Assembly (NCBI GenBank): GCA_000585075.1
Contig: JEMY01000002.1
Span: forward strand, 1-61,970
DNA: 61,970 nt
Direction: 5' to 3'
From: Candidatus Accumulibacter regalis
Lineage (GTDB): Bacteria; Pseudomonadota; Gammaproteobacteria; Burkholderiales; Rhodocyclaceae
Shown one piece after another: positions 1 through 61,970 of this stretch; position 1 is the first letter of the stretch, and each line of letters starts with the position of its first letter. Made by a program: the position numbers and the translations under genes. The notes under the pieces were generated by a model. It was not told where the DNA came from. It did no database searches and worked only from the letters and a program-made list of their open reading frames with translations.

Positions 1-58
1 CATTATAACCCGAGCGCTTGGCCTGGCGGTAAAGAACGGGGAATATTTTCACAGACTC

Positions 59-445
59 TCAGCCCTTCTTCTGGATCAGCTCGATCTTGTAGCCATCGGG
101 ATCTTCGACAAAGGCGATCACCGTCGTTCCGTGTTTCATCGGACCCGCTTCGCGCGTCACTTTCCCGCCACGCGCCTTGATCTCCTTGCAGGCGGCGTAG
201 GCGTCGGCGACTTCGATGGCGATGTGGCCGAAGCCATTGCCGAGTTCGTAGGCCGGCGTATCCCAGTTATGGGTCAGTTCAAGGACAGCTGCTTCCGACT
301 CCGGGCCGAAACCGACGAAGGCCAGCGTGAAGCGCCCGCCCGGATAATCCTGGCGGCGCAGTTGCTGCATTCCCAGGACCTCGGTATAGAAAGCCAGCGA
401 GCGGTCGAGATCGCCCACGCGCAACATGGTGTGCAGAATTCTCAT
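59..445 (-). CDS. gloA: Lactoylglutathione lyase (glyoxalase I)
   Basis: Cytosolic metalloenzyme that isomerises the hemithioacetal of methylglyoxal and glutathione to S-lactoylglutathione. The 128-residue protein is one compact VOC-fold unit and begins [10 protein letters not shown]. The four metal ligands of bacterial Ni-type GloA are visible as H5, E56, H74 and E122, in the same positions as in the E. coli enzyme. I place the start at 445 because an AGGAAAG ribosome site lies directly upstream and the family begins there; an open frame continues far upstream but has no homology-like content. It is the last minus-strand gene of the window and stands alone, with the plus-strand OmpA-type lipoprotein gene starting on its other side. 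Confidence 0.96.
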
Positions 446-829
446 GATCTTTCCTTTCCGGGTTGGGCTGGTGGCCGTCAGGCGCTGTCTTGAGTTTTGC
501 TCCGATCGGCGTTCCAGGCGCGCGAACCTGCGCGGAAGAGCAGAGCAGGACTGGCGATGCGCGCGACTGCCCGAAAAAGATACACCAGAAGTGTGGTCTG
601 TGGTCCACTTGGCTTCGGCGCCGGTCTGACGAGTGGTGTGCGAAGATGGCCAGGTGTCCCTCTGCAGGCCGCTACGCGCGCGGCGGTCTGCTCGGGGAGT
701 GGCCTTGCGCCGGGATGACGATGGGCATAACGTGCTTCCCTCGGTCAAAGGATCGGGCAGTGCCAGCGTGTCGCCAAGCATTCGCGGCGATGCTCCGACA
801 CTTTTCAACACGCGACGGAGGTAATGAGC
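446..829. other. Intergenic region between divergent gloA and OmpA-type lipoprotein genes
   Basis: About 380 bases between two divergently transcribed genes. Open frames here have no recognisable product and look like chance frames of GC-rich DNA. Both promoters must lie here, but no convincing -35/-10 pair stood out. Ribosome sites are clear at both ends: AGGAAAG for gloA and GGAGGT at 817-822 for the lipoprotein. Confidence 0.5.
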
Positions 830-1495
830 ATGAAAAAGATTGTCATCTCGCTGGTAACGATGGCCCTTGCTGCAAGCGGACTGTCCGGTTGCGCCAACAT
901 GAGCGAAACGCAGCGCGATACAGGAACCGGTGCCGCCATTGGCGCAGTCGCTGGGGCGGTAATCGGTCGCGCTACGGCCGGCGGCAACAAGGGCCGTAGT
1001 ACGGCCACCGGTGCCGCCATCGGTGCCGTGGCCGGTGCTGCCGGCGGTTATCTGTGGTCGCAGCGCATGCAGCAACAAAAGGCCTCGATGGAGCAGGCCA
1101 CACAGGGTACCGGTGTCGCGGTGTCGCAGACTGACGACAATCGCCTCAAGCTGGACATCCCGAGTGATATTTCCTTTGATGTCGGCCGTTACAACATCAA
1201 GCCGAACATGGGCCCGGTACTCGACGGCTTTGCCGCGAGTCTGAACCAGCATGCGGTGACCACCGTGACCATCGTCGGACACACCGACAGCACCGGCAGC
1301 GATGAGATCAACGACCCCTTATCCGTTAACCGTGCAGCCGCGACGCGCGACTACCTCGTCGCCCGGGGCGTGGCCGCCGGCCGCATCGCCATCGATGGCC
1401 GTGGTTCGCGGGAGCCAATCGCCGACAACGCCAGCGCTGCCGGGCGGGCGATGAACCGCCGCGTGGAAATATTCGTCGCCGAGCCCGCGCGCTGA
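830..1495 (+). CDS. OmpA-family lipoprotein with glycine-zipper motifs (YiaD-like)
   Basis: Envelope lipoprotein predicted to tether the membrane to peptidoglycan. The first 20 residues are a lipoprotein signal ending in a lipobox (LSGC, lipidated Cys21). Two Gly/Ala zipper stretches ([13 protein letters not shown] and [13 protein letters not shown], roughly residues 40-75) follow, a potential membrane hairpin. The C-terminal part, roughly 105-218, is an OmpA/Pal peptidoglycan-binding domain with the GHTDSTG motif and the NRRVEI ending. Two in-frame ATGs occur at 824 and 830. The GGAGGT at 817-822 sits one base from the first and seven from the second, so 830 is the better start. The build matches YiaD-like proteins. 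Confidence 0.9.
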
Positions 1496-1539
1496 GTAGT
1501 TCGCGGCGGTCTAGTCCAAGATCTGCTGTCGCCCGCTGG

Positions 1540-2301
1540 CTACCATTGCGGGCAATTCGCCGCGAGTCGTTTCAGTTCCAGCCGTGCAGCTCGGTAATCG
1601 GGGTACAGACCGGCGACGACCGCCCAGAAGCGCGGGCTGTGGTTCATCTCGCGCAGGTGTGCCAGTTCGTGGGTGACGACGTAGTCGGTCACCTCTGGCG
1701 GGAAATGAATCAGCCGCCAGTTGAGGTGAATGCCGCTGCGCAGGCTGCAACTCCCCCAGCGCGTTCGCGCCGATGACAGCGACAGGGCGGGCGGCGTGAC
1801 GCCGAGGAGCGGCGCGTAGTGAGCGAGGCGCTCGGCGAACAGCTCGCGGGCTTTTTCGCGCAGCGCCTTCTCGAGTACGCGCGGCGCATCTGTCGGCGCG
1901 CGCAGGCAAAGGGTGAGCGTCGGCTCGCCGGCCTGCAGGTTCCAGACGCAGCGATTGGCACCGATGGCCAGGCGGATGCGCAGCGGCCCGCCGAGCACCG
2001 GCAGTTGCAGTCCATCGCTGATCGACAGCGTTTCGTGAGCGCGGCGAGTCGACCATTCGTCGAGTTTCTCGCCGATCCATCGGCCATGTCGCAGGAGCAT
2101 CGTCTCGACGTCGCGCAGCGAGGCGCGGCGTGGCGCGCCGACGCGCAGGCCGCGATGGTCGATGGTCAGGCCGATAGTGCGCCGGCTTGCTCGCCGCAGG
2201 ATGTAGGCGACCGTGCGCTCACCGAGTTCGATGGTGCGTGCCGTTTCTCCGGCGGGCAGCGAATGCTCGTCGGAGGCGGCGGCTTCAGGCAGCCACGGCA
2301 T
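1540..2301 (-). CDS. YgjP-family (DUF45) zinc metallopeptidase-like protein
   Basis: Putative cytosolic zinc hydrolase of the YgjP/DUF45 family (253 residues, normal for the family). The diagnostic C-terminal half carries the TRWGSC block, then HELAH (an HExxH zinc site) followed by the MNHSPRFW block that supplies the third ligand. The physiological substrate of the family is not settled. The gene overlaps the 3' end of plsC by 17 bases and is the last gene of the glyQ-glyS-gmhB-plsC run, so it is probably cotranscribed with them. It converges with the OmpA-type lipoprotein gene 44 bases away. Confidence 0.88.
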   Translation of the reverse strand: MPWLPEAAASDEHSLPAGETARTIELGERTVAYILRRASRRTIGLTIDHRGLRVGAPRRASLRDVETMLLRHGRWIGEKLDEWSTRRAHETLSISDGLQLPVLGGPLRIRLAIGANRCVWNLQAGEPTLTLCLRAPTDAPRVLEKALREKARELFAERLAHYAPLLGVTPPALSLSSARTRWGSCSLRSGIHLNWRLIHFPPEVTDYVVTHELAHLREMNHSPRFWAVVAGLYPDYRAARLELKRLAANCPQW

Positions 2302-3040
2302 CTGCGGCAGCGGCGGGCGCCGGGTAACGGTGTGGCGAGATGCGGCGCATTTCTTCCTCGATCCAGGCCGCGGCGAGGGCGTTGATCCTGGCCGCCGATT
2401 TCTCGCCCGGGTCGATCGGCGGGCCGACGCTGACGGTGATCAGGCCGCGCTTGATCCGGAAGGCGTTCCTTCCCCAGATTTCGCCCGCGTTGTGCGCCAC
2501 CGGCACCACCGGGACGCCGGCGCGAACCGCCAGATGCGCGCCGCCGGGCTTGTAACGACAGGTCTCGCCGGGTGCGACACGGGTGCCTTCGGGAAAGATC
2601 ACCACCCAGTAGCCAGCGGCGAGGCGGTCGCGTCCCTGGTCGAATATCTGTTTGAGCGCGTCTTTGGCCGCCGCACGGTCGATCGAGATCATTTTCAGCG
2701 CCGCCAGGCCCCAACCAAAGAAAGGCACGCGCAGCAGCTCTTTCTTGAGCACGAAGACCAGTGGCGGAAAGACCTCCTGCAGGCCGACCGTTTCCCACGC
2801 CGACTGGTGTTTGGCGAGCACCACCGACGGCGTTGGAGGAATGTTTTCGCGGCCGATTACCTGGTAGCGGATGCCCAGAACGTGGCGCGAGAGGGCCATG
2901 AAGCCGCTGCGCCAGAAGGCGATGATCGTATAGCGCGCAGCGATCGGCAAGGCGATGGCGAGCGAGACGAGCACCCCGAACGGGATCGTCCACACGCTGA
3001 CCAGGAGCAGGAACAGTGTCGAGCGGATGGCGACCATCAA
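2285..3040 (-). CDS. plsC: 1-acyl-sn-glycerol-3-phosphate acyltransferase
   Basis: Inner-membrane acyltransferase that makes phosphatidic acid from lysophosphatidic acid and an acyl donor. An N-terminal hydrophobic stretch (about residues 5-35) is followed by the LPLAT domain. Acyltransferase motif I reads HQSAWE, so the usual catalytic HX4D has Glu in place of Asp; motif III is FPEGTR, and VPVAHN provides motif IV. From memory, HX4E is common among betaproteobacterial PlsC proteins, so I read this as a working variant. The start overlaps the gmhB stop by four bases (ATGA type), implying translational coupling. A second ATG three bases downstream is an alternative start. Confidence 0.94.
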   Translation of the reverse strand: MMVAIRSTLFLLLVSVWTIPFGVLVSLAIALPIAARYTIIAFWRSGFMALSRHVLGIRYQVIGRENIPPTPSVVLAKHQSAWETVGLQEVFPPLVFVLKKELLRVPFFGWGLAALKMISIDRAAAKDALKQIFDQGRDRLAAGYWVVIFPEGTRVAPGETCRYKPGGAHLAVRAGVPVVPVAHNAGEIWGRNAFRIKRGLITVSVGPPIDPGEKSAARINALAAAWIEEEMRRISPHRYPAPAAAADAVAA

Positions 3041-3576
3041 GACGAGAGCAGAATATGCTCGGTGGCCGCCGCCAGATCAGGAAAGACCAGCGTGCCTTCC
3101 GGCAGGCCACCGGCCTCGACGGTCTGCGCTCCCAGGCCGGTCAGGACGAGCAACGGCTGGGCGCCGACCGCCGCGGCGGCAAGCAGGTCGCGCAGCGTAT
3201 CGCCGACTGCCGGGACGCCGTTCAGGTCGACGTTGAAGCAGTCGGCAATACGCTCGTACATCCCCGGCTTGGGCTTGCGGCAGGCGCAATGCGCGTCGAC
3301 CGAATGCGGGCAATAGAAAATGGCGTCGATACGCCCGCCACAGGCCTGCACCGCACGGCACATCTTGTCGTGGATGGCGTTCAGCGTGTCCATGTCGAAG
3401 AGCCCGCGGCCGACGCCGGACTGGTTGGTGGCCAGCACCACCTTGTAGCCCGCCTGATTGAGGCGGGCGATCGCTTCCAGGCTGCCCGGGATCGGCCGCC
3501 ATTCGGCCGGCGACTTGATGAACTGCTTCGAGTCGTAGTTGATGACGCCGTCGCGGTCAAGGATGACGAGTTTCAT
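3037..3576 (-). CDS. gmhB: D-glycero-beta-D-manno-heptose 1,7-bisphosphate 7-phosphatase
   Basis: HAD-superfamily phosphatase that removes the C7 phosphate of heptose bisphosphate in ADP-heptose synthesis for the LPS inner core. The nucleophile and acid are D7 and D9 in the LDRDGV motif. The structural zinc site of GmhB is visible as C89, H91, C97 and C99 (CPH...CAC). Length 179 is typical. The start overlaps the glyS stop by four bases and the stop overlaps plsC, a tight glyS-gmhB-plsC arrangement often seen in betaproteobacteria. Confidence 0.96.
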   Translation of the reverse strand: MKLVILDRDGVINYDSKQFIKSPAEWRPIPGSLEAIARLNQAGYKVVLATNQSGVGRGLFDMDTLNAIHDKMCRAVQACGGRIDAIFYCPHSVDAHCACRKPKPGMYERIADCFNVDLNGVPAVGDTLRDLLAAAAVGAQPLLVLTGLGAQTVEAGGLPEGTLVFPDLAAATEHILLSS

Positions 3577-5645
3577 ACGGCCAGCTTGGAGATGTCGGCG
3601 ACCGCATTGAGCTGGTCGAAAAGCGCTTTCAGGAGGCCCAGACGGTTGCCACGCAGCAGGGGTTCGGGAACGTTGACCATCACTTCGGCGAAGAAACGGT
3701 CGACCTCGGCACGTACCGACGCGAGCACCTTCAGCGCGTCGGCGTAGTCCTCGTTGGCGACGTGCGACCTGACCAGCGGGGCGATCAGCAGCACACGTTC
3801 GAAGAGCGCTTTCTCGGCGTCTTCCTCGAGCAGCGCGACGTCCGGTTCGGGCAGCCTGGCGTCGGCTTTTTTCAGGAGGTTGCCGATGCGCTTGTTGGCC
3901 GCGGCCAGGGCCAGCGACTCGGGCAGTCGTTGGAACTCGCGCACCGCCGCCAGGCGGGCGGGAACCCGGTCGATCCGTGTCGGTTGCTGCGCCAGAACCG
4001 CTTCGACGACGTCGATCGAGTGACCGGCGTCTCTCAGCATTCCGCGCAGACGGTCGAGCATGAACGCCAGGAGCGGCTGCTCGACCGCTTCGAGCTTGAT
4101 TCCCTGCGCGCTCAGCGCCTGGCTCGCCTGGCCAATCAATTCCGCCAGGTCGAGCGGCAGCGGCGTCTCCATCAGGATGCGCAGAACGCCGAGGGCGGCG
4201 CGGCGCAGGCCGAAGGGATCCTTGTCGCCGGTGGGCAGCTGGCCGACGCCGAAGAAACCGACCAAGGCGTCGAGTTTGTCGGCCAGAGCGGCGGCGCAGG
4301 CGATGTTCCCCTGCGGCAGGGCATCGCCGGCAAAGCGCGGCCGGTAGTGTTGCTCGACGGCGTCGGCCAGTTCCGGCGGATGGCCTTCGTGGAGCAGGTA
4401 GTAGCGGCCCATGGTCCCCTGCAACTCGGGAAACTCGCCGACCATGTCGGTCAGCAGGTCGACCTTGGCGAGCTGGCCGACCGCTTCGGCGACCTGGCCG
4501 TCGGCACCGAGCTTTTCGGCAATGCTGCGCGCGATGCGGCCCAGGCGCTGGGCCCGGTCGCCCAGCGAGCCGAGCTTGTTGTGATAGACGACTTCACCGA
4601 GACGTCCGGCGCGGGTGGTGAAACCGTTCTTGCGATCCTGGTTGAAGAAGAAACGCGCATCGGCCAGGCGCGGGCGAACGACGCGTTCGTTGCCGCTGAT
4701 GATGGCGCCGGGATCGTCGACCTGCATGTTGGAGACGATCAGGAAGCGGTTGAGAAGCTTGCCGTTGGCGTCGAGCAGCGGGAAGTACTTCTGGTTCTGC
4801 TGCATGGTCAGAATCAGGCATTCCTGTGGCACTTCGAGGTATTCGGCCTCGAACTCACCGGCATAGACGACCGGCCATTCGACCAGCGCCGTGACCTCGT
4901 CAAGCAGGCCAGCGGCCGGATTGATGCTGGCGTCGAGCCGCTTTGCGGCCGCGTCGAGCTGAGCGGCGACCGTGGCACGCCGTTCGGCGAACGAGGCGAT
5001 GACCTTGCCGGCGGCGAGCTTGGCGGCATACTCGGCCGGGTTGCCGACGACGATCTCGCCGGTCGACAGGAAGCGGTGGCCGAGGGTGCTGCGGCCACTG
5101 CGCAGGCCGAGCACGTTGCCGGCGACGATCGTGTCACCGTGCAGGAGGATGAGGCTGTGAACCGGGCGAACGAACTGGTGTTCGGAGTCACCCCAGCGCA
5201 TCACTTTCGGAATCGGCAGCTTCTTCAGTGCCTGGGCGACGATTTCGGCGAGATGCACGTCGAGGTTCTCGCCCTTCTTCTCCAGCCGGGCAACGAAATA
5301 CTCACCCTTGCCGTCGGCGGCCCTGTGCAGTTGCTCGAAACTGACGCCTGCCGAGCGCATGAAGCCCTCGAGTGCCTGCGTTGGCTTTCCGGCCGCGTCG
5401 AGCGCTCCACCGACCGCCGGGCCCTTACGTTCCAGGACGCGGTCGGGCTGGCGTGCGGCGACGCCGGTTATCGTCATGGCTAGCCGGCGGGGAGTGGCGT
5501 ACGGCGTGCAGACGCTGTCGTCGGCGGTGAACTGCTGCCCTTTCAGGGCCGCATGAACGGCGTCGGCGAAAGCTTCGGCGAGCTGGCGCAGCGACTTGGG
5601 CGGCAACTCTTCGGTGCGCAGCTCGATCAGGACGGTGTCGTTCAT
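3573..5645 (-). CDS. glyS: Glycyl-tRNA synthetase beta subunit
   Basis: Beta subunit of the bacterial alpha2beta2 glycyl-tRNA synthetase, responsible for tRNA recognition and needed for charging. The 690-residue product starts MNDTVLIELRTEELPP, the characteristic N-terminus, and matches the length of the E. coli protein (689). The open frame runs 37 codons further upstream into glyQ, but the conserved start lies one base after the glyQ stop. The C-terminal region (about 580-690) has the anticodon-binding character of the family (EDYADALKVLASVRAEVDRFF). Cotranscribed with glyQ upstream and gmhB downstream. Confidence 0.97.
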   Translation of the reverse strand: MNDTVLIELRTEELPPKSLRQLAEAFADAVHAALKGQQFTADDSVCTPYATPRRLAMTITGVAARQPDRVLERKGPAVGGALDAAGKPTQALEGFMRSAGVSFEQLHRAADGKGEYFVARLEKKGENLDVHLAEIVAQALKKLPIPKVMRWGDSEHQFVRPVHSLILLHGDTIVAGNVLGLRSGRSTLGHRFLSTGEIVVGNPAEYAAKLAAGKVIASFAERRATVAAQLDAAAKRLDASINPAAGLLDEVTALVEWPVVYAGEFEAEYLEVPQECLILTMQQNQKYFPLLDANGKLLNRFLIVSNMQVDDPGAIISGNERVVRPRLADARFFFNQDRKNGFTTRAGRLGEVVYHNKLGSLGDRAQRLGRIARSIAEKLGADGQVAEAVGQLAKVDLLTDMVGEFPELQGTMGRYYLLHEGHPPELADAVEQHYRPRFAGDALPQGNIACAAALADKLDALVGFFGVGQLPTGDKDPFGLRRAALGVLRILMETPLPLDLAELIGQASQALSAQGIKLEAVEQPLLAFMLDRLRGMLRDAGHSIDVVEAVLAQQPTRIDRVPARLAAVREFQRLPESLALAAANKRIGNLLKKADARLPEPDVALLEEDAEKALFERVLLIAPLVRSHVANEDYADALKVLASVRAEVDRFFAEVMVNVPEPLLRGNRLGLLKALFDQLNAVADISKLAV

Positions 5646-5646
5646 C

Positions 5647-6552
5647 TCATTGCCCCTCGTCGCCGGTGGTCGTCTTGCACATCGGGAAACCGAGCGCCTG
5701 GCGGGAATCAAGGTAAGCCTGCGCGACTTCACGCGCCAGCGCGCGCACGCGGCCAATGTAGGCTGCGCGTTCGGTCACCGAGATGGCCCCGCGTGCGTCG
5801 AGCAGGTTGAAGACGTGCGAGCACTTCATCACCTTTTCGTAGCCGGGTAGCGCCAGGCCGACGGCGATCAGGCGGCGGGCTTCGGATTCGTGCTCGCTGA
5901 AGTGCCGGAAGAGCATTTCGACGTTGGCGTACTCGAAGTTGTACTTCGACTGCTCGACCTCGTTCTGGTGAAAAACGTCGCCATAGGTCACGCGATAGCC
6001 TGGACCCTCGGCCCAGACCAGGTCGAAAACGTTCTCCACCCCTTGCAGGTACATCGCCAGTCGTTCGATACCGTAGGTGATCTCGCCCAGTACCGGTTTG
6101 CAGGCCAGCGAACCGACTTCCTGGAAATAGGTGAATTGAGTGACTTCCATACCGTCCAGCCAGACTTCCCAGCCGAGTCCCCAGGCACCCAGCGTCGGGC
6201 TTTCCCAGTCATCCTCGACGAAGCGGATGTCGTGCGCGGCGGTATCGATGCCGAGCGCGCGCAGCGACTCGAGATAGAGATCCTGGATGTTCGCCGGCGA
6301 GGGCTTCATGACCACCTGATACTGGTAGTAGTGCTGCAGGCGGTTCGGATTCTCGCCGTAGCGACCGTCCTTCGGGCGGCGCGACGGCTGTACGTAGGCC
6401 GCGTTCCACGGTTCCGGGCCGATGGCGCGCAGGAAGGTCGCCGTGTGGAAGGTGCCGGCACCGACTTCGACGTCGTAAGGTTGCAGCAGCACGCAGCCCT
6501 GTTGATCCCAGAAATTCTGGAGACGCAGGATGACTTCCTGGAACGTAGGCAT
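5647..6552 (-). CDS. glyQ: Glycyl-tRNA synthetase alpha subunit
   Basis: Catalytic class II subunit of heterotetrameric glycyl-tRNA synthetase. The 301-residue product begins [15 protein letters not shown] and contains the highly conserved LLQPYD, GAGTFH and QPSRRP blocks near the N-terminus, the ENPNRLQ block and the [12 protein letters not shown] block. I chose 6552 because the family N-terminus starts there; a 19-codon upstream extension has no family features. It is the first gene of the glyQ-glyS-gmhB-plsC-ygjP run and lies 140 bases after the end of lnt, in which I see no clear terminator. Confidence 0.97.
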
Positions 6553-6692
6553 GGGAAAGTTTCTGAACGAACGAAAAGCCGGGATTTTACTTGGTTTCTG
6601 GCCCGACAAGAACCGTGTTCGAGCGCACCGGCGACGATCGACGGCAGCGCGCTGCGGGCACCGTCACTCGTCTGCAGGCGCGGGCGGGACGC

Positions 6693-8246
6693 TCACGACG
6701 AGTATCCGTGCCGTCGTCTCGCGCCGGCCAACACGATCACCAGCATGGCCGCCAGGGTCAGCGCCGGCCAGTTTCCCCAGCGCACGAAAGGCGTTGCGCC
6801 AGCGTAGCCCTGCACCTTGTCGACCAATGCCCCGCGGGTGAACGGCGGCAGGAGCGAGCGCACGCGGCCATCGACATCGACAATCGCGGTCATCCCGGTA
6901 TTGGTGGCGCGCAGCATCATGCGGCCGCTTTCCAGGGCGCGCATCTGGGCAATCTGCAGGTGTTGTGCCGGCGCCAGCGAGTCGCCGAACCAGGCAACGT
7001 TGGAGATATTGACGAGTAGCGTTGCCGCCGGCAATGCGCCGATGATCTCTTCGCCGAAGGCGTCTTCGTAGCAGATGTTGACGGCGACCTGCTGGCCGGC
7101 CAGCTGCAGCGGTGGCTGGCGTGCCGTGCCAGCGGTGAAGTCGGACATCGGGATGTTGGCCATGGCCATGAACCAGGCAAAGCCGGGCGGTACAAACTCG
7201 CCGAAAGGCACCAGATGCACCTTGCTGTAGCGCTGCGAAGGGCCGGCGCCGAGGCTCACCGCGGCATTGAAATATTGCCCGCCTTCGGCGACGGCGATGC
7301 CCAGCAAAAGCTCGCCCTGTCGGCGCAGGGCCAGCTTGCGCAGTGCGTCGAGGTAGTCGGCGGGAACCTGGTCGAGAAAGGCGGGCAGGGCGGTCTCCGG
7401 GAGGATCGTCAACTGGGCGGGATTTTCCTGCGCCAGCCGGTAGTAGGTGCGCAGCGAATCGACGAAGCGCTCGGGACGCCACTTGATTTCCTGTGCCACG
7501 TTGCCCTGCAACAGGGCCACGGACAGCGGTTCGCCAACCGCTTGCGTCCAGCGCACTTCACGCAGCAAGGCACCAGCGCCAAGGAGCAGCAGCAGAGTCA
7601 GCAGGGGCAGCGCCGGCAGGCGGCGCACGTGGCGGCCACGGTCGTGCGTCGGCGAGCGGAGGGCGCGCCTCAGCTGCTCGTAAAGCAGCGCTCCGGCAAG
7701 TGCCGCCGACAGCGATACGCCATAGACGCCGAGGCCTGGCGCATAGCCGGCGAGCGGGCTGTGCGGAAGCTGCGCGTAGCCGGCGGCGAGCCACGGGAAG
7801 CCGGTGAACACCCAGGCGCGCAGCCATTCGGCCAGCGTCCACAGGCTGGCGAAGAGCAGTGCCCGCGGCAGCCAGCCGAGCGCCGCCAAACGAACGAAGA
7901 GCGCCCCGGCGAGCGCCGGAAACAGGGTCAGTACCAGGCAGAAAAGAACCGTCGCCAGGCCCGCCAGCCAGGCGGGCATGCCACCGAAGACGCTGAGGCT
8001 GACGTAGACCCAGGTCACGCCGGCGAGGAACAGGCCAAAGGCGAAAGCGGCGCCGAGCAGGGCCCCGCGCAGCGGGCTACGCTGGCCGGCGGCCTCGGCG
8101 CAGAGGAGGCCGAAAAGGCCGCCGAGGCTCAGCCAGTTGATCGGAAACCAGCCGAATGGCGCAAAAGCGAAGACGCCCGTGGCGCCGATCCCCAGCGCTG
8201 CCAGGAGCCGCCAGCGCAAGGGCCTGCTAGGCAGGCGCGTCGGCAT
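6693..8246 (-). CDS. lnt: Apolipoprotein N-acyltransferase
   Basis: Polytopic inner-membrane enzyme that adds the third acyl chain to the N-terminal cysteine of lipoproteins. About six hydrophobic segments occupy residues 10-225, followed by a periplasmic nitrilase-type domain. The catalytic triad is visible: E284 (LPETALPAF), K342 (SKVHLVPFGE) and C392 (ICYED). A final membrane helix lies near 490-508. Length 517 is typical. The start overlaps the end of corC by 20 bases, and the order miaB-phoH-ybeY-corC-lnt is the classical one. Several lipoproteins in this window would be substrates. Confidence 0.96.
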   Translation of the reverse strand: MPTRLPSRPLRWRLLAALGIGATGVFAFAPFGWFPINWLSLGGLFGLLCAEAAGQRSPLRGALLGAAFAFGLFLAGVTWVYVSLSVFGGMPAWLAGLATVLFCLVLTLFPALAGALFVRLAALGWLPRALLFASLWTLAEWLRAWVFTGFPWLAAGYAQLPHSPLAGYAPGLGVYGVSLSAALAGALLYEQLRRALRSPTHDRGRHVRRLPALPLLTLLLLLGAGALLREVRWTQAVGEPLSVALLQGNVAQEIKWRPERFVDSLRTYYRLAQENPAQLTILPETALPAFLDQVPADYLDALRKLALRRQGELLLGIAVAEGGQYFNAAVSLGAGPSQRYSKVHLVPFGEFVPPGFAWFMAMANIPMSDFTAGTARQPPLQLAGQQVAVNICYEDAFGEEIIGALPAATLLVNISNVAWFGDSLAPAQHLQIAQMRALESGRMMLRATNTGMTAIVDVDGRVRSLLPPFTRGALVDKVQGYAGATPFVRWGNWPALTLAAMLVIVLAGARRRHGYSS

Positions 8247-9066
8247 GCCGGGGTCCGGAGACGAGGAGGGTGTAGATGCGGCGAGTGTCGACGCGCAGGA
8301 CCTGAAAGCTGGTGCCGTCGATGGCGATCGTCTCGTTGACGGCCGGCACGCGTCCCGTTTGCCGCAGGATCAGGCCGCCGACCGTGGCACTCTTTCCGTC
8401 GCCGAGCGAGGTTCCGAAAGCGTCGTTGAAGTCGTCTACCGAGGTGTTCGCCTTGACCCGGTAGAGGCCGCTCTGGTCAAGGTGGATGTTGTCATCCTCT
8501 TCGGCGAAATCGTACTCGTCCTCGATTTCGCCGACGATCTGCTCGAGCACGTCCTCGATGGTGATAAGGCCGGCGACGCCGGCGTATTCGTCGATGACCA
8601 CCGCCATGTGGTTGCGCGAGACACGAAACTCGCGCAGCAAGCCGTCGAGGCGTTTGAATTCCGGGACGAAGATCGCCGGCCGCACCCAGTCGCGCAGGCG
8701 GAAATCGTCCCCGCGCTGCACGCGCAGCAGGTCCTTGGCCAGCAGGATGCCGATTACCTGGTCGCGATTGCCCTCGACGACCGGAAAACGCGAGTGTGCC
8801 GTACGATTGACCTGGGCGATGATCGTTTCCAGGGAATCCTTGGCGTCGATCACTTCCATCAGCGGGCGCGGGACCATGACTTCCCGCACGGTGACTTCCG
8901 AAGCGGCCAGGGCTCCTTCAGTGATGCTCAGCGCGTCGGCATCGAGCAGTTTGCGCTGGTGCGCCGATTGCAGCAGTTTGATGAGTTGTTCGCGGTCTTC
9001 CGGCTCGCGCATGAGAAGAGAGGAAAGGCGTTCGAGAAAACCCGGGGTGCCGCTACTGGTGGTCAT
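8227..9066 (-). CDS. corC: CorC/HlyC-family CBS-pair protein (YbeX)
   Basis: Soluble CBS-domain protein of the CorC/YbeX family (279 residues), named for a role in cobalt and magnesium efflux and located in the ribosome-maturation operon. The order of parts is a short N-terminal arm, paired CBS domains (about residues 70-190, with VPRPLMEVIDAKDS and the second repeat around VIDEYAGVAGLITIEDVLEQIVGEIEDE) and the CorC/HlyC C-terminal domain (about 205-279). There is no membrane DUF21 domain, as expected for CorC as opposed to CorB. Cotranscribed with ybeY (74 bases upstream) and lnt (overlapping). Confidence 0.93.
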   Translation of the reverse strand: MTTSSGTPGFLERLSSLLMREPEDREQLIKLLQSAHQRKLLDADALSITEGALAASEVTVREVMVPRPLMEVIDAKDSLETIIAQVNRTAHSRFPVVEGNRDQVIGILLAKDLLRVQRGDDFRLRDWVRPAIFVPEFKRLDGLLREFRVSRNHMAVVIDEYAGVAGLITIEDVLEQIVGEIEDEYDFAEEDDNIHLDQSGLYRVKANTSVDDFNDAFGTSLGDGKSATVGGLILRQTGRVPAVNETIAIDGTSFQVLRVDTRRIYTLLVSGPRHADAPA

Positions 9067-9140
9067 AGGCTGATCTTTGAGGACTGAGGCGATAGCGGCG
9101 ATGGCCTGGGCGCTGCCAGCGATTCAGCGCCACTATCGCA

Positions 9141-9608
9141 TCACTCCTCGTTGCAGTACGGATCCGGATAGCCGAGGTCAGCCAGGATGCTGCGCTCGAG
9201 GTCCTCCATCGCGGCCGCCTGTTCCTCGCTTTCCTCGTGGTCGTAGCCCTGCAGGTGCAGCATGCCATGCACGACCAGGTGCGCGTAGTGCGCGTCCAGC
9301 GATTTGTCCTGTTCGGCGGCCTCGCGGGCGACGACCGGCACGCAGAGGACCAGGTCACCGCAAAGCTGCGGCTCGAGCGCGTAGGGGAAGGAGAGGACGT
9401 TGGTCGCGTCGTCCTGGCTGCGGTACTCGCGGTTCAGCCGCCGCCCTTCGTCGGCAGCGACGAAGCGCACGGTCACCCGCCCGTCCTGGTTTCCGCTCTC
9501 GGCCAGCGCCGCGCGTGCCCAGGCGCGTACGCGCGGCTTCTTCGGCAGGTCCTGGCGGTCGCAGGCGTACTGGACTTCGATCTCCAGCGGCTCAGTTTTT
9601 TTCGGCAT
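9141..9608 (-). CDS. ybeY: Endoribonuclease YbeY (rRNA maturation)
   Basis: Zinc-dependent single-strand endoribonuclease involved in 16S rRNA 3' maturation and ribosome quality control. The signature HxxxHxxxxxH is present as [11 protein letters not shown], giving ligands H114, H118 and H124; the preceding TNVLSFP block is also conserved. Length 155 is typical. The start overlaps the phoH stop by 17 bases. Confidence 0.96.
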
Positions 9609-10623
9609 GGTGGCGGGCCCTTGATTTGGCCTCGAGCGCTTCGAGTGCGGCGGTGTGCGCTTCGTAGGCCGAGACGATGCGTGCCACCAGGGGGTGGCGG
9701 ACGACGTCTTCCTTGAGGAATTCGGTGAAGGCGATGCCGCGAACCTCCTGGAGGATCAGGCGCGCTTCGATCAGGCCGCTTTTCTGGCCCCGCTGCAGGT
9801 CGATCTGCGTGACGTCGCCGGTGACCACCGCCTTGGCGCCGATGCCGATGCGCGTCAGGAACATTTTCATCTGCTCCGGCGTCGTGTTCTGCGCTTCGTC
9901 GAGGATGATGAAAGCGTGGTTCAGCGTGCGGCCACGCATGTAGGCGAGTGGCGCGATCTCGATCGAGCCGCGCTCGAAAAGCTTGCCCACACGCTCGAAG
10001 CCCATCAGGTCGTAGAGCGCATCGTAAAGCGGGCGCAGATACGGATCGACTTTCTGGGTCAGGTCGCCAGGCAGGAAGCCGAGGCGTTCGCCGGCCTCGA
10101 CCGCCGGGCGGGTGAGGACGATGCGCTGCACCAGCTCACGCTCGAAGGCGTCGACCGCCGAAGCCACGGCCAGGTAGGTCTTGCCGGTACCCGCCGGGCC
10201 GGTGCCGAAAGTGATGTCGTGTTCCTGGATGTGCTTGAGGTATTCGATCTGCCGTGGAGTGCGGCCGTGCAGTTCGCTCTTGCGCGTCATCAGCGCCGGC
10301 GAGACACCGCCGCCGGACGACGTCTTGCGCACCGGTCGGTTGAGGATCTCGATCAGGCCGAGCTGGATTTCGTCGACCGACAGCGCCTCCTTGGCCTGCG
10401 CGTAGAACTGTTGCAGCGCCTCCGAGGCGCGCGTCGTCTGCGCGCTGTCGCCACGCAGCGTGAAGCGCTCGCCGCGGCGGGCGATCGAGACGTCGAGTGC
10501 GGTTTCGATCTGGCGCAGATTCTCGTCGAGTGCGCCACACAGGTTGGCCAGGTGCTTGTTGTTCACCGGTGACAGCAGCAGTTCGATGGCCCGGCTCTTG
10601 GTTTCGGGTGTCTTGACGCTCAT
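9592..10623 (-). CDS. ybeZ: PhoH-like ATPase (YbeZ)
   Basis: PhoH-family P-loop ATPase, partner of YbeY and linked to RNA metabolism. The 343-residue product has a Walker A at 142-149 (GPAGTGKT) and a Walker B with ILDEAQN. The N-terminal part (about 15-85) resembles the KH-like region of the family. The start is set at 10623, where ATG overlaps the miaB stop as ATGA; the open frame continues upstream inside miaB without family content. The adjacent ybeY overlaps its end by 17 bases. Confidence 0.95.
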
Positions 10624-11999
10624 GCGGCCTGCCCTGCGCCATGGCCGACAATCTCGCCGCGCAGCGAGTGCGGCAGCGCCGCGCTGATGCGCACATCGAC
10701 GAATCGATCGAGCCACTCCGTGGCGTCGGCCGAATCGCTGGCGAAATTGACCACCCGGTTATTGTCGGTGCGTCCGGCCAGCTCGCTCTTGTCCTTTCTC
10801 GACAGGCCCTCCACGAGCACCCGCTGCACGCTGCCGACCATGGCCAGCGATACGTCCTGCGCCAGGCCGTCGATGCGCTGCTGCAGGCGCTGCAGGCGTT
10901 CGAGCTTGACCTCTGGCGGCGTGTCGTCGGCGAGATCGGCCGCTGGGGTGCCCGGCCGCGCGCTGTAGATGAACGAGAACGAGGCGTCGAAGCCGACATC
11001 GTCGATCAGCTTCATCGTCTTCGCGAAGTCGTCGGCGGTCTCGCCGGGAAAGCCGACGATGAAGTCGGACGAGAGCGAGAGGTCGGGCCGTGCCGCGCGC
11101 AGCCTGCGCACCAGGCTCTTGTATTCGAGCGCCGTGTAGCCGCGCTTCATCGCCGCCAGGACGCGGTCGGAGCCCGACTGAACGGGCAGATGCAGATGCG
11201 AGACCAGCTTCGGCACGCTGGCGTAGACGTCGATCAGCCGTGCGGTCACCTCGCGCGGGTGCGAGGTGGTGTAGCGGATACGTTCGATTCCCGGGATCTC
11301 TGCGATGTATTCGATGAGCAGCGCCAGATCGGCCGCTTCCTCGCCGGGTAGCGCCTGGCCGTTGCCGGCCATCGCGCCGCGGTAGGCATTGACGTTCTGG
11401 CCGAGCAGGGTCACTTCCCTTACGCCCTGATCGGCCAGGCCGGCGACCTCGGTCAATACGTCATGGAAGGGGCGCGAGACCTCGTCGCCACGCGTGTAGG
11501 GAACGATGCAGAACGAACAGAACTTGCTGCAACCTTCCATGATCGAGACGAAGGCGGTCGCGCCCGTGACGGTCGCTGGCGGCAGCTTGTCGAACTTCTC
11601 GATCTCGGGGAACGAGATGTCGACCTGCGCCCTGCCCAGGCGTCGCCGTTCGGCAATCAACTGCGGCAGGCGGTGCAGCGTCTGCGGTCCGAAAACGACA
11701 TCCACGTAGGGGGCGCGCGCAACGATCGCCGCGCCTTCCTGGCTGGCTACGCAACCGCCAACACCGATTACCAGGTCGGGATTGGCGCGTTTCAGCAGGC
11801 GGACCCTGCCGAGGTCGTGAAAAACGCGTTCCTGCGCTTTCTCGCGTACCGAGCAGGTGTTGAAGAGAATGATGTCGGCGTCGTCGGGGGTGTCGGTCTT
11901 GACGATGTCTTCCGATGCGGCGAGTACGTCGGCCATCTTGTCCGAGTCGTACTCGTTCATCTGGCACCCGAAGGTGCGGATGAACAGTTTTTTGGCCAT
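10620..11999 (-). CDS. miaB: tRNA-2-methylthio-N6-dimethylallyladenosine synthase
   Basis: Radical-SAM methylthiotransferase that makes ms2i6A37 in tRNAs. The N-terminal UPF0004 domain holds the auxiliary cluster cysteines C12, C49 and C83. The radical-SAM cluster motif is C157-x3-C161-x2-C164 (CSKFCSFC). The C-terminal TRAM domain spans roughly 385-450. Length 459 is normal. It is the second gene of a minus-strand run after a small conserved gene that ends 22 bases upstream, and is coupled to phoH by a four-base overlap. Confidence 0.97.
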
Positions 12000-12021
12000 G
12001 TTTTACTTGCGTATGAGGTGA

Positions 12022-12378
12022 CTAGCGTGGGCGAGGCGCCGAGGATTCGCTCGGCGTCAGCATCCAGACGCGATGGATCGCGCCCGAAGCGTTGGGGAGA
12101 TAGACGACTTCCACCGGGCTCTGGACCTGCATTGGCATCACGATCAGGTTTTGCCGGCTACGGATCTGAGCCGTCGGGGCGAGCCGCCATTGCTGGCCGT
12201 CGATGATCAGGAAACCGTCTCCGGTGGGTGGCTGCATGACGCCCTTGCGGGCTTCGTCGGGCAGCGCTCGTGCGAGTCCGGCCGGCTCGTTGAGGATGCG
12301 TGGGTCGGGCGCAGGTTCCATTGCCATCTCGGCGACGCTGCTGAGAATGGTGTATAGGAGGGCGGCAGGGATGTCCAT
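12022..12378 (-). CDS. Conserved hypothetical protein upstream of miaB
   Basis: A 118-residue protein with no signal peptide or membrane segment that I can see. The middle and C-terminal part alternates polar and hydrophobic residues (DGQQWRLAPTAQIRSRQN, VYLPNASGAIHRVWMLT), which suggests a small beta-rich fold. It sits 22 bases before miaB on the same strand, so it is probably cotranscribed with the miaB-phoH-ybeY operon. I do not recognise a family. The spacing and codon pattern favour a real gene, but the function is unknown. Confidence 0.7.
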   Translation of the reverse strand: MDIPAALLYTILSSVAEMAMEPAPDPRILNEPAGLARALPDEARKGVMQPPTGDGFLIIDGQQWRLAPTAQIRSRQNLIVMPMQVQSPVEVVYLPNASGAIHRVWMLTPSESSAPRPR

Positions 12379-12433
12379 CGGGCCATTATAGACACGCTCG
12401 CCGGCGGCTGTCAGCTTTCGGCCGCTTTCGCCG

Positions 12434-12463
12434 TTGTGGCGAGCGCCACAAGCAGCGTAGAAT
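12434..12463 (+). promoter_or_regulatory. Putative sigma70 promoter of tRNA-Gly(CCC)
   Basis: A -35-like TTGTGG at 12434-12439 and a -10-like TAGAAT at 12458-12463 are separated by 18 bases. The -10 lies 10 bases before the tRNA 5' end, as expected for a tRNA promoter. Confidence 0.55.
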
Positions 12464-12473
12464 GGCGACCTTC

Positions 12474-12547
12474 GCGGGCGTCGTATAATGGTAATACCCT
12501 AGCTTCCCAAGCTAGAGCCGAGGGTTCGATTCCCTTCGCCCGCTCCA
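12474..12547 (+). tRNA. tRNA-Gly (anticodon CCC)
   Basis: A 74-nt cloverleaf with CCA encoded. The acceptor stem GCGGGCG pairs with CGCCCGC. The anticodon arm CTAGC-TTCCCAA-GCTAG gives anticodon CCC, reading GGG. The T arm GAGGG-TTCGATT-CCCTT is canonical. It stands alone between the miaB operon and a gene-poor stretch. Confidence 0.95.
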
Positions 12548-13640
12548 CCTCCCCCTAGCGTGGCCTTTCTTGCTGATTCCATGGGGCGTGGCCCTGAGGT
12601 TCGCGAGGCGCCCGGCAAGACTACATCAAGGTAGTCCACGCATGCACGGGAACGCGCGTCTCTGTCGTCGCCCCGGCGGCGTCCAAGCTGTTCGCGTTGC
12701 CGTCCGCGCACGTCTGCGGCCCGCCGTCGGCAAGGCCGCGTACCTGTGCGTGCGCGGTAGCTGGCGGCAGCCTGTGTGCCGCGGCACGGGCAGGTTCCAG
12801 GCCGATCTGACGTTCGCCCATGCAAGGCGCTGCCCTGTGGTCACGGGTGACGATGACCGCTTGGTGATCGGGAAGTGGCACCTCAGCGATGGCTCGCTCG
12901 CGGCACACCCGCAATTCCAGCGTGCTGGTCAACCACGGACAGTCCGCTTGCCGGACTCAGCGAGTTCATGTTTTACTGACGTTTCCGGCCGACCCAGTAG
13001 GCTGGCCTATGCCGACCAGGCACACGCACAAGGTGGCGCAGAGTGTGCCCCTCTAAGGAAGCTCTGACCATGTCCGTCGCTGACCGAGGGTGCAGCGGAC
13101 AAGTGCAACAACACCATGTCATCAACGGAAGCCGCATGCAGCGACCGCCGGCACTGATCGAGCCGCCGAATTCGAAGTCCGGTGTCGGACGCCGTCGGAC
13201 ATCGCTCCCAGTGATCCCGACGATTCACTTCATGCAGCGCTGTTCGGCTACTGCGACGCGGCGGTGGGAGACGCCCTCTACGACCTGCCGCTTCCGACCC
13301 CGTCCGGCGGAGAGGACCTCCCTGCCCGCGGGGGGCGGGGTCAGCTGTGGGGGCCCCGAAAGGCTCGGCTGGCGTCAGGCAGTCATGCCACGCGAAACGA
13401 CCTAAACACTGGTTTCGCGCCATCTCCGCGTGATTGCCATTTCCGGGGCTAGGATTTCGGAGGCTTACCCTCTCGAGCGTCTTCGGCGGTGCTCGTTAAG
13501 ACATCCCCCAAGGTCTGCTGGCCCGGGTTATCGGGGCCTTGTCGCGCTCGTCAGGGCGTTATTTATCAACAACCTGTCCGGAATAATGCCTGGTTTCCGA
13601 CCGCCTTATGCTGAGTGTTAACTCTAGGAAAGAATACAAT
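12548..13640. other. Gene-poor stretch of about 1.1 kb downstream of tRNA-Gly
   Basis: No intact gene is supported here. Overlapping frames up to 165 codons exist on both strands, but none has a convincing ribosome site, a recognisable motif or protein-like composition. No transposase motif, terminal inverted repeat or second copy of the tRNA 3' end was seen. The last 30 bases carry the AGGAAAG ribosome site of the next gene. It could be decayed DNA next to a tRNA, or a long regulatory leader. Confidence 0.5.
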
Positions 13641-16600
13641 ATGGACTTCCCTTCACCTGCTTTAGCCCCGTCATCTGTCAATAAACGGGAATTGAATGCG
13701 GCGATCAATCTTCGACTTGCTCTTCTCGGATTGCCTCTCGCTGCCGACGCCGATGGCGCGTCGATTACGGAGCTGATGTCACCGATCTTGGCGCGTCAGC
13801 GGGAATTGAGCCGTCGACTTTCGGATAAACTTTGCCCTGTCGATACGCGCATTCAGAATTTTCTGAAGGAGTATCTTGCGGATGTTGGCCCGGCGCCACG
13901 GCTGCCGGGTAAAACACTGGTGCTCGATCAGTCCGGTCTGGCGCGTGGCGTTTCGCTGCCGGCCAACGGTGATCTTTTCAAGTCGCCGCTGCTCAGCAGC
14001 TACCGTCTACGCAACGGGGTTCTGCACAATCCCGCCAGTGATCGCCGTACCACTGCGGGCGTTTTTCACATCGCCGATGGCGGTTTGCCGATTCCCGACG
14101 ATAAGCTGGCGGTGCCGAAGATGGCCTTTTCAAAGCTGCTTGCCTTGGCACTGAATCCTCCGCCTGAATCACTGCAGCTACCGTTTACAGCGGGTGAGAA
14201 AGCCCCGGCCATGTGCTTTGTTTCCCTGCTTTTGCGTCCATTGGTGGTGCCTGCCGTGCCAGGCTTTACAACAGAGAAGCGGATGGAAACCCGCTTTTTC
14301 GTTCCCGGTGCCCTGGTGGCCAATCTCGATTTTGTCGAAAGTATTTTTGGCAATGCCGGCGACCCCTATCTGCCTGAAAACGATGCCTCGCTCGACCCGG
14401 ATGGCTGGACCGGCCACACGGGTTGCGTGATTCTCGCGCCGCATCTTACGCATGTACCCAAACACCTGCTCGGTCTTCCGCACTGGGACGCGGCAACACC
14501 GCTGCAACGTCGTGACGGCATGTGCTACAAGAGTGAAACAGAGCTGTATAACGGTGGCAGCGCATTCAAGTTGTGCGCGCGGGACCAGCGTGGCGTAGTC
14601 GTGACCATCATCGCGGACAATTATTTCGGTTACTGCAAGAAAGAGGTGAAAACGCAGATCAGTTATTCGGCGAACATGTTTGGTTCTGCCGAAGAAGAGC
14701 ATTCCGGCGGGGCGCTCGTGTTTCCGAGTTATAACGAGGGTCAGGAGTATACCGACCTGACGGCGGGCGATGCCTACTCGCTGAAAGAGGTTCTGGCCCG
14801 CGACCCTGAACGCTTTTCCGTGCAGCCGGCCGGGCATGCGCTTGATCGTGTTCAGCCGGATGTCGTCCTGGTGCCAGCGAAATCGACCTTCAGTTTGCGA
14901 TCGCAGACCGTCTCGTGGCCAACCCTTGATGGCGATACTCGGTCGATAAAATTGCAGGCCGGTAAGACCTATATGGGCCCCAATGGTTACCGGGTACAAA
15001 TGGAGTCATCGACTGCCGATCATCGTCAGTGGAATCTCGTCGGAACCTCGGCGGAAGTTACGGCCTGTCACAAGCCGGCGACCGTTTCCGGGGGGGGCAA
15101 ATCGGAGATATCCAAAGCGATTTCGGACGCGATACTCGTCGGCCATGTTTACGTCGCCGACCTCGAAAAGGACATGGACGCGGTTGCAGCAATTCTGGCG
15201 CGTGATTTCTCGGAACGCTATAGCGATCAGGAGAGAAACGGCGTTGATAACCGCCTCATACTCAGCAGTGACCGTTCGATTGGTAGCGTCATAAAACTGC
15301 TCACACCGTCGGGCCGCGATTATAACGACGCGTACAACACATGGTTGAGCGCCATTCCACAGCATATCAAGGAACTTGTCTTCGTCGTCAAGCGCTTTCA
15401 CCGCGCAGAGTGGGGCGATAGCTGGCGGAGTCATTATTCGGTAGACCTGATCAACGGTCGTCCCGGGAATTCACTGAAGCTGGACGGGAGAACGCTGGTC
15501 GTGAATACCCTGCGCGTCGGTTTCGAGAAGGACGGCGCCTGGCGTGTCTTCGGCTTGCGCCATGATTTCCACCCGGCCGGCAAAGTGCAGACCGAGGACG
15601 ACATCACGGCCAGCGTGGTAGCCCCCGCCAGAGCGATTGCGGGAGGGGCGGAAACGTTCTCGCAGAAGTTCGTGCAAAACTGCGAGCGTCGCCTGTTTCA
15701 AAGGCCGGACGACGCAATCCATCGCGGCTATGACCGGCAGGCGGAACTGGATCTGGCGACACCGGGGACTTTTATCTCCAACTTCCAGCCGCTTGACGGA
15801 TCGGATGCGCGTGAGCTGGTTGATGACGCCATCGGATTCAGTGAGTTTACCCCACCGATGCAGGACTTGATCAAGGCCGCTGCGAGCGCGCCGGAGGGAT
15901 CGTCACCCGCCTATTTCGTCTCCTCGGCACACCCGCGTCTGGTCGATGGGAAACCGACGAAAAACCCGCGCTATCTGCAACTGCGCCCCGACATCGCGTG
16001 CCCGAATGACACGGCAATTGCCAACCTGGCGATGCGCTTGTTCCGCAGGCAGTCAAGTGCCGAGCCGCTCATTACCCCGGTACATGTGGTCGCCGCCGGC
16101 CGCCGCAACAACCCGCCGGATGATGGCATTCGGCCGCTATGCCCTTACAACCCGTTGCACTACATGGAACTGCCCGAGCTCTTCATCGAGTTCATCAGTT
16201 CGATGACCGGCAAGTCACCCTCGACAACCGGTGCGGGTTCAGAAGGTGCGTTGACCAAAGGGCCGTTCAATGCGCTGCCGGCCATCATCGACCTCAATGC
16301 CGCCTTCGTCTCCTTCGCTCTCACGGGTTACGACGGATGGGTTTCCTCTGCCGGTTACGTCGGGCCGAATGTGCGCGTCGATCATGACGTCAGTTTGCTG
16401 GTGCCCGAGGTCTTTGCGCGCATGAGTCCGAGTGAGCGCGAGGCGAAAAACCTGATTGCCCGGGGCGCCCTGGAGCGCGTCGTCGATTTCGAACACCGTG
16501 GTCAGCCTGTTCTGGCCAGCCGGCTCGGCTACCGGATGACAGCACGGTTGGCGAGCACCTACTTTGGCCGGATATTTCTGCATCCGCATGCCGTGTTCAC

Positions 16601-17069
16601 CGATGAAATGCTGCGCCCCGAGCTGCAGGACATGGACATTTTTGCCGACGGTGTGGCGAATATCGTCGCTACCCACCAGCGGGTTGCCGAAAGTTATTTC
16701 ACCGATGGCACCATTTCGCTAGCCTGCCCACCCCTGCGGGCCGTCCTGGAAATCATGGCCCACGGACAGACAGCGGATGGCCATGGACTTGAATCACTGG
16801 AAGTGCGTTCGCTGTTTTCTCGCGAAAGCGTACTTGCCAGTGATTGGTATGCGGCACGCCTCGACGCCAAGCAACGCGGTGACGAGACGCGGCTGACTCA
16901 TGCGCTGGCCTCGCTATACGATTTCCTTGATCGTAGCGAGAATGCCGAGGTTGCTTCGCGCCTGGGACTCTCGGCGCGCCGTGCTCGGATACAGGACGAA
17001 CGGGTCCTTGTCGGTTCGTCGGAATATCGTGCCGGGCTGGTGGGGACCATCGGCCTGCAACCCCTATAG
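13641..17069 (+). CDS. Putative PPi-type phosphoenolpyruvate carboxykinase
   Basis: A 1142-residue soluble protein with no signal peptide or membrane segment. Length and several blocks match my recollection of the pyrophosphate-dependent PEPCK family described in Entamoeba and Propionibacterium, which interconverts oxaloacetate + PPi and PEP + CO2 + Pi. Blocks used are GHTGCVILAPHL (near residue 258), RRDGMC, ADNYFGYCKKEVKTQ (near 324), EEEHSGGALVFPSYN (near 352) and an N-terminal region reading LARQRELSRRLSDKL and PVDTRIQNFLKEYL. I cannot align it here, so active-site residues are not assigned. The start at 13641 follows AGGAAAG at 13626-13632; the frame opens 11 codons earlier without a ribosome site. 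The DNA is visibly less GC-rich at third positions than its neighbours. No partner gene is adjacent. If the family call is wrong, this is simply a large conserved cytosolic protein. Confidence 0.65.
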   Translation: MDFPSPALAPSSVNKRELNAAINLRLALLGLPLAADADGASITELMSPILARQRELSRRLSDKLCPVDTRIQNFLKEYLADVGPAPRLPGKTLVLDQSGLARGVSLPANGDLFKSPLLSSYRLRNGVLHNPASDRRTTAGVFHIADGGLPIPDDKLAVPKMAFSKLLALALNPPPESLQLPFTAGEKAPAMCFVSLLLRPLVVPAVPGFTTEKRMETRFFVPGALVANLDFVESIFGNAGDPYLPENDASLDPDGWTGHTGCVILAPHLTHVPKHLLGLPHWDAATPLQRRDGMCYKSETELYNGGSAFKLCARDQRGVVVTIIADNYFGYCKKEVKTQISYSANMFGSAEEEHSGGALVFPSYNEGQEYTDLTAGDAYSLKEVLARDPERFSVQPAGHALDRVQPDVVLVPAKSTFSLRSQTVSWPTLDGDTRSIKLQAGKTYMGPNGYRVQMESSTADHRQWNLVGTSAEVTACHKPATVSGGGKSEISKAISDAILVGHVYVADLEKDMDAVAAILARDFSERYSDQERNGVDNRLILSSDRSIGSVIKLLTPSGRDYNDAYNTWLSAIPQHIKELVFVVKRFHRAEWGDSWRSHYSVDLINGRPGNSLKLDGRTLVVNTLRVGFEKDGAWRVFGLRHDFHPAGKVQTEDDITASVVAPARAIAGGAETFSQKFVQNCERRLFQRPDDAIHRGYDRQAELDLATPGTFISNFQPLDGSDARELVDDAIGFSEFTPPMQDLIKAAASAPEGSSPAYFVSSAHPRLVDGKPTKNPRYLQLRPDIACPNDTAIANLAMRLFRRQSSAEPLITPVHVVAAGRRNNPPDDGIRPLCPYNPLHYMELPELFIEFISSMTGKSPSTTGAGSEGALTKGPFNALPAIIDLNAAFVSFALTGYDGWVSSAGYVGPNVRVDHDVSLLVPEVFARMSPSEREAKNLIARGALERVVDFEHRGQPVLASRLGYRMTARLASTYFGRIFLHPHAVFTDEMLRPELQDMDIFADGVANIVATHQRVAESYFTDGTISLACPPLRAVLEIMAHGQTADGHGLESLEVRSLFSRESVLASDWYAARLDAKQRGDETRLTHALASLYDFLDRSENAEVASRLGLSARRARIQDERVLVGSSEYRAGLVGTIGLQPL

Positions 17070-17614
17070 GGCGTGTTGACGAGCGGGCAGTCGCCGCGGC
17101 TGCCCGGTCGTCGGTTTGCACGCTGGTCCAGCAACGATGGAGAGCGTCGCCACGATCGGAGTAGGCGCGGCATTTGGTGATAGCGTCCAGGGCGCTGTCG
17201 CGCAAAGCGTGACGCTTAGCGGCCGGCAGGCCATCGCGACGAACGGCGTGCGGGTCATCGTGACGAATGGCGTTCCCGAGGGTAGCGAGGAGGCTCGGTT
17301 TCGGCCGGGCCTGTCGGTTTTCGGCGTCGCTTCCCAAAGAGTTCGACAGATGTCGCTGTAAGCCCTTGAATGTGCAAAATTTGCCTAGGCAAAATGGGCA
17401 CTACAAACGCTTGGCGGACGGTTCCGGGAGGGCGACGGTGGTGAACAACTCCTTCGGTTCTCGCCAAACGCCGATATACTTCGTTCCTGCGACATGTGCT
17501 TCCGAGCACTGAAGAACACATCCGGCAAGGCAGTCGTGCCCGCCGCGCAGACAGTCCTCGCATTGGCAGGGTTTGCACGCTGGCACGCTGCCATTCACAG
17601 AGGGAGGTCCTGGC
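17070..17614. other. Intergenic region of about 545 bases with a 14-bp palindrome
   Basis: No supported gene. Apart from the stem-loop at its start, the one structured element is a perfect palindrome, TTTGCCTAGGCAAA at 17380-17393, in a locally AT-richer patch; it could be an operator. The right end holds the AGGGAGGT ribosome site (17601-17608) of the next gene. Confidence 0.45.
17078..17112 (+). terminator. Stem-loop just after the PEPCK-like gene
   Basis: CGGGCAG at 17084-17090 pairs with CTGCCCG at 17100-17106, extended by GACGA/TCGTC beyond one G-G mismatch. It begins 8 bases after the stop codon. No clean T-run follows, so it may be a weak terminator or an mRNA 3' stabiliser. Confidence 0.45.
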
Positions 17615-18370
17615 ATGACGGAACAGACAATGTGGCTGATAGGTGGGGCGGCGGTGATTGTCGCTGCGTTGATCGGGTATTTCGTGGGCCGTAGCCCACT
17701 TGGCGGCAAGACCAAACGAGTCGCGGCGCTGGAGGCGGAAGTGTCGCGCCAGCAGGATGAAATCGCCGGTTACAAGCGTGACGTCGAGTCGCACTTCGAC
17801 AAGACCGCTACCCTCGTCGCATCGATGGCCGGCTCTTACAAGGACTTGTTCGAGCATCTGTCGTCAGGTTACGAACAACTTTCCAGTGGATCCGCCCGCC
17901 AGCTCTTCAGGGACCGCGTCGTCGGTCTTTTGGTGGGAAGTGCGGGCGGTGCGACGGTTGCGGAGGCTACTTCTTCGGACAAGGTATCGGCGGCGCTGAT
18001 CGCCGCTGGCGCGCAACCGCGTGAACTCTCCCCGAAAAAAGGGCAGGGTAGCGAGGCCGAACGATCGGCTGCGGCGGGCGCCGAGGCCGAAGCGGATGCC
18101 AAGGACGTCGCTGCCCCCGCGGACGCTGAAGCGGCGATGGGTACTGCGGCTGAGGGTGAACCGGCACAGCAGGCCGAGAAGAGCAGCAGCGAAGGATTGA
18201 CGACGCCGGCGGGCGCCGAGAGCAAGCCCGCAGGCGACGTGAAAGCCGCATCGGAAGGGCAGGCGAAGCCCGGCGAAAAGGCTGGAGCCGCTGCCGGGGC
18301 TACGGACGAAGGTGGCGACGATAGCGCCGGGAAGGGTGCCGGCAAGGATAACGGCGTCCGCAAGTCGTGA
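17615..18370 (+). CDS. ZapG/YhcB-like (DUF1043) inner-membrane protein with a long disordered tail
   Basis: A 251-residue protein with an N-terminal membrane helix (residues about 5-24, ending in GRSP), then a predicted coiled coil (about 32-85, with the family-like HFDKTATLVASMAGSYKDLFEHLSSGYEQL). This head matches the DUF1043/YhcB (ZapG) family, linked to division and envelope synthesis in E. coli. The rest, from about residue 125, is a low-complexity Ala/Glu/Gly/Lys-rich tail, much longer than in typical YhcB (about 130 residues in total). The start at 17615 follows a strong AGGGAGGT. Monocistronic as far as can be seen. Confidence 0.82.
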   Translation: MTEQTMWLIGGAAVIVAALIGYFVGRSPLGGKTKRVAALEAEVSRQQDEIAGYKRDVESHFDKTATLVASMAGSYKDLFEHLSSGYEQLSSGSARQLFRDRVVGLLVGSAGGATVAEATSSDKVSAALIAAGAQPRELSPKKGQGSEAERSAAAGAEAEADAKDVAAPADAEAAMGTAAEGEPAQQAEKSSSEGLTTPAGAESKPAGDVKAASEGQAKPGEKAGAAAGATDEGGDDSAGKGAGKDNGVRKS

Positions 18371-18495
18371 CGCATCGCGACCCGGCTTCACTATAGGAGG
18401 GTAAGGCAACCCGCCTTGCTCGCGTACCCTGGCTGAGGTGAGGGCGGCCGGCAAGGCCAGGCAGCCGCGCCACCCTTCCGCCGCGGCGTTGCCGG

Positions 18496-19551
18496 TCAGC
18501 GCTTGAAGCGCTCCTCGGCGAGCGCGTCGGCGACCTCTCCGGTGGGCCGCGCTTCCCTGTCGGCGCGTTCGAAAATCTCCAGCAGGGTGTCGTGGATGCC
18601 TTCGACGTGCCGCAGCAGGGCAGCGCGCTGGAAGCCGATCCGCTCGTGATAGATGTCGATGATCCCGCCGGCGTTGATCACGTAGTCCGGCGCGTAGAGT
18701 ATGCCGCGATGCATCAGCGCGCTGCCGTGGCGGACCTCGGCCAGCTGGTTGTTGGCGGCGCCGGCGACGATGCTGGCGTGCAGCTGCGGGATGGTTTCGT
18801 CATTGAGGATGGCGCCCAACGCGCAGGGCGCGAAGACGTCCACGTTGGCCGCGTAGATGGCTTCCGGAGCGAGCGCGCTGGCGCCGAGTTCGGTGCGCGC
18901 CCGGACCAGGTTTTCTTCGTGGATGTCGCTTACCCATAATTCCGCGCCGGCTTCCTTGAGCTGGCGGGCGAGGTCGAAGCCGACATTGCCGACGCCCTGG
19001 ATCGCCACCCGCAAGCCGTCTAGCGAGTCACGTCCGAGCTTGCGCTTGACCGCTGCCTTGATGCCGAAGAAGGTGCCGTAGGCGGTGGCCGGCGAGGGGT
19101 CGCCGCTGCGCATTCCCTCGGCCTCGTGCGAGGGCTTGTCTTCGATGCCGGCGACGTGCGGCGTGCGTTCGGCGAGATATTTCATGTCGGCGACGCTGGT
19201 CCCCGAGTCTTCGGCGGCGACGTAGCGACCGTTGAGCTGGTTGAGCGCGCGGGCGAAGGCGTCGAGCAGCGCCGGCGTCTTGTCGGTGCGCGGATTGCCG
19301 ATGATCACCGACTTGCCGCCACCGAGCTTGAGGCCGGCCAGGGCAGATTTGTAGGTCATGCCGCGCGACAGACGCAGCACGTCGCGGATGGCGTCGTCCT
19401 CGGTGGCGTAGTGCCACATGCGGCAGCCGCCAAGCGCCGGTCCGAGATTGGAGTTGTGCACGGCGATGATCGCTTTCAGGCCGCTGGCATCGTCGCTGCA
19501 GAAAACCACTTGTTCGTGATCGGCAAAATCAGGCAGGGAAAAAACGGACAT
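18496..19551 (-). CDS. Leucine dehydrogenase (Glu/Leu/Phe/Val dehydrogenase family)
   Basis: NAD-dependent oxidative deaminase converting branched-chain amino acids, probably leucine or valine, to 2-oxo acids. Length 351 fits leucine dehydrogenase. The substrate and catalytic lysines K68 (MTYKSAL) and K80 (LGGGKSV) lie at the numbering of the Bacillus enzyme, and the Rossmann motif GVGNVG lies in the second half. The start at 19551 has AAGGAAAG upstream. The gene follows the indolepyruvate ferredoxin oxidoreductase gene on the same strand (111 bases apart), and its 2-oxo acid product could feed that kind of enzyme. Valine or phenylalanine dehydrogenase is an alternative within the family. Confidence 0.9.
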
Positions 19552-19662
19552 GGCAGCTTTCCTTCGTTGGTGATGAGGGAGGCAGCAATCCCGCCTTCGT
19601 CGCTCGTGGCGACGTGAACGGAACGGCCGCGGGATGAGAGGTAGAGTTGAAAGGGCGCTCGC

Positions 19663-22600
19663 TCAGGCCGAGACCTTGCTCGTCGGCAGCGGTTGCATGA
19701 CCTGCACGCTCGGCGCGCTCCGGCCGTTGAAGCGTGCCAGCAGCTCCTGCTGCTGTTCACGGGCATGCGTGACATAGCGCTCGCGGATGTGGCCGAAGCC
19801 ACGGATTTGCTCGGGCAGGCTGGCCAGTTCGACGGCCAGTTCATGGTTGCTGGTCTTGAGCCCGGTGAGAAGGGACTCGATGAGCCCCTCGTACTCGGCG
19901 ATCAATTGCCGGTCGAGCTTGCGCTCGGCGCTGCGCGCGAAGATGTCGAAGGAGCCGCCGCGCAGCTGTTTGCAGCCCGCCAGGAGACGCATGGCCTTGA
20001 GCATCCACGGTCCGAAAGTACGCTTCCTGAGCTGCCCGGTGGCCGGGTCCTTGCTGGCCAGCAGTGGCGGTGCGAGGTGGAAGACCAGCTTGTAGTCGCC
20101 TTCGAACTGCGCCTCGACGCCCTTGAGGAAGGCGCTGTTGGTGTACAGGCGGGCCACTTCATACTCGTCCTTGTACGCCAGCAGCTTGTAGTAGCCGCGC
20201 GCGACCGCCTCGGCGAGCAGCGAGACTCCCGGCGTCAGCGCCTCTTCGGCGGCGCGCACGCGCTTGACCAGCGTCAGGTAACGCTCGGCGTAGGCGGCGT
20301 CCTGATACTCGCCGAGCTGCTCCCGGCGGCGGGCAATCAACTCGTCGACGCTGGCCGAGACGCGGTGGTGGTCGGGGACGTGCGCCGGTTGCGCGGCCTT
20401 GACCACGGCCGCCATATCGACTGCCGCGACGCGGCCCCACTGGAACGCCGTGGTGTTGGCAGCGACCGCCGCGGCGTTGATCTCGATGGCCCTCAGGATG
20501 GCCTGGCGTGACAACGGCACCAGGCCTTTCTGCCAGGCGAAGCCGAGCATGAACAGGTTGGTGGCGATGGCATCGCCCATGATCGCCGTCGCCAGGCGCG
20601 AAGCTTCCAGGAAATCGGCGCTGTCGCTACCGACGGCGTCGGCAATGCGTGCTTCCATGGCGTCCTGCGGGAACTGTGGATCCGGGTTCCGGGCCACGTC
20701 GCCGCTGCGTGCCTGCGCGGCAAAGCCGCGCACGAAATCGCTGGTCGTGCTCTGGTCGCGGTTGATCACCACGCGCGTGTGGCCGGCGCGCATCTTGGCG
20801 ATCGATTCGTCGCTGGCGGCGACGACCAGGTCGCAGGCGATCACCGCGTTGGCTTCGCCGGCGGCGACGCGCGCCGCGTAGAGTTGCTCCTGGCGGTCGG
20901 CGATGCGTACGTGCGACCAGACAGCACCGCCTTTCTGCGCCAGGCCGGCCATGTCGAGCACCAGCACGCCCTTGCTTTCGAGGTGCGCCGCCATCCCCAA
21001 CAGCGCGCCAATGGTCACCACGCCGGTGCCGCCAACGCCGGTGACGAGCATGCTCCACGGCGTCGCCGTACCGGGCAGCGTGGCTTCGGGCAGTTGCGCG
21101 AAAAGGGCTGCACCCGGCGTCGCCGCCTTGCCTTTCTTCAGCGCGCCGCCTTCGATGGTCACGAAACTCGGGCAGAAACCCTTGAGGCAGGAGAAGTCCT
21201 TGTTGCAGGCCGACTGGTCGATCGCCCGCTTGCGCCCGAACTCGGTCTCGACGGCGACCACCGACATGCAGTTGGATTTCTCCGAGCAGTCGCCGCAGCC
21301 TTCGCAAACCAGGTCGTTGATGACCACCCGCCGGGCTGGATCGGGAAACTTGCCGCGCTTGCGACGACGGCGCTTCTCGGCGGCACAGGTCTGGTCGTAG
21401 ATGATCGCGGTCGTGCCCGGCAGGGCGCGCAGCTCGCGCTGCACGCTGTCCAGCTCGTCGCGGTGACGCACCGGCGTTCCCGACGGCAGCCCGCTGTCGC
21501 CGCGGTATTTCTGCGGTTCGTCGGTGACCACGACGATGGTCTTGATGCCCTCGGCGGCGATTTGCCGGGCGATGATCGGCACGCTCAGCGGGCCGTCGTG
21601 CGGCTGCCCACCGGTCATGGCGACGGCGTCGTTGTAGAGAATCTTGTAGGTGATGTTCACCCCGGCAGCGATCGACTGGCGGATGGCCAGCAGCCCGGAG
21701 TGGAAATAGGTGCCGTCGCCGAGGTTGGCAAAGACGTGCGGGGTGCTGGTGAACGGCGACTGGCCGACCCAGGCCACGCCTTCACCCCCCATCTGGCAGA
21801 AGGTCTGCGTCGATTCGGGCGACAGCCAGGTGGCCATGTAGTGGCAGCCGATGCCGGCCAGCGCGCGCGAGCCTTGCGGAACCCTGGTCGAAGTGTTGTG
21901 CGGGCAGCCCGAGCAGTAGTGCGGAATGCGCGCGATGGCGCGGTTCGGCTTGGCCAGCGCGGCCTCCTTCTCTTCGAGGAAGGCGAGACGCGCGGCGACG
22001 CGCTCGGAGGTGTAATAGATGGCGATGCGCGCGGCGATGACGCGGGCGATCATCGCCGGCGTCAGCTCTCCGGCGGCGGGCAGCAGCCATTCCGCGTGCG
22101 GCAGCGACCATTCCCCTTTCTCGTCGAACTTGCCGATGACGCGCGGTCGCGCCGACTCGCTCCAGTTGTAGAGCTCTTCCTTGAGCTGGTATTCGAGGAA
22201 CTGGCGCTTCTCCTCGATGACCAGGATTTCTTCCAGCCCTTCGGCGAAGCGGCGAACGCCTTCCGCCTCCAGCGGCCAGACCATACCCACCTTGTACAGG
22301 CGCAGGCCGATCTTCGCCGCCACGGCGTCGTCGATGCCCAGATCTTCGAGGGCCTGGCGCACATCCAGATAGCTCTTGCCGCTGGTAACGATCCCCAGGC
22401 GCGGCGTCGGGCTGTCGATGACCACCCTGTTCAGCTGGTTGGCGCGGCAATAGGCCAGCGCAGCGTAAAGCTTGTGGTGCAGCAGACGCTTTTCCTGCAC
22501 CAGCGGCGGATCCGGCCAGCGCAGGTTGAGGCCGTCGGCGGGCAGCGGAAACTCGCCCGGGATGATGGTTTCGACGGCAAAGGGGTCGACATTCACCGAA

Positions 22601-23268
22601 GCCGAGGTCTCGACGGTGTCGGCGAGTGCCTTGAACGCCACCCAGCAGCCCGAGTAGCGCGACAGCGCAAAACCGTGAATGCCGAGCTCCAGATACTCCT
22701 GGATGTCGGCCGGCGCCAGCACCGGCATCATCAGCGCCTTGAATACGTGCTCGGTCTGGTGCGGCAGGGTCGACGACTTGGCCGCATGGTCGTCGCCGGC
22801 AATCGCCAGCACGCCGCCGTATTTCGAGGTACCCGCTGCGTTGGCGTGGCGGAAGACGTCGCCGGTGCGATCGACGCCCGGTCCCTTGCCGTACCACATG
22901 GCAAAGACGCCGTCGTAGCGGGCGTTCTTGTCGAGAGTCACCTGCTGCGTGCCCCACACCGCGGTTGCTGCCAGGTCTTCGTTCAGCCCGGCCTGGAAAC
23001 GGATGTGCCTGGTTTCGAGAAATTTCTTCGCTCGCCAGAACTCTTGGTCGACGTTGCCCAGCGGTGAACCGCGGTAGCCGCTGACAAAGCCGGCGGTGTT
23101 CAATCCGGCGCGTTCGTCGCGCGCACGCTGCAGCATGGGCAGGCGCACCAGCGCCTGGGTTCCGTTCAGATAGACACGACCGCTGGCCAACTGGTACTTG
23201 TCATCCAGCGCGACGGTGCGCAGCGTGACGTCTCCGGCACCTCCGGTGTTCTTCTGCGGTGCATCCAT
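19663..23268 (-). CDS. Fused indolepyruvate ferredoxin oxidoreductase (IorA-ferredoxin-IorB type)
   Basis: Large TPP and Fe-S enzyme that oxidatively decarboxylates aryl or branched 2-oxo acids to acyl-CoA. The 1201 residues contain, in order: an N-terminal pyruvate:ferredoxin-like domain (GFVSGYRGSPLG); a TPP-binding part with CSGCPHN and GDGTYFHSG; a cysteine-rich region (CEGCGDCSEKSNC plus later Cys residues) for an Fe-S cluster; the gamma/IorB-like domain (TGVGGTGVVTIG); and a C-terminal DUF6537-like region. Such single-chain fusions are typical of Proteobacteria. The start has GAGGAG upstream. It is divergent from a LysR gene across a 106-base gap and precedes leucine dehydrogenase, which suggests a pathway for amino-acid oxidation. 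Confidence 0.93.
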   Translation of the reverse strand: MDAPQKNTGGAGDVTLRTVALDDKYQLASGRVYLNGTQALVRLPMLQRARDERAGLNTAGFVSGYRGSPLGNVDQEFWRAKKFLETRHIRFQAGLNEDLAATAVWGTQQVTLDKNARYDGVFAMWYGKGPGVDRTGDVFRHANAAGTSKYGGVLAIAGDDHAAKSSTLPHQTEHVFKALMMPVLAPADIQEYLELGIHGFALSRYSGCWVAFKALADTVETSASVNVDPFAVETIIPGEFPLPADGLNLRWPDPPLVQEKRLLHHKLYAALAYCRANQLNRVVIDSPTPRLGIVTSGKSYLDVRQALEDLGIDDAVAAKIGLRLYKVGMVWPLEAEGVRRFAEGLEEILVIEEKRQFLEYQLKEELYNWSESARPRVIGKFDEKGEWSLPHAEWLLPAAGELTPAMIARVIAARIAIYYTSERVAARLAFLEEKEAALAKPNRAIARIPHYCSGCPHNTSTRVPQGSRALAGIGCHYMATWLSPESTQTFCQMGGEGVAWVGQSPFTSTPHVFANLGDGTYFHSGLLAIRQSIAAGVNITYKILYNDAVAMTGGQPHDGPLSVPIIARQIAAEGIKTIVVVTDEPQKYRGDSGLPSGTPVRHRDELDSVQRELRALPGTTAIIYDQTCAAEKRRRRKRGKFPDPARRVVINDLVCEGCGDCSEKSNCMSVVAVETEFGRKRAIDQSACNKDFSCLKGFCPSFVTIEGGALKKGKAATPGAALFAQLPEATLPGTATPWSMLVTGVGGTGVVTIGALLGMAAHLESKGVLVLDMAGLAQKGGAVWSHVRIADRQEQLYAARVAAGEANAVIACDLVVAASDESIAKMRAGHTRVVINRDQSTTSDFVRGFAAQARSGDVARNPDPQFPQDAMEARIADAVGSDSADFLEASRLATAIMGDAIATNLFMLGFAWQKGLVPLSRQAILRAIEINAAAVAANTTAFQWGRVAAVDMAAVVKAAQPAHVPDHHRVSASVDELIARRREQLGEYQDAAYAERYLTLVKRVRAAEEALTPGVSLLAEAVARGYYKLLAYKDEYEVARLYTNSAFLKGVEAQFEGDYKLVFHLAPPLLASKDPATGQLRKRTFGPWMLKAMRLLAGCKQLRGGSFDIFARSAERKLDRQLIAEYEGLIESLLTGLKTSNHELAVELASLPEQIRGFGHIRERYVTHAREQQQELLARFNGRSAPSVQVMQPLPTSKVSA

Positions 23269-23374
23269 TTGTCTGTCTCCTCGCTGGACCGGCCGTTATC
23301 GTTTTGCGCGATGATAGGGAATGCTTGCGCTATCGTAAAATCACAAAAATGCACTCGAGGTATCAGAAAAAAAG
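23269..23374. promoter_or_regulatory. Divergent promoter region between the indolepyruvate oxidoreductase and LysR genes
   Basis: A 106-base spacer between divergent genes, the usual place for LysR control. A GATAG-N12-CTATC inverted repeat is visible at 23313-23334, and the surrounding bases are AT-rich. The exact LysR box is not certain. Confidence 0.4.
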
Positions 23375-24280
23375 ATGACCAGCGACGTCACGCTACGCCA
23401 GTTGCGTTATTTCGCCGCCGCCGCCGAAACCGGACAGTTCTCGATGGCGGCAGCGAGCGTGTTCGTCTCGCAGTCGGCGATCACCAACGCCGTCCTCCTT
23501 CTGGAAGACCGGCTCGGGGTCAAATTGTTCGATCGCAGGCCGCACGGCGTCGCCCTCACTGCCGAGGGGCACAGCTTCTATCAGCACGCACGGCACATCC
23601 TCGACTCGCTGCAGGATGCCTTGCGCGAACCGCGCTTCCGCATCAACGACCTGCACGGCGCGATCCGCATCGCCGCCACCTATTCGGTGCTCGGCTATTT
23701 CCTGCCGCCGCTCTTCGCCCGCTTTCGTGCCAACTACCCGGACATCGATTTCGATCTGCACGACAGGGGCCGGCGCAAGGTCGAAGCGGCAGTGCTCTGC
23801 GGCGAGATGGAACTCGGTGTGGTGATCCTCTCCAACGTCGACCATCGCGAGCGTTTCGGCCACCATGTCCTGATGCGTTCGCGCCGTCAGCTCTGGGCGG
23901 CCAGCGGCCACCCCGTGCTCGAGCAGCCTTATCCCTCGCTCGCCGATATTGCGCGCCAGCCCTACATCCTGCTGACCATTGACGAAGGCGAGGAATCGAA
24001 TCGCCGCTACTGGACCGACAACGGTCTCGCCCCCAACGTCGCTTTCCGCACCAACGGCATGGAAGCCCTGCGCGGCCTGGTCGCGCACGGTTTCGGCGTG
24101 ACCATTCTCAGCGACATGGTCTACCGCCCGTGGTCGCTGGAAGGCAAGAAGATCGAAGCCCGCCCGATCCTTGACGCCATTCCACATCTCGAAGTCGGTT
24201 TGATCTGGGCGAAAGACGCAACGCTCGCCGCACCGGCCGAAGCCCTGCGCCAGTTCCTGATCCAGGCTTGCGGCAATTGA
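23375..24280 (+). CDS. LysR-family transcriptional regulator
   Basis: DNA-binding regulator of 301 residues. The N-terminal winged helix-turn-helix (about 5-65) shows the LysR pattern LRQLRYFAAAAETGQFSMAAASVFVSQSAIT. A substrate-binding domain (about 92-295) follows, starting IRIAATYSVLGYFLPP. Divergent placement suggests that it controls the oxidoreductase and leucine dehydrogenase genes and its own expression; a 2-oxo acid or aromatic inducer is a guess. Confidence 0.92.
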   Translation: MTSDVTLRQLRYFAAAAETGQFSMAAASVFVSQSAITNAVLLLEDRLGVKLFDRRPHGVALTAEGHSFYQHARHILDSLQDALREPRFRINDLHGAIRIAATYSVLGYFLPPLFARFRANYPDIDFDLHDRGRRKVEAAVLCGEMELGVVILSNVDHRERFGHHVLMRSRRQLWAASGHPVLEQPYPSLADIARQPYILLTIDEGEESNRRYWTDNGLAPNVAFRTNGMEALRGLVAHGFGVTILSDMVYRPWSLEGKKIEARPILDAIPHLEVGLIWAKDATLAAPAEALRQFLIQACGN

Positions 24281-24572
24281 GCGCTCTGCGGCGCACGATC
24301 AGCGGCGACGGAACGCCGCGCGAGTTGACCAGCGCAGTTGCAGCGGGCTTTGCCTATCACCAATGCCCGTCGGACCTGGATGTCCGCTCCCTTGCCGGCT
24401 GGCGAGACTTTGTCGCCTTTCTGGTCCAGCCCGTGCTATCGTACAATGACGTTTGATTTTTCTCCGGCGATTTCCGGACGCTCTGCCGCTGTCGGCAAGC
24501 GCGTTTGAGATGACGGCGATGGAAGCATCGCTGGCGGCGGCCCGGGTCCGGAGCGCTGCCGATGGGGCCACC

Positions 24573-25007
24573 ATGAATGAGTTCGCCTGCCAATACGCCT
24601 TGCTTCGTTTTCGCCCCTTCGCCGAAACGGGTGAATTCGCCAATGTGGGCGTCGTTCTGCTGGCCGCCGAGGCCGGCTTTTTTGACTTCCGCCTGTTGAA
24701 ACGTTACGGTCGGATCATGCAGTTCTTTTACCCGTTCGACCGGGAGATCTTCGTGAACGGGCGCGAGCTGTTCAAGGAAGAACTGCAGCGCTTCGCCAGC
24801 GATCTGCGTCGCGACGCGCTGGACGGTGCCAGGCGCGAGCCGAATCTGCTCCTGGCGAGCAAGCGCCTTGCCGAACTGGTTCGCTCTCACGACGGCATGT
24901 TCTACTTCGACCAACAGCGTTTCGCGCTCTGCGATGATCCCGCGACCAAGCTCGACGCACTTTATGATCACTACTGCGAGCGCAACTTCGTGAGCAGGGA
25001 GTTTTGA
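24573..25007 (+). CDS. DUF3037-family protein
   Basis: A small cytosolic protein of 144 residues beginning MNEFACQYALLRFRPF. The pattern YALLRFRP...GEFANVGVVL followed by a C-terminal helical part is that of DUF3037. The frame is open upstream to 24453, but the family start is at 24573. In many genomes DUF3037 genes sit beside a HipA-like kinase gene; none is seen here. The neighbours are a LysR gene and an unrelated secreted protein. Function unknown. Confidence 0.78.
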   Translation: MNEFACQYALLRFRPFAETGEFANVGVVLLAAEAGFFDFRLLKRYGRIMQFFYPFDREIFVNGRELFKEELQRFASDLRRDALDGARREPNLLLASKRLAELVRSHDGMFYFDQQRFALCDDPATKLDALYDHYCERNFVSREF

Positions 25008-25081
25008 GCAGCAAGGGCCGCGGTTTCCCTGCTACCCTACGCTGCTTTCGTTTTCACTGCCAATTGAGGAGAGACCTGTTG

Positions 25082-26065
25082 ATGAGACCAGAGCGTTTTC
25101 CGATAGTAGTGAGCGCTGTCGCGCTGCTGCTGGCTCCTGTTTTAAGCGCCGCGCAGCCGCCCAGCCCTGGAGCAGACAAAGCCAGCGTAGCGGCGGTTTC
25201 TGCCGCAGGCAAGGCGAGCAAGGCTGCGGCGGTGACCGCTGCCCCGACGGCCGCCGAGGCGAAAACTGCTGCGGCGGTCGCCGCCGCTGTGGCCAAGGCA
25301 GATGCCGCCGATGCCGCTGCTTCCCCTGCGCCCGTAGCAGACAGCGCGACGGCTGCCACTCCCGCAACACCGGCCGCTGCCCCGGCGGCGCCACTCATTG
25401 AGCCGGAGGCCGCCGCAGCGCTCAAGCGCAGCAGCGAATTCCTGCAGGAACTGAAGACCTTCAGTTTGCGCGTCGACGCAAGCACCGACGAGGTTCTCGA
25501 TAGTGGCCAGAAAGTGCAGTTCGGCTCGCTCGCCGATATCTCGGTGGTCAAGCCCAATCGGCTGCGGGTGGACGTGATCGACGACGACAAGCAGCGCCAG
25601 TTCTACTACGACGGCAGGACGTTGACCGTCTATGGCAAGCTGGTGAACTATTACGCCTCGGTGAAGGCGCCAAAAACCATCAAGGAGATGTTGGCCTTCG
25701 CCGAAAGCAAATACGGCCTGGAATGGCCATTGGCCGACCTGCTGGCGCCGGAATCGCTTGCGGCGAACGTAAAGTCAGGCTTTTATCTGGGCAAGGGCCG
25801 CGTTCGCGGTGTTCTCTGTGACCACTATGCCTTTCGCCAGGACGACGTCGACTGGCAGATCTGGATCCAGGAAGGCAAGACGCCGCTGCCAAGGAAGATC
25901 GTCATCACGACCAAGAACGAGGAAGCGGCACCACAATATGCGGCCGTGCTGAGCTGGAATCTGTCGCCCAGCCTGGCCGATAGCGTGTTTCGTTTCGTTC
26001 CGCCCAAGCGGGCCGGCAAGATCGTCCTGCGCGAGCTGGAAGTCCAGCCCGGCAACGAGAAGTGA
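25082..26065 (+). CDS. DUF2092-family secreted protein with an Ala-rich linker
   Basis: Predicted periplasmic protein of 327 residues. An N-terminal signal peptide (about 1-23, ending LSAAQ) is followed by a very Ala-rich low-complexity linker (about 28-105), then a DUF2092 domain (about 112-320) related to the LolA/LppX lipoprotein-carrier fold (FLQELKTFSLRVDAS, KPNRLRVDV, FYYDGRTLTVY, WIQEGKTPLPRKIVIT). A role in binding a lipid or hydrophobic ligand is inferred from the fold only. The ribosome site AGGAGA precedes 25082. The next gene starts 7-10 bases downstream, so the two form a unit. Confidence 0.82.
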   Translation: MRPERFPIVVSAVALLLAPVLSAAQPPSPGADKASVAAVSAAGKASKAAAVTAAPTAAEAKTAAAVAAAVAKADAADAAASPAPVADSATAATPATPAAAPAAPLIEPEAAAALKRSSEFLQELKTFSLRVDASTDEVLDSGQKVQFGSLADISVVKPNRLRVDVIDDDKQRQFYYDGRTLTVYGKLVNYYASVKAPKTIKEMLAFAESKYGLEWPLADLLAPESLAANVKSGFYLGKGRVRGVLCDHYAFRQDDVDWQIWIQEGKTPLPRKIVITTKNEEAAPQYAAVLSWNLSPSLADSVFRFVPPKRAGKIVLRELEVQPGNEK

Positions 26066-26071
26066 GGTGAG

Positions 26072-26500
26072 ATGATGAGCCAAGTCCAATCCAAGAAACG
26101 CTTGTCCGGTCGCTGGTCGCGTGCCGTATTGGTGTCGCTGCTGGCGGTAGGGGCGCATGACTTCTTTGCCGCTTCGCAGGCATATGCGCGCGGCGCCACA
26201 CGCACCAGCATCAATCACAACACCAATGTGAACCGCAACACCAACGTCAATGTGAACCGCAACGTCGACGTCGATGTGAATCGCCGCGGCGGCTATCACC
26301 CGGTGGCAACCGGAGTCGCCGTCGGCGCCGCCGTTGCGGTCACGGCAGCGGTCGTCGGCTCGATGGTCACGACCTTGCCGCCGAGCTGCGTGCCCTACGT
26401 CCATGCCGGAATCACCTACCAGCAATGCGGCGGTGCCTACTACCAGCCGCAGTATGCGGGCAGTTCGGTGACCTACGTGGTGGTTGACCCGCCACGCTAG
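26072..26500 (+). CDS. Small secreted protein with Asn-Val repeats, partner of the DUF2092 gene
   Basis: A 142-residue protein with an N-terminal signal or anchor (about 15-40, ending in AYARG). A repeat region rich in N-x-N-V follows (about 48-72, NTNVNRNTNVNVNRNVDVDVNR), then a Gly/Ala/Val hydrophobic segment (about 80-105) and a Cys/Tyr-rich C-terminus (PPSC...YQQCGGAYYQP). Two ATGs lie at 26072 and 26075; GAGG at 26064 spaces slightly better with the second. It directly follows the DUF2092 gene. I recall similar small proteins next to DUF2092 genes elsewhere, but no function is established. Confidence 0.75.
   Translation: MMSQVQSKKRLSGRWSRAVLVSLLAVGAHDFFAASQAYARGATRTSINHNTNVNRNTNVNVNRNVDVDVNRRGGYHPVATGVAVGAAVAVTAAVVGSMVTTLPPSCVPYVHAGITYQQCGGAYYQPQYAGSSVTYVVVDPPR
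26219..26284 (+). repeat. Near-tandem 24-base coding repeats
   Basis: One partial and two full 24-base units sharing AATGTGAACCGC-like ends encode the Asn/Val-rich repeat of the preceding entry. The last copy is diverged toward Asp codons. Confidence 0.7.
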
Positions 26501-26609
26501 AGACCCCTGCGGCCGGCGAGCTGGCGGGCTTTCCCGCGCGACCGTCGTGACGAGGAAAGCCGGCTTGTTCGCCCCGGCCTTGCGCTGGACAGCCCTGGCG
26601 GTGTGCAGT

Positions 26610-26942
26610 CTATTGCCAGTCGACCGCGTTCCTTCCCGCGATCGCGAGGCAGGTCGACGATCCGAGCTGGCAAACGGCGATGTAGGTGGCTTTCTTTCCA
26701 CAGCCGGCGACGCCGACGGTGTATTCGGCACGTTCGAGACCGTTCCAGAGGACGGGTTGGAGAATATTGCTCGAGAGGACCGTGCCGGCTGCGTTCGCAC
26801 AGGACATTTCGAATTGTCCGCGGCGTACGGCCACCCGCAGCGCATTGTCCTGATCGTTGGCAAGCATCTGCTGATCACTGGCGCAGCCAGCGAGGACAAG
26901 AAGCACAGCCGATAGTGAGCGTATTCCGTGTTTCGAAGTCAT
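26610..26942 (-). CDS. Small putative lipoprotein
   Basis: A 110-residue protein with a signal peptide and lipobox (VLAGC near residue 20). The mature part has several cysteines (CANAAG, GCGKKATYIAVC, STCLAI), suggesting disulphides, and an NGLERAEYTVGVAGCGKK stretch of a kind seen in other small bacterial envelope proteins. I chose 26942 because a GAGAGG ribosome site lies upstream and the signal peptide then starts normally with MTSKHG. It converges with the Asn-repeat gene. Function unknown. Confidence 0.7.
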   Translation of the reverse strand: MTSKHGIRSLSAVLLVLAGCASDQQMLANDQDNALRVAVRRGQFEMSCANAAGTVLSSNILQPVLWNGLERAEYTVGVAGCGKKATYIAVCQLGSSTCLAIAGRNAVDWQ

Positions 26943-27018
26943 GAGAGCCTCTCGCGAGTGGGTTGGCAAATCCTGCCCCCGGCTTTGTCCGGGGATGGCG
27001 GACAGAGGTGGCGGTCAG

Positions 27019-27453
27019 TCACCGTCGTCGTGCGAAGAAGATATCGTAGCGCTGCTTGGCGACCGCCTGATAGTAGGTTCCGGTCAGGCGGTCGCTTGCC
27101 GGGTCGTAGGCAAGATCGTAGGTCGAACCATCGTAGCCACCCGCGCGCAATTCGAAGAAAGCGCGCAGCTTGCCTCCTTCGCGCGCTGCTTCGGCCTTGG
27201 CGAAGGGCAGTTGGTTCGGATTGAAATAGGTGGCTTCGAGTTGGCCAGTCGCGCCGACATTCTTGATCACGATCGTGTAACCCCCGTCGGGTCTGACCCA
27301 CGTGCCCTTCAGGACCTCGCTCGCCGGGATCGCGTCGGTGGCCGGAGGCGATGCTTCCTTGACGATGGGCAGCGGCTCGCCCGCTGTTGACGCTGACGCG
27401 GCCGACAACGCCAGGATCAGGCCAAGTGACAGTGAAATGGTCGTCTTTCTCAT
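27019..27453 (-). CDS. Secreted hypothetical protein
   Basis: A 144-residue protein with a clear Sec signal peptide (MRKTTISLSLGLILALSAASA, cleavage near residue 24). The mature part looks like a small beta-barrel: GTWVRPDGGYTIVIKN, ATYFNPNQLPFAKAEA, GGYDGSTYDLAYD and LTGTYYQAV. The pattern resembles lipocalin-like stress proteins, but no family is assigned. Minus strand, 76 bases upstream of the small lipoprotein gene. Confidence 0.72.
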   Translation of the reverse strand: MRKTTISLSLGLILALSAASASTAGEPLPIVKEASPPATDAIPASEVLKGTWVRPDGGYTIVIKNVGATGQLEATYFNPNQLPFAKAEAAREGGKLRAFFELRAGGYDGSTYDLAYDPASDRLTGTYYQAVAKQRYDIFFARRR

Positions 27454-27711
27454 GGCGGCAACTTTCGCGGTGGGATGGGGTATGGGTTGGCAGCGAGACG
27501 CAGCTTCCTGCGCGCTCGCCGGCCAGCACGAACAATGGCCCCGATTATCGCTGGATTTTGCCCGCCATGGTCAGGCGCCGTGCGGACGCCCGCGACGACC
27601 TGTCGCAAGGGCTGCCAGCGGGGCGGACGACGGCTCGCGCACGCTGACGCCAGGCCGCAAAGGCCCGCCAGGTGACCGGCAGGCAGCGAGTTTTCCGGCA
27701 TTGCTTGCGCC

Positions 27712-29127
27712 TCAGTCCAGCCGCTTCAGCGCAGGCGGCGACCAGCTGCCGTCGAGCATTTCCTCTTTCGGCCAGTAGACACGCATGGTGACGCTGAAGT
27801 CCCCGCTCGCTGCCGGCAGCCAGTTGGCTTCCTTGCCCTTGCCCGGCGACTCCTTCTGAATAAAGACGTCGAGCGAGCCGTCCCGGTTGTACCTGAGCGG
27901 CATCCAGCTGGCGACGTTGTAACGGTTGACCGGATTATCGACAAAGAACGATTGCGCGTCGTACATGGTCAGTGACCAGAAGGCGTTGGCCGGCGGCGTC
28001 TGGCCCTTGTCGAAGTGGATCACGTAACGCTGGGCGCCGTTCAGCGGCTTGCCGTCGCCGTCCGTGAACGCATTCGGATAGATCGCATCGGCGGGGATGT
28101 TGGCGCCCAGGCCGATCAGGGCGACCACCGCGCGCAGATCGTAATCGGTGCCGAAGTCACCGACTTCCCTGGGCGGGATATACCAGCCGTTGACCGGCTT
28201 GCCGGCGTGCTTTGCCGCGGCGTGAAGTCTCTCCAGGGCGATGGCCAGCGATCCCTCCAAGCCCCTGGCGACGGCCGGGTCAAGCTTGCTGGCGGTGAAC
28301 TTTTCTCCCGGGATCAGACCGATCCTGGCCAGGCGATCGAGCAGCGGCGCGTCTGCTGCCGGTGGCGGATTGGCCGCCATCAACTGTGCCAGCCTGTTGA
28401 AGAAAGTCGTGGTGTCCATCTGTGCGAGCTGATCGACCGGTGCCAGCTTGCTCTCGATGGACGTGTCGACGACCCCGGTCGGTGGCGTGTAGCGTTTGCC
28501 GAATGCGCTGAGCGGGGTGATCCTGTACTGCTTCTGGATGCGGTGCACCGCCGCGTAATCCCTTGCGCCGTTGGTCTGGGTGCGACCGGCGATCCATACC
28601 GTATTGGTCGGCGCCTTGATTTCCTCGACACCCTCGGGCAGCGTCCCGCTCCAATCGGGGCCGGTGATGACGAAATTGCCGGCCTGCGTGCCGCTGGTCC
28701 GTTTTCCCGGCGAGGCGAAGACGTTGGTCCAGGCGTCGAGCATGGGCATCAGGTAGTAACGCTCGCCGGTATCCGGCACCGACAGGACCATCGGTTCCTT
28801 CGCCAGGTCGAGCCAGGCGAACGAATAGAGCGTGTCGACGTTCATGCGCACGATACTGTGATCGGACGCTGGCGGGTAGCTGCTCATGCTGCCGAACTGG
28901 TTGATCGGCGCGTGCGCATTCGCCTGTGGGCTGGGCACGTTGGTCGACAGCTGTCGGGTAAGGTCCATGAGCACCAGCGGTAAGCCGTAGATGGCGGCTT
29001 CGACGCCGATCCTCTGTGCTTCCAGCGTGCTGCGCTGACTCAGTTCCTGCGCCCGGCCCGGCGTACTGACGAACATCGTCAGCAGCGCAAGAGCCAGAAC
29101 GGCGCGCTGCAAGAGGCTTCGTTCCAT
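27712..29127 (-). CDS. DUF1254/DUF1214-domain secreted protein
   Basis: Exported protein of 471 residues with a signal peptide (about 1-27, ending GRAQ). The N-terminal DUF1254 domain (about 35-180, with GLPLVLMDLTRQ, MNVDTLYSFAWLDL and GRTQTNG) and C-terminal DUF1214 domain (about 340-455, with ANAFWSLTMYDAQSFFVDNPVNRYN) are the standard pair of this family. The biochemical role is unknown. Of two in-frame ATGs, 29127 lies six bases from AAGGAG, while 29133 touches it, so 29127 is preferred. Confidence 0.9.
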   Translation of the reverse strand: MERSLLQRAVLALALLTMFVSTPGRAQELSQRSTLEAQRIGVEAAIYGLPLVLMDLTRQLSTNVPSPQANAHAPINQFGSMSSYPPASDHSIVRMNVDTLYSFAWLDLAKEPMVLSVPDTGERYYLMPMLDAWTNVFASPGKRTSGTQAGNFVITGPDWSGTLPEGVEEIKAPTNTVWIAGRTQTNGARDYAAVHRIQKQYRITPLSAFGKRYTPPTGVVDTSIESKLAPVDQLAQMDTTTFFNRLAQLMAANPPPAADAPLLDRLARIGLIPGEKFTASKLDPAVARGLEGSLAIALERLHAAAKHAGKPVNGWYIPPREVGDFGTDYDLRAVVALIGLGANIPADAIYPNAFTDGDGKPLNGAQRYVIHFDKGQTPPANAFWSLTMYDAQSFFVDNPVNRYNVASWMPLRYNRDGSLDVFIQKESPGKGKEANWLPAASGDFSVTMRVYWPKEEMLDGSWSPPALKRLD

Positions 29128-29190
29128 GACCATCTCCTTGTCGCTTCAATTGTTCGATTGATGGCAGTTGCCCGCTTCGGTGAACCGTCC

Positions 29191-30621
29191 TCAGAGCAGC
29201 GGGCTGAGCACCTGTACCGCGTTCTCGGTCAGGCAGCGCCATTTTGGCCGGGCGCGCCAGCGCTCGAGTTGCAGCGGCTGTGATTTGCTTTCGTAACGCC
29301 GTTGCATGTCTCGCGTGGCGATCGAAAACTCCCGGTCGTAGGTGATCATCGACACTTCGAAGTTCAGTTCGAAACTGCGCAGGTCGAGATTGACCGTCCC
29401 GAAGATGGTGAACTCTTCATCAACGACCATGCTCTTGGTGTGCAGCAGGCCGGCGCCGAAACGCTGGATGGTGATGCCGACGGCGAGCAGATCCTCGACG
29501 TAGGCGTTGCTTGCGTAGCGGACCAGCAGCGAGTCGATCTTTTCCGGGACGATGAGGATCACGCGCACGCCGCGGATGGCGGCCGAGCGCAGCGCAACGA
29601 GGAGCGTTTCGCTGGGCACGAAATACGGCGTGGTGAGAACGATTTCGCGTTTGGCGGCGTAGATCGCAGCCAGCAGCAGTTGCTCGATGTGCCGGGTGGA
29701 CGACTGCGGCCCGGAGGGAAAGATCTGCACCTGACTGTTGCCGGCCGGTGCCATATCCGGTGGCGGCGGTGGTGCGAAGTCGCTTCCCGTCTGCAGCGCA
29801 GTCAGCGACAGGGAAACAGCTTCGAGAACCCATGCCGCCGGTCCTTCGATGCGCACCATGGCGTCGACCCATTCGCCGACGCCGGCATCCTGCTTGAAAA
29901 AACGGGGGTCGGCGATGTTCATGCTGCCGGTGTAGGCGATGCGGCGGTCGATGACCGCGATCTTGCGGTGGTCGCGCAGGTCAAGGCGGACGAGCAGCGC
30001 GCGCAGAGGGTTGACCGGCAGAATCTCGACGATAGTCACTCCCGCCTCGCGCAGTCGGTCGATCGCCTCGCTCTTGAAGAAAGGCCGGCTGCCGAGCGAA
30101 TCCATCAGCGTCGAGCAGGGGATGCCGCGCTGCGCTGCACGAATCAGCGCGGCGACCAGATCGTCGACAAAGCCACCGGGGTTCCAGATGTAGAACTCGA
30201 GGTGCACCGAGCTGCCGGCGGCGTCGATGTCGGCGATCAGGGTGCGCATGCTGACGCTGCTGTCGGCCAGCAGCTGCAGGCTATGGCCACCCATCAGCGG
30301 CAGGCCGACCGAGCCGGTGGCCAGTCGGCTGACGCTCTCCGCTCCGGTGTTCAGCTCACCGGGATCAGCCAGAGCCGAAACCGGGATGTCCTGCGCCCAG
30401 CGCAAAATCTGCGGCTGCAGGGCGATTGCCCGCTCCATCCAGGTCCTGCCGAGACGGCGCTCGCCGATCAGCAGGTACATCAGGACGCCAACCGCCGGCA
30501 GAAGGATGACCAGCAGCAGCCACGCCAGCGCCGTGCCGTGTGCCGTCCGACGCGAAAAGATGCGTAGCGAAACCGCCAGCAGGACGACGATATGCAGGAC
30601 AGTCAGATAGTTGAAGACCAT
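29191..30621 (-). CDS. Cardiolipin synthase (PLD family)
   Basis: Inner-membrane phospholipase-D-type transferase that makes cardiolipin. The 476 residues contain two N-terminal membrane helices (about 3-20 and 30-52) and two HKD motifs: HRKIAVIDRRIAYTGS in the middle and HTKSMVVDEEFTIFGT near the C-terminus. Length and build match the Cls/ClsA group. The gene is alone on its strand between the DUF1254 gene (63 bases beyond its end) and the divergent marC gene. Confidence 0.93.
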   Translation of the reverse strand: MVFNYLTVLHIVVLLAVSLRIFSRRTAHGTALAWLLLVILLPAVGVLMYLLIGERRLGRTWMERAIALQPQILRWAQDIPVSALADPGELNTGAESVSRLATGSVGLPLMGGHSLQLLADSSVSMRTLIADIDAAGSSVHLEFYIWNPGGFVDDLVAALIRAAQRGIPCSTLMDSLGSRPFFKSEAIDRLREAGVTIVEILPVNPLRALLVRLDLRDHRKIAVIDRRIAYTGSMNIADPRFFKQDAGVGEWVDAMVRIEGPAAWVLEAVSLSLTALQTGSDFAPPPPPDMAPAGNSQVQIFPSGPQSSTRHIEQLLLAAIYAAKREIVLTTPYFVPSETLLVALRSAAIRGVRVILIVPEKIDSLLVRYASNAYVEDLLAVGITIQRFGAGLLHTKSMVVDEEFTIFGTVNLDLRSFELNFEVSMITYDREFSIATRDMQRRYESKSQPLQLERWRARPKWRCLTENAVQVLSPLL

Positions 30622-30904
30622 GCGTCGGAGTATGCGGCGAGCGTAGCAAACCGGTCAAGGAAGATCGCCGCGGCCGTGACTCCCGGCTGGCGGATCCGTT
30701 CAGGCAGACAAGGCCGCCCGCGCTGGACCCTGTGCGGGGACGCACTGGGGTCCACCATACAGCGCGTAGAAAGTTCGTCAGGCGAGTGCCGAGCACCGCG
30801 TCATTCATGATAGTCTGCCGGCGTTTCGCCTTGCTGCGGCGGAGGTGCTGGCCGCTGCCGCGAGAGCGGCGCGAAGTTGCTTTTCTCAGAGGAATGCTCT
30901 AGGC

Positions 30905-31567
30905 ATGGAGCCAACGCTTACCCTGTTCATCAGTCTGTTCACCACCCTGGTGGCGATCATCAATCCGCTCGAGGCGATCCCGGTCTATCTCGGCCTGATG
31001 GGCAACAAGGAAACGAACGAACAGCGCCAGGTGGCGCGACGCGCGTGTCTCTATGCCTTGTTGCTGTGTTTCTTCTTTCTGATCTTCGGCACGCTGCTGT
31101 TGCGCATTTTCGAGGTGCCGCTGAGCATGGTGCGGGTAGTGGGCGGCGTGATCCTCACTCGCGTCGGTTTCGAGCTGTTTGCGCCGCCACCGTCCGGCGG
31201 CATGCTTCCGCATGCGGATGCGTCCAACACCGACGTGGCGTTCGTCCCGCTGGCGATGCCGATCATGTTCGGGCCCGGGGCGATCGCCACGCTGATCAGC
31301 ATGGCCTCGACGATCAAGCAGTCGTCGGCCGAGTTGATGCACTTTGCCGCCGCCAGCGCGGCCATCGTTGCCTGTATGGCCACCGTCTATCTGTCGCTGG
31401 CCTACGCCAAGCCGATCCTGCGCAAGATCGGCAAGCAGGGCATCGATGCAGCGACCCGGATCGTCGGGTTTTTCGTCGCGGCAATGGGCATGGGCCTGAT
31501 TTTCCAGGGGGCCGTTGAATTTCTCGAGCCTTATCGGCAGGTGGCAACTGCCGCTGCAGGGGGGTAG
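30905..31567 (+). CDS. MarC-family integral membrane protein
   Basis: UPF0056/MarC-family inner-membrane protein (220 residues) with about six hydrophobic helices. The NPLEAIPVYLGL motif near the N-terminus and the FGPGAIATLIS motif at about residue 120 are diagnostic. Transport activity is unproven for the family. The start at 30905 matches the family N-terminus (MEPTLTLFISLFTTLVAIINP), with AGAGGA some distance upstream. The mscS-type gene follows within a few bases, so the two may be cotranscribed. Confidence 0.9.
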   Translation: MEPTLTLFISLFTTLVAIINPLEAIPVYLGLMGNKETNEQRQVARRACLYALLLCFFFLIFGTLLLRIFEVPLSMVRVVGGVILTRVGFELFAPPPSGGMLPHADASNTDVAFVPLAMPIMFGPGAIATLISMASTIKQSSAELMHFAAASAAIVACMATVYLSLAYAKPILRKIGKQGIDAATRIVGFFVAAMGMGLIFQGAVEFLEPYRQVATAAAGG

Positions 31568-31574
31568 AGGGACG

Positions 31575-33245
31575 GTGGGCTGCAGCTTGCTTCACTTTCT
31601 CTCGGGGTCGCTGTTCGTGCTCCTGACGACCGCCGGTGGCGCTTCGCTCGCCTCTGCGCCGGGCCTGGAGAATCTGCTCGCCGACGTCCACCCCGACGCT
31701 GAAATCGCCACCGCACCGGTCGAGCTCGATGGGCGCGTCCTGTTCCGCGTGCGCGGTGTGACCAGCTTTCCGGCCGAGGCACGTGCCGCAGCGATCAGTG
31801 CGCGCATCGAGCGCCTGGCAAGTGATCCGAAGGTGGACGCCGACTCGGTGCAGGTGGTCGACTCGACGAATCACAGCGCGATCAGCGTCGCGGAAAGAAC
31901 GGTGATGACGCTGTTCGACGCCGACGCGCGTATCGAGCAGGTCGAGCGCGAGGAACTGGCCGCTGCCAGCGGCGAGCGCATCCGCAGGGCCATCGACGAC
32001 TATCGCCGCGAGCGCACTCCCGAGGCGTTGCGCGAACACGCCGTCGCGGCAGCGCTGGCGCTGGCCGCACTGGCAGTGGTTGTCGCGGCTCTGATCTGGC
32101 TGACGCGTCGGCTGCACGCATTGCTGGCGAAGCGCCTCCGCTTCCGCATTGGCACCGTGGAAATCAAGTCCTTCGAGATCGTTCGTGCCGAGCGCATCTG
32201 GGCTGCGCTGCGCGCCGCGGTGTCGGCGCTCGGTTTTCTTTCGATCGCGGTCGCCGTCTTTGCCAGTCTCGATTTCGTGCTCGGCGGCTTTCCGTGGACG
32301 CGCGCCTTTGCCAGAGATCTGGCCGCGGTTGTGATCAGCCCCTTGAAAACCATGGGCCAGGCTTTTGTCGACTATCTGCCGGACCTGGTTTTCTTGGTTA
32401 TTCTGGCGCTGGTCGTGCGCTTTTTCCTGCGCCTGATCCGGCTCTTCTTCGACGCCGTCGCGCGCGGTTCGGTGACCCTGGAGGATTTCGAGACGGAATG
32501 GGCCTGGCCAACCTACAAGATCGTTCGCTTCGCAGTCCTGACCTTCGCCGTAATCGTCGCTTATCCGTATATCCCGGGATCGGATTCGGAAGCATTCAAG
32601 GGGATTTCGCTGCTGGTCGGGCTGGTCGTTTCGATCGGCTCGTCGTCGGCGATCGCCAACCTCGTCGCCGGTTTGATGATCACCTACCGGCGTTCTTTCA
32701 AGCTCGGTGATCGGGTGATGATTGGCGACGTGACCGGCGATGTGATCGATATCCACGCCCAGGTCACGCATCTGCGCACCTTGAAGAACGAGGAGGTAAC
32801 CATTGCCAACTCGCAGATCCTCAATGGACACGTGGTGAACTACAGCTCCCTGGCCGAGGAGTCCGGACTGATCGTGCATAGCACGGTCGGCATCGGCTAC
32901 GAGACGCCCTGGCGTCAGGTCGAGGCGCTGTTGCTGATGGCTGTGGCGCGCACCCCGGGCTTGCTCGCCGAACCGCCGCCTTTCGTGCTCTATGGCGAAC
33001 TGGGCGATTTCTGCGTCAGCTACGAAATCAATGCCCATTGCCGCGACGCGCACGCCGTACCGCGCCTGCATGCGCAGCTGCAACGCAACATCCTCGACGT
33101 CTTCAACGAGTACGGCGTGCAGATCATGACGCCAAACTACGAGACCGATACCGATCGGCCCAAGCTGGTCGAGCGGGCCAACTGGTATGCAGCGCCCGCC
33201 GGACCGGCGCCGGCTCCGCTGGAAAGCGAGTCGGCCCGCCGCTAA
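31575..33245 (+). CDS. Mechanosensitive ion channel (MscS family) with a periplasmic N-terminal domain
   Basis: Inner-membrane channel of about 556 residues. A signal peptide comes first, then a periplasmic domain (to about residue 160), several membrane helices (about 165-195, 220-250, 285-320, 335-360), and the conserved MscS pore/beta domain (VGLVVSIGSSSAIANLVAGLMITYRR, then FKLGDRVMIGDVTGDV). The ATG at 31515 would overlap marC by 53 bases and place a hydrophilic stretch before the signal peptide. GTG at 31575 has AGAGGG just upstream and gives a normal signal peptide, so I prefer it. It is larger than E. coli MscS and resembles the YbiO/YnaI-like group with extra helices. Confidence 0.88.
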   Translation: MGCSLLHFLSGSLFVLLTTAGGASLASAPGLENLLADVHPDAEIATAPVELDGRVLFRVRGVTSFPAEARAAAISARIERLASDPKVDADSVQVVDSTNHSAISVAERTVMTLFDADARIEQVEREELAAASGERIRRAIDDYRRERTPEALREHAVAAALALAALAVVVAALIWLTRRLHALLAKRLRFRIGTVEIKSFEIVRAERIWAALRAAVSALGFLSIAVAVFASLDFVLGGFPWTRAFARDLAAVVISPLKTMGQAFVDYLPDLVFLVILALVVRFFLRLIRLFFDAVARGSVTLEDFETEWAWPTYKIVRFAVLTFAVIVAYPYIPGSDSEAFKGISLLVGLVVSIGSSSAIANLVAGLMITYRRSFKLGDRVMIGDVTGDVIDIHAQVTHLRTLKNEEVTIANSQILNGHVVNYSSLAEESGLIVHSTVGIGYETPWRQVEALLLMAVARTPGLLAEPPPFVLYGELGDFCVSYEINAHCRDAHAVPRLHAQLQRNILDVFNEYGVQIMTPNYETDTDRPKLVERANWYAAPAGPAPAPLESESARR

Positions 33246-33273
33246 GCGGGCGATCAACAATGGGAGACCCACG

Positions 33274-33600
33274 ATGAGAATCGCTGATTGCTATCGTACG
33301 GGCATGGCGCTGCCGGCCCTGCTCGTTTGCCTGCTCACGGCGGGCGGTGCGGTCGCACAGGCAGGAAGCACGGTTCCAGACCCGGCGCTGTCTGTGGACG
33401 CGGTTGCGCCTGACGCGGCGCTGTCGCCCGAACAGATGACCCCGCCGCCAGTCCGCGCGCCGGATACCGTGCAGCCCGACGCAGCGTTGGCGCCGGAGCG
33501 GGATCAGGGGCCGGCCGTGCTTGCGCCCGAGGCGGTGGCGCCCGACGCAGCGCTTTCGCCCGAAGAGATCACGGCGCCCGCGGTGCAGTCGCCGGACTGA
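33274..33600 (+). CDS. Small secreted Pro/Ala-rich repeat protein
   Basis: A 108-residue protein with a signal peptide (about 1-29, ending GGAVAQA). The mature part is a low-complexity chain of three 13-residue repeats of the type VAPDAALSPEQMT, VQPDAALAPERDQ and VAPDAALSPEEIT, probably disordered and acidic. The start at 33274 follows GGGAGA. It lies 28 bases after the MscS gene, so it may be cotranscribed. I know no family for it. Confidence 0.62.
   Translation: MRIADCYRTGMALPALLVCLLTAGGAVAQAGSTVPDPALSVDAVAPDAALSPEQMTPPPVRAPDTVQPDAALAPERDQGPAVLAPEAVAPDAALSPEEITAPAVQSPD
33403..33573 (+). repeat. Coding repeats (PDAAL units)
   Basis: Three 39-base units at 33403, 33469 and 33535 encode the V-x-P-D-A-A-L-x-P-E repeats of the small secreted protein. 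The copies differ at several synonymous positions, so the array is not a recent duplication. Confidence 0.65.
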
Positions 33601-33672
33601 CACAAACAGGGCGGCAACCTGACGTACAATGCGGCGTGCCTTGCACGTCAAAATAACCCCAAGGAGGTCCAC

Positions 33673-34116
33673 ATGTTCAAGAAGATTTCGTCCTACGTTT
33701 CGACTCTGGTGCTGGCTCTGGCCCTTGCCGCTTGCGCCGCACCCGGAGCGCAGCCGGGTCAGATGGAAATACGCACCGGCGTCGTCGAGCAGATCATTAA
33801 TACCGAGTTGTCGAGCGATCATCACTCCGGCGTTGGCGCCGTCGTCGGTGGTCTTGCCGGTCTCGGGGTCGGCAGCCTGATTGGTGCCGGTACCGGTCGC
33901 GACGTGGCAATGGTCCTGGGAGCTGTCGGCGGTGCAGTCGCCGGGCACGAGATCCAGAAGAAATACGACCAGCCGATACCGGCGCAGCAGGTGATCGTTC
34001 GTGTCAGCAGCGGCGTCCTGGTTTCGGTGACGCAGCCGGTCAACCCGGCTATCAGCAAGGGCCAGCGCGTCTACATCGAAGGCAGCGGCGAAGACGCCCG
34101 CGTCGTTCCGCGCTGA
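33673..34116 (+). CDS. slyB: SlyB-like outer-membrane lipoprotein (glycine zipper 2TM)
   Basis: Outer-membrane lipoprotein of 147 residues with a lipobox (ALAAC near residue 20). A glycine-zipper region (about 52-95, GVGAVVGGLAGLGVGSLIGAG and VLGAVGGAVAGHEIQ) is followed by a small beta C-terminus (VIVRVSSGVLVSVTQP). This is the SlyB/Pcp pattern; such proteins help outer-membrane integrity under divalent-cation stress in enterobacteria. A strong AAGGAGGT precedes the start. A stem-loop 13 bases after the stop is the likely transcript end. Confidence 0.9.
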   Translation: MFKKISSYVSTLVLALALAACAAPGAQPGQMEIRTGVVEQIINTELSSDHHSGVGAVVGGLAGLGVGSLIGAGTGRDVAMVLGAVGGAVAGHEIQKKYDQPIPAQQVIVRVSSGVLVSVTQPVNPAISKGQRVYIEGSGEDARVVPR

Positions 34117-34129
34117 GCGAGCAGCGATC

Positions 34130-34166
34130 GTCGCTTGTCGGGTGGCAGGTCCGCCCGACAAGCGAC
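34130..34166 (+). terminator. Strong stem-loop after slyB
   Basis: A perfect 13-bp stem, GTCGCTTGTCGGG (34130-34142) with CCCGACAAGCGAC (34154-34166), and an 11-base loop. It begins 13 bases after the slyB stop. No T-run follows, so it may end transcription imperfectly or protect the mRNA 3' end. Confidence 0.55.
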
Positions 34167-34197
34167 CACTCCCGACACAAGATGGCGGACAGGTAAC

Positions 34198-34614
34198 ATG
34201 ACAAATCTCCTATCGACCACCGCTGCGAAGGGCCTGCGGCGACCGCGGCGTCAGCCTCGTTCACTTGCCAGCGCGCTGGCCAGTACCGTGCTCGCCCTGC
34301 TTTCCGTTAGCGCCTGTGCCCCCGACGCGTGGCGCTCGGACGATCCCTATGAGGCTTTTCTCACACGGGTCCAGAACAACTGCCTGTACGAGCGTATCGG
34401 GCGCATGGAAATCAACGCGGATTCACTGCAGGACCCCTATTTCCTGGACCTGAGCTCGCGTTTCTACAATGGCAGGATTCCCCAGGCCGCTTTCGTCGCC
34501 AACCTTCAAGGCGCCTACGATGCCCAGCCGGATTCGTCTGGCGTGCGCTGTCTGCTTGCTCAGATGCCGCAGCAGGGTGGCCCTGACGCACCGGGAACGA
34601 CAGCTTGGCGCTAG
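34198..34614 (+). CDS. Hypothetical lipoprotein
   Basis: A 138-residue protein with an Arg-rich N-terminus, a hydrophobic segment and a lipobox-like LSVSAC (about residue 40). The mature part is mostly helical in character (PYEAFLTRVQNNCLYERIGRMEI, ADSLQDPYFLDLSSRFYNGRI) with conserved-looking Cys residues (NNC and VRC). I recognise no family. The start at 34198 gives the shortest normal signal peptide; the frame opens 21 codons earlier inside the slyB stem-loop. Confidence 0.65.
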   Translation: MTNLLSTTAAKGLRRPRRQPRSLASALASTVLALLSVSACAPDAWRSDDPYEAFLTRVQNNCLYERIGRMEINADSLQDPYFLDLSSRFYNGRIPQAAFVANLQGAYDAQPDSSGVRCLLAQMPQQGGPDAPGTTAWR

Positions 34615-34763
34615 TCGGTGCGGACGAGCTGTTCCCTGCGTGCGCAAAATGCTGGCTTCTGCGTCTCGCGAGGCCTTGCAGGCTGTGCTGGCGGGCTGTC
34701 TCGAAGTGACACCTCGCCGTCGTGATGTAACCGACCTGCCGCGCAGCGCCCAATGACCCGAAC

Positions 34764-37175
34764 ATGACCCGAAAATCGCGAGGTGCCGTCAGGCGGCCAG
34801 CCGAAACGCCGGCACCCTCGGCCGCCAGCGCGAGTGCTGCCAGCCCGGCGAAGCGACGCCATCTCTGGCTGGCCGTCGGCGTGGCCGTGCTCCTGGCGAT
34901 TGCCGGGATCGGCGTCGTGGTCACCCGACCTGTGGCACTGCCATCGCCGGCCGCCGCCTCCGTCCCGGCGCCTGCGAGCTACGTCGGCGCAAATAGCTGC
35001 CAGACCTGTCACCAAAGCGAGTTCGCGGCGTGGACCGGTTCGCACCACCAGCTGGCTATGCAGGAAGCCACGGACAGTTCGGTCCTGGGCGACTTCGCCA
35101 ACGTCGAGTTCACGCACAGAGGCGTCGAGTCAAGGTTTTTCAAGAGCCCCGACGGCCAGTTCATGGTGCGTACCGATGGCCCGGACGGCAAACTCGCCGA
35201 CTACCCGATCAGCTACACCTTCGGCGTTTACCCGCTGCAGCAGTACCTGATCGCTTTTCCCGGTGGCCGTTACCAGGTCCTGCCGATAGCCTGGGATAGC
35301 CGGCCAGGAAGCGAAGGCGGGCAGCGCTGGTTCCATCTTTATCCCGACCAGAAGCTCGATCATAAGGATCCGCTGCACTGGACCGGTATCTATCAGAACT
35401 GGGCGTTGCAGTGCGCCGAGTGCCACTCGACCAACCTGCGCAAGGCTTACGACGCGCCCAGCAATAGCTACCAGACGACGTTCAGCGAGATCAACGTCGC
35501 TTGCGAGTCCTGCCACGGCCCGGCTTCGGCGCATCTCAGCTGGGCGAGCAAAGCCAAGGCGCCGTACGCTGCGCACGATGACAAAGGCCTGCTGTCGCTG
35601 AAGAGCGGTGGCAGCGGGGCCTGGCACTTTCCTGACCGGGAAGCAAAGTTTGCCGTTCGCGATCAGCCCGCCGATCCGGCCGGGATGAACAGCTGCGGCG
35701 CATGTCATTCGCGGCGCGCCACCCTGAGCGAGGCCCGCCAGGCGGGTGCCCCGCTGTCGGACAGCCACCGCCTGGCGATGCTCACCGCGCCCAACTATTA
35801 CCCGGACGGCCAGCAGCGCGAAGAAGTCTATGTCTGGGGCTCGTTCCTGCAGAGCAAGATGCATCAGCGCGGCGTGAGCTGCATGGACTGCCACGAACCG
35901 CACTCGCAGAAGCTGCGCGCCGAAGGCAATGCGCTGTGCACGCGCTGCCATCAGGCAAGCGAGTTCGACGCGCCCAAACACCATCGGCACCAGGACGGTG
36001 GCAAGGGCGCGCAGTGCGTCACTTGCCACATGCCGTCACAGAACTACATGGTCGTCCACGCGCGGCCGGATCACAGCCTGCGCATTCCCCGTCCCGACCT
36101 GTCGACGGCGCTTGGCAGCCCGAATGCCTGTACGCAGTGCCATGCCGACAAACAGCCCGCCTGGGCCGCCGCCGCAATGGACGGGTGGTACGGCAAGACC
36201 TGGCGCGACCGTCCACATTACGGTTTCACCCTGCACGCCGGTGAGACACAGGGTGTGCGTGCCTTGCCGAGTCTGCTCGAACTGGCCAGCAGCACGGCTC
36301 AGCCAGCGATCGTTCGCGCGACCGCGCTCACGCTGGCGCAGCCTTATGCCGGCCCCGCCACCTTGCCGGCCGCGCGGGCGCTGCTACTCGATTCCGATCC
36401 CCTGGTGCGCAGCGCTGCGCTGGGCATGCTCGAGCGTACCGACCCGATGAATCGCGCGCTGAGTGCCTCGCCTTTGCTGCTGGACCCGGTTCGTGGCGTG
36501 CGCATCGAGGCGGCACGAATCCTCGCCGATGTGCCGGATAGCCAGTTGCCGGCTGGTCGGCAGGCGGCTCGCGAGGCGGCTTTGCAGGAGTATGTCGCGG
36601 CCCTTGAACAGGAGGCCGACTGGCCGGCGGTGAACGTAAATCTTGGCAACTTGCGTCTACGTCAGGGTCGTTTCGACGCGGCGATCGCCGCTTTCCAGCG
36701 GGCGATCGTCCTGGACAAGAGTTTTACCGGCGGGTATGTCAACCTGGCCGATGCCTGGCGACAGCAGGGGCGCGAGTCCGAGGCGGAGGAAGTCCTGCGC
36801 GCGGGCCTGGCCGTTCTGCCCGACGCCGCCGATCTGCACCATGTACTGGGCCTGCTCCTGACCCGCAAGGGCGAGAGCGGTGCAGCGCTGAAGGAATTTG
36901 TCGAAGCCGTCAGGCTGGCCCCGGACAATGCACGTTACGCCTACGTCCAAGCCATCGCGCTGCACTCAGCCGGCAAGCGCGAGGCAGCTCTGGCGGTGCT
37001 GCGCGACGCCAACAAGCGTCATGCCAATGACCTGGAGATACTGAGTGCGCTGATTTCGATCAGTCGTGAAACGGGTGACCAGCGCGCGGCCCTGCGCTAT
37101 GCGAGGCAAGCCGCCGAGATCCTGCCAAATGACCAGAACGTGGAGCAGTTGGTGAGAGAACTGGAAGGCCGCTAG
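34764..37175 (+). CDS. Octaheme c-type cytochrome with HEAT-like and TPR regions
   Basis: Membrane-anchored periplasmic multiheme cytochrome of 803 residues. A Lys/Arg-rich N-terminus and one membrane helix (about 34-54) anchor it. Eight CxxCH heme sites follow between about residues 78 and 460: CQTCH, CAECH, CESCH, CGACH, CMDCH, CTRCH, CVTCH and CTQCH. The cytochrome c554-like arrangement is followed by a HEAT-like segment (about 500-610, with repeated VRxxALxML patterns) and at least three TPR units (about 620-800, NLGNLRLRQGRFDAAIAAFQRA, NLADAWRQQGRESEAEEVLRAG, HVLGLLLTRKGESGAALKEF). It probably moves electrons in a complex organised through the TPRs. The substrate is unknown. Confidence 0.9.
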   Translation: MTRKSRGAVRRPAETPAPSAASASAASPAKRRHLWLAVGVAVLLAIAGIGVVVTRPVALPSPAAASVPAPASYVGANSCQTCHQSEFAAWTGSHHQLAMQEATDSSVLGDFANVEFTHRGVESRFFKSPDGQFMVRTDGPDGKLADYPISYTFGVYPLQQYLIAFPGGRYQVLPIAWDSRPGSEGGQRWFHLYPDQKLDHKDPLHWTGIYQNWALQCAECHSTNLRKAYDAPSNSYQTTFSEINVACESCHGPASAHLSWASKAKAPYAAHDDKGLLSLKSGGSGAWHFPDREAKFAVRDQPADPAGMNSCGACHSRRATLSEARQAGAPLSDSHRLAMLTAPNYYPDGQQREEVYVWGSFLQSKMHQRGVSCMDCHEPHSQKLRAEGNALCTRCHQASEFDAPKHHRHQDGGKGAQCVTCHMPSQNYMVVHARPDHSLRIPRPDLSTALGSPNACTQCHADKQPAWAAAAMDGWYGKTWRDRPHYGFTLHAGETQGVRALPSLLELASSTAQPAIVRATALTLAQPYAGPATLPAARALLLDSDPLVRSAALGMLERTDPMNRALSASPLLLDPVRGVRIEAARILADVPDSQLPAGRQAAREAALQEYVAALEQEADWPAVNVNLGNLRLRQGRFDAAIAAFQRAIVLDKSFTGGYVNLADAWRQQGRESEAEEVLRAGLAVLPDAADLHHVLGLLLTRKGESGAALKEFVEAVRLAPDNARYAYVQAIALHSAGKREAALAVLRDANKRHANDLEILSALISISRETGDQRAALRYARQAAEILPNDQNVEQLVRELEGR

Positions 37176-37562
37176 TACAGCGTTGCATTCTTGATGCGAC
37201 TATTGGCCACTGCTGAAAGCAGGGCGAAAACCCGGTGGTGCTGAAATTCGCAGGGTCCATGCCGGGCGGCCCTCGTCGCCACCTCGCAATGACGAGCGGG
37301 CTGGCGTGTTGCCGCCGTCCCGACGAGGCTCTCAGCAAGCCCGACAGCCGCGCGCAACCCGCGCGCAACCCCCGCGGTGGCCGGGATGTATATGTCCCAC
37401 CCTGCGTGCAACACTGCACTGGGAGGAGTATGACCACGATGCAGGTGGCTCTTCTCGCTCTTGTTCTTAGCATCGTCTCGTGATGCGGTAATTGGACACG
37501 GATCACGAGATCGGGTACCCGGCGCCGCCAGCATTGGCCTCATCAACCGCCAGGCGGCGCGC
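37176..37562. other. Intergenic region between convergent cytochrome and outer-membrane protein genes
   Basis: About 390 bases where two genes converge. No clear terminator or regulatory site was recognised. A very short open frame with a ribosome site is listed separately. The rest looks non-coding. Confidence 0.4.
37430..37483 (+). CDS. Possible 17-residue hydrophobic small protein
   Basis: ATG at 37430 follows GGGAGGAG and opens a frame for MTTMQVALLALVLSIVS, ending at TGA. The peptide is almost entirely hydrophobic after residue 4, as in single-helix membrane microproteins. The ribosome site is rather close to the first ATG (three bases) but well placed for the ATG three codons on. No homology is claimed; chance occurrence is quite possible. 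Confidence 0.25.
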   Translation: MTTMQVALLALVLSIVS

Positions 37563-38384
37563 CTACTTTGGAAACATCAACTGCACCTGCAGGCGCAGCT
37601 GCCAGTTGGCGGCGTTGTCGGGATGGGCGACGTTGTAGTAGGCGCTGAGCTGGGTGTTTACCGGCAGTTTTCCAAAGTGGAAGATCTTGCCGACACCACC
37701 GCCGAGGGGCACGGTCCAGCGCTGGCTGCTGTCGGCCTTCCAGTCGGCGGTGACGATCGGCGCCGACGTCAGATACAGGCCACCCTCGAAGTTGTAGTTG
37801 AGGAAGGGCTGGAGCAGGAAGTTGTTGTAACTCGCGTCGCTGCCCGATCCGACCGACCAGACGTTGTTGACCAGAAAGCCATACACCCAGGGATCGCCCT
37901 TCTTGAGGTTGAGCATCACGAACGAAGGGCCCAGTCCCCAGCGGTCGTTGCCCAGGGCGTCGTTGCTGTTGGTTGGCATCTGGACGACCGCGCCCGCACC
38001 CCAGATGGCACCCTTGGGAATCGCCGGCGAGAGGAAGGCGGTGAACTGCAGGTCGCCGATGCCATTGATCCGGTCTTCGCCGGAGACGAAGGCCGGCTGC
38101 GAAATTACCGGCACGATGGTGCGGGTGATGACGTTCCACTGCGAGTTGACCTCGATCGGGATCACCGGCTGGATGTTGAGGATGTTCTGCGTGCCGTCGC
38201 GCGGCCCGACATTGAAGTTGGTATTGTTCTGGAAGGGTACGCTGATCAGGTTGCCGACCGGATTCTGCGCCAGTTTGGCGAGTTCCTCGGCGCTCATTTC
38301 GGCGCTCGCCGGCGAGGCGAACGCCGCCGCCAGCGACAGGGCGCCGAGAACCTTGCTTGTTTGCCATTTGCCTTGGGATTTCAT
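37563..38384 (-). CDS. Outer-membrane beta-barrel-like secreted protein
   Basis: A 273-residue exported protein (signal peptide about 1-28, cleavage after ASA). The mature sequence alternates in a beta-strand pattern with many aromatic ends (WNVITRTIVPVISQPAF, LQFTAFLSP, FLVNNVWSVGSG, YNNFLLQPFLNYNF) and ends with QLRLQVQLMFPK, a typical barrel terminus. It looks like the neuromedin-U/transporter-type barrel annotations common in Proteobacteria. The start at 38384 has GGAG seven bases upstream; a start five codons earlier lacks one. It lies 32 bases after the PlpD-like gene on the same strand, which suggests an operon. Confidence 0.78.
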   Translation of the reverse strand: MKSQGKWQTSKVLGALSLAAAFASPASAEMSAEELAKLAQNPVGNLISVPFQNNTNFNVGPRDGTQNILNIQPVIPIEVNSQWNVITRTIVPVISQPAFVSGEDRINGIGDLQFTAFLSPAIPKGAIWGAGAVVQMPTNSNDALGNDRWGLGPSFVMLNLKKGDPWVYGFLVNNVWSVGSGSDASYNNFLLQPFLNYNFEGGLYLTSAPIVTADWKADSSQRWTVPLGGGVGKIFHFGKLPVNTQLSAYYNVAHPDNAANWQLRLQVQLMFPK

Positions 38385-38416
38385 GTTTCGGCTCCGCATA
38401 TGTGAAGGCCTGCAGT

Positions 38417-40660
38417 TCAGGGGGTTCCGAGGAACAGGTAGAAATTGGAATAACCGCCAGTCGACCCGGCGTTCGAGTAGCCGTAACCCAGGTAAACCGG
38501 ACCCAGTGGCGTCTCGCCGCCAAGATAGACCGCAACGCCCGGGATCCAGCCGTTGAGTTCGGTTTCCGTAAACGGCCGGCCAACCTTGGCCGCCTCGAAG
38601 GCGGCGCCGACGCGCAGGTCTCCGCGCAGGCCGAGCGGCAGGCGACCGATGATCCGCTCGGCACGGATACTGCCGTAGCTCATGTTGTCCCCCTTCAACT
38701 GTCCGACGGCAAAGGCGGTCATGTTCAGCATGCCGCCCAATTGTCCGAGATCGTACACGGGCAGCTGGCCGATTGGCGAGCCCTGGTACGAGAGCCGGCT
38801 GGCCATGACCCAGTCGCCGACATTCCAGTAACCGCTGGCACCGGCGTCGAGGCGACTGTAGCCCTCGGCGGCAGAGTCGAAGTACTTCACGTTGCTCGAC
38901 CAGCCCCTGGTTGGGAAGTAGAGTCGATCGGTCTGGTCGATGTCCAATGCCGCAAACCAGCCGCCATAGGTCTTCGTCTCCTCGGGGAGGAATGGCGAGC
39001 CGGTGTCTAGCTCACTTTTTCGCCAGTTCTCCTGCCAGCCCAGGCGCGCCTGACCAAGGAGGCCTATGTTCGCTCCACCACCAAGGCGAAGGGTGGTCTG
39101 GGAAATCCTGTACTCGGCAAGCTTGTTGTCGTTCTGGTAGACGCCGGTTATGCGGTTCAGGTAGCTGGCGTTGGCTTCGAGGAAGAAGCGCTGCTGCGCG
39201 TCGACCGGTTGGTAGAGGTCGGCGCCGAACCCGGACTGCGAGCCGATTTCGCCGTAGGCGAGGAATTCGCCGCCGAGCGTGTTGAGCCAGGTTTTCTGAT
39301 ACGCGCCGCGCAGGCTGTACGTCGAGTCGGTACGGAAATTGCTGTCGAGGTTCACGCCGAAGCGCATGTAGTCAGGCCCCCAGCCTTTCTCGACCGGCGT
39401 CACCCGCAGAATGTTGCGTTCGCGTAGCGTGGTGTCGAGCGCGTAATCGACGTGCTCGTAGTAGCCATCGCCATACGCGCGCATCAGATCGGCGTCCACC
39501 TTGGACGGATTGACGGTGTCGCCCGGTTTGATCTCCAGATAGCGTTTGACCACCGCCGGGTTGACCAGCTTGAGCCCGGCGACCTGCACTTCGTCGACCC
39601 GTGGCGCTGCGTGCACGGGTGGCTGCATCTGCGCCACCCATGCGGCGTAAGCGGTATCACTGACGGCCAGCGTGCGCAGGCGGTCGGCGACCGCTTCGGC
39701 AGCTTCCGCACCGCGATCTGCCGTTTCCGAACTGCGCTTGAAATCGCCCGCCGTGATCCCCTCGAGATCGGGTTTGATATAGATGTCGGTCGGCTTGAGC
39801 GTGGCCAGCGAGCGCGTCACGTTCTGCTCGGTGAGGATGTTCACCATCTGTGCGGAAACGCTCAACAGGCCGCTGATGTCCTCGGCCTTGAGCAGCGGCG
39901 AGCCGACGTTGACGGCGATGATGACGTCGGCCTGGCAGCGGGTGCGCGCCTCGTCGATCGGCACGTTGTCCACCAGGCCGCCATCGACCAGCTTCCTGCC
40001 ATCGGACTCGACCGGCGCCATCAGGCCGGGAACCGACATGCTGGCGCGCATCGCCTCGGAAAGGCTGCCCTTGCGAAAGACCACCCGGTCGCCGCTGACG
40101 ATATCGGTGGCGATGATCGACAGGGGCAGCGGAAGCGCGCCGATTTCTCGTTCGCCCAGATAGTCGCGGACGAGCACGTTGAAGAACAGTTTGATCTTCT
40201 GTCCCATGACGATTCCCGGCTGTCCCTTGACTCCCTGTGGCCCGACGCCCGTCTCCGAACCCGGCAGGAAGCGCTTGTCGAGGGTCTTCTTGCGAAAATT
40301 CTGCTGGTTCAGCGGCGGATCGTCGCGAAACAGGTCGTCCCAATCGGCTTCCGCCAGCTTGCTGCGCATGGTCGCAGGCGCCAGGCCGCTGGCATAAACA
40401 CCGGCGACCAGTGCGCCCATACTGGTACCGGCAACGCAGTCGACGGGTACGCGCAGTTTCTCGAGCACTTCGAGAACGCCAATGTGCGCCGCACCGCGTG
40501 CGCCGCCGCCGCCGAGGACCAGGCCGACGCGCGGCCTGGCCGCTTCACCACCGGTGGCTGTCTGCGCCAGCGCGCCGACCGCGAAAAAAAACAGCCACGC
40601 GGCAAGGGCCATGCGCCCCAGCCTGCCCGCAGCGGTCGCTGCGAACTCCTCTTTTCTCAC
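38417..40660 (-). CDS. Patatin-like phospholipase with POTRA and outer-membrane barrel (PlpD, type Vd)
   Basis: Predicted type Vd autotransporter of 747 residues. A signal peptide (about 10-33) is followed by a patatin domain with the oxyanion glycines GGGGARG, the nucleophile S80 in GTSMG and the catalytic Asp226 in VDGGLVDN. A POTRA-like domain (about 355-430, VDEVQVAGLKLVNPAVVKRYL) then leads into a 16-strand-type barrel of the Omp85 relatives ending in YSNFYLFLGTP. Lipase activity on host or neighbour phospholipids is the family expectation. The start is GTG with GGAGTAGGGA upstream. Cotranscribed with the barrel gene after it and perhaps the SYLF gene before it. Confidence 0.92.
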   Translation of the reverse strand: MRKEEFAATAAGRLGRMALAAWLFFFAVGALAQTATGGEAARPRVGLVLGGGGARGAAHIGVLEVLEKLRVPVDCVAGTSMGALVAGVYASGLAPATMRSKLAEADWDDLFRDDPPLNQQNFRKKTLDKRFLPGSETGVGPQGVKGQPGIVMGQKIKLFFNVLVRDYLGEREIGALPLPLSIIATDIVSGDRVVFRKGSLSEAMRASMSVPGLMAPVESDGRKLVDGGLVDNVPIDEARTRCQADVIIAVNVGSPLLKAEDISGLLSVSAQMVNILTEQNVTRSLATLKPTDIYIKPDLEGITAGDFKRSSETADRGAEAAEAVADRLRTLAVSDTAYAAWVAQMQPPVHAAPRVDEVQVAGLKLVNPAVVKRYLEIKPGDTVNPSKVDADLMRAYGDGYYEHVDYALDTTLRERNILRVTPVEKGWGPDYMRFGVNLDSNFRTDSTYSLRGAYQKTWLNTLGGEFLAYGEIGSQSGFGADLYQPVDAQQRFFLEANASYLNRITGVYQNDNKLAEYRISQTTLRLGGGANIGLLGQARLGWQENWRKSELDTGSPFLPEETKTYGGWFAALDIDQTDRLYFPTRGWSSNVKYFDSAAEGYSRLDAGASGYWNVGDWVMASRLSYQGSPIGQLPVYDLGQLGGMLNMTAFAVGQLKGDNMSYGSIRAERIIGRLPLGLRGDLRVGAAFEAAKVGRPFTETELNGWIPGVAVYLGGETPLGPVYLGYGYSNAGSTGGYSNFYLFLGTP

Positions 40661-40756
40661 TCCCTACTCCTTGTCTGGGTCGCCGGACAACGAAAGCGCT
40701 GCCGGCAGGCGGAAGTTGCGCACGATCCTCGCTCCGGCGCAGCCAACGCAATGGTT

Positions 40757-41356
40757 CTACTGGTTCAGCGCCTCGTCGGGAAGGTAGCCGACGCCGCCCC
40801 AGTTGGCCTGGAGAACGACGCCCTGGTCGGTGAGCTGATAACTCGACAACATTGGATTGAACGAGATGCTACCGTCGAGGACCAGCCCTTTTCCGGTACC
40901 GGGCTTGAAGGTGGCGTCGCCCGATGCGCTGACGTCGGCGCCGACGGCGCCGAAGGTGTCGAACAGATCGCGGTTGCGGAAGATGATCAGTTGTCGGAAG
41001 CGCTTGTAGCCGACGCCGGGACCGGTGCCGACGCGAGCCATCTTCATGTACCTCGTCTTGCCGGTCCTGTTATCGGTGAGCACGCCGGCACCATCGCCCA
41101 TCACCAGCAGGACGATGTTGTACTGCGTCGAGGTGAAAACGCCATAGCCCACGGCGTTGGCGATTTCCTCCCTGATCTCGGGTTTTCTGGCGACCAGGTC
41201 GGCGACCGTCTGCGCGCGCAGCTCAAGCAGCACTTGACGCCGCGCCTCGATCGCCGGGTCGACTTTCGACTGCCCGCTGCCTGTCGCACAGGACACCGTG
41301 AGCAGTACGAGAAGGGCTGGCACGAGAGTTCGCCATGCTTTTTCGGTCAATTTCAT
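40757..41356 (-). CDS. SYLF/Ysc84-domain lipoprotein
   Basis: A 199-residue protein with a signal peptide and lipobox (LTVSC near residue 23). The remainder is a SYLF (DUF500) domain: VGYGVFTST, a GAGVLTDNRTGKTRYMKM segment, FGAVGADVSASGDATFKPG and the C-terminal LTDQGVVLQANWGG block. SYLF domains bind lipids in eukaryotes; bacterial members are envelope proteins of unknown role. GGAGG directly upstream supports the start. Same strand as, and 96 bases before, the PlpD-like gene. Confidence 0.86.
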   Translation of the reverse strand: MKLTEKAWRTLVPALLVLLTVSCATGSGQSKVDPAIEARRQVLLELRAQTVADLVARKPEIREEIANAVGYGVFTSTQYNIVLLVMGDGAGVLTDNRTGKTRYMKMARVGTGPGVGYKRFRQLIIFRNRDLFDTFGAVGADVSASGDATFKPGTGKGLVLDGSISFNPMLSSYQLTDQGVVLQANWGGVGYLPDEALNQ

Positions 41357-41387
41357 GGGGGCCTCCTGCGGGTGGTTTTGGAGCGAG

Positions 41388-41642
41388 CTACCCGTGAGCA
41401 GCCATCGGGAGCGAGTCGAGAATGGTCAGCGCGGCCTGGGCATTCTCGGCGGCATCGCGGCCAAGGCTGGTGAGGTAGCCGCCGTCGACCTGCGTCAGCA
41501 GACCTTTGGCGTGCAGGCGCTGGGTGGCGGCGACGACTTCGGGAGCAGCGGTCTTGTGGATCTTCAGCCCGTGCAGCGGGCTTGCCAGGTCAAAGCGGGC
41601 CAGGATGTTCAGTTCATCGACCAGGTCGGGCGTGAAGGGCAT
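41388..41642 (-). CDS. TIGR02647-family small protein
   Basis: A small 84-residue protein starting MPFTPDLVDELNILARFDL, matching my memory of TIGR02647, a family sometimes labelled DNA-binding. It has a winged-helix-like layout with an RLHAKGLLTQVDGGYLTSLGRDAAENA segment. GAGG lies upstream of the start. Function unknown. Confidence 0.85.
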   Translation of the reverse strand: MPFTPDLVDELNILARFDLASPLHGLKIHKTAAPEVVAATQRLHAKGLLTQVDGGYLTSLGRDAAENAQAALTILDSLPMAAHG

Positions 41643-41722
41643 GGCGAGTCCTCATTGGAGCTAGCGTTAAGGCGCGGTTGCGCTTGGGGGCTACATTCTA
41701 GCGCGAGCTGTACGCGGCGCTC

Positions 41723-43303
41723 TCAGGAACTGCACGAGAGCATCGAGCAGCCGGCCTTGTGGCGGGCCCAGTCGGGGCGCCGGGCGCTGAATTCCGCCCG
41801 CCCTGGCTGCTCCTGGTAGGGGCGGCGGAGGACTTCGAGGAGTTCGTGAATGGTCTGTGTGTCGCCCTGCTCGGCCCGCTCGATGGCCTGTTGCGCCAGG
41901 TAGTTGCGCAGGACGTAACGCGGGTTAACCTGGTTCATGGCAGCAATGCGGCGCTCTGCGGGCTGTCCGTCGTGACGCAGGCGAGCGCTGTAGCGCGCCA
42001 ACCAGCGTGCGAGGTCGGGCGCAAAGCGTTGCCTGAGGTCTTCACGATAGAAGGATTCACGCAGGACTTCCGCATCGGGCTGGTCGATGTCCAGCTGCGC
42101 CAGCTGGCGGAAGAACTCGGTCATGTCGATTTCGGCCAGACGCATCACTTCGAACAGCTCGCCAAGCAACTCGCCATCGGCGGGCGTCCAGCTGCGCAAT
42201 CCGAGCTTGCCGGCGAAAGCGGTGCAGAACTCGGCCGAATAGACTTCGTCGTAATGCTCGAGAGCCGCCGCCAGCTCCGCCGAGCGCGCCGCCTTCTCTG
42301 CCATCGGCGGTTTGGGCAGCAACGGGGCCAGGGCGTCGGCCAGTCGTTCGAGGTTCCAGCGGGCGATTTCCGGCTGCCGGGCAAAGCAGTAGCGGCGGCT
42401 CGAGGCGTCCGTCGTGTTTGGTGTCCAGGCGGGGTCGAAGTTGTCGACCCAGCCGTAGGGACCATAGTCGATGGTCAGGCCGAGGATCGACATGTTGTCG
42501 GTGTTCATCACCCCGTGGACAAATCCGACGCGCAGCCAGTGCGCCATCAGGCGGGCGGTGCGCTCGCAGACTTCGCGGAACCACACGGCCAGCTTTTCTC
42601 CGGGTGCGACCAGTAGTGCAGGGAAGTCACGGGCGATGGTGAAGTCGACCAGGCGCTGCAGCAGTGCGTGCTCGCCGCGTGCGGCGAGCAGTTCGAAATG
42701 ACCGAAACGGGTGAACGAAGGCGCGACGCGGCAGACCACGGCGCCGGGCTCGGCGATCGGATGGCCATCGTAGAACATGTCGCGGACGACGCTTTCACCG
42801 CTGCCGACGAGACTCAGTGCGCGCGTCGTCGGCACGCCCAGGTGATGCATCGCCTCGCTGCACAGGAACTCGCGGATCGACGAGCGCAGGACTGCGCGAC
42901 CATCGGCTCGGCGGGCGTACGGCGTCGGGCCGGCGCCCTTGAGTTGCAGTTCGAAGCGCTGCCCGCGCCGATTGACCGCCTCACCGAGCAGAATGGCCCG
43001 GCCGTCGCCAAGCTGCCCCGCCCATTGCCCGAACTGATGTCCGCCGTAACAGCTCGCGTAGCTGACCATTCCCGGCAGCAAGCGGTTGCCGGAGAGGGCG
43101 GCAAGCATCTCCGCCGACGCCATGTCCCGATCGTCGAGGTCGAGGTCCGCCGCGACTTCCCGCGAATGTGCGAGCAGCGTTGGCGCTGCGACGGGTGTCG
43201 GAGTCACCGGTGACCAGCAGGCGGCGCAGACTTGCCTCGGTTGGTTGCGCAGCTCGGTGTCGCCCGGCAGCTCGCGGACGAAGCGGTTATCGAAGTTCAG
43301 CAT
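41723..43303 (-). CDS. selO: SelO/YdiU-family protein adenylyltransferase (pseudokinase fold)
   Basis: A 526-residue SelO protein, a pseudokinase that transfers AMP to protein Ser/Thr/Tyr residues in redox stress control. Family landmarks are [34 protein letters not shown] and the HGVMNTDN metal/nucleotide loop, then [10 protein letters not shown] (DFG-like). The C-terminus carries a Cys pair (GCSMLSCSS) where eukaryotic SelO has selenocysteine. Length is normal. It is not closely linked to a partner gene; a TerB-like gene lies upstream on the same strand. Confidence 0.93.
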
Positions 43304-43376
43304 CGGCGCCGCACGGCGCGCTTTCCAGGTGGGCAGCGCGACGGCGCGGGGCGACGAAGCATTCGCGGTCGGCGCA

Positions 43377-44363
43377 TCAGCCCTGGCGAACCATGTCGAT
43401 GATCTTGGCGCTGTCCAGCGTGCGTGCGCGCGCCTGTATTTCGGGCAGGTAACGGCGGTGCAGGCTCTTGGCCTCGCCGAGCATGCTGTCGAAGCTGCTG
43501 CGCAGCATCTCGCTGGAAAAGCTGCGGCCGCCGGCGTAGTAGCGTCTGGCCACGTGGCCGAGGGCGTAAGTGCTGGCGAAACTCATTCCCGAGCTCACCG
43601 CCTGCTTGCCCAGGCCGCGCAGGAAGCCACCGCCGACCTTGCCGAGCAGGCCACCGAGGAGCTTGCGACCTGCCTGTTCGAGATACTGCGAAGTCAGGCC
43701 GACGCCGAGGGTGGCGAGAAAGTCCTTGATATGCCCGCGGTCGAGTTCGAAACCGTAGGACTTCCCGATGCGATAGACGAGCTTGATCTGCAGCGGAATG
43801 ATGGCCATCGTCGACAGCGATTCGGGAAGCAGTTCGAGCGCGCCATTGAGGATCGAGGCGTTGAGAATGGCCTGGTCAATCTCGGCGTCGCTCATTGTCG
43901 AGGCCAGGCCGGCGGCCGCCGGCCCCGGTGCGGGGACGCTTGCGGTCGTGCCGGCCGTCGTCGGCGCCGGACTGCCGGTGGCCACCGGCAGTGCGGCGAT
44001 GGCTTCGGCCTGCTCGCTGTAGGCGCTGGCCTGCTGCTCGTCGAGCGCCAGGGCAGCGCGCAGGTCGTCGAGAAAGGCCTTTTCGGCAGCCGATTGGACG
44101 CCGTCGGCGTCACACACGCAGACGGCCATTTCAAAAGCCAGTTGCCGCGTCTCGGGAGTGGTCAGTGCTGCCGCAGCCGCGGCCATCGAGACCCGCTTGA
44201 GCAGGACGTCCTGATACAGCGCTGCGATGTTGAGCGAGCCTTCGCCGGCCAGCGCGTCGGCGATGCGCCTGATCTCCGCACGTTCGCTCTCGTTCTTGCC
44301 GCCGTCGGCGAAGGCGGCCATCAGGCTGAGGGTGAGGATGGCTTCCTGTTGCTGCTCGTTCAT
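43377..44363 (-). CDS. TerB-like / DUF697-like protein
   Basis: A 328-residue protein. The N-terminal part (about 1-110) looks like a TerB-type helical domain ([51 protein letters not shown]). An Ala/Pro/Thr-rich linker (about 120-155) leads to a C-terminal half with DUF697 character ([80 protein letters not shown]). The amphipathic Gly-rich stretch suggests membrane association. The start at 44363 is the first Met with family-like sequence and has AAGAGA upstream; the frame is open earlier. Function unknown. Confidence 0.75.
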
Positions 44364-44553
44364 GCGCTGTCTCTTCGGTAAGGATGCGATTGGGCAGGGC
44401 GAGTATCGACAAGTTCCGCGCCGGAAGCAAGGCGCGCGTCGCCGGTTTCGGCAGAGGACATTAGCGGCGCGCACCCTGGAGCGGCCTTGGTCGAAGTGGT
44501 CCGCGTGGCGGCGGAGTGGCGCTGTCGCGCCGTCCGTCGCGGCAGGGTCGTGC

Positions 44554-45930
44554 TCAGCGCGACTCCTTGATCATCCGCGAATGCCTGGGCTGCACGGGTC
44601 GGGCGTTGTACGGGTAGAGGCGCGAGAAGATTTTCAGTTGCTCGGGAGAGAGTTGCTGTGGCTTCTTGAGTACCAGCCAGAGGACATCTTCGCTGCACGG
44701 TGGCGTGGTCAGCGATCCCATGTAGGTGAAGTAGCTGCGATCCTCGGGAAGCAAGGTGGCCAGGTCCAGGGCCTGCTCCGGCGGTTGCACGTATTCATTC
44801 TTCTCCAGCGGCAGGTTGTTCCACACGCTCTGGATCAGCGGATTTTCGGCGCCCTGTTCGAGCAGCACGGCGACGACCGCCAGATCGCCATCCTCGGCCT
44901 GGTGTACCAGGTGGACGACCATGTCGAAGGATTGACCGTTCACGCGTTCTTCGGACGGTCGATGGAAATGGAACTGGACCAGATCGTAGGTCTTGCCGAG
45001 CAGGTCGATGTTGCTGCCGCCGACATCGACCTGCACCGTGTGGCCGTTGTCGATGACGCGAAACTGCGACCGGCGGTAGGTGAAGCGAATCGGTTCGAGA
45101 TCGACACCAAAGCCGTCGCGGATGTCGATGGGCGATTGCCGCTTACCACTCGCGCACAGCGCGTAGTCGGGTCGCAGTTTGCCCCAGTTCTCTGGCCGGC
45201 CCTCTCCTTCGTAGGACCATGGAATCTGTGCGTGTGCGTAGGCGGCAAGAAGGTCGTCTGCGTCGCTGCTCCCTGCTGGCGCGTGCGCTGGCTGGTGTGC
45301 TCCCTGGCGCGCGGCGACCTGCACGGGAGGCCGACGCGCAGCCACCGAGGGGGTGGGCTTTCGGGCGGGTGGGCTCGCTTCTTCGCGCTCTGTCCTTTCC
45401 GCAGCCCGTGTCTGCAGGTTGGCGCGCTTCACTTCCTGGCGCACCAGGGCCTCGTTGGCCTTGCGCAGTTCGCCGGCGGCCTCGCTGACTTTCTCGGCGG
45501 TTTTCCTGGCCGCCAGGACTGCTTCGTTTCCGGGTCTCGGTCGGCAGACTTCGCGCAGCAGCTTGTCGTCGAGCATTCCGCTGCGTACCGGCATTTCGAT
45601 CTGCACCTTGACGTCTTCTTCGCGAAGCAGTTCACCTTCGTCCTTGAAGTAGCGCCGTTGCAGCGTGCTGTAGCTACGCGTCGCGCAGTCATAGTGGTTG
45701 ACCGCCTCGACGATGCGGTACGACGACGAGGTGCGCGGATCGACGATGGGTTTGTCGAGGACGATTCGCCCGTGGGCTTCGGTTTTCCCGTTGGCGACCT
45801 TCTTGATGCTTGCCTTGTCGATTTCGATGCGCCTGCCGGGCTCGTCGGAAATCAGCTGCCAGCTTGCGCAAGCCGTTGCCGGCACGATGGCCAGCAGCGA
45901 AATGGCCAGAAGCCTGAGGTCTGAAAGCAT
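44554..45930 (-). CDS. Periplasmic alpha-carbonic anhydrase fused to an Adhesin_E-like domain
   Basis: A secreted 458-residue fusion. A signal peptide (about 1-21) precedes an N-terminal domain (about 22-132) with the surface-adhesin protein E pattern (WQLISD, EIDKASIKKV, DCATRSYSTLQRRYF, VC at the end). A charged Ala/Pro linker (about 135-230) follows, then an alpha-carbonic anhydrase domain (about 236-445) with zinc ligands in HFH and VVHLVH, the GKRQSPIDI block and SLTTPPCSE. The catalytic residues are intact, so CO2 hydration in the periplasm is likely. GGGAG supports the start. The fusion is unusual in my experience. Confidence 0.88.
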   Translation of the reverse strand: MLSDLRLLAISLLAIVPATACASWQLISDEPGRRIEIDKASIKKVANGKTEAHGRIVLDKPIVDPRTSSSYRIVEAVNHYDCATRSYSTLQRRYFKDEGELLREEDVKVQIEMPVRSGMLDDKLLREVCRPRPGNEAVLAARKTAEKVSEAAGELRKANEALVRQEVKRANLQTRAAERTEREEASPPARKPTPSVAARRPPVQVAARQGAHQPAHAPAGSSDADDLLAAYAHAQIPWSYEGEGRPENWGKLRPDYALCASGKRQSPIDIRDGFGVDLEPIRFTYRRSQFRVIDNGHTVQVDVGGSNIDLLGKTYDLVQFHFHRPSEERVNGQSFDMVVHLVHQAEDGDLAVVAVLLEQGAENPLIQSVWNNLPLEKNEYVQPPEQALDLATLLPEDRSYFTYMGSLTTPPCSEDVLWLVLKKPQQLSPEQLKIFSRLYPYNARPVQPRHSRMIKESR

Positions 45931-46094
45931 GCGGGACTCCCTTGGTTCGTGCAGCGCGTCAGTGTATTCACGGACATTTACGGTGAAACTTTAGCGGATC
46001 TGGCGAGCGGCGGGCCCGTTTCTTGTGCGGCGATCGGTGGTCACGGCCCTGCACTTCCCGGTCGGGTCGCGTCGGGAGAACTGGCCGGCAGGCA

Positions 46095-46134
46095 AGAAAA
46101 AACCCTGGCGGGCCGTTTGGCGCCGCCAGGGTTT
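46095..46134 (-). terminator. Intrinsic terminator of the actP operon
   Basis: Read on the minus strand, a perfect 12-bp stem, AAACCCTGGCGG with CCGCCAGGGTTT (46134-46123 and 46111-46100), is followed by a run of T residues (46102-46095). It lies 26 bases after the actP stop codon. Confidence 0.9.
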
Positions 46135-46159
46135 GCTTGCGTGGCAATGCTCGGACTAC

Positions 46160-47776
46160 TCAGTGGCTGGCACCGGAAGCGCCAAAGCCGGTCTGGGCAC
46201 GCACGTACTGGTCTTCGAAGGCTTCACGTTCCTTGGTCGCCCGGGCGCTGCTGTCCGAGACCGAGAAAACGTAAGCGCAGATGAAGGCGATGGGCATCGC
46301 GAACAGCGCCGGTTGCGTGTAGGGGAACAACGGCGCTGCATTGTGCAGGACGTCGACCCATACCGACTTCGAGAAGACGACGAAGAGGACCGCGGAAGTG
46401 ACGCCGCTGTAACCGCCCCACAGCGCGCCGCGGGTGGTCAGTCCCTTCCAGTACATCGAGAGAATCAGGACCGGGAAGTTGGCAGCGGCAGCAACGCCGA
46501 AGGCCAGGCCGACCATGAACGCGATGTTCATCTTCTCGAACGCGATACCGAGGATGATCGCCAGGATACCGAGAGCGATGGTCGCTATTCGCGAAACCTT
46601 GATCTCTTCCTTGTCGGTGCATTCGCCTTTGCGGATCACGCGTGCGTAGATGTCGTGCGCAATCGCCGAGGCGCCGGCCAGGGCCAGGCCCGAGACGACG
46701 GCCAGGATGGTGGCGAAAGCGACCGCCGCCAGGAAGCCGAGCAGCATGTTGCCGCCAACCGCATGCGCCAGGTGCATGGCGACCATGTTGCCGCCACCGA
46801 TCAGCGCGCCCTTGATGTCACCGCCCTCGAAGTACTCGGGGTTCTGACCGACCAGCAGGATGGCAACCAGGCCCATGAGGAAGATGACGTTGAAGAAGAA
46901 ACCGACGAAACCGGACGCGTAGAGCACCGACTTGCGGGCTTCCTTGGCGTTGCCGACGGTGAAGAAGCGCATCAGGATGTGCGGCAGACCGGCGGTACCG
47001 AACATCAGACCCAGGCCGAGGGAGAGCGCCGTGACCGGATCGGAGAGCAGGCTGCCCGGCGCCATCAGCGAGGTACCCTGCTTATGAACCGCCTGCGCCT
47101 TTTCGAGCAGGGTGGTCAGCGAAAAACCGAACTGCGAGAAGCCGAGGATCAGCACCAGCGTGCCGCCGAAGAGCAGCAGGCAGGCCTTGATGATCTGCAC
47201 CCAGGTCGTGGCCACCATTCCGCCGACGGTCACATAGACCATCATCAGAACGCCAACGGCGAAGATCGCGACGTTGTACTCGAGGCCGAAGAGCAGCTTG
47301 ATCAACTGCCCGGCGCCGACCATCTGGGCGATCAGGTAGAAGACCACGACGACCAGCGATGAAAGTGCCGCCATGGTGCGCACGCTGGGGTCGAGGCGAT
47401 ACGAGGTGATGTCCGAGAAGGTGAACCGGCCCAGGTTACGCAGCCGCTCAGCCATCAGGAAGAGGATGATCGGCCAGCCGGCGAAGAATGCCATCATGTA
47501 GATGTAGGCGTCGTAGCCGCGGCTGAAGGTCATCGCCGTGAGACCGAGCAGGGTTGCCGCCGACATGTAGTCGCCGGCGATCGCCAGACCGTTCTGGAAG
47601 CCGGTGATGCCACCGCCGGCGGTATAGAAGTCGGCGGTGGACTTGGTGCGGCCAGCTGCCCAGTAGGTGATGCCCATGGTCATCGTCACGAAGATCATGA
47701 ACATGATGATCGCGTGCCAGTTGGTCGGTTGCGTCTGGATCTCGCCTTGCAGGGCCGGCCCGGCGGCAGCGGCCAT
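46160..47776 (-). CDS. actP: Cation/acetate symporter ActP
   Basis: Sodium:solute symporter-family permease for acetate and similar short acids. About 13 membrane helices are visible, with the conserved [54 protein letters not shown] and [18 protein letters not shown] blocks nearly identical in pattern to E. coli ActP. The first canonical start is ATG 47776, which yields 538 residues. The in-frame codons before it encode [14 protein letters not shown], the signal peptide seen in ActP, so translation probably starts further up at CTG 47824 (CTGA overlap with yjcH, GGAG five bases upstream) or ATA 47821. I give the canonical start. Cotranscribed with the DUF485 gene and ended by an intrinsic terminator. 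Confidence 0.93.
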
Positions 47777-47820
47777 GCCGGAGAACGCCAGCAGGGCGAG
47801 TGCCGTTGTGAGTCGCTTTA

Positions 47821-48141
47821 TCAGTTGGTCTCCTTCTGCGCTTCTTTGATGATTTGGGCCGTCAGGTCGTCAAACTCGCCGTTTGCACGGCGGACGTACA
47901 ACAGCGTCAGCAGCCAGAAAAAGACGAACATGACCAACTCCGCCGTGTAGCCGATGGCCCACATCGATCCCTCGGCGATTGGTTGCCCGAGCATCTTGGG
48001 GTTGAAGGCGATCAACATGAAGAAGCCGTAGAAGATGATCAGCACGATGGCTGCCAAAGTCCACGCAAACCTTCCTCGCTTCTGCACCAGTTCGTCGAAC
48101 TTCGGATTGCGCCGAAGCCGCTCGTAGATAACACTACTCAT
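47821..48141 (-). CDS. yjcH: DUF485-family membrane protein (YjcH), ActP partner
   Basis: A 106-residue inner-membrane protein with two helices (about 28-50 and 64-86) and the DUF485 pattern ([56 protein letters not shown]). It always accompanies ActP-type acetate permeases. The start at 48141 follows an AGGAGG site; the frame extends further upstream without family content. Its stop overlaps the likely true actP start. Confidence 0.94.
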
Positions 48142-48227
48142 TTTTTTTTCCTCCTGATTTGTCTTGCGAAAGAATTGTGAGACCAATTTTTCAAGAATTG
48201 ACAAGACCACTCCCCTCGGGGCGTTGA

Positions 48228-48256
48228 ATACTAACCCAGATCGATTCATCGTTCAA
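48228..48256 (-). promoter_or_regulatory. Putative sigma70 promoter of yjcH-actP
   Basis: Read on the minus strand, a TTGAAC -35 element at 48256-48251 and a TAGTAT -10 element at 48233-48228 are separated by 17 bases. It lies about 90 bases before the yjcH start, giving a leader of about 80 bases. Confidence 0.5.
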
Positions 48257-48328
48257 TGCAGGGTTTTTTCGCGTTTTTTGCCGGTGCAGGGGCTTGGCCG
48301 ACGACACGGCTTAGTCCAGTGCCTTACC

Positions 48329-49003
48329 TTAGGCGCCGTAATTGCGTAGCCCGTCGAGGTCGAGGATGGTCAGGGTGCCGTAATCGGCACGTAACAGTCC
48401 GCCCTGTTCGAGGGTCTGCAACGCCTGATTGACGCGCTGGCGCGAGATGCCGGCGAGCAATCCGATCTCTTCCTGTGAAATGCGCAGTTCGAGACTGCTG
48501 CCCGGGTAGAGCAGCGGATTGAACATCGACGCCAGGCAGCGAGCGAGGCGGGCGTCGGTATCGAGCAGACGTTCGTGCTCGATCATGCCGATGAACTGGC
48601 CCAGACGTTCGTTGATCTGGATGAGCAGGAAACGGTTGAAAGGGATGCTGTTGTCGAGCAGATTCTGAAATCGGCTGCGCTTCATGTAGGCGATGCGCGA
48701 GTCGCGCAGCGCGATGACGTCATAGCGGCGTGCTTCATCCTTGAGCAGCGAGCCCTCGCCGAACCAGCTGCCATCGGACAGGCCAACGAAGCTGGTGGCC
48801 TTGCCGGTACTCCGGTTGCTGGCCATCTTGACCAGCCCATTGACCACCCCCAGCCAGTGCCCGACGGTTTCTCCCTTCATGCACACGTATCCTCCGGCGG
48901 GAACGGTGCGCACGACGATGTCGCGCTTGACCTGTTCCAGCTCGTCGGCGCTCAGCTTCCGTGCCCAGCAGGAAGCGTGCAGCATGGCGTCCAGTTCGTG
49001 CAT
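48329..49003 (-). CDS. Crp/Fnr-family transcriptional regulator
   Basis: A 224-residue regulator. An N-terminal cyclic-nucleotide-binding-type jelly roll (about 15-125, GGYVCMKGETVGHWLGVVNG and GSWFGEGSLL) is joined by a dimerisation helix (about 127-165) to a winged HTH (about 172-222) with recognition helix SRQRVNQALQTL. There is no N-terminal cysteine cluster, so it is not an O2-sensing FNR, and no Cys-x-His near residue 75, so no CooA-type heme ligation. It is divergent from the acyl-CoA synthetase operon and on the same strand as yjcH-actP. The frame runs on a long way upstream, but 49003 is the only start that gives a normal family N-terminus. Confidence 0.92.
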   Translation of the reverse strand: MHELDAMLHASCWARKLSADELEQVKRDIVVRTVPAGGYVCMKGETVGHWLGVVNGLVKMASNRSTGKATSFVGLSDGSWFGEGSLLKDEARRYDVIALRDSRIAYMKRSRFQNLLDNSIPFNRFLLIQINERLGQFIGMIEHERLLDTDARLARCLASMFNPLLYPGSSLELRISQEEIGLLAGISRQRVNQALQTLEQGGLLRADYGTLTILDLDGLRNYGA

Positions 49004-49028
49004 CCGTGAACCCGCGATCAGAAAAGAT

Positions 49029-49058
49029 GGAGAATTGTCGCACGGACGACAATTCTCC
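49029..49058. promoter_or_regulatory. Perfect 30-bp inverted repeat, candidate operator of the Crp/Fnr regulator
   Basis: GGAGAATTGTCG (49029-49040), spacer CACGGA, CGACAATTCTCC (49047-49058) form a perfect 12-bp dyad. The core TTGTCG-N6-CGACAA has the half-site and spacing geometry of CRP-family operators and resembles the TGTCR-N6-CGACA type. It lies 26 bases upstream of the Crp/Fnr gene in the 240-base divergent region. Confidence 0.65.
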
Positions 49059-49243
49059 TTGCCCACGGCGAATAGACTGCCGCCAAGCACTGTCCTGCCG
49101 CCCCCATGCCGGCGATCGTGGTTCTGCTTGCGATACTGCGTTGCACAATGGCTGGCAGAAGAAAAAGAATAGAATCGCGCAGCACAACATAAATAAAAGC
49201 CTGCCGTCACGATAACGGCGGTGAATGCACCGGAGGAGACGAG

Positions 49244-51205
49244 ATGCCGGAAACCGCGTCGTCGCAAGCGCTGGATACCTTTCCACGCCTGCTCCTGAAC
49301 CACGCTCGGGTCCGCGGCGACAAGCCGGCAATGCGCGAAAAGGACCTGGGAATCTGGCAGTGCTGGACCTGGCAGGATGTTGCCGACGAGGTGCGCGCAC
49401 TGGCCTGCGGCCTTGCCGAGATGGGTTTCAAGCGCGGCGAGAACGTGGCCATCGTCGGCGACAATCGTCCGCGCATGTACATGATGATGAGCGCCGTACA
49501 GTGTCTCGGCGGGGTGCCCGTGCCGCTGTACCAGGATGCGGTGGCCAACGAGATGCTTTTCGTTCTGGTCGACGCCGAAATCCGCTTCCTGTTCGTCGAG
49601 GATCAGGAGCAGGTCGACAAGGTGCTCGAACTGCAGGCGCAGTTGCCGCAGCTGCGGCACCTCTTCTACGACGATCCACACGGCATGCGCCACTACACGC
49701 AGCCGTTCATTCACGATGTTCGCGAGCTGATGGAAATGGGGCGGATTCACAACCGCAACCATCCCGATCTGCTCATCCGCAAGGTCGCCGCGGGCAACGC
49801 CGACGACGTCAGCGTCATGCTTTATACCTCGGGGACGACGGGCAAGCCCAAAGGGGTGTGCCTGACGCACAACGCCTTCATCAGCGCCGCCCGCGGCGGC
49901 GTCGATTTCGATCGTCTGACTGCCGACGAAAACATCCTCTCGTATTTGCCGATGGCCTGGGTGGGCGACCATCTCTTCTCCTTTGCGCAGGCGATGATGA
50001 CCGGGTTCACGATCAACTGCCCCGAGTCGGCCGAGACGGTGATGAACGATTTGCGCGAAATCGGGCCGACCTATTATTTCGCGCCACCGCGTGTTTTCGA
50101 GAACCTGCTGACGCAGGTGATGATTCGCATGGAGGACGCCAGCGCCATCAAGCAGAAGATGTTTCACTTCTTCATGGCTGTGGCCCGCCGCTGCGGCGCC
50201 GAGATTCTCGATGGCAAGGCCGTTGCGCTCGCTGATCGCCTGCTCTATGCCCTGGGTAATTTCTTTGTTTTCGGGCCGCTGAAGAATGTCCTCGGCCTGA
50301 GCCGGGTGCGCGTCGCCTACACCGCCGGCGCGGCGATCGGTCCCGATCTCTTCCGTTTCTACCGCTCTATCGGCATCAATCTGAAGCAGCTCTACGGTCA
50401 GACCGAAACCTGTGCCTATGTCTGCCTGCAGCCCGATGGTGAAATCAAGTTCGACAGCGTCGGCAAGCCGGCGCCGGGCGTCGAGGTGAAGATCGCCGAC
50501 AACGGCGAAATTCTGGTCAAGGGGCCGATGTTGCTCAGGGAGTATTACAAGCGACCCGACGCCACCGCCGAAGCGATCAACGCCGACGGCTATTTCATGA
50601 CCGGCGACGCGGGCCTGTTCGACGACGAGGGGCATCTCAAGATCATCGATCGCGCCAAGGACGTCGGCAAGCTGGTCAATGGTGCGATGTTTGCGCCCAA
50701 TTTCATCGAGAACAAGCTCAAGTTTTTCCCCTTCGTCAAGGAGGCAGTGGCTTTCGGCGATGGTCGCGAGATGGTCTGCGCGTTCATCAACATCGACATC
50801 GGTGCGGTTGGCAACTGGGCCGAGCGGCGCGGCATCGCCTATTCGGGCTATACCGATCTGGCGGCCAAGGCGGAGGTCTACGGTTTGATCCAGGAGTCGA
50901 TCGAACAGGTGAATTCCGAACTCCTTGGCGAAGGCGTGCTGGCCGATTCGCAGATTCATCGTTTCCTGATCCTGCACAAGGAACTCGATCCCGACGACGA
51001 CGAGCTGACGCGCACCCGCAAGGTGCGTCGCGGCTTCGTCGCCGAGAAATACGCGGTATTGATCGACGCGCTCTACAGCGGCAGGGACAGCCAGTTCATC
51101 GAGACGGCGGTGAAGTTCGAGGACGGACGGCAAGGCAAGGTGGCGGCCGATCTGGCCATCCGGAACCTGAAGGTCTTCGGCGCCGCCGGGAGGGAGGCGT
51201 CATGA
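49244..51205 (+). CDS. Long-chain-type acyl-CoA synthetase (AMP-forming)
   Basis: Adenylate-forming enzyme of 653 residues that makes acyl-CoA from a carboxylic acid, ATP and CoA. The P-loop motif YTSGTTGKPKG is at about 194-204 and the QLYGQTE motif near 385; GYFMTGDAGLFDDEGHLKIIDRAKDVGK is the A8/hinge block. The architecture resembles long-chain fatty acid or aromatic acid CoA ligases that start Liv-type transporter operons. The next gene, livG, overlaps its end by four bases. It is divergent from the Crp/Fnr gene, with GGAGGAG upstream. The substrate is probably a hydrophobic organic acid imported by the adjacent transporter. Confidence 0.9.
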   Translation: MPETASSQALDTFPRLLLNHARVRGDKPAMREKDLGIWQCWTWQDVADEVRALACGLAEMGFKRGENVAIVGDNRPRMYMMMSAVQCLGGVPVPLYQDAVANEMLFVLVDAEIRFLFVEDQEQVDKVLELQAQLPQLRHLFYDDPHGMRHYTQPFIHDVRELMEMGRIHNRNHPDLLIRKVAAGNADDVSVMLYTSGTTGKPKGVCLTHNAFISAARGGVDFDRLTADENILSYLPMAWVGDHLFSFAQAMMTGFTINCPESAETVMNDLREIGPTYYFAPPRVFENLLTQVMIRMEDASAIKQKMFHFFMAVARRCGAEILDGKAVALADRLLYALGNFFVFGPLKNVLGLSRVRVAYTAGAAIGPDLFRFYRSIGINLKQLYGQTETCAYVCLQPDGEIKFDSVGKPAPGVEVKIADNGEILVKGPMLLREYYKRPDATAEAINADGYFMTGDAGLFDDEGHLKIIDRAKDVGKLVNGAMFAPNFIENKLKFFPFVKEAVAFGDGREMVCAFINIDIGAVGNWAERRGIAYSGYTDLAAKAEVYGLIQESIEQVNSELLGEGVLADSQIHRFLILHKELDPDDDELTRTRKVRRGFVAEKYAVLIDALYSGRDSQFIETAVKFEDGRQGKVAADLAIRNLKVFGAAGREAS

Positions 51206-51984
51206 GTCGGAAGATTGGCGAGGTCATCCTCGACTTGAAGAAGGTTTCCCTGTCCTTCGGCGGCGTCAAGGCTCTGACCGACATCTCGTTCGACGTTCGC
51301 GAGCACGAGATTCGGGCGATCATAGGCCCCAACGGTGCCGGCAAGAGTTCGATGCTCAACGTCATCAACGGCGTCTATCGGCCGCAGGAGGGAGAGATCA
51401 TTCTGCGCGGTCAGCACTTCACGAAGATGAGCCCCTACAAGGCCGCGCGGGCCGGAATCTCGCGGACTTTCCAGAACATTGCTCTGTTCAAGGGGATGAA
51501 CGTGATCGACAACCTGATGACCGGGCGCAACATGAAAATCAGAAGCAACCTGATTCAGCAGGCCTTCTGGTGGGGGCCGGCACGACGCGAGGAACTCGGA
51601 CATCGCGCCAAGGTTGAGGAGGTGATCGACTTTCTCGAAATCCAGCACATTCGCAAGACACCGGTCGGGCGCCTGCCTTACGGTTTGCAGAAGCGCGTAG
51701 ACCTCGGCCGGGCGCTGGCCATGGAGCCGAGCATCCTGCTGCTCGACGAGCCGATGGCCGGGATGAACGTCGAGGAAAAGCAGGACATGTGCCGCTTCAT
51801 TCTCGACGTCAATGATCAGTTCGGGACGACCATCGTCCTGATCGAGCACGACATGGCGGTGGTCATGGACATCTCCGACCGTGTCGTCGTTCTCGATTAT
51901 GGCAAGAAGATCGGCGACGGCGACCCGGACGCGGTGCGCGCCAATCCGGACGTCATCAGCGCCTATCTTGGCGCCAGTCACTGA
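51202..51984 (+). CDS. livG: Branched-chain-type ABC transporter ATP-binding protein LivG
   Basis: A 260-residue cytoplasmic ATPase of a HAAT-family importer. Walker A is GPNGAGKS and Walker B ILLLDEPMAG; the signature region is LPYGLQKRVDLGRAL. The LivG C-terminal hallmark (VVLDYGKKIGDGDPDAVRANPDVISAYLG) is present. It overlaps the ligase gene by four bases (ATGA) and precedes the permease gene by 11 bases. Confidence 0.94.
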   Translation: MSRKIGEVILDLKKVSLSFGGVKALTDISFDVREHEIRAIIGPNGAGKSSMLNVINGVYRPQEGEIILRGQHFTKMSPYKAARAGISRTFQNIALFKGMNVIDNLMTGRNMKIRSNLIQQAFWWGPARREELGHRAKVEEVIDFLEIQHIRKTPVGRLPYGLQKRVDLGRALAMEPSILLLDEPMAGMNVEEKQDMCRFILDVNDQFGTTIVLIEHDMAVVMDISDRVVVLDYGKKIGDGDPDAVRANPDVISAYLGASH

Positions 51985-51995
51985 GGAGTGAGGCG

Positions 51996-52925
51996 ATGGG
52001 TTTCTTCCTGGAAACGTTGATCGGCGGGCTGATGGCCGGCATGCTCTATTCGCTGGTGGCGCTGGGTTTCGTGCTGATCTTCAAGGCCTCCGGCGTATTC
52101 AACTTCGCACAGGGAGCGATGGTGCTTTTCGCCGCTCTGGCGATGGCCCGTTTCGCCGAGTGGATTCCGGGCTGGTTCGGCCTCGAGGGTTCCTATCTCG
52201 GGACCGCTGCTGCCTTCGTCGTGGCGGGCGCGCTGATGTTCGTCGTCGCCTGGCTGATCGAGCGCTTGGTCCTGCGCCACCTCGTCAACCAGGAGGGCGC
52301 GACGCTCTTGATGGCCACGCTGGGCATTGCCTATGTCCTCGAAGGCATCGGTTCAACCCTTTTCGGCAATGACATCTACAAGATCGACGTGGGTATGCCC
52401 AAGGACCCGGTGTTTCTCTTCGAGGAGGTGTTTCCGGGCGGGCTGCTGATCAACAAGGAAGACTTCATCGCCGCCCTGATCGCGGCCGTGCTGGTCGGCC
52501 TGTTGACTCTTTTCTTCCAGAAGACGACCACCGGGCGGGCGCTGCGGGCAGTCGCCGACGATCATCAGGCGGCGCAGTCGATCGGCATCCCGCTGAATCG
52601 TATCTGGGTGATCGTCTGGTGCGTCGCCGGCCTCGTCGCGCTGGTCGCCGGTGTGATCTGGGGCTCCAAGCTTGGCGTCCAGTTTTCCTTGTCGACGGTG
52701 GCGCTGCGCGCACTGCCGGTCGTCATCCTTGGCGGGCTGACTTCGGTTCCTGGTGCCATCCTCGGCGGCCTGATCATCGGCGTCGGCGAGAAGCTGTCGG
52801 AGGTCTATCTCGGGCCGATGGTCGGCGGCGGCATCGAGATCTGGTTTGCCTACGTACTGGCGCTGGTCGTTCTCCTGTTCAGGCCGCAAGGCCTGTTCGG
52901 CGAGAAGATCATCGACCGCGTCTGA
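51996..52925 (+). CDS. livH: Branched-chain-type ABC transporter permease LivH
   Basis: A 309-residue inner-membrane permease with about eight helices. The N-terminal LYSLVALGFVLIFKASGVFNFAQGAM block and the family GRALRAVADDHQAAQSIGI segment identify LivH. It forms the translocation pore with LivM and is driven by LivG/LivF. The GAGG ribosome site lies 7-8 bases upstream. Confidence 0.94.
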   Translation: MGFFLETLIGGLMAGMLYSLVALGFVLIFKASGVFNFAQGAMVLFAALAMARFAEWIPGWFGLEGSYLGTAAAFVVAGALMFVVAWLIERLVLRHLVNQEGATLLMATLGIAYVLEGIGSTLFGNDIYKIDVGMPKDPVFLFEEVFPGGLLINKEDFIAALIAAVLVGLLTLFFQKTTTGRALRAVADDHQAAQSIGIPLNRIWVIVWCVAGLVALVAGVIWGSKLGVQFSLSTVALRALPVVILGGLTSVPGAILGGLIIGVGEKLSEVYLGPMVGGGIEIWFAYVLALVVLLFRPQGLFGEKIIDRV

Positions 52926-52940
52926 TCGGGGAGAGGGCAA

Positions 52941-54017
52941 ATGCTCTATAGAGAAAACGGTCAATTCAAGACTTCCTACGCCGCCGATCAGCAGGTCTTT
53001 CCGATTGCCCAGGACCGATGGGCGGTTGTCGGCATCGTGGTGTTTGCTTTCGTCGCTGTCCCTCTGCTGGTCGACGAATACATGTTCCGCGCCATCCTCA
53101 TCCCCTTTTTGATCCTCTCGCTGGCCGCTCTCGGGGTCAATATCCTGGTCGGCTACTGCGGGCAGATCACGCTTGGCGCCGGCGCTTTCATGGCGGTCGG
53201 GGCGTACGCGGCGTACAACTTTCACATCCGTGTCGAGGGTATGCCGCTACTGCTCTCCTTGCTGCTTGGCGGCTTCACTTCGGCCCTTGTCGGGATCGTT
53301 TTCGGAATACCGAGCTTGCGCGTGCGCGGCCTCTATCTGGCGGTTGCAACCCTGGCCGCGCAGTTCTTCACCGACTGGGTGTTCCTGCGCATTCCCTGGT
53401 TTACCGACAACTCCCTGTCGGGCAACGTTTCGGTCTCCAACCTGCAGGTGATGGGCTGGCAGCTTAACAACCCGCTCAACAAGTATCTGTTCTGCCTGGC
53501 GTTCCTGACGGTCTTCGCTTTGCTGGCGAAGAACATGACGCGTAGCGCCATCGGCCGGCAGTGGATGGCGATCCGTGACATGGACGTGGCTGCCGAGGTG
53601 ATCGGAATCCGGCCGCTGTTTGCCAAGCTCTCGGCGTTTGCCGTCAGTTCGTTTTTCGTCGGGACGGCGGGCGCCTTGTGGGCGTTCGTCCATCTGGCGT
53701 CGTGGGAGCCGGCGGCTTTCTCGGTCGACCGTTCGTTCCAGCTCCTGTTCATGGTCATCATTGGCGGCCTCGGTTCGGTCATGGGCAGTTTCTTCGGTGC
53801 GGCCTTCATCGTCATCCTGCCGATCGTACTGAATCGCCTGCTGCCGGAAATTGGAGACCTGGTCGGCGTCGAGATATCGACGGCCGGGATCTCGCACGCC
53901 GAGTTGATCATTTTCGGGGGGCTGATCATCTTCTTCCTGATCAAGGAGCCGCACGGCCTTGCCCGCCTGTGGTCGACCGGCAAGGAGAAACTTCGGCTCT
54001 GGCCATTCCCGCACTGA
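52941..54017 (+). CDS. livM: Branched-chain-type ABC transporter permease LivM
   Basis: A 358-residue inner-membrane permease with about ten helices. LGVNILVGYCGQITLGAGAFMAVGAYAAY and the RVRGLYLAVATLAAQFF segment are LivM hallmarks; GRQWMAIRDMDVAAEVIGI is the cytoplasmic coupling loop. Separated from livH by 15 bases and preceded by GGGGAGAG. Confidence 0.94.
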   Translation: MLYRENGQFKTSYAADQQVFPIAQDRWAVVGIVVFAFVAVPLLVDEYMFRAILIPFLILSLAALGVNILVGYCGQITLGAGAFMAVGAYAAYNFHIRVEGMPLLLSLLLGGFTSALVGIVFGIPSLRVRGLYLAVATLAAQFFTDWVFLRIPWFTDNSLSGNVSVSNLQVMGWQLNNPLNKYLFCLAFLTVFALLAKNMTRSAIGRQWMAIRDMDVAAEVIGIRPLFAKLSAFAVSSFFVGTAGALWAFVHLASWEPAAFSVDRSFQLLFMVIIGGLGSVMGSFFGAAFIVILPIVLNRLLPEIGDLVGVEISTAGISHAELIIFGGLIIFFLIKEPHGLARLWSTGKEKLRLWPFPH

Positions 54018-54114
54018 CTCGGGTGGTGGGGGTCGTTTCACGCTCGTAGCGGGGTTGTCCTGAGTCGAAGTTGTCGTTGCAGTGGTGTTGCCATTTTAAT
54101 AAGAGGAGACATTA

Positions 54115-55455
54115 ATGAACTTACGCAAGCTTGCATTAACTGCTTCACTCGGCGCCTTCATGCTGTCGGCGATAGCGTCGACGTCGGCGGTCGCAGCGAC
54201 TGCCAAGGAGCAGTTCTTTCCGGTCCTGGTGACTCGTACCGGTCCCATTGCGCCGAATGCCACACCTTGGGCGAACGGCTTTATCGATTATCTGAAACTG
54301 GTGAACACCAAGGGGGGGATCAACGGCGTCAAGACCGTTTTCGAGGAATGCGAGACGGGTTACGCCACCGACCGGATCGTCGAATGCTACGAGCGCCTGA
54401 AAGGCATGCATGGTGGTGCGACAGCGTTCCAGCCTCTGTCGACTGGCGGGACCTTTGCCCTCACGGAAAAAGCGCCGATCGACAAGATTCCCTTGATTAC
54501 AGCTGGTTATGGTCGTAGCGAATCGCAGAACGGTGCCGTCTTCACCTGGAACTTCCCCCTGCTCGGAACCTACTGGGTTGGCTCCGATGTGGCCATCCAG
54601 TACATCGCCAAGAAACTGGGGGGTGTCGCCAACCTGAAGGGCAAGAAGATCGCGCTGGTGTACCACGACAGCCCGTACGGGAAAGAGGCCATCCCGGTGC
54701 TCGAGGAGTTGAGCAAGAAATACGGTTACAGCGTGCAGCTCCTGCCTGTCGCCGCGCCAGGCGTTGAACAGAAAGCGACCTGGTTGCAGATCCGCCAGAA
54801 CAGGCCGGACTTCGTTCTGCTCTCCGGTTGGGGGGTGATGAACCTGACCGCGCTGCGCGAGGCGCAGGCCACCGGCTACCCGCGCGACAAGATGCTGGGC
54901 AACTGGTGGTCAGGCGCCGAACCCGATGTCGCCGATGTCGGTGAAGGGGCAAAGGGCTACAGCGCGCTGACCTTGCAACATGGCGCCGAGCGCAATTCGA
55001 AGGTGGTCAAGGACATTCTCGCTGCGCTGTATGCCAAGGGTCAGGGCACCGGGCCGAAAGAGGACGTTGGTAGCGTGCTCTACATGCGCGGCGTGCTCTC
55101 GGCGATGCTCGGCGTCGAGGGCGTTCGCAAGGCACAGGAGCGCTATGGCAAGGGCAAGGTGATGACCGGCGAGCAGGTGCGCTGGGGGCTGGAGAACCTT
55201 GATCTCGACCAGAAGACGCTCGACGCGATGGGCTTTGCTGGCGTGATGCGTCCGGTGCAGACTTCCTGCCTGGACCATATGGGCTCGTCGTGGGTTCGCG
55301 TTCACACCTGGAACGGCAAGAACTGGGAGTTTCCGTCCCAAGACTGGTACCAGGCCGATGCCAACACCTTGCGTCCGATGGTCATGCTCGCCTCCGGCAA
55401 GTACGCGGAAGAAAAGAAGCTGAAGCCGCGCACGCCTGAGGAGTGCAACAAGTAA
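54115..55455 (+). CDS. Periplasmic substrate-binding protein of the Liv-type transporter
   Basis: A 446-residue exported binding protein with a signal peptide (about 1-28, cleavage after AVAA). Two lobes of type I periplasmic-binding fold are present (FFPVLVTRTGPIAPNATPWANGFIDYLKLVN, then KKIALVYHDSPYGKEAIPVLEEL). Its length exceeds LivJ/LivK (about 370), as in binding proteins for larger acids. The AAGAGGAG site is strong. Tandem stem-loops follow the gene, which probably protect its mRNA and raise its level relative to the membrane parts. The substrate is not deducible, but the flanking CoA ligases imply an organic acid. Confidence 0.9.
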   Translation: MNLRKLALTASLGAFMLSAIASTSAVAATAKEQFFPVLVTRTGPIAPNATPWANGFIDYLKLVNTKGGINGVKTVFEECETGYATDRIVECYERLKGMHGGATAFQPLSTGGTFALTEKAPIDKIPLITAGYGRSESQNGAVFTWNFPLLGTYWVGSDVAIQYIAKKLGGVANLKGKKIALVYHDSPYGKEAIPVLEELSKKYGYSVQLLPVAAPGVEQKATWLQIRQNRPDFVLLSGWGVMNLTALREAQATGYPRDKMLGNWWSGAEPDVADVGEGAKGYSALTLQHGAERNSKVVKDILAALYAKGQGTGPKEDVGSVLYMRGVLSAMLGVEGVRKAQERYGKGKVMTGEQVRWGLENLDLDQKTLDAMGFAGVMRPVQTSCLDHMGSSWVRVHTWNGKNWEFPSQDWYQADANTLRPMVMLASGKYAEEKKLKPRTPEECNK

Positions 55456-55463
55456 GGTCCCGC

Positions 55464-55512
55464 GGACTCGTCACCGCGAGTCCTTTGTCAGCCCTCCCGC
55501 TTGCGGGAGGGC
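55464..55512 (+). other. Two tandem stem-loops between the binding-protein and livF genes
   Basis: The first is GGACTCG (55464-55470) with CGAGTCC (55477-55483); the second is a 10-base perfect dyad, GCCCTCCCGC (55491-55500) with GCGGGAGGGC (55503-55512), separated by TT. Only TTT follows the first hairpin. They probably act as an mRNA stabiliser or partial terminator within the operon. Confidence 0.65.
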
Positions 55513-55535
55513 GGCCCGCTTAGCGAAGAGACGCC

Positions 55536-56348
55536 ATGAGCACTGCCAACATCCTTCTCCGAGTCAATAGCATCGAGGTGATCTACAACCACGTGATCCT
55601 GGTGCTCAAGGGCGTTTCCTTCAGCGTTCCTGAAGGAGGCGTCGTGGCGCTTCTTGGCGGCAACGGCGCTGGCAAGACGACGACCCTGCGCGCGGTCAGT
55701 AATCTGCTGCACGGTGAACGCGGTGAAGTCACCAAGGGCACCATCGAGTTGCGCGACGAGCGCATCGAGGCGCTGACACCGGCCGAACTGGTCAAACGTG
55801 GCGTCATTCAGGTGATGGAGGGGCGACACTGCTTTGCTCACCTGAGTATCGAAGAAAACCTGCTCACCGGTGCGTACACGCGCAGCGACGGAAAAGCCGC
55901 GATCAACGAGACGCTGGAGAAGGTCTATGCGTATTTCCCAAGGTTGAAAACCCGCCGCAGCAGCCAGGCGGCGTACACCTCGGGCGGCGAGCAACAGATG
56001 TGCGCCGTCGGGCGGGCGCTGATGGCCAGTCCGCGCATGGTGCTGCTCGACGAACCGTCGATGGGCCTCGCTCCACAGATCGTCGACGAGGTATTCGGCA
56101 TCGTCAAGGATCTCAATCAGAAGGAAGGCGTCACCTTCCTGCTCGCCGAACAGAACACCAATATGGCTCTGCGCTATGCAGACTTCGGCTACATCCTCGA
56201 AAACGGTCGTGTGGTGATGGAGGGTGCGGCCAAGGATCTGGCGGCCAACGAAGACGTCAAGGAGTTCTATCTCGGGCTGTCTTCCGCCGGGCGCAAGAGC
56301 TTCAAGGACGTCAAGCACTATCGTCGTCGCAAGCGCTGGCTGTCGTGA
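55536..56348 (+). CDS. livF: Branched-chain-type ABC transporter ATP-binding protein LivF
   Basis: A 270-residue ATPase, the second nucleotide-binding subunit of the transporter. Walker A is GGNGAGKT, the signature YTSGGEQQM and Walker B MVLLDEPSMGLAP. A basic C-terminal tail (KHYRRRKRW) extends beyond the usual LivF end. Lies 80 bases after the binding-protein gene, past two stem-loops. Confidence 0.94.
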   Translation: MSTANILLRVNSIEVIYNHVILVLKGVSFSVPEGGVVALLGGNGAGKTTTLRAVSNLLHGERGEVTKGTIELRDERIEALTPAELVKRGVIQVMEGRHCFAHLSIEENLLTGAYTRSDGKAAINETLEKVYAYFPRLKTRRSSQAAYTSGGEQQMCAVGRALMASPRMVLLDEPSMGLAPQIVDEVFGIVKDLNQKEGVTFLLAEQNTNMALRYADFGYILENGRVVMEGAAKDLAANEDVKEFYLGLSSAGRKSFKDVKHYRRRKRWLS

Positions 56349-56481
56349 GCCGGTCCGGGGCTGCCCGCGCCCTGCCGGCTGTCGTCGGCGCCCGGCTGCC
56401 GGAGCGGCCATTTCTTCTCTCGCACTGGCGGGGCGTCTTCGCTGTCTGGTGCGAACCGCCTTACCGTGTGAGTGAGCACCC

Positions 56482-57714
56482 ATGACCTACTACGATTCTC
56501 TGGAAACGCGTTCGCCGGTCGAGCGCGAAGCCTGGCTGATGGCGCACTTGCCGCAGCAGCTCGCCCTGGCCAGGAGGAAGTCGGCGTACTGGCGCCAGCG
56601 GCTGGCCGACGTGGCGGTCAACAGCATCGGCTCGCGCGCAGCACTGGCGACGTTGCCACTGCTGCGCAAGAGCAAGCTTGGCGAACTGCAATGCGCTGCG
56701 CCGCCTTTCGGGGGGCTGACGGCGACGCCGATGACCGGCCTCTCGCGTGTCTTTGCATCGCCTGGCCCGATCTACGATCCCGAAGGGCAGGGGCAGGACT
56801 GGTGGCGCTTTGCGCGTGCCCTGTTCGCCGCCGGTTTCCGCGCCGGCGACCTGGTGCACAACACTTTCTCGTACCATTTCACGCCGGCCGGCTTCATGCT
56901 TGAAGGCGCGGCACACAAGCTCGGTTGTCCGGTGTTTCCGGCCGGCGTCGGGCAGACCGACATGCAGGTGCAGGCGATAGCCGACCTCAAGCCGGCCGCC
57001 TACGTCGGCACGCCGTCGTTTCTGCGCACGATCCTCGAGAAAGCGGACGAATTGGGTGCCGACGTCAGCTCGCTGCGCAAGGCCGTCGTTTCGGGAGAGG
57101 CCCTGCCGGCGACGCTGCGCAAGCTGCTCAACGACCGCGGCGTCGTCGTTCGCCAGGCGTATGCGTCTGCCGACCTGGGCTTGATCGCCTATGAAACGCC
57201 GAGCGAGGAGGGCCTGGTCGTCGAGGAAGACGTGCTGCTCGAGATCGTTCGCCCGGGGACCGGTGATCCGGTTGCCGAAGGCGAGGTTGGCGAAGTGGTG
57301 GTGACCAGTTTCAATGCCGATTACCCGCTGATTCGCTTTGCCACCGGCGACCTGTCGGCTCTGCTGCCGGGGATCAGCCCCTGCGGGCGGACCAACGTCC
57401 GTATCAGGGGCTGGCTGGGACGTGCGGATCAGGCGACCAAGGTCAAGGGGATGTTCGTACACCCCTCGCAGGTCGCTGCGCTCGTTGCACGGCACGGCGA
57501 AATCGGCCGCGCCCGCCTGGTGGTCGACAATCCCAGTGGCCACGATCGGATGACCTTGCACTGCGAGGTCGCTGATCCGTCGGCCGCGCTGCAGGCGGCC
57601 GTGGTGGCCAGCATTCGCGAGCTCACCAAGCTGCGCGGCGAGGTGGCTTTCCTGCCTGCCGGGACCTTGGCCAACGACGGCACGGTGATCGAAGACCGGC
57701 GCAGCTACGCGTGA
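56482..57714 (+). CDS. PaaK-like adenylate-forming enzyme with atypical P-loop
   Basis: A 410-residue protein of the phenylacetate-CoA ligase family, shorter than PaaK (about 435). It begins with YYDSLETRSPVEREAW, the family N-terminus. Where PaaK has the Thr/Ser/Gly phosphate-binding loop, residues 91-104 read ASPGPIYDPEG, so the canonical SGTTG is missing. Later blocks are kept: YVGTPSFLRTILEKA, SGEALP, RQAYASADLGLIAYE, FATGDLSALLPG and GRADQATKVKGMFVHPSQV. It may still ligate an acid to CoA, using a different loop, or have a changed function. Downstream of livF by 133 bases; the next gene overlaps by four bases (GTGA). Confidence 0.82.
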   Translation: MTYYDSLETRSPVEREAWLMAHLPQQLALARRKSAYWRQRLADVAVNSIGSRAALATLPLLRKSKLGELQCAAPPFGGLTATPMTGLSRVFASPGPIYDPEGQGQDWWRFARALFAAGFRAGDLVHNTFSYHFTPAGFMLEGAAHKLGCPVFPAGVGQTDMQVQAIADLKPAAYVGTPSFLRTILEKADELGADVSSLRKAVVSGEALPATLRKLLNDRGVVVRQAYASADLGLIAYETPSEEGLVVEEDVLLEIVRPGTGDPVAEGEVGEVVVTSFNADYPLIRFATGDLSALLPGISPCGRTNVRIRGWLGRADQATKVKGMFVHPSQVAALVARHGEIGRARLVVDNPSGHDRMTLHCEVADPSAALQAAVVASIRELTKLRGEVAFLPAGTLANDGTVIEDRRSYA

Positions 57715-58229
57715 GGCGCGCGCTTGCCGCGATCGTCGCCTCCCTGCTGGCGGCTTCGCTTTGCGCCGACGACGACGCGCCGGACACGGCGAGTTCGGCT
57801 GCCGCTTCCGGGCCGCAGGTCGGCGACTGCGTGATCTTTCGTGAGGGCGGCGCGGGCCGGCTCCTGACGGCGCCGACCTATTGGCTTAAAGGCTCGATCG
57901 CCGCGCTCTCCCGGCAGCGGCGGCAGCTTGATCGCTGTCCGCACATCGGCAAACCCGCATCCGCCTTTACGCCAGCCGACCAGGCGCGGCTGGCGGCGGC
58001 GATGCCTTGCGTGGAGCAGACTTCGGCAAGCGCTTTGGCCACTCCACCTCGCGAGGTGGAGGTGATGCGTGTACAGGTGGCGGTCGCTGATTGGGAAACG
58101 CCATGGTCGCACCAGCACGGCACGACAGGATGGCTGTTCCGCGGTCGCTTCCTCGAGCAGCCCCTGGCGAAGGGCGCGCTGATCGACATGGATGCGACCT
58201 GGCTCGAGCGCTGCGAGGCCGGGCGGTGA
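57711..58229 (+). CDS. Secreted hypothetical protein of the ligase/CoA-transferase operon
   Basis: A 172-residue protein with a signal peptide (about 1-19, cleavage near LCA/DDD). It starts with GTG overlapping the stop of the PaaK-like gene and ends overlapping the start of the CoA-transferase gene, so it is translationally coupled on both sides. It contains Cys residues (GDCVIF, DRCPHIG, MPCVEQ, ERCEAG) and a conserved-looking WLFRGRFLEQPLAKGALIDMD ending. I recognise no family. The couplings make it very likely real. Confidence 0.75.
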   Translation: MRRALAAIVASLLAASLCADDDAPDTASSAAASGPQVGDCVIFREGGAGRLLTAPTYWLKGSIAALSRQRRQLDRCPHIGKPASAFTPADQARLAAAMPCVEQTSASALATPPREVEVMRVQVAVADWETPWSHQHGTTGWLFRGRFLEQPLAKGALIDMDATWLERCEAGR

Positions 58230-59392
58230 GCGGCGCGCCGCTGCACGGGGTTCGCGTTCTCGACCTCAGCCGGTTGCTTCCCGGTCCGGTCGCTACCCTG
58301 CATCTGGCCGATCTGGGCGCCGATGTGATCAAGATCGAAGATCGGGGTGCTGGCGACTACGCGCGCCTGCTCGGCGATGGCCCGGGCGGCGTCAGCGCTT
58401 TCTATCGCAGTGTCAATCGCAACAAGCGTGGCTTGCGCCTCGACCTCAAGCAGCCGCAAGGGCGGGCGGCGTTCCTGCGCCTGGTGGCCACTGCCGACGT
58501 GTTGGTCGAGAGCTTCCGGCCCGGTGTCAGCGACCGGCTCGGCATCGGCTATCAGGCGCTGCGCGCCATCAACGCAAAGCTCGTCTACTGCGCGATCACC
58601 GGTTACGGACAGAATGGTCCGCTGGCGATGGCCGCAGGACACGATCTCAACTACATTGGCCTGGCCGGAGTCCTCGACCAGATCGGCGTCAAGGGTGGGC
58701 CACCGGCAATTCCGAATCTGCAGATCGGCGACTTGCTCGGCGGCGCAATGAGTGCGGTGATGGGAATCCTTGCTGCCTTGTTCGATGCGCAACGCACCGG
58801 CCAGGGCCGCCTGGTCGACGTGGCCATGAGCGACGCGGTTCTGGCGCACAATCTTTTTCCACTGTTTGCGCTGCACGGTTCCGCCGGCGTTGCAGAGCGC
58901 GGGTGCGACGTGCTCACCGGCGGCGACCCTGGCTATGGCGTCTATGCCACCGCGGATGGACGCTACATGGCCGTCGCGCCGCTCGAGAAGAAGTTCTGGG
59001 ACGTCTTCTGCGCTGCCCTGCAGCGCCCCGACTGGAAGCCACTGCATGGTGCGCGCGGGGCGGCTGCGGTCGCCTTGCGTCGGGAAATCGAAAGCCTCTT
59101 TCTCAGCCGCACGCAGGCCGACTGGTGTGCTTTCTTTGCCGCTATCGATTGTTGCGTTACGCCTGTGCTCGGTGTCGCAGAGGCGCTTGAACACGCGCAG
59201 TTCGTTGCTCGCGAGATGGTCGTGCACGCCGACGGGGTCACCCAGTACGCGCCGCCGGTGAAACTCTCGGGCTGGGTTTTTGCCGTCGAGCGCGCCGCGC
59301 CCGCCGCCGGCGAGCACGGTGAGGAGGTTCTGCTTGAGGCGGGATTCTCAGCCGACGAGATCGCCACCCTGCGCGCGGCGTCGGTCACCTGA
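58226..59392 (+). CDS. CaiB/BaiF family CoA transferase (Amacr-like)
   Basis: A 388-residue class III CoA transferase or 2-methylacyl-CoA racemase. The N-terminal [32 protein letters not shown] is diagnostic; [19 protein letters not shown] carries the catalytic Asp, and [12 protein letters not shown] is also present. The start is GTG at 58226, overlapping the previous gene's TGA by four bases; the open frame continues upstream within that gene. The sequence resembles alpha-methylacyl-CoA racemases more than formyl-CoA transferases. It ends the ligase-transporter operon and would act on the acyl-CoA made upstream. Confidence 0.88.
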
Positions 59393-59439
59393 CGCCGCCG
59401 CTCCGAGCACGCTGGCGGGTTTGGCCGGCGTGACCCGGC

Positions 59440-59892
59440 TCAGGGCTTCTTCTTGGTCTCGTCGTCGCTCTGAGCGGCCTGTTGCGCTGCGGCTGCGGCC
59501 TGCTTCATCTGTTCCTGCATCTGCTGCATCATCGTCCACGGCCACATCGTCGCCTGCTTGAGCGCATCGGCGCCGCCGGGAATACCAAGCGCGTTGGTCT
59601 GCGTGTCGTCGTTGCCGCCGCTGGCAGCCGTCGTGAGATTGCTGCCCATGTGTCCCATCGCGCGCACGGCGTTGAGTGTCACGCATTGCATTTCCAGGCC
59701 CTGGATGGTCATCTGCAGCATCGACAGGTTCATTTTCAGCCAGCTCTCGACCGCTTTGAGATCCCTGACCTTCTTCTCGATCTCTTCGACGTCCAGCGTA
59801 GGGGTGACCATGCCCGGCAACGAAAAGCCCATGTTGCCCCACATTTTCTTCGCAAAGCTCATTGGATCGGTTAGAGAATCGTTACTGGACAT
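59440..59892 (-). CDS. phaM: PhaM-like PHA granule regulatory protein
   Basis: A 150-residue protein with the PhaM/PHA-granule pattern: N-terminal PMSFAKKMWGNMGFSLPGMVTPTLDVEEIEKKVRDLKAVESWLKMNLSML and a middle helix region MTIQGLEMQCVTLNAVRAM. A Gln/Ala/Met-rich helix follows, and the C-terminus is basic (DDETKKKP), in line with PhaM-type DNA contact. In Ralstonia, PhaM activates PHA synthase and tethers granules to the nucleoid. It supports a PHA-storing organism. GGAG lies eight bases upstream. It converges with the CoA-transferase gene. Confidence 0.85.
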   Translation of the reverse strand: MSSNDSLTDPMSFAKKMWGNMGFSLPGMVTPTLDVEEIEKKVRDLKAVESWLKMNLSMLQMTIQGLEMQCVTLNAVRAMGHMGSNLTTAASGGNDDTQTNALGIPGGADALKQATMWPWTMMQQMQEQMKQAAAAAQQAAQSDDETKKKP

Positions 59893-60032
59893 TTTGCAGC
59901 TCCGGTGGTGGTGGAATCGGCCATGTTAGCAAAGTTTGGCGCTCTTCGGGGCAGGGTGCCGATTATTGGAATCACTTGCCGCTGGCGGGCGCGGTGGCCA
60001 GGCAGGGCGGGCGCATGAGGCGCGTTCACCAA

Positions 60033-60824
60033 TCACAGGCGGTAGCAGAACAGGCGCGTCTGGCGCGCGTCGTTGACTTCGACGATCTGCTCGGCAGCGA
60101 CGTCGGGCACGGCGAAACTGTTGCTGATGAACAGGGCTCCCGGTCGCATCTCGCGCTGCGCCTTTTCCCAGAGTGCAGCCATCGGGGCCGGCGACAGGAA
60201 GGCATAGACGACGTCGTAAGCGCTCAGTTCGGTATGCCAGATGTCACCCCAGCGCCAGTCGCAGTTGGTCAGGCCAAGCGTGCGCAGGCGTCCAACGGCC
60301 CAGGTCGCCGGGGCGTTTTCGACGCCGGTGAAACACGCCTCCGGCCGCTGCCTGGCGAGCGGAGCGAGCACGCTGCCGACGCCGGCGCCAAGGTCGAGAA
60401 AGCGCATTGCGGGGAGGTCGCCGGTCAGTTCGGCGAGAGCTGCGGCGCTGGCTCTGTTGGACAGGTAGAGCGGTACCTGTCCACCAAGTGCGCCGCGATA
60501 GACGAGCAGCAGCAGGATGAACAGCAGCAGGTACCAGCCCGGGTCAATGGCGAGCGTCGAAGCAGCCCATGCCAGCGGTACGAAGAGCGCGTGAATCAGG
60601 CGCCACCACCAGGCCTGTCGCGTGATGCTGGCGAAGAGCAGCGCGACGGCGCCAATCGCCAGGGCCGTCTGCGGCCATGGCAGCTGTTCATTACGCAGGC
60701 CGTAGTACGGCCAGGCGAGCGACAGTACGGCGAGCGTCGCGGCGAGCTGCAGGGCGAGCTGACGACGCTGCGACCCGAGCACCGTTGCCACGGCGTCAGC
60801 GCTTTCGGGCGGGGGTGAAGGCAA
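60033..60824 (-). CDS. Membrane-anchored class I SAM-dependent methyltransferase-like protein
   Basis: A 263-residue protein. Three or four hydrophobic helices occupy residues about 24-110, then a Rossmann-type methyltransferase domain with the SAM motif FLDLGAGVGSVLAPLA (about residue 141) and the acidic loop TGVENAP. The motif DVVYAFLSPAPM is the usual post-sheet segment. The start is a TTG with GGAG upstream; no ATG gives a better N-terminus. The substrate is unknown. Next to phaM but separated by 140 bases. Confidence 0.78.
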   Translation of the reverse strand: MPSPPPESADAVATVLGSQRRQLALQLAATLAVLSLAWPYYGLRNEQLPWPQTALAIGAVALLFASITRQAWWWRLIHALFVPLAWAASTLAIDPGWYLLLFILLLLVYRGALGGQVPLYLSNRASAAALAELTGDLPAMRFLDLGAGVGSVLAPLARQRPEACFTGVENAPATWAVGRLRTLGLTNCDWRWGDIWHTELSAYDVVYAFLSPAPMAALWEKAQREMRPGALFISNSFAVPDVAAEQIVEVNDARQTRLFCYRL

Positions 60825-61373
60825 GGCCTTGCTCCAGAGGATCGAGTGCCGGGTTGAAAGGGCAGGGGTGTCGGGCTGCTGGCCGTTCAGTGCGCTGCTG
60901 GCTGTTTTGCCGGCTCAGGTGGCTGCGCCCCGTGGGAGAAGCTTGCCTGGTTTGAGCGGCAGGCAGGCAGAACACGCGTCGTGGCGCGTTTGCCGGAGGC
61001 GCGAGCGGTCCTCGTTGCGTGTCGCCCAGGGAACCTCCCGGCCGCCGAAAAGTGGCAGCCATTCCCTTGCGCGATGTGGGCTTGCGCCCTGCCCGCCGCG
61101 GGGCAGCCGGCGAATTCGCGAGACGCGCGCCAAAGCGGTTCTTCAGGGTGGCAACGCGATCGTTCGCCAGCGGCGGATGGTTCGGGTAGAAGCGACTCGT
61201 CGGGGGGCTCATGGGGTGGCTCAGCGGGGGGCTCGTCGCGCCGAAAGGACCCCTTCGCTAGCGCCAGGGGCCGTGACGCAGCGATTTTACGTCCTCCAGC
61301 ACGCGAAAGTGCCGAAAGAAGCGTGCGAAGGCCTGTCTGATGGTATATACTCTCGCGCTGCTCGAAAAACAAT
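60825..61373. other. Intergenic region of about 550 bases before the tRNA cluster
   Basis: No supported gene; overlapping frames on both strands lack ribosome sites and homology-like sequence. The base composition is GC-rich. The tRNA promoter begins at its right end. Confidence 0.5.
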
Positions 61374-61402
61374 TTGACAGTGTATTGCTCAGGTGTCAAA
61401 AT
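61374..61402 (+). promoter_or_regulatory. Strong sigma70 promoter of the tRNA-tuf cluster
   Basis: TTGACA at 61374-61379 and CAAAAT at 61397-61402 with a 17-base spacer; the -10 lies 15 bases before tRNA-Tyr. The consensus -35 fits a strongly expressed tRNA operon. Confidence 0.75.
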
Positions 61403-61417
61403 CCTGGGTTCTGAGCT

Positions 61418-61502
61418 GGAGGGATACCCAAGTGGCCAACGGGATCAGACTGTAAATCTGACGGCTCTGCCTTCGAAGGTTCGAATCCTTCTCCCTCCAC
61501 CA
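61418..61502 (+). tRNA. tRNA-Tyr (anticodon GTA)
   Basis: An 85-nt class II tRNA with CCA encoded. The acceptor GGAGGGA pairs with TCCCTCC. The anticodon arm TCAGA-CTGTAAA-TCTGA gives GTA. A long variable arm is present, as expected for bacterial tRNA-Tyr. Confidence 0.96.
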
Positions 61503-61552
61503 AAATGCCGCTGTTGGTGGCCTAGCTTTGGCGTGCTTCGGGTAATGGTTTT

Positions 61553-61626
61553 GCGGGTGTAGCTCAATGGTAGAGCTGAAGCCTTCCAAGCTTATGACGA
61601 GGGTTCGATTCCCTTCACCCGCTCCA
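61553..61626 (+). tRNA. tRNA-Gly (anticodon TCC)
   Basis: A 74-nt cloverleaf with CCA encoded. The acceptor GCGGGTG pairs with CACCCGC. The anticodon loop CTTCCAA gives TCC, reading GGA and GGG. The T arm is nearly the same as that of the tRNA-Gly(CCC) at 12474. The first anticodon-stem pair appears mismatched. Confidence 0.95.
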
Positions 61627-61665
61627 CGTTGCGGTCGCAGAACAGCTTCAGGCATCGCGCACGCC

Positions 61666-61740
<75 letters not shown>

Positions 61741-61790
61741 CTGTTTGGTGCCATAGATTCACTAATTTTTAACGTCTTGAGGTACCGGTA

Positions 61791-61970
61791 ATGGCCAAGG
61801 GAAAATTTGAACGTACGAAGCCGCACGTCAACGTTGGCACGATTGGGCACGTTGACCACGGCAAGACAACGCTGACGGCGGCGATCACGACCATTCTGTC
61901 GAAGAAGTTTGGCGGTACCGCCAAGGCCTACGACCAGATTGACGCAGCGCCGGAAGAAAAGGCGCGCGGG
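61791..61970 (+). CDS. tuf: Elongation factor Tu (5' part, runs off the window)
   Basis: First 60 codons of EF-Tu, the GTPase that delivers aminoacyl-tRNA to the ribosome. The start [19 protein letters not shown] is followed by the G1 P-loop [15 protein letters not shown] lies upstream of ATG. The tRNA-Tyr/Gly/Thr-tuf order is the usual arrangement in betaproteobacteria; the gene is cut by the window end. Confidence 0.98.

Follow-up and report, generated by a model that had tools for sequence, protein, structure and literature searches.

The stretch analysed here, referred to as the window, comprises 61,970 nucleotides of Candidatus Accumulibacter regalis and carries a forward-strand open frame at 13608-17069, in which the ATG at 13641 gives exactly the 1142 residues that the original prediction had assigned to the protein. 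We prefer this start over 13608 because a Shine-Dalgarno-like AGGAAAG lies just 5' of the ATG. In the upstream alignment five of six relatives likewise have a start codon (ATG or GTG) at this position, a weak agreement since most slices had been cut at author-picked starts. The frame runs without an internal stop, and its protein has a single match in the whole genome (4,626,262 bases in 85 contigs, listed as 100% complete).

Table 1. The PPi-type PEP carboxykinase (PPi-PEPCK) gene and upstream features, in window coordinates.
Feature	Position	Strand	Remarks
tRNA-Gly (CCC)	12474..12547	+	PPi-PEPCK gene lies downstream of the tRNA in 4 of 5 Accumulibacter carriers
Distal upstream segment	12945..13059, ends approximate		Common to Ca. 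Propionivibrio aalborgensis and Accumulibacter carriers
Segment of ~450 bp splitting the shared upstream region	13060..13512, ends approximate		Missing there in four other Accumulibacter carriers and P. aalborgensis
Gene-proximal upstream segment	13513..13640, left end approximate	+	Alignable with four Accumulibacter carriers and P. aalborgensis; contains AGGAAAG
PPi-type PEP carboxykinase, 1142 aa	13641..17069, stop codon included	+	Sequence and structure comparison

Positions 13041-13534 have no match among the compared loci from other genomes. Direct or inverted repeats were not found in 12548-13660, which gives no hint of a simple transposable element. The ~450 bp insertion could have changed expression of the PPi-PEPCK gene. 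A promoter scan of 12400-17700 returned no sigma-70-like site (shuffle mean, 1.5), and terminator-like sites numbered 11 against a shuffle mean of 5.4. Rfam models detected the tRNA alone over 11900-18000.

Matches to the MiaB-tRNA-Gly(CCC) stretch occur in all 28 genomes of the genus, with the MiaB and tRNA parts on separate contigs in some. The distance from tRNA-Gly to the PPi-PEPCK gene is ~1.1 kb in the window, 0.5 kb in G199, 2.4 kb in G201 and 9.6 kb in G204; in G219 the gene lies on a different contig from the MiaB-tRNA-Gly stretch. The interval in G204 holds a TIR/AAA protein of defence-like make-up (L130:8157-9674) and further ORFs unmatched in the window, indicating that the flank between tRNA-Gly and the gene is variable. 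Two Propionivibrio-like loci (L009:7036-7752 and L040:4509-5225) carry, divergent from PPi-PEPCK, a stretch 24-25% identical to the window's LysR protein, possibly a regulator; in the window, the interval from tRNA-Gly to the gene contains no comparably long ORF. Further along the window, a gene for a single-chain 2-oxoacid oxidoreductase of 1201 aa with POR and DUF6537 domains (19663-23268, reverse strand), presumably of the indolepyruvate type, adjoins a Glu/Leu/Phe/Val-type dehydrogenase gene (18496-19551).

Family membership and fold of the encoded protein

We compared the protein with PDB sequences by phmmer. Up to an E-value of 1 there were two matches, both nearly full length: 8e1u_A, 'PPi-dependent PEPCK' (1499.9 bits, query residues 11-1141), and 6k31_A, 'AiPEPCK' (1472.4 bits, residues 16-1141). 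Such near-full-length matches at 1472-1500 bits exclude chance likeness. The protein has 1142 residues and the solved PPi-PEPCK members 1131 and 1153; structure comparison reveals the fold of these members with a recognisable PEPCK-like core. Together the results show that the protein has the family membership and fold of PPi-PEPCK, bearing out by sequence as well as by structure the link drawn in the original prediction. It adds one more member to an already known, if uncommon, kind of enzyme.

Scans with Pfam-A and NCBIfam returned no match even at an E-value of 1, including the GTP-type PEPCK models PF00821 and NF003253 and the ATP-type model PF01293. These libraries may contain no PPi-PEPCK model; of the checks that had been proposed, the structural one recovered a PEPCK fold, and the HMM search is uninformative with these libraries.

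An alignment of the window protein with 37 relatives at 53-93% identity (38 sequences) displays many invariant positions, including EEEH at 351-354 and SGGGKSE at 483-489. Residues 325-335 (ADNYFGYCKKE) and 856-873 are largely invariant. The translation contains all three sequence blocks that had first suggested the family, each of them partly invariant across the 38 sequences. The gene almost certainly encodes a PPi-dependent PEP carboxykinase (EC 4.1.1.38). Membership established by homology is no proof of activity, and the protein might be a divergent paralogue within the family, acting on another substrate or inactive. We consider this very improbable, given that SGGGKSE and most other signature-block positions are invariant in the 38 aligned sequences, window included, that the blocks are also matched in alignments with both solved enzymes, and that the frame is uninterrupted.

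Distribution and probable lateral exchange of the gene

The PPi-PEPCK gene is present in 5 of 28 Accumulibacter genomes, one copy being cut by a contig end, and in 4 of the 23 genomes of the genus with at least 90% completeness and at most 5% contamination. The other 23 of the 28 have no match. These include the single-contig genomes G018 and G158, indicating that absence is not merely incompleteness. The gene is thus accessory in Accumulibacter, and the way of life of the genus does not depend on it. Accumulibacter records with the gene include NZ_CAJQTX010000009.1 and NZ_SPMY01000025.1, and 6 of 199 sampled genomes of the family have it. At least 569 relatives were confirmed in named genomes, 80 of which were kept; among the matches listed are Propionivibrio, Propionibacteriaceae, Actinomyces, Opitutaceae and other Verrucomicrobia. 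GTP-PEPCK, on the other hand, occurs in all 28 Accumulibacter genomes. A second GTP-PEPCK match was seen in 7 of the 23 non-carriers (one a fragment) versus none of the five carriers, a difference that is not significant, since the chance of no carrier among those seven is ~0.2 by hand calculation.

We examined the history of the gene by comparing its tree with that of MiaB. The PPi-PEPCK tree places P. aalborgensis (L031) in a starred group of five with the window, L002, L003 and L089, nested within Propionivibrio and its relatives. For MiaB, 15 Accumulibacter rows fall in one clade (99/98) and P. aalborgensis joins Propionivibrio EsbE (99/97). Likewise, the genome tree in the accessible text of PMC9238405 places P. 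aalborgensis beside P. dicarboxylicus. Holding L031 and L004 as a clade in the PPi-PEPCK tree was rejected (p-AU 2.6e-7), as was holding the seven named Propionivibrio rows together (p-AU 1e-67); both clades were chosen after the tree was seen, and five rows were omitted from that test. A single clade of the four Accumulibacter sequences next to P. aalborgensis was not rejected by the AU test (p 0.651), so that the tree alone does not tell the donor lineage. This constraint could not tell transfer and vertical descent apart; the later L031+L004 and Propionivibrio tests did.

Identity at third codon positions gives a second line of evidence. Between the window and P. aalborgensis it is 70.6% for PPi-PEPCK, 52.8% for MiaB and 60.5% for PhoH; between the window and four congeners the ranges are 69.3-72.5%, 71.4-80.0% and 74.4-80.7%, respectively. 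The MiaB and PhoH genes are adjacent and therefore count as one control region. Among seven other relatives PPi-PEPCK identity is 44.4-57.7%, below that of MiaB in all seven, indicating that this is not simply a slow-changing gene. Furthermore, of 22 ORFs measured in the window, PPi-PEPCK has the lowest G+C content (0.588) and the second-lowest GC3 (0.659, with a median near 0.81); GC3 below 0.70 is also seen in three other window ORFs. The P. aalborgensis gene has a GC3 of 0.657, with flanks of 58% G+C. About 250 bp of upstream DNA can be aligned between P. aalborgensis and the Accumulibacter carriers, though not convincingly with L004, and the distal part of it (Table 1) probably moved together with the gene.

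The core-gene control, third-position identity, GC3, shared upstream DNA and tree favour lateral transfer, and the gene has very probably been exchanged between Accumulibacter and the Ca. P. aalborgensis lineage. Vertical inheritance from a common ancestor of Accumulibacter and Propionivibrio, followed by loss in most Accumulibacter, would fit the presence of the gene in both genera and the single Accumulibacter clade left unrejected by the AU test. It is nevertheless improbable: P. aalborgensis is as near as the congeners at third positions for PPi-PEPCK and not for MiaB or PhoH, the L031+L004 and Propionivibrio clades were rejected though L031 and L004 are paired in the tree of MiaB, the gene is low in G+C and GC3, and its genomic positions differ between the genera. 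As for the direction of the exchange, nesting in the tree, composition and a setting that Propionivibrio-like loci have in common point to Propionivibrio as the more probable donor, and transfer into rather than out of Accumulibacter is likely.

Proposed place of the enzyme in PEP, oxaloacetate and PPi metabolism

We searched the genome for other enzymes of PEP, oxaloacetate and PPi. It encodes a predicted GTP-PEPCK (NF003253, 982.4 bits, cut-off 504), the only PF00821 match being in C29, and a PEP carboxylase (NF000584, 1218.3 bits, cut-off 815); an ATP-PEPCK was not found in the genome. PPi-dependent phosphofructokinase (PPi-PFK) is represented by an NF005482 match (780.8 bits, cut-off 446; TIGR02477 matches just below its cut-off), pyruvate phosphate dikinase (PPDK) by TIGR01828 over part of the frame (1294.6 bits, cut-off 843.45), and membrane pyrophosphatase by two matches (NF001951, 1177.1 bits, cut-off 859; NF001950, 1358.9 bits, cut-off 826). 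Judged by these model matches, PPi-PEPCK co-occurs with PPi-PFK, PPDK, two membrane pyrophosphatases, GTP-PEPCK and PEP carboxylase; beside it stand two other predicted oxaloacetate/PEP enzymes and three other kinds of PPi-making or PPi-using enzyme. PPi-PEPCK, which would tie the anaplerotic node to PPi, is not the sole enzyme there. The accessible text of PMC12766714 counts pfp (PPi-PFK) among Accumulibacter glycolysis genes.

The genome also has a second, two-domain PFK of 742 aa (L094:1477-3702; G000:C36, matches at 4278-6290). It scores 1017.2 bits against the eukaryote-type model TIGR02478 (cut-off 708.4), and a membrane pyrophosphatase gene precedes it by ~1 kb on the same strand. A membrane pyrophosphatase frame (L092:1468-3909; G000:C70) gives 814 aa when read from its first Met; residues 716-812 are OmpA-like, by a match below the curated cut-off.

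Biological removal of phosphorus from wastewater relies on Accumulibacter, and Propionivibrio competes with it in the same treatment plants as a glycogen accumulator. Oxaloacetate would enter the reductive branch leading to succinate and propionyl-CoA. The polyphosphate- and PHA-storing host that had been suspected from the DNA is indeed Candidatus Accumulibacter, described in the part of PMC9238405 available as accumulating polyphosphate and storing PHA and glycogen. PPi-PEPCK enzymes catalyse PEP + CO2 + Pi <-> oxaloacetate + PPi. In the anaerobic phase polyphosphate breakdown would raise Pi and glycogen breakdown would supply PEP, pushing the reaction towards oxaloacetate and on into the reductive branch, with energy saved as PPi that PPi-PFK or the membrane pyrophosphatases could use. 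That the enzyme runs mainly in this direction anaerobically, feeding succinate and propionyl-CoA and saving PPi, is plausible at a little below an even chance. The redundant GTP-PEPCK and PEP carboxylase could carry the flux instead.

Since the reaction is reversible, PPi-PEPCK might run mainly towards PEP, using biosynthetic PPi in aerobic gluconeogenesis and the rebuilding of glycogen. The PPi-PEPCK of Methylotuvimicrobium alcaliphilum was inferred from cell extracts to act from malate to PEP (PMC6860931, accessible text). We regard this direction as somewhat doubtful here, as GTP-PEPCK is already available for it throughout the genus and two membrane pyrophosphatases would tend to hold PPi low. 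The Propionibacterium and Propionivibrio carriers suggest a succinate/propionate role. These arguments are not decisive. Taken whole, the explanation that unites PPi-PEPCK identity and lateral exchange with a tentative role towards oxaloacetate is one we hold with good confidence. A further proposal is speculative and rather unlikely: in a minority of Accumulibacter, a PPi-PEPCK from a glycogen-accumulating competitor would couple polyphosphate breakdown to carbon fixation, the reaction towards oxaloacetate being driven by Pi set free anaerobically, and the PPi would run glycolysis through PPi-PFK and charge the membrane through pyrophosphatase. Energy from polyphosphate would then be recovered as PPi and not only as ATP.

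An accessory enzyme that connects Pi, PPi and CO2 fixation, exchanged between rivals, could account for differences among strains in anaerobic energy gain and in the formation of propionyl-CoA. Models with GTP-PEPCK or PEP carboxylase only would misstate the energy balance of carrier species. Our literature search, with most subscription papers outside its reach, found no description of PPi-PEPCK in Accumulibacter in the texts available, PMC6593406 included. A 'pepck' gene with an FNR motif is reported for a few Accumulibacter genomes in PMC6446978, its type unstated in the accessible text, and PMC7767063 (likewise available in part) deals with the ATP-PEPCK of Thiothrix. The P. aalborgensis genome paper (PMC4930944) names PEP carboxylase, and its main text, as available, does not contain 'PEP carboxykinase', 'PEPCK', 'pyrophosphate' or 'PPi'. 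Added interest lies in the patchy presence of the gene in a polyphosphate accumulator that has GTP-PEPCK and other PPi enzymes, and in its very probable exchange with a glycogen-accumulating competitor.

Comparison with known PEP carboxykinases

The solved PPi-dependent PEPCK of Propionibacterium freudenreichii (PDB 8e1u; PEP carboxytransphosphorylase) comes from a propionic fermenter, whereas the host here is a betaproteobacterial polyphosphate accumulator and the protein is known from sequence and fold. Likewise, 'AiPEPCK' (6k31), whose source we take to be Actinomyces israelii, differs in host and genomic setting. The GTP-PEPCK of the same genome has 611 aa and no detectable sequence similarity to PPi-PEPCK (hhalign probability against the PPi-PEPCK profile, 0.3%), yet the two folds are related.

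Close counterparts are the PPi-PEPCKs of Ca. P. aalborgensis and of the Accumulibacter loci L002 and L003, which are 91-93% identical to that of the window and have upstream DNA in common with it. The settings differ. P. aalborgensis and L004-L007 share, 0.5-4 kb upstream of PPi-PEPCK, a related gene for an FMN-oxidoreductase (copies 78-82% identical to that of L031 or L004, the Pfam assignment coming from the L031 copy alone), and a tRNA-Tyr, -Gly or -Thr lies 0.8-2.4 kb downstream in L031 and L005-L007, not in L004. In the window, by contrast, the PPi-PEPCK gene follows tRNA-Gly(CCC).
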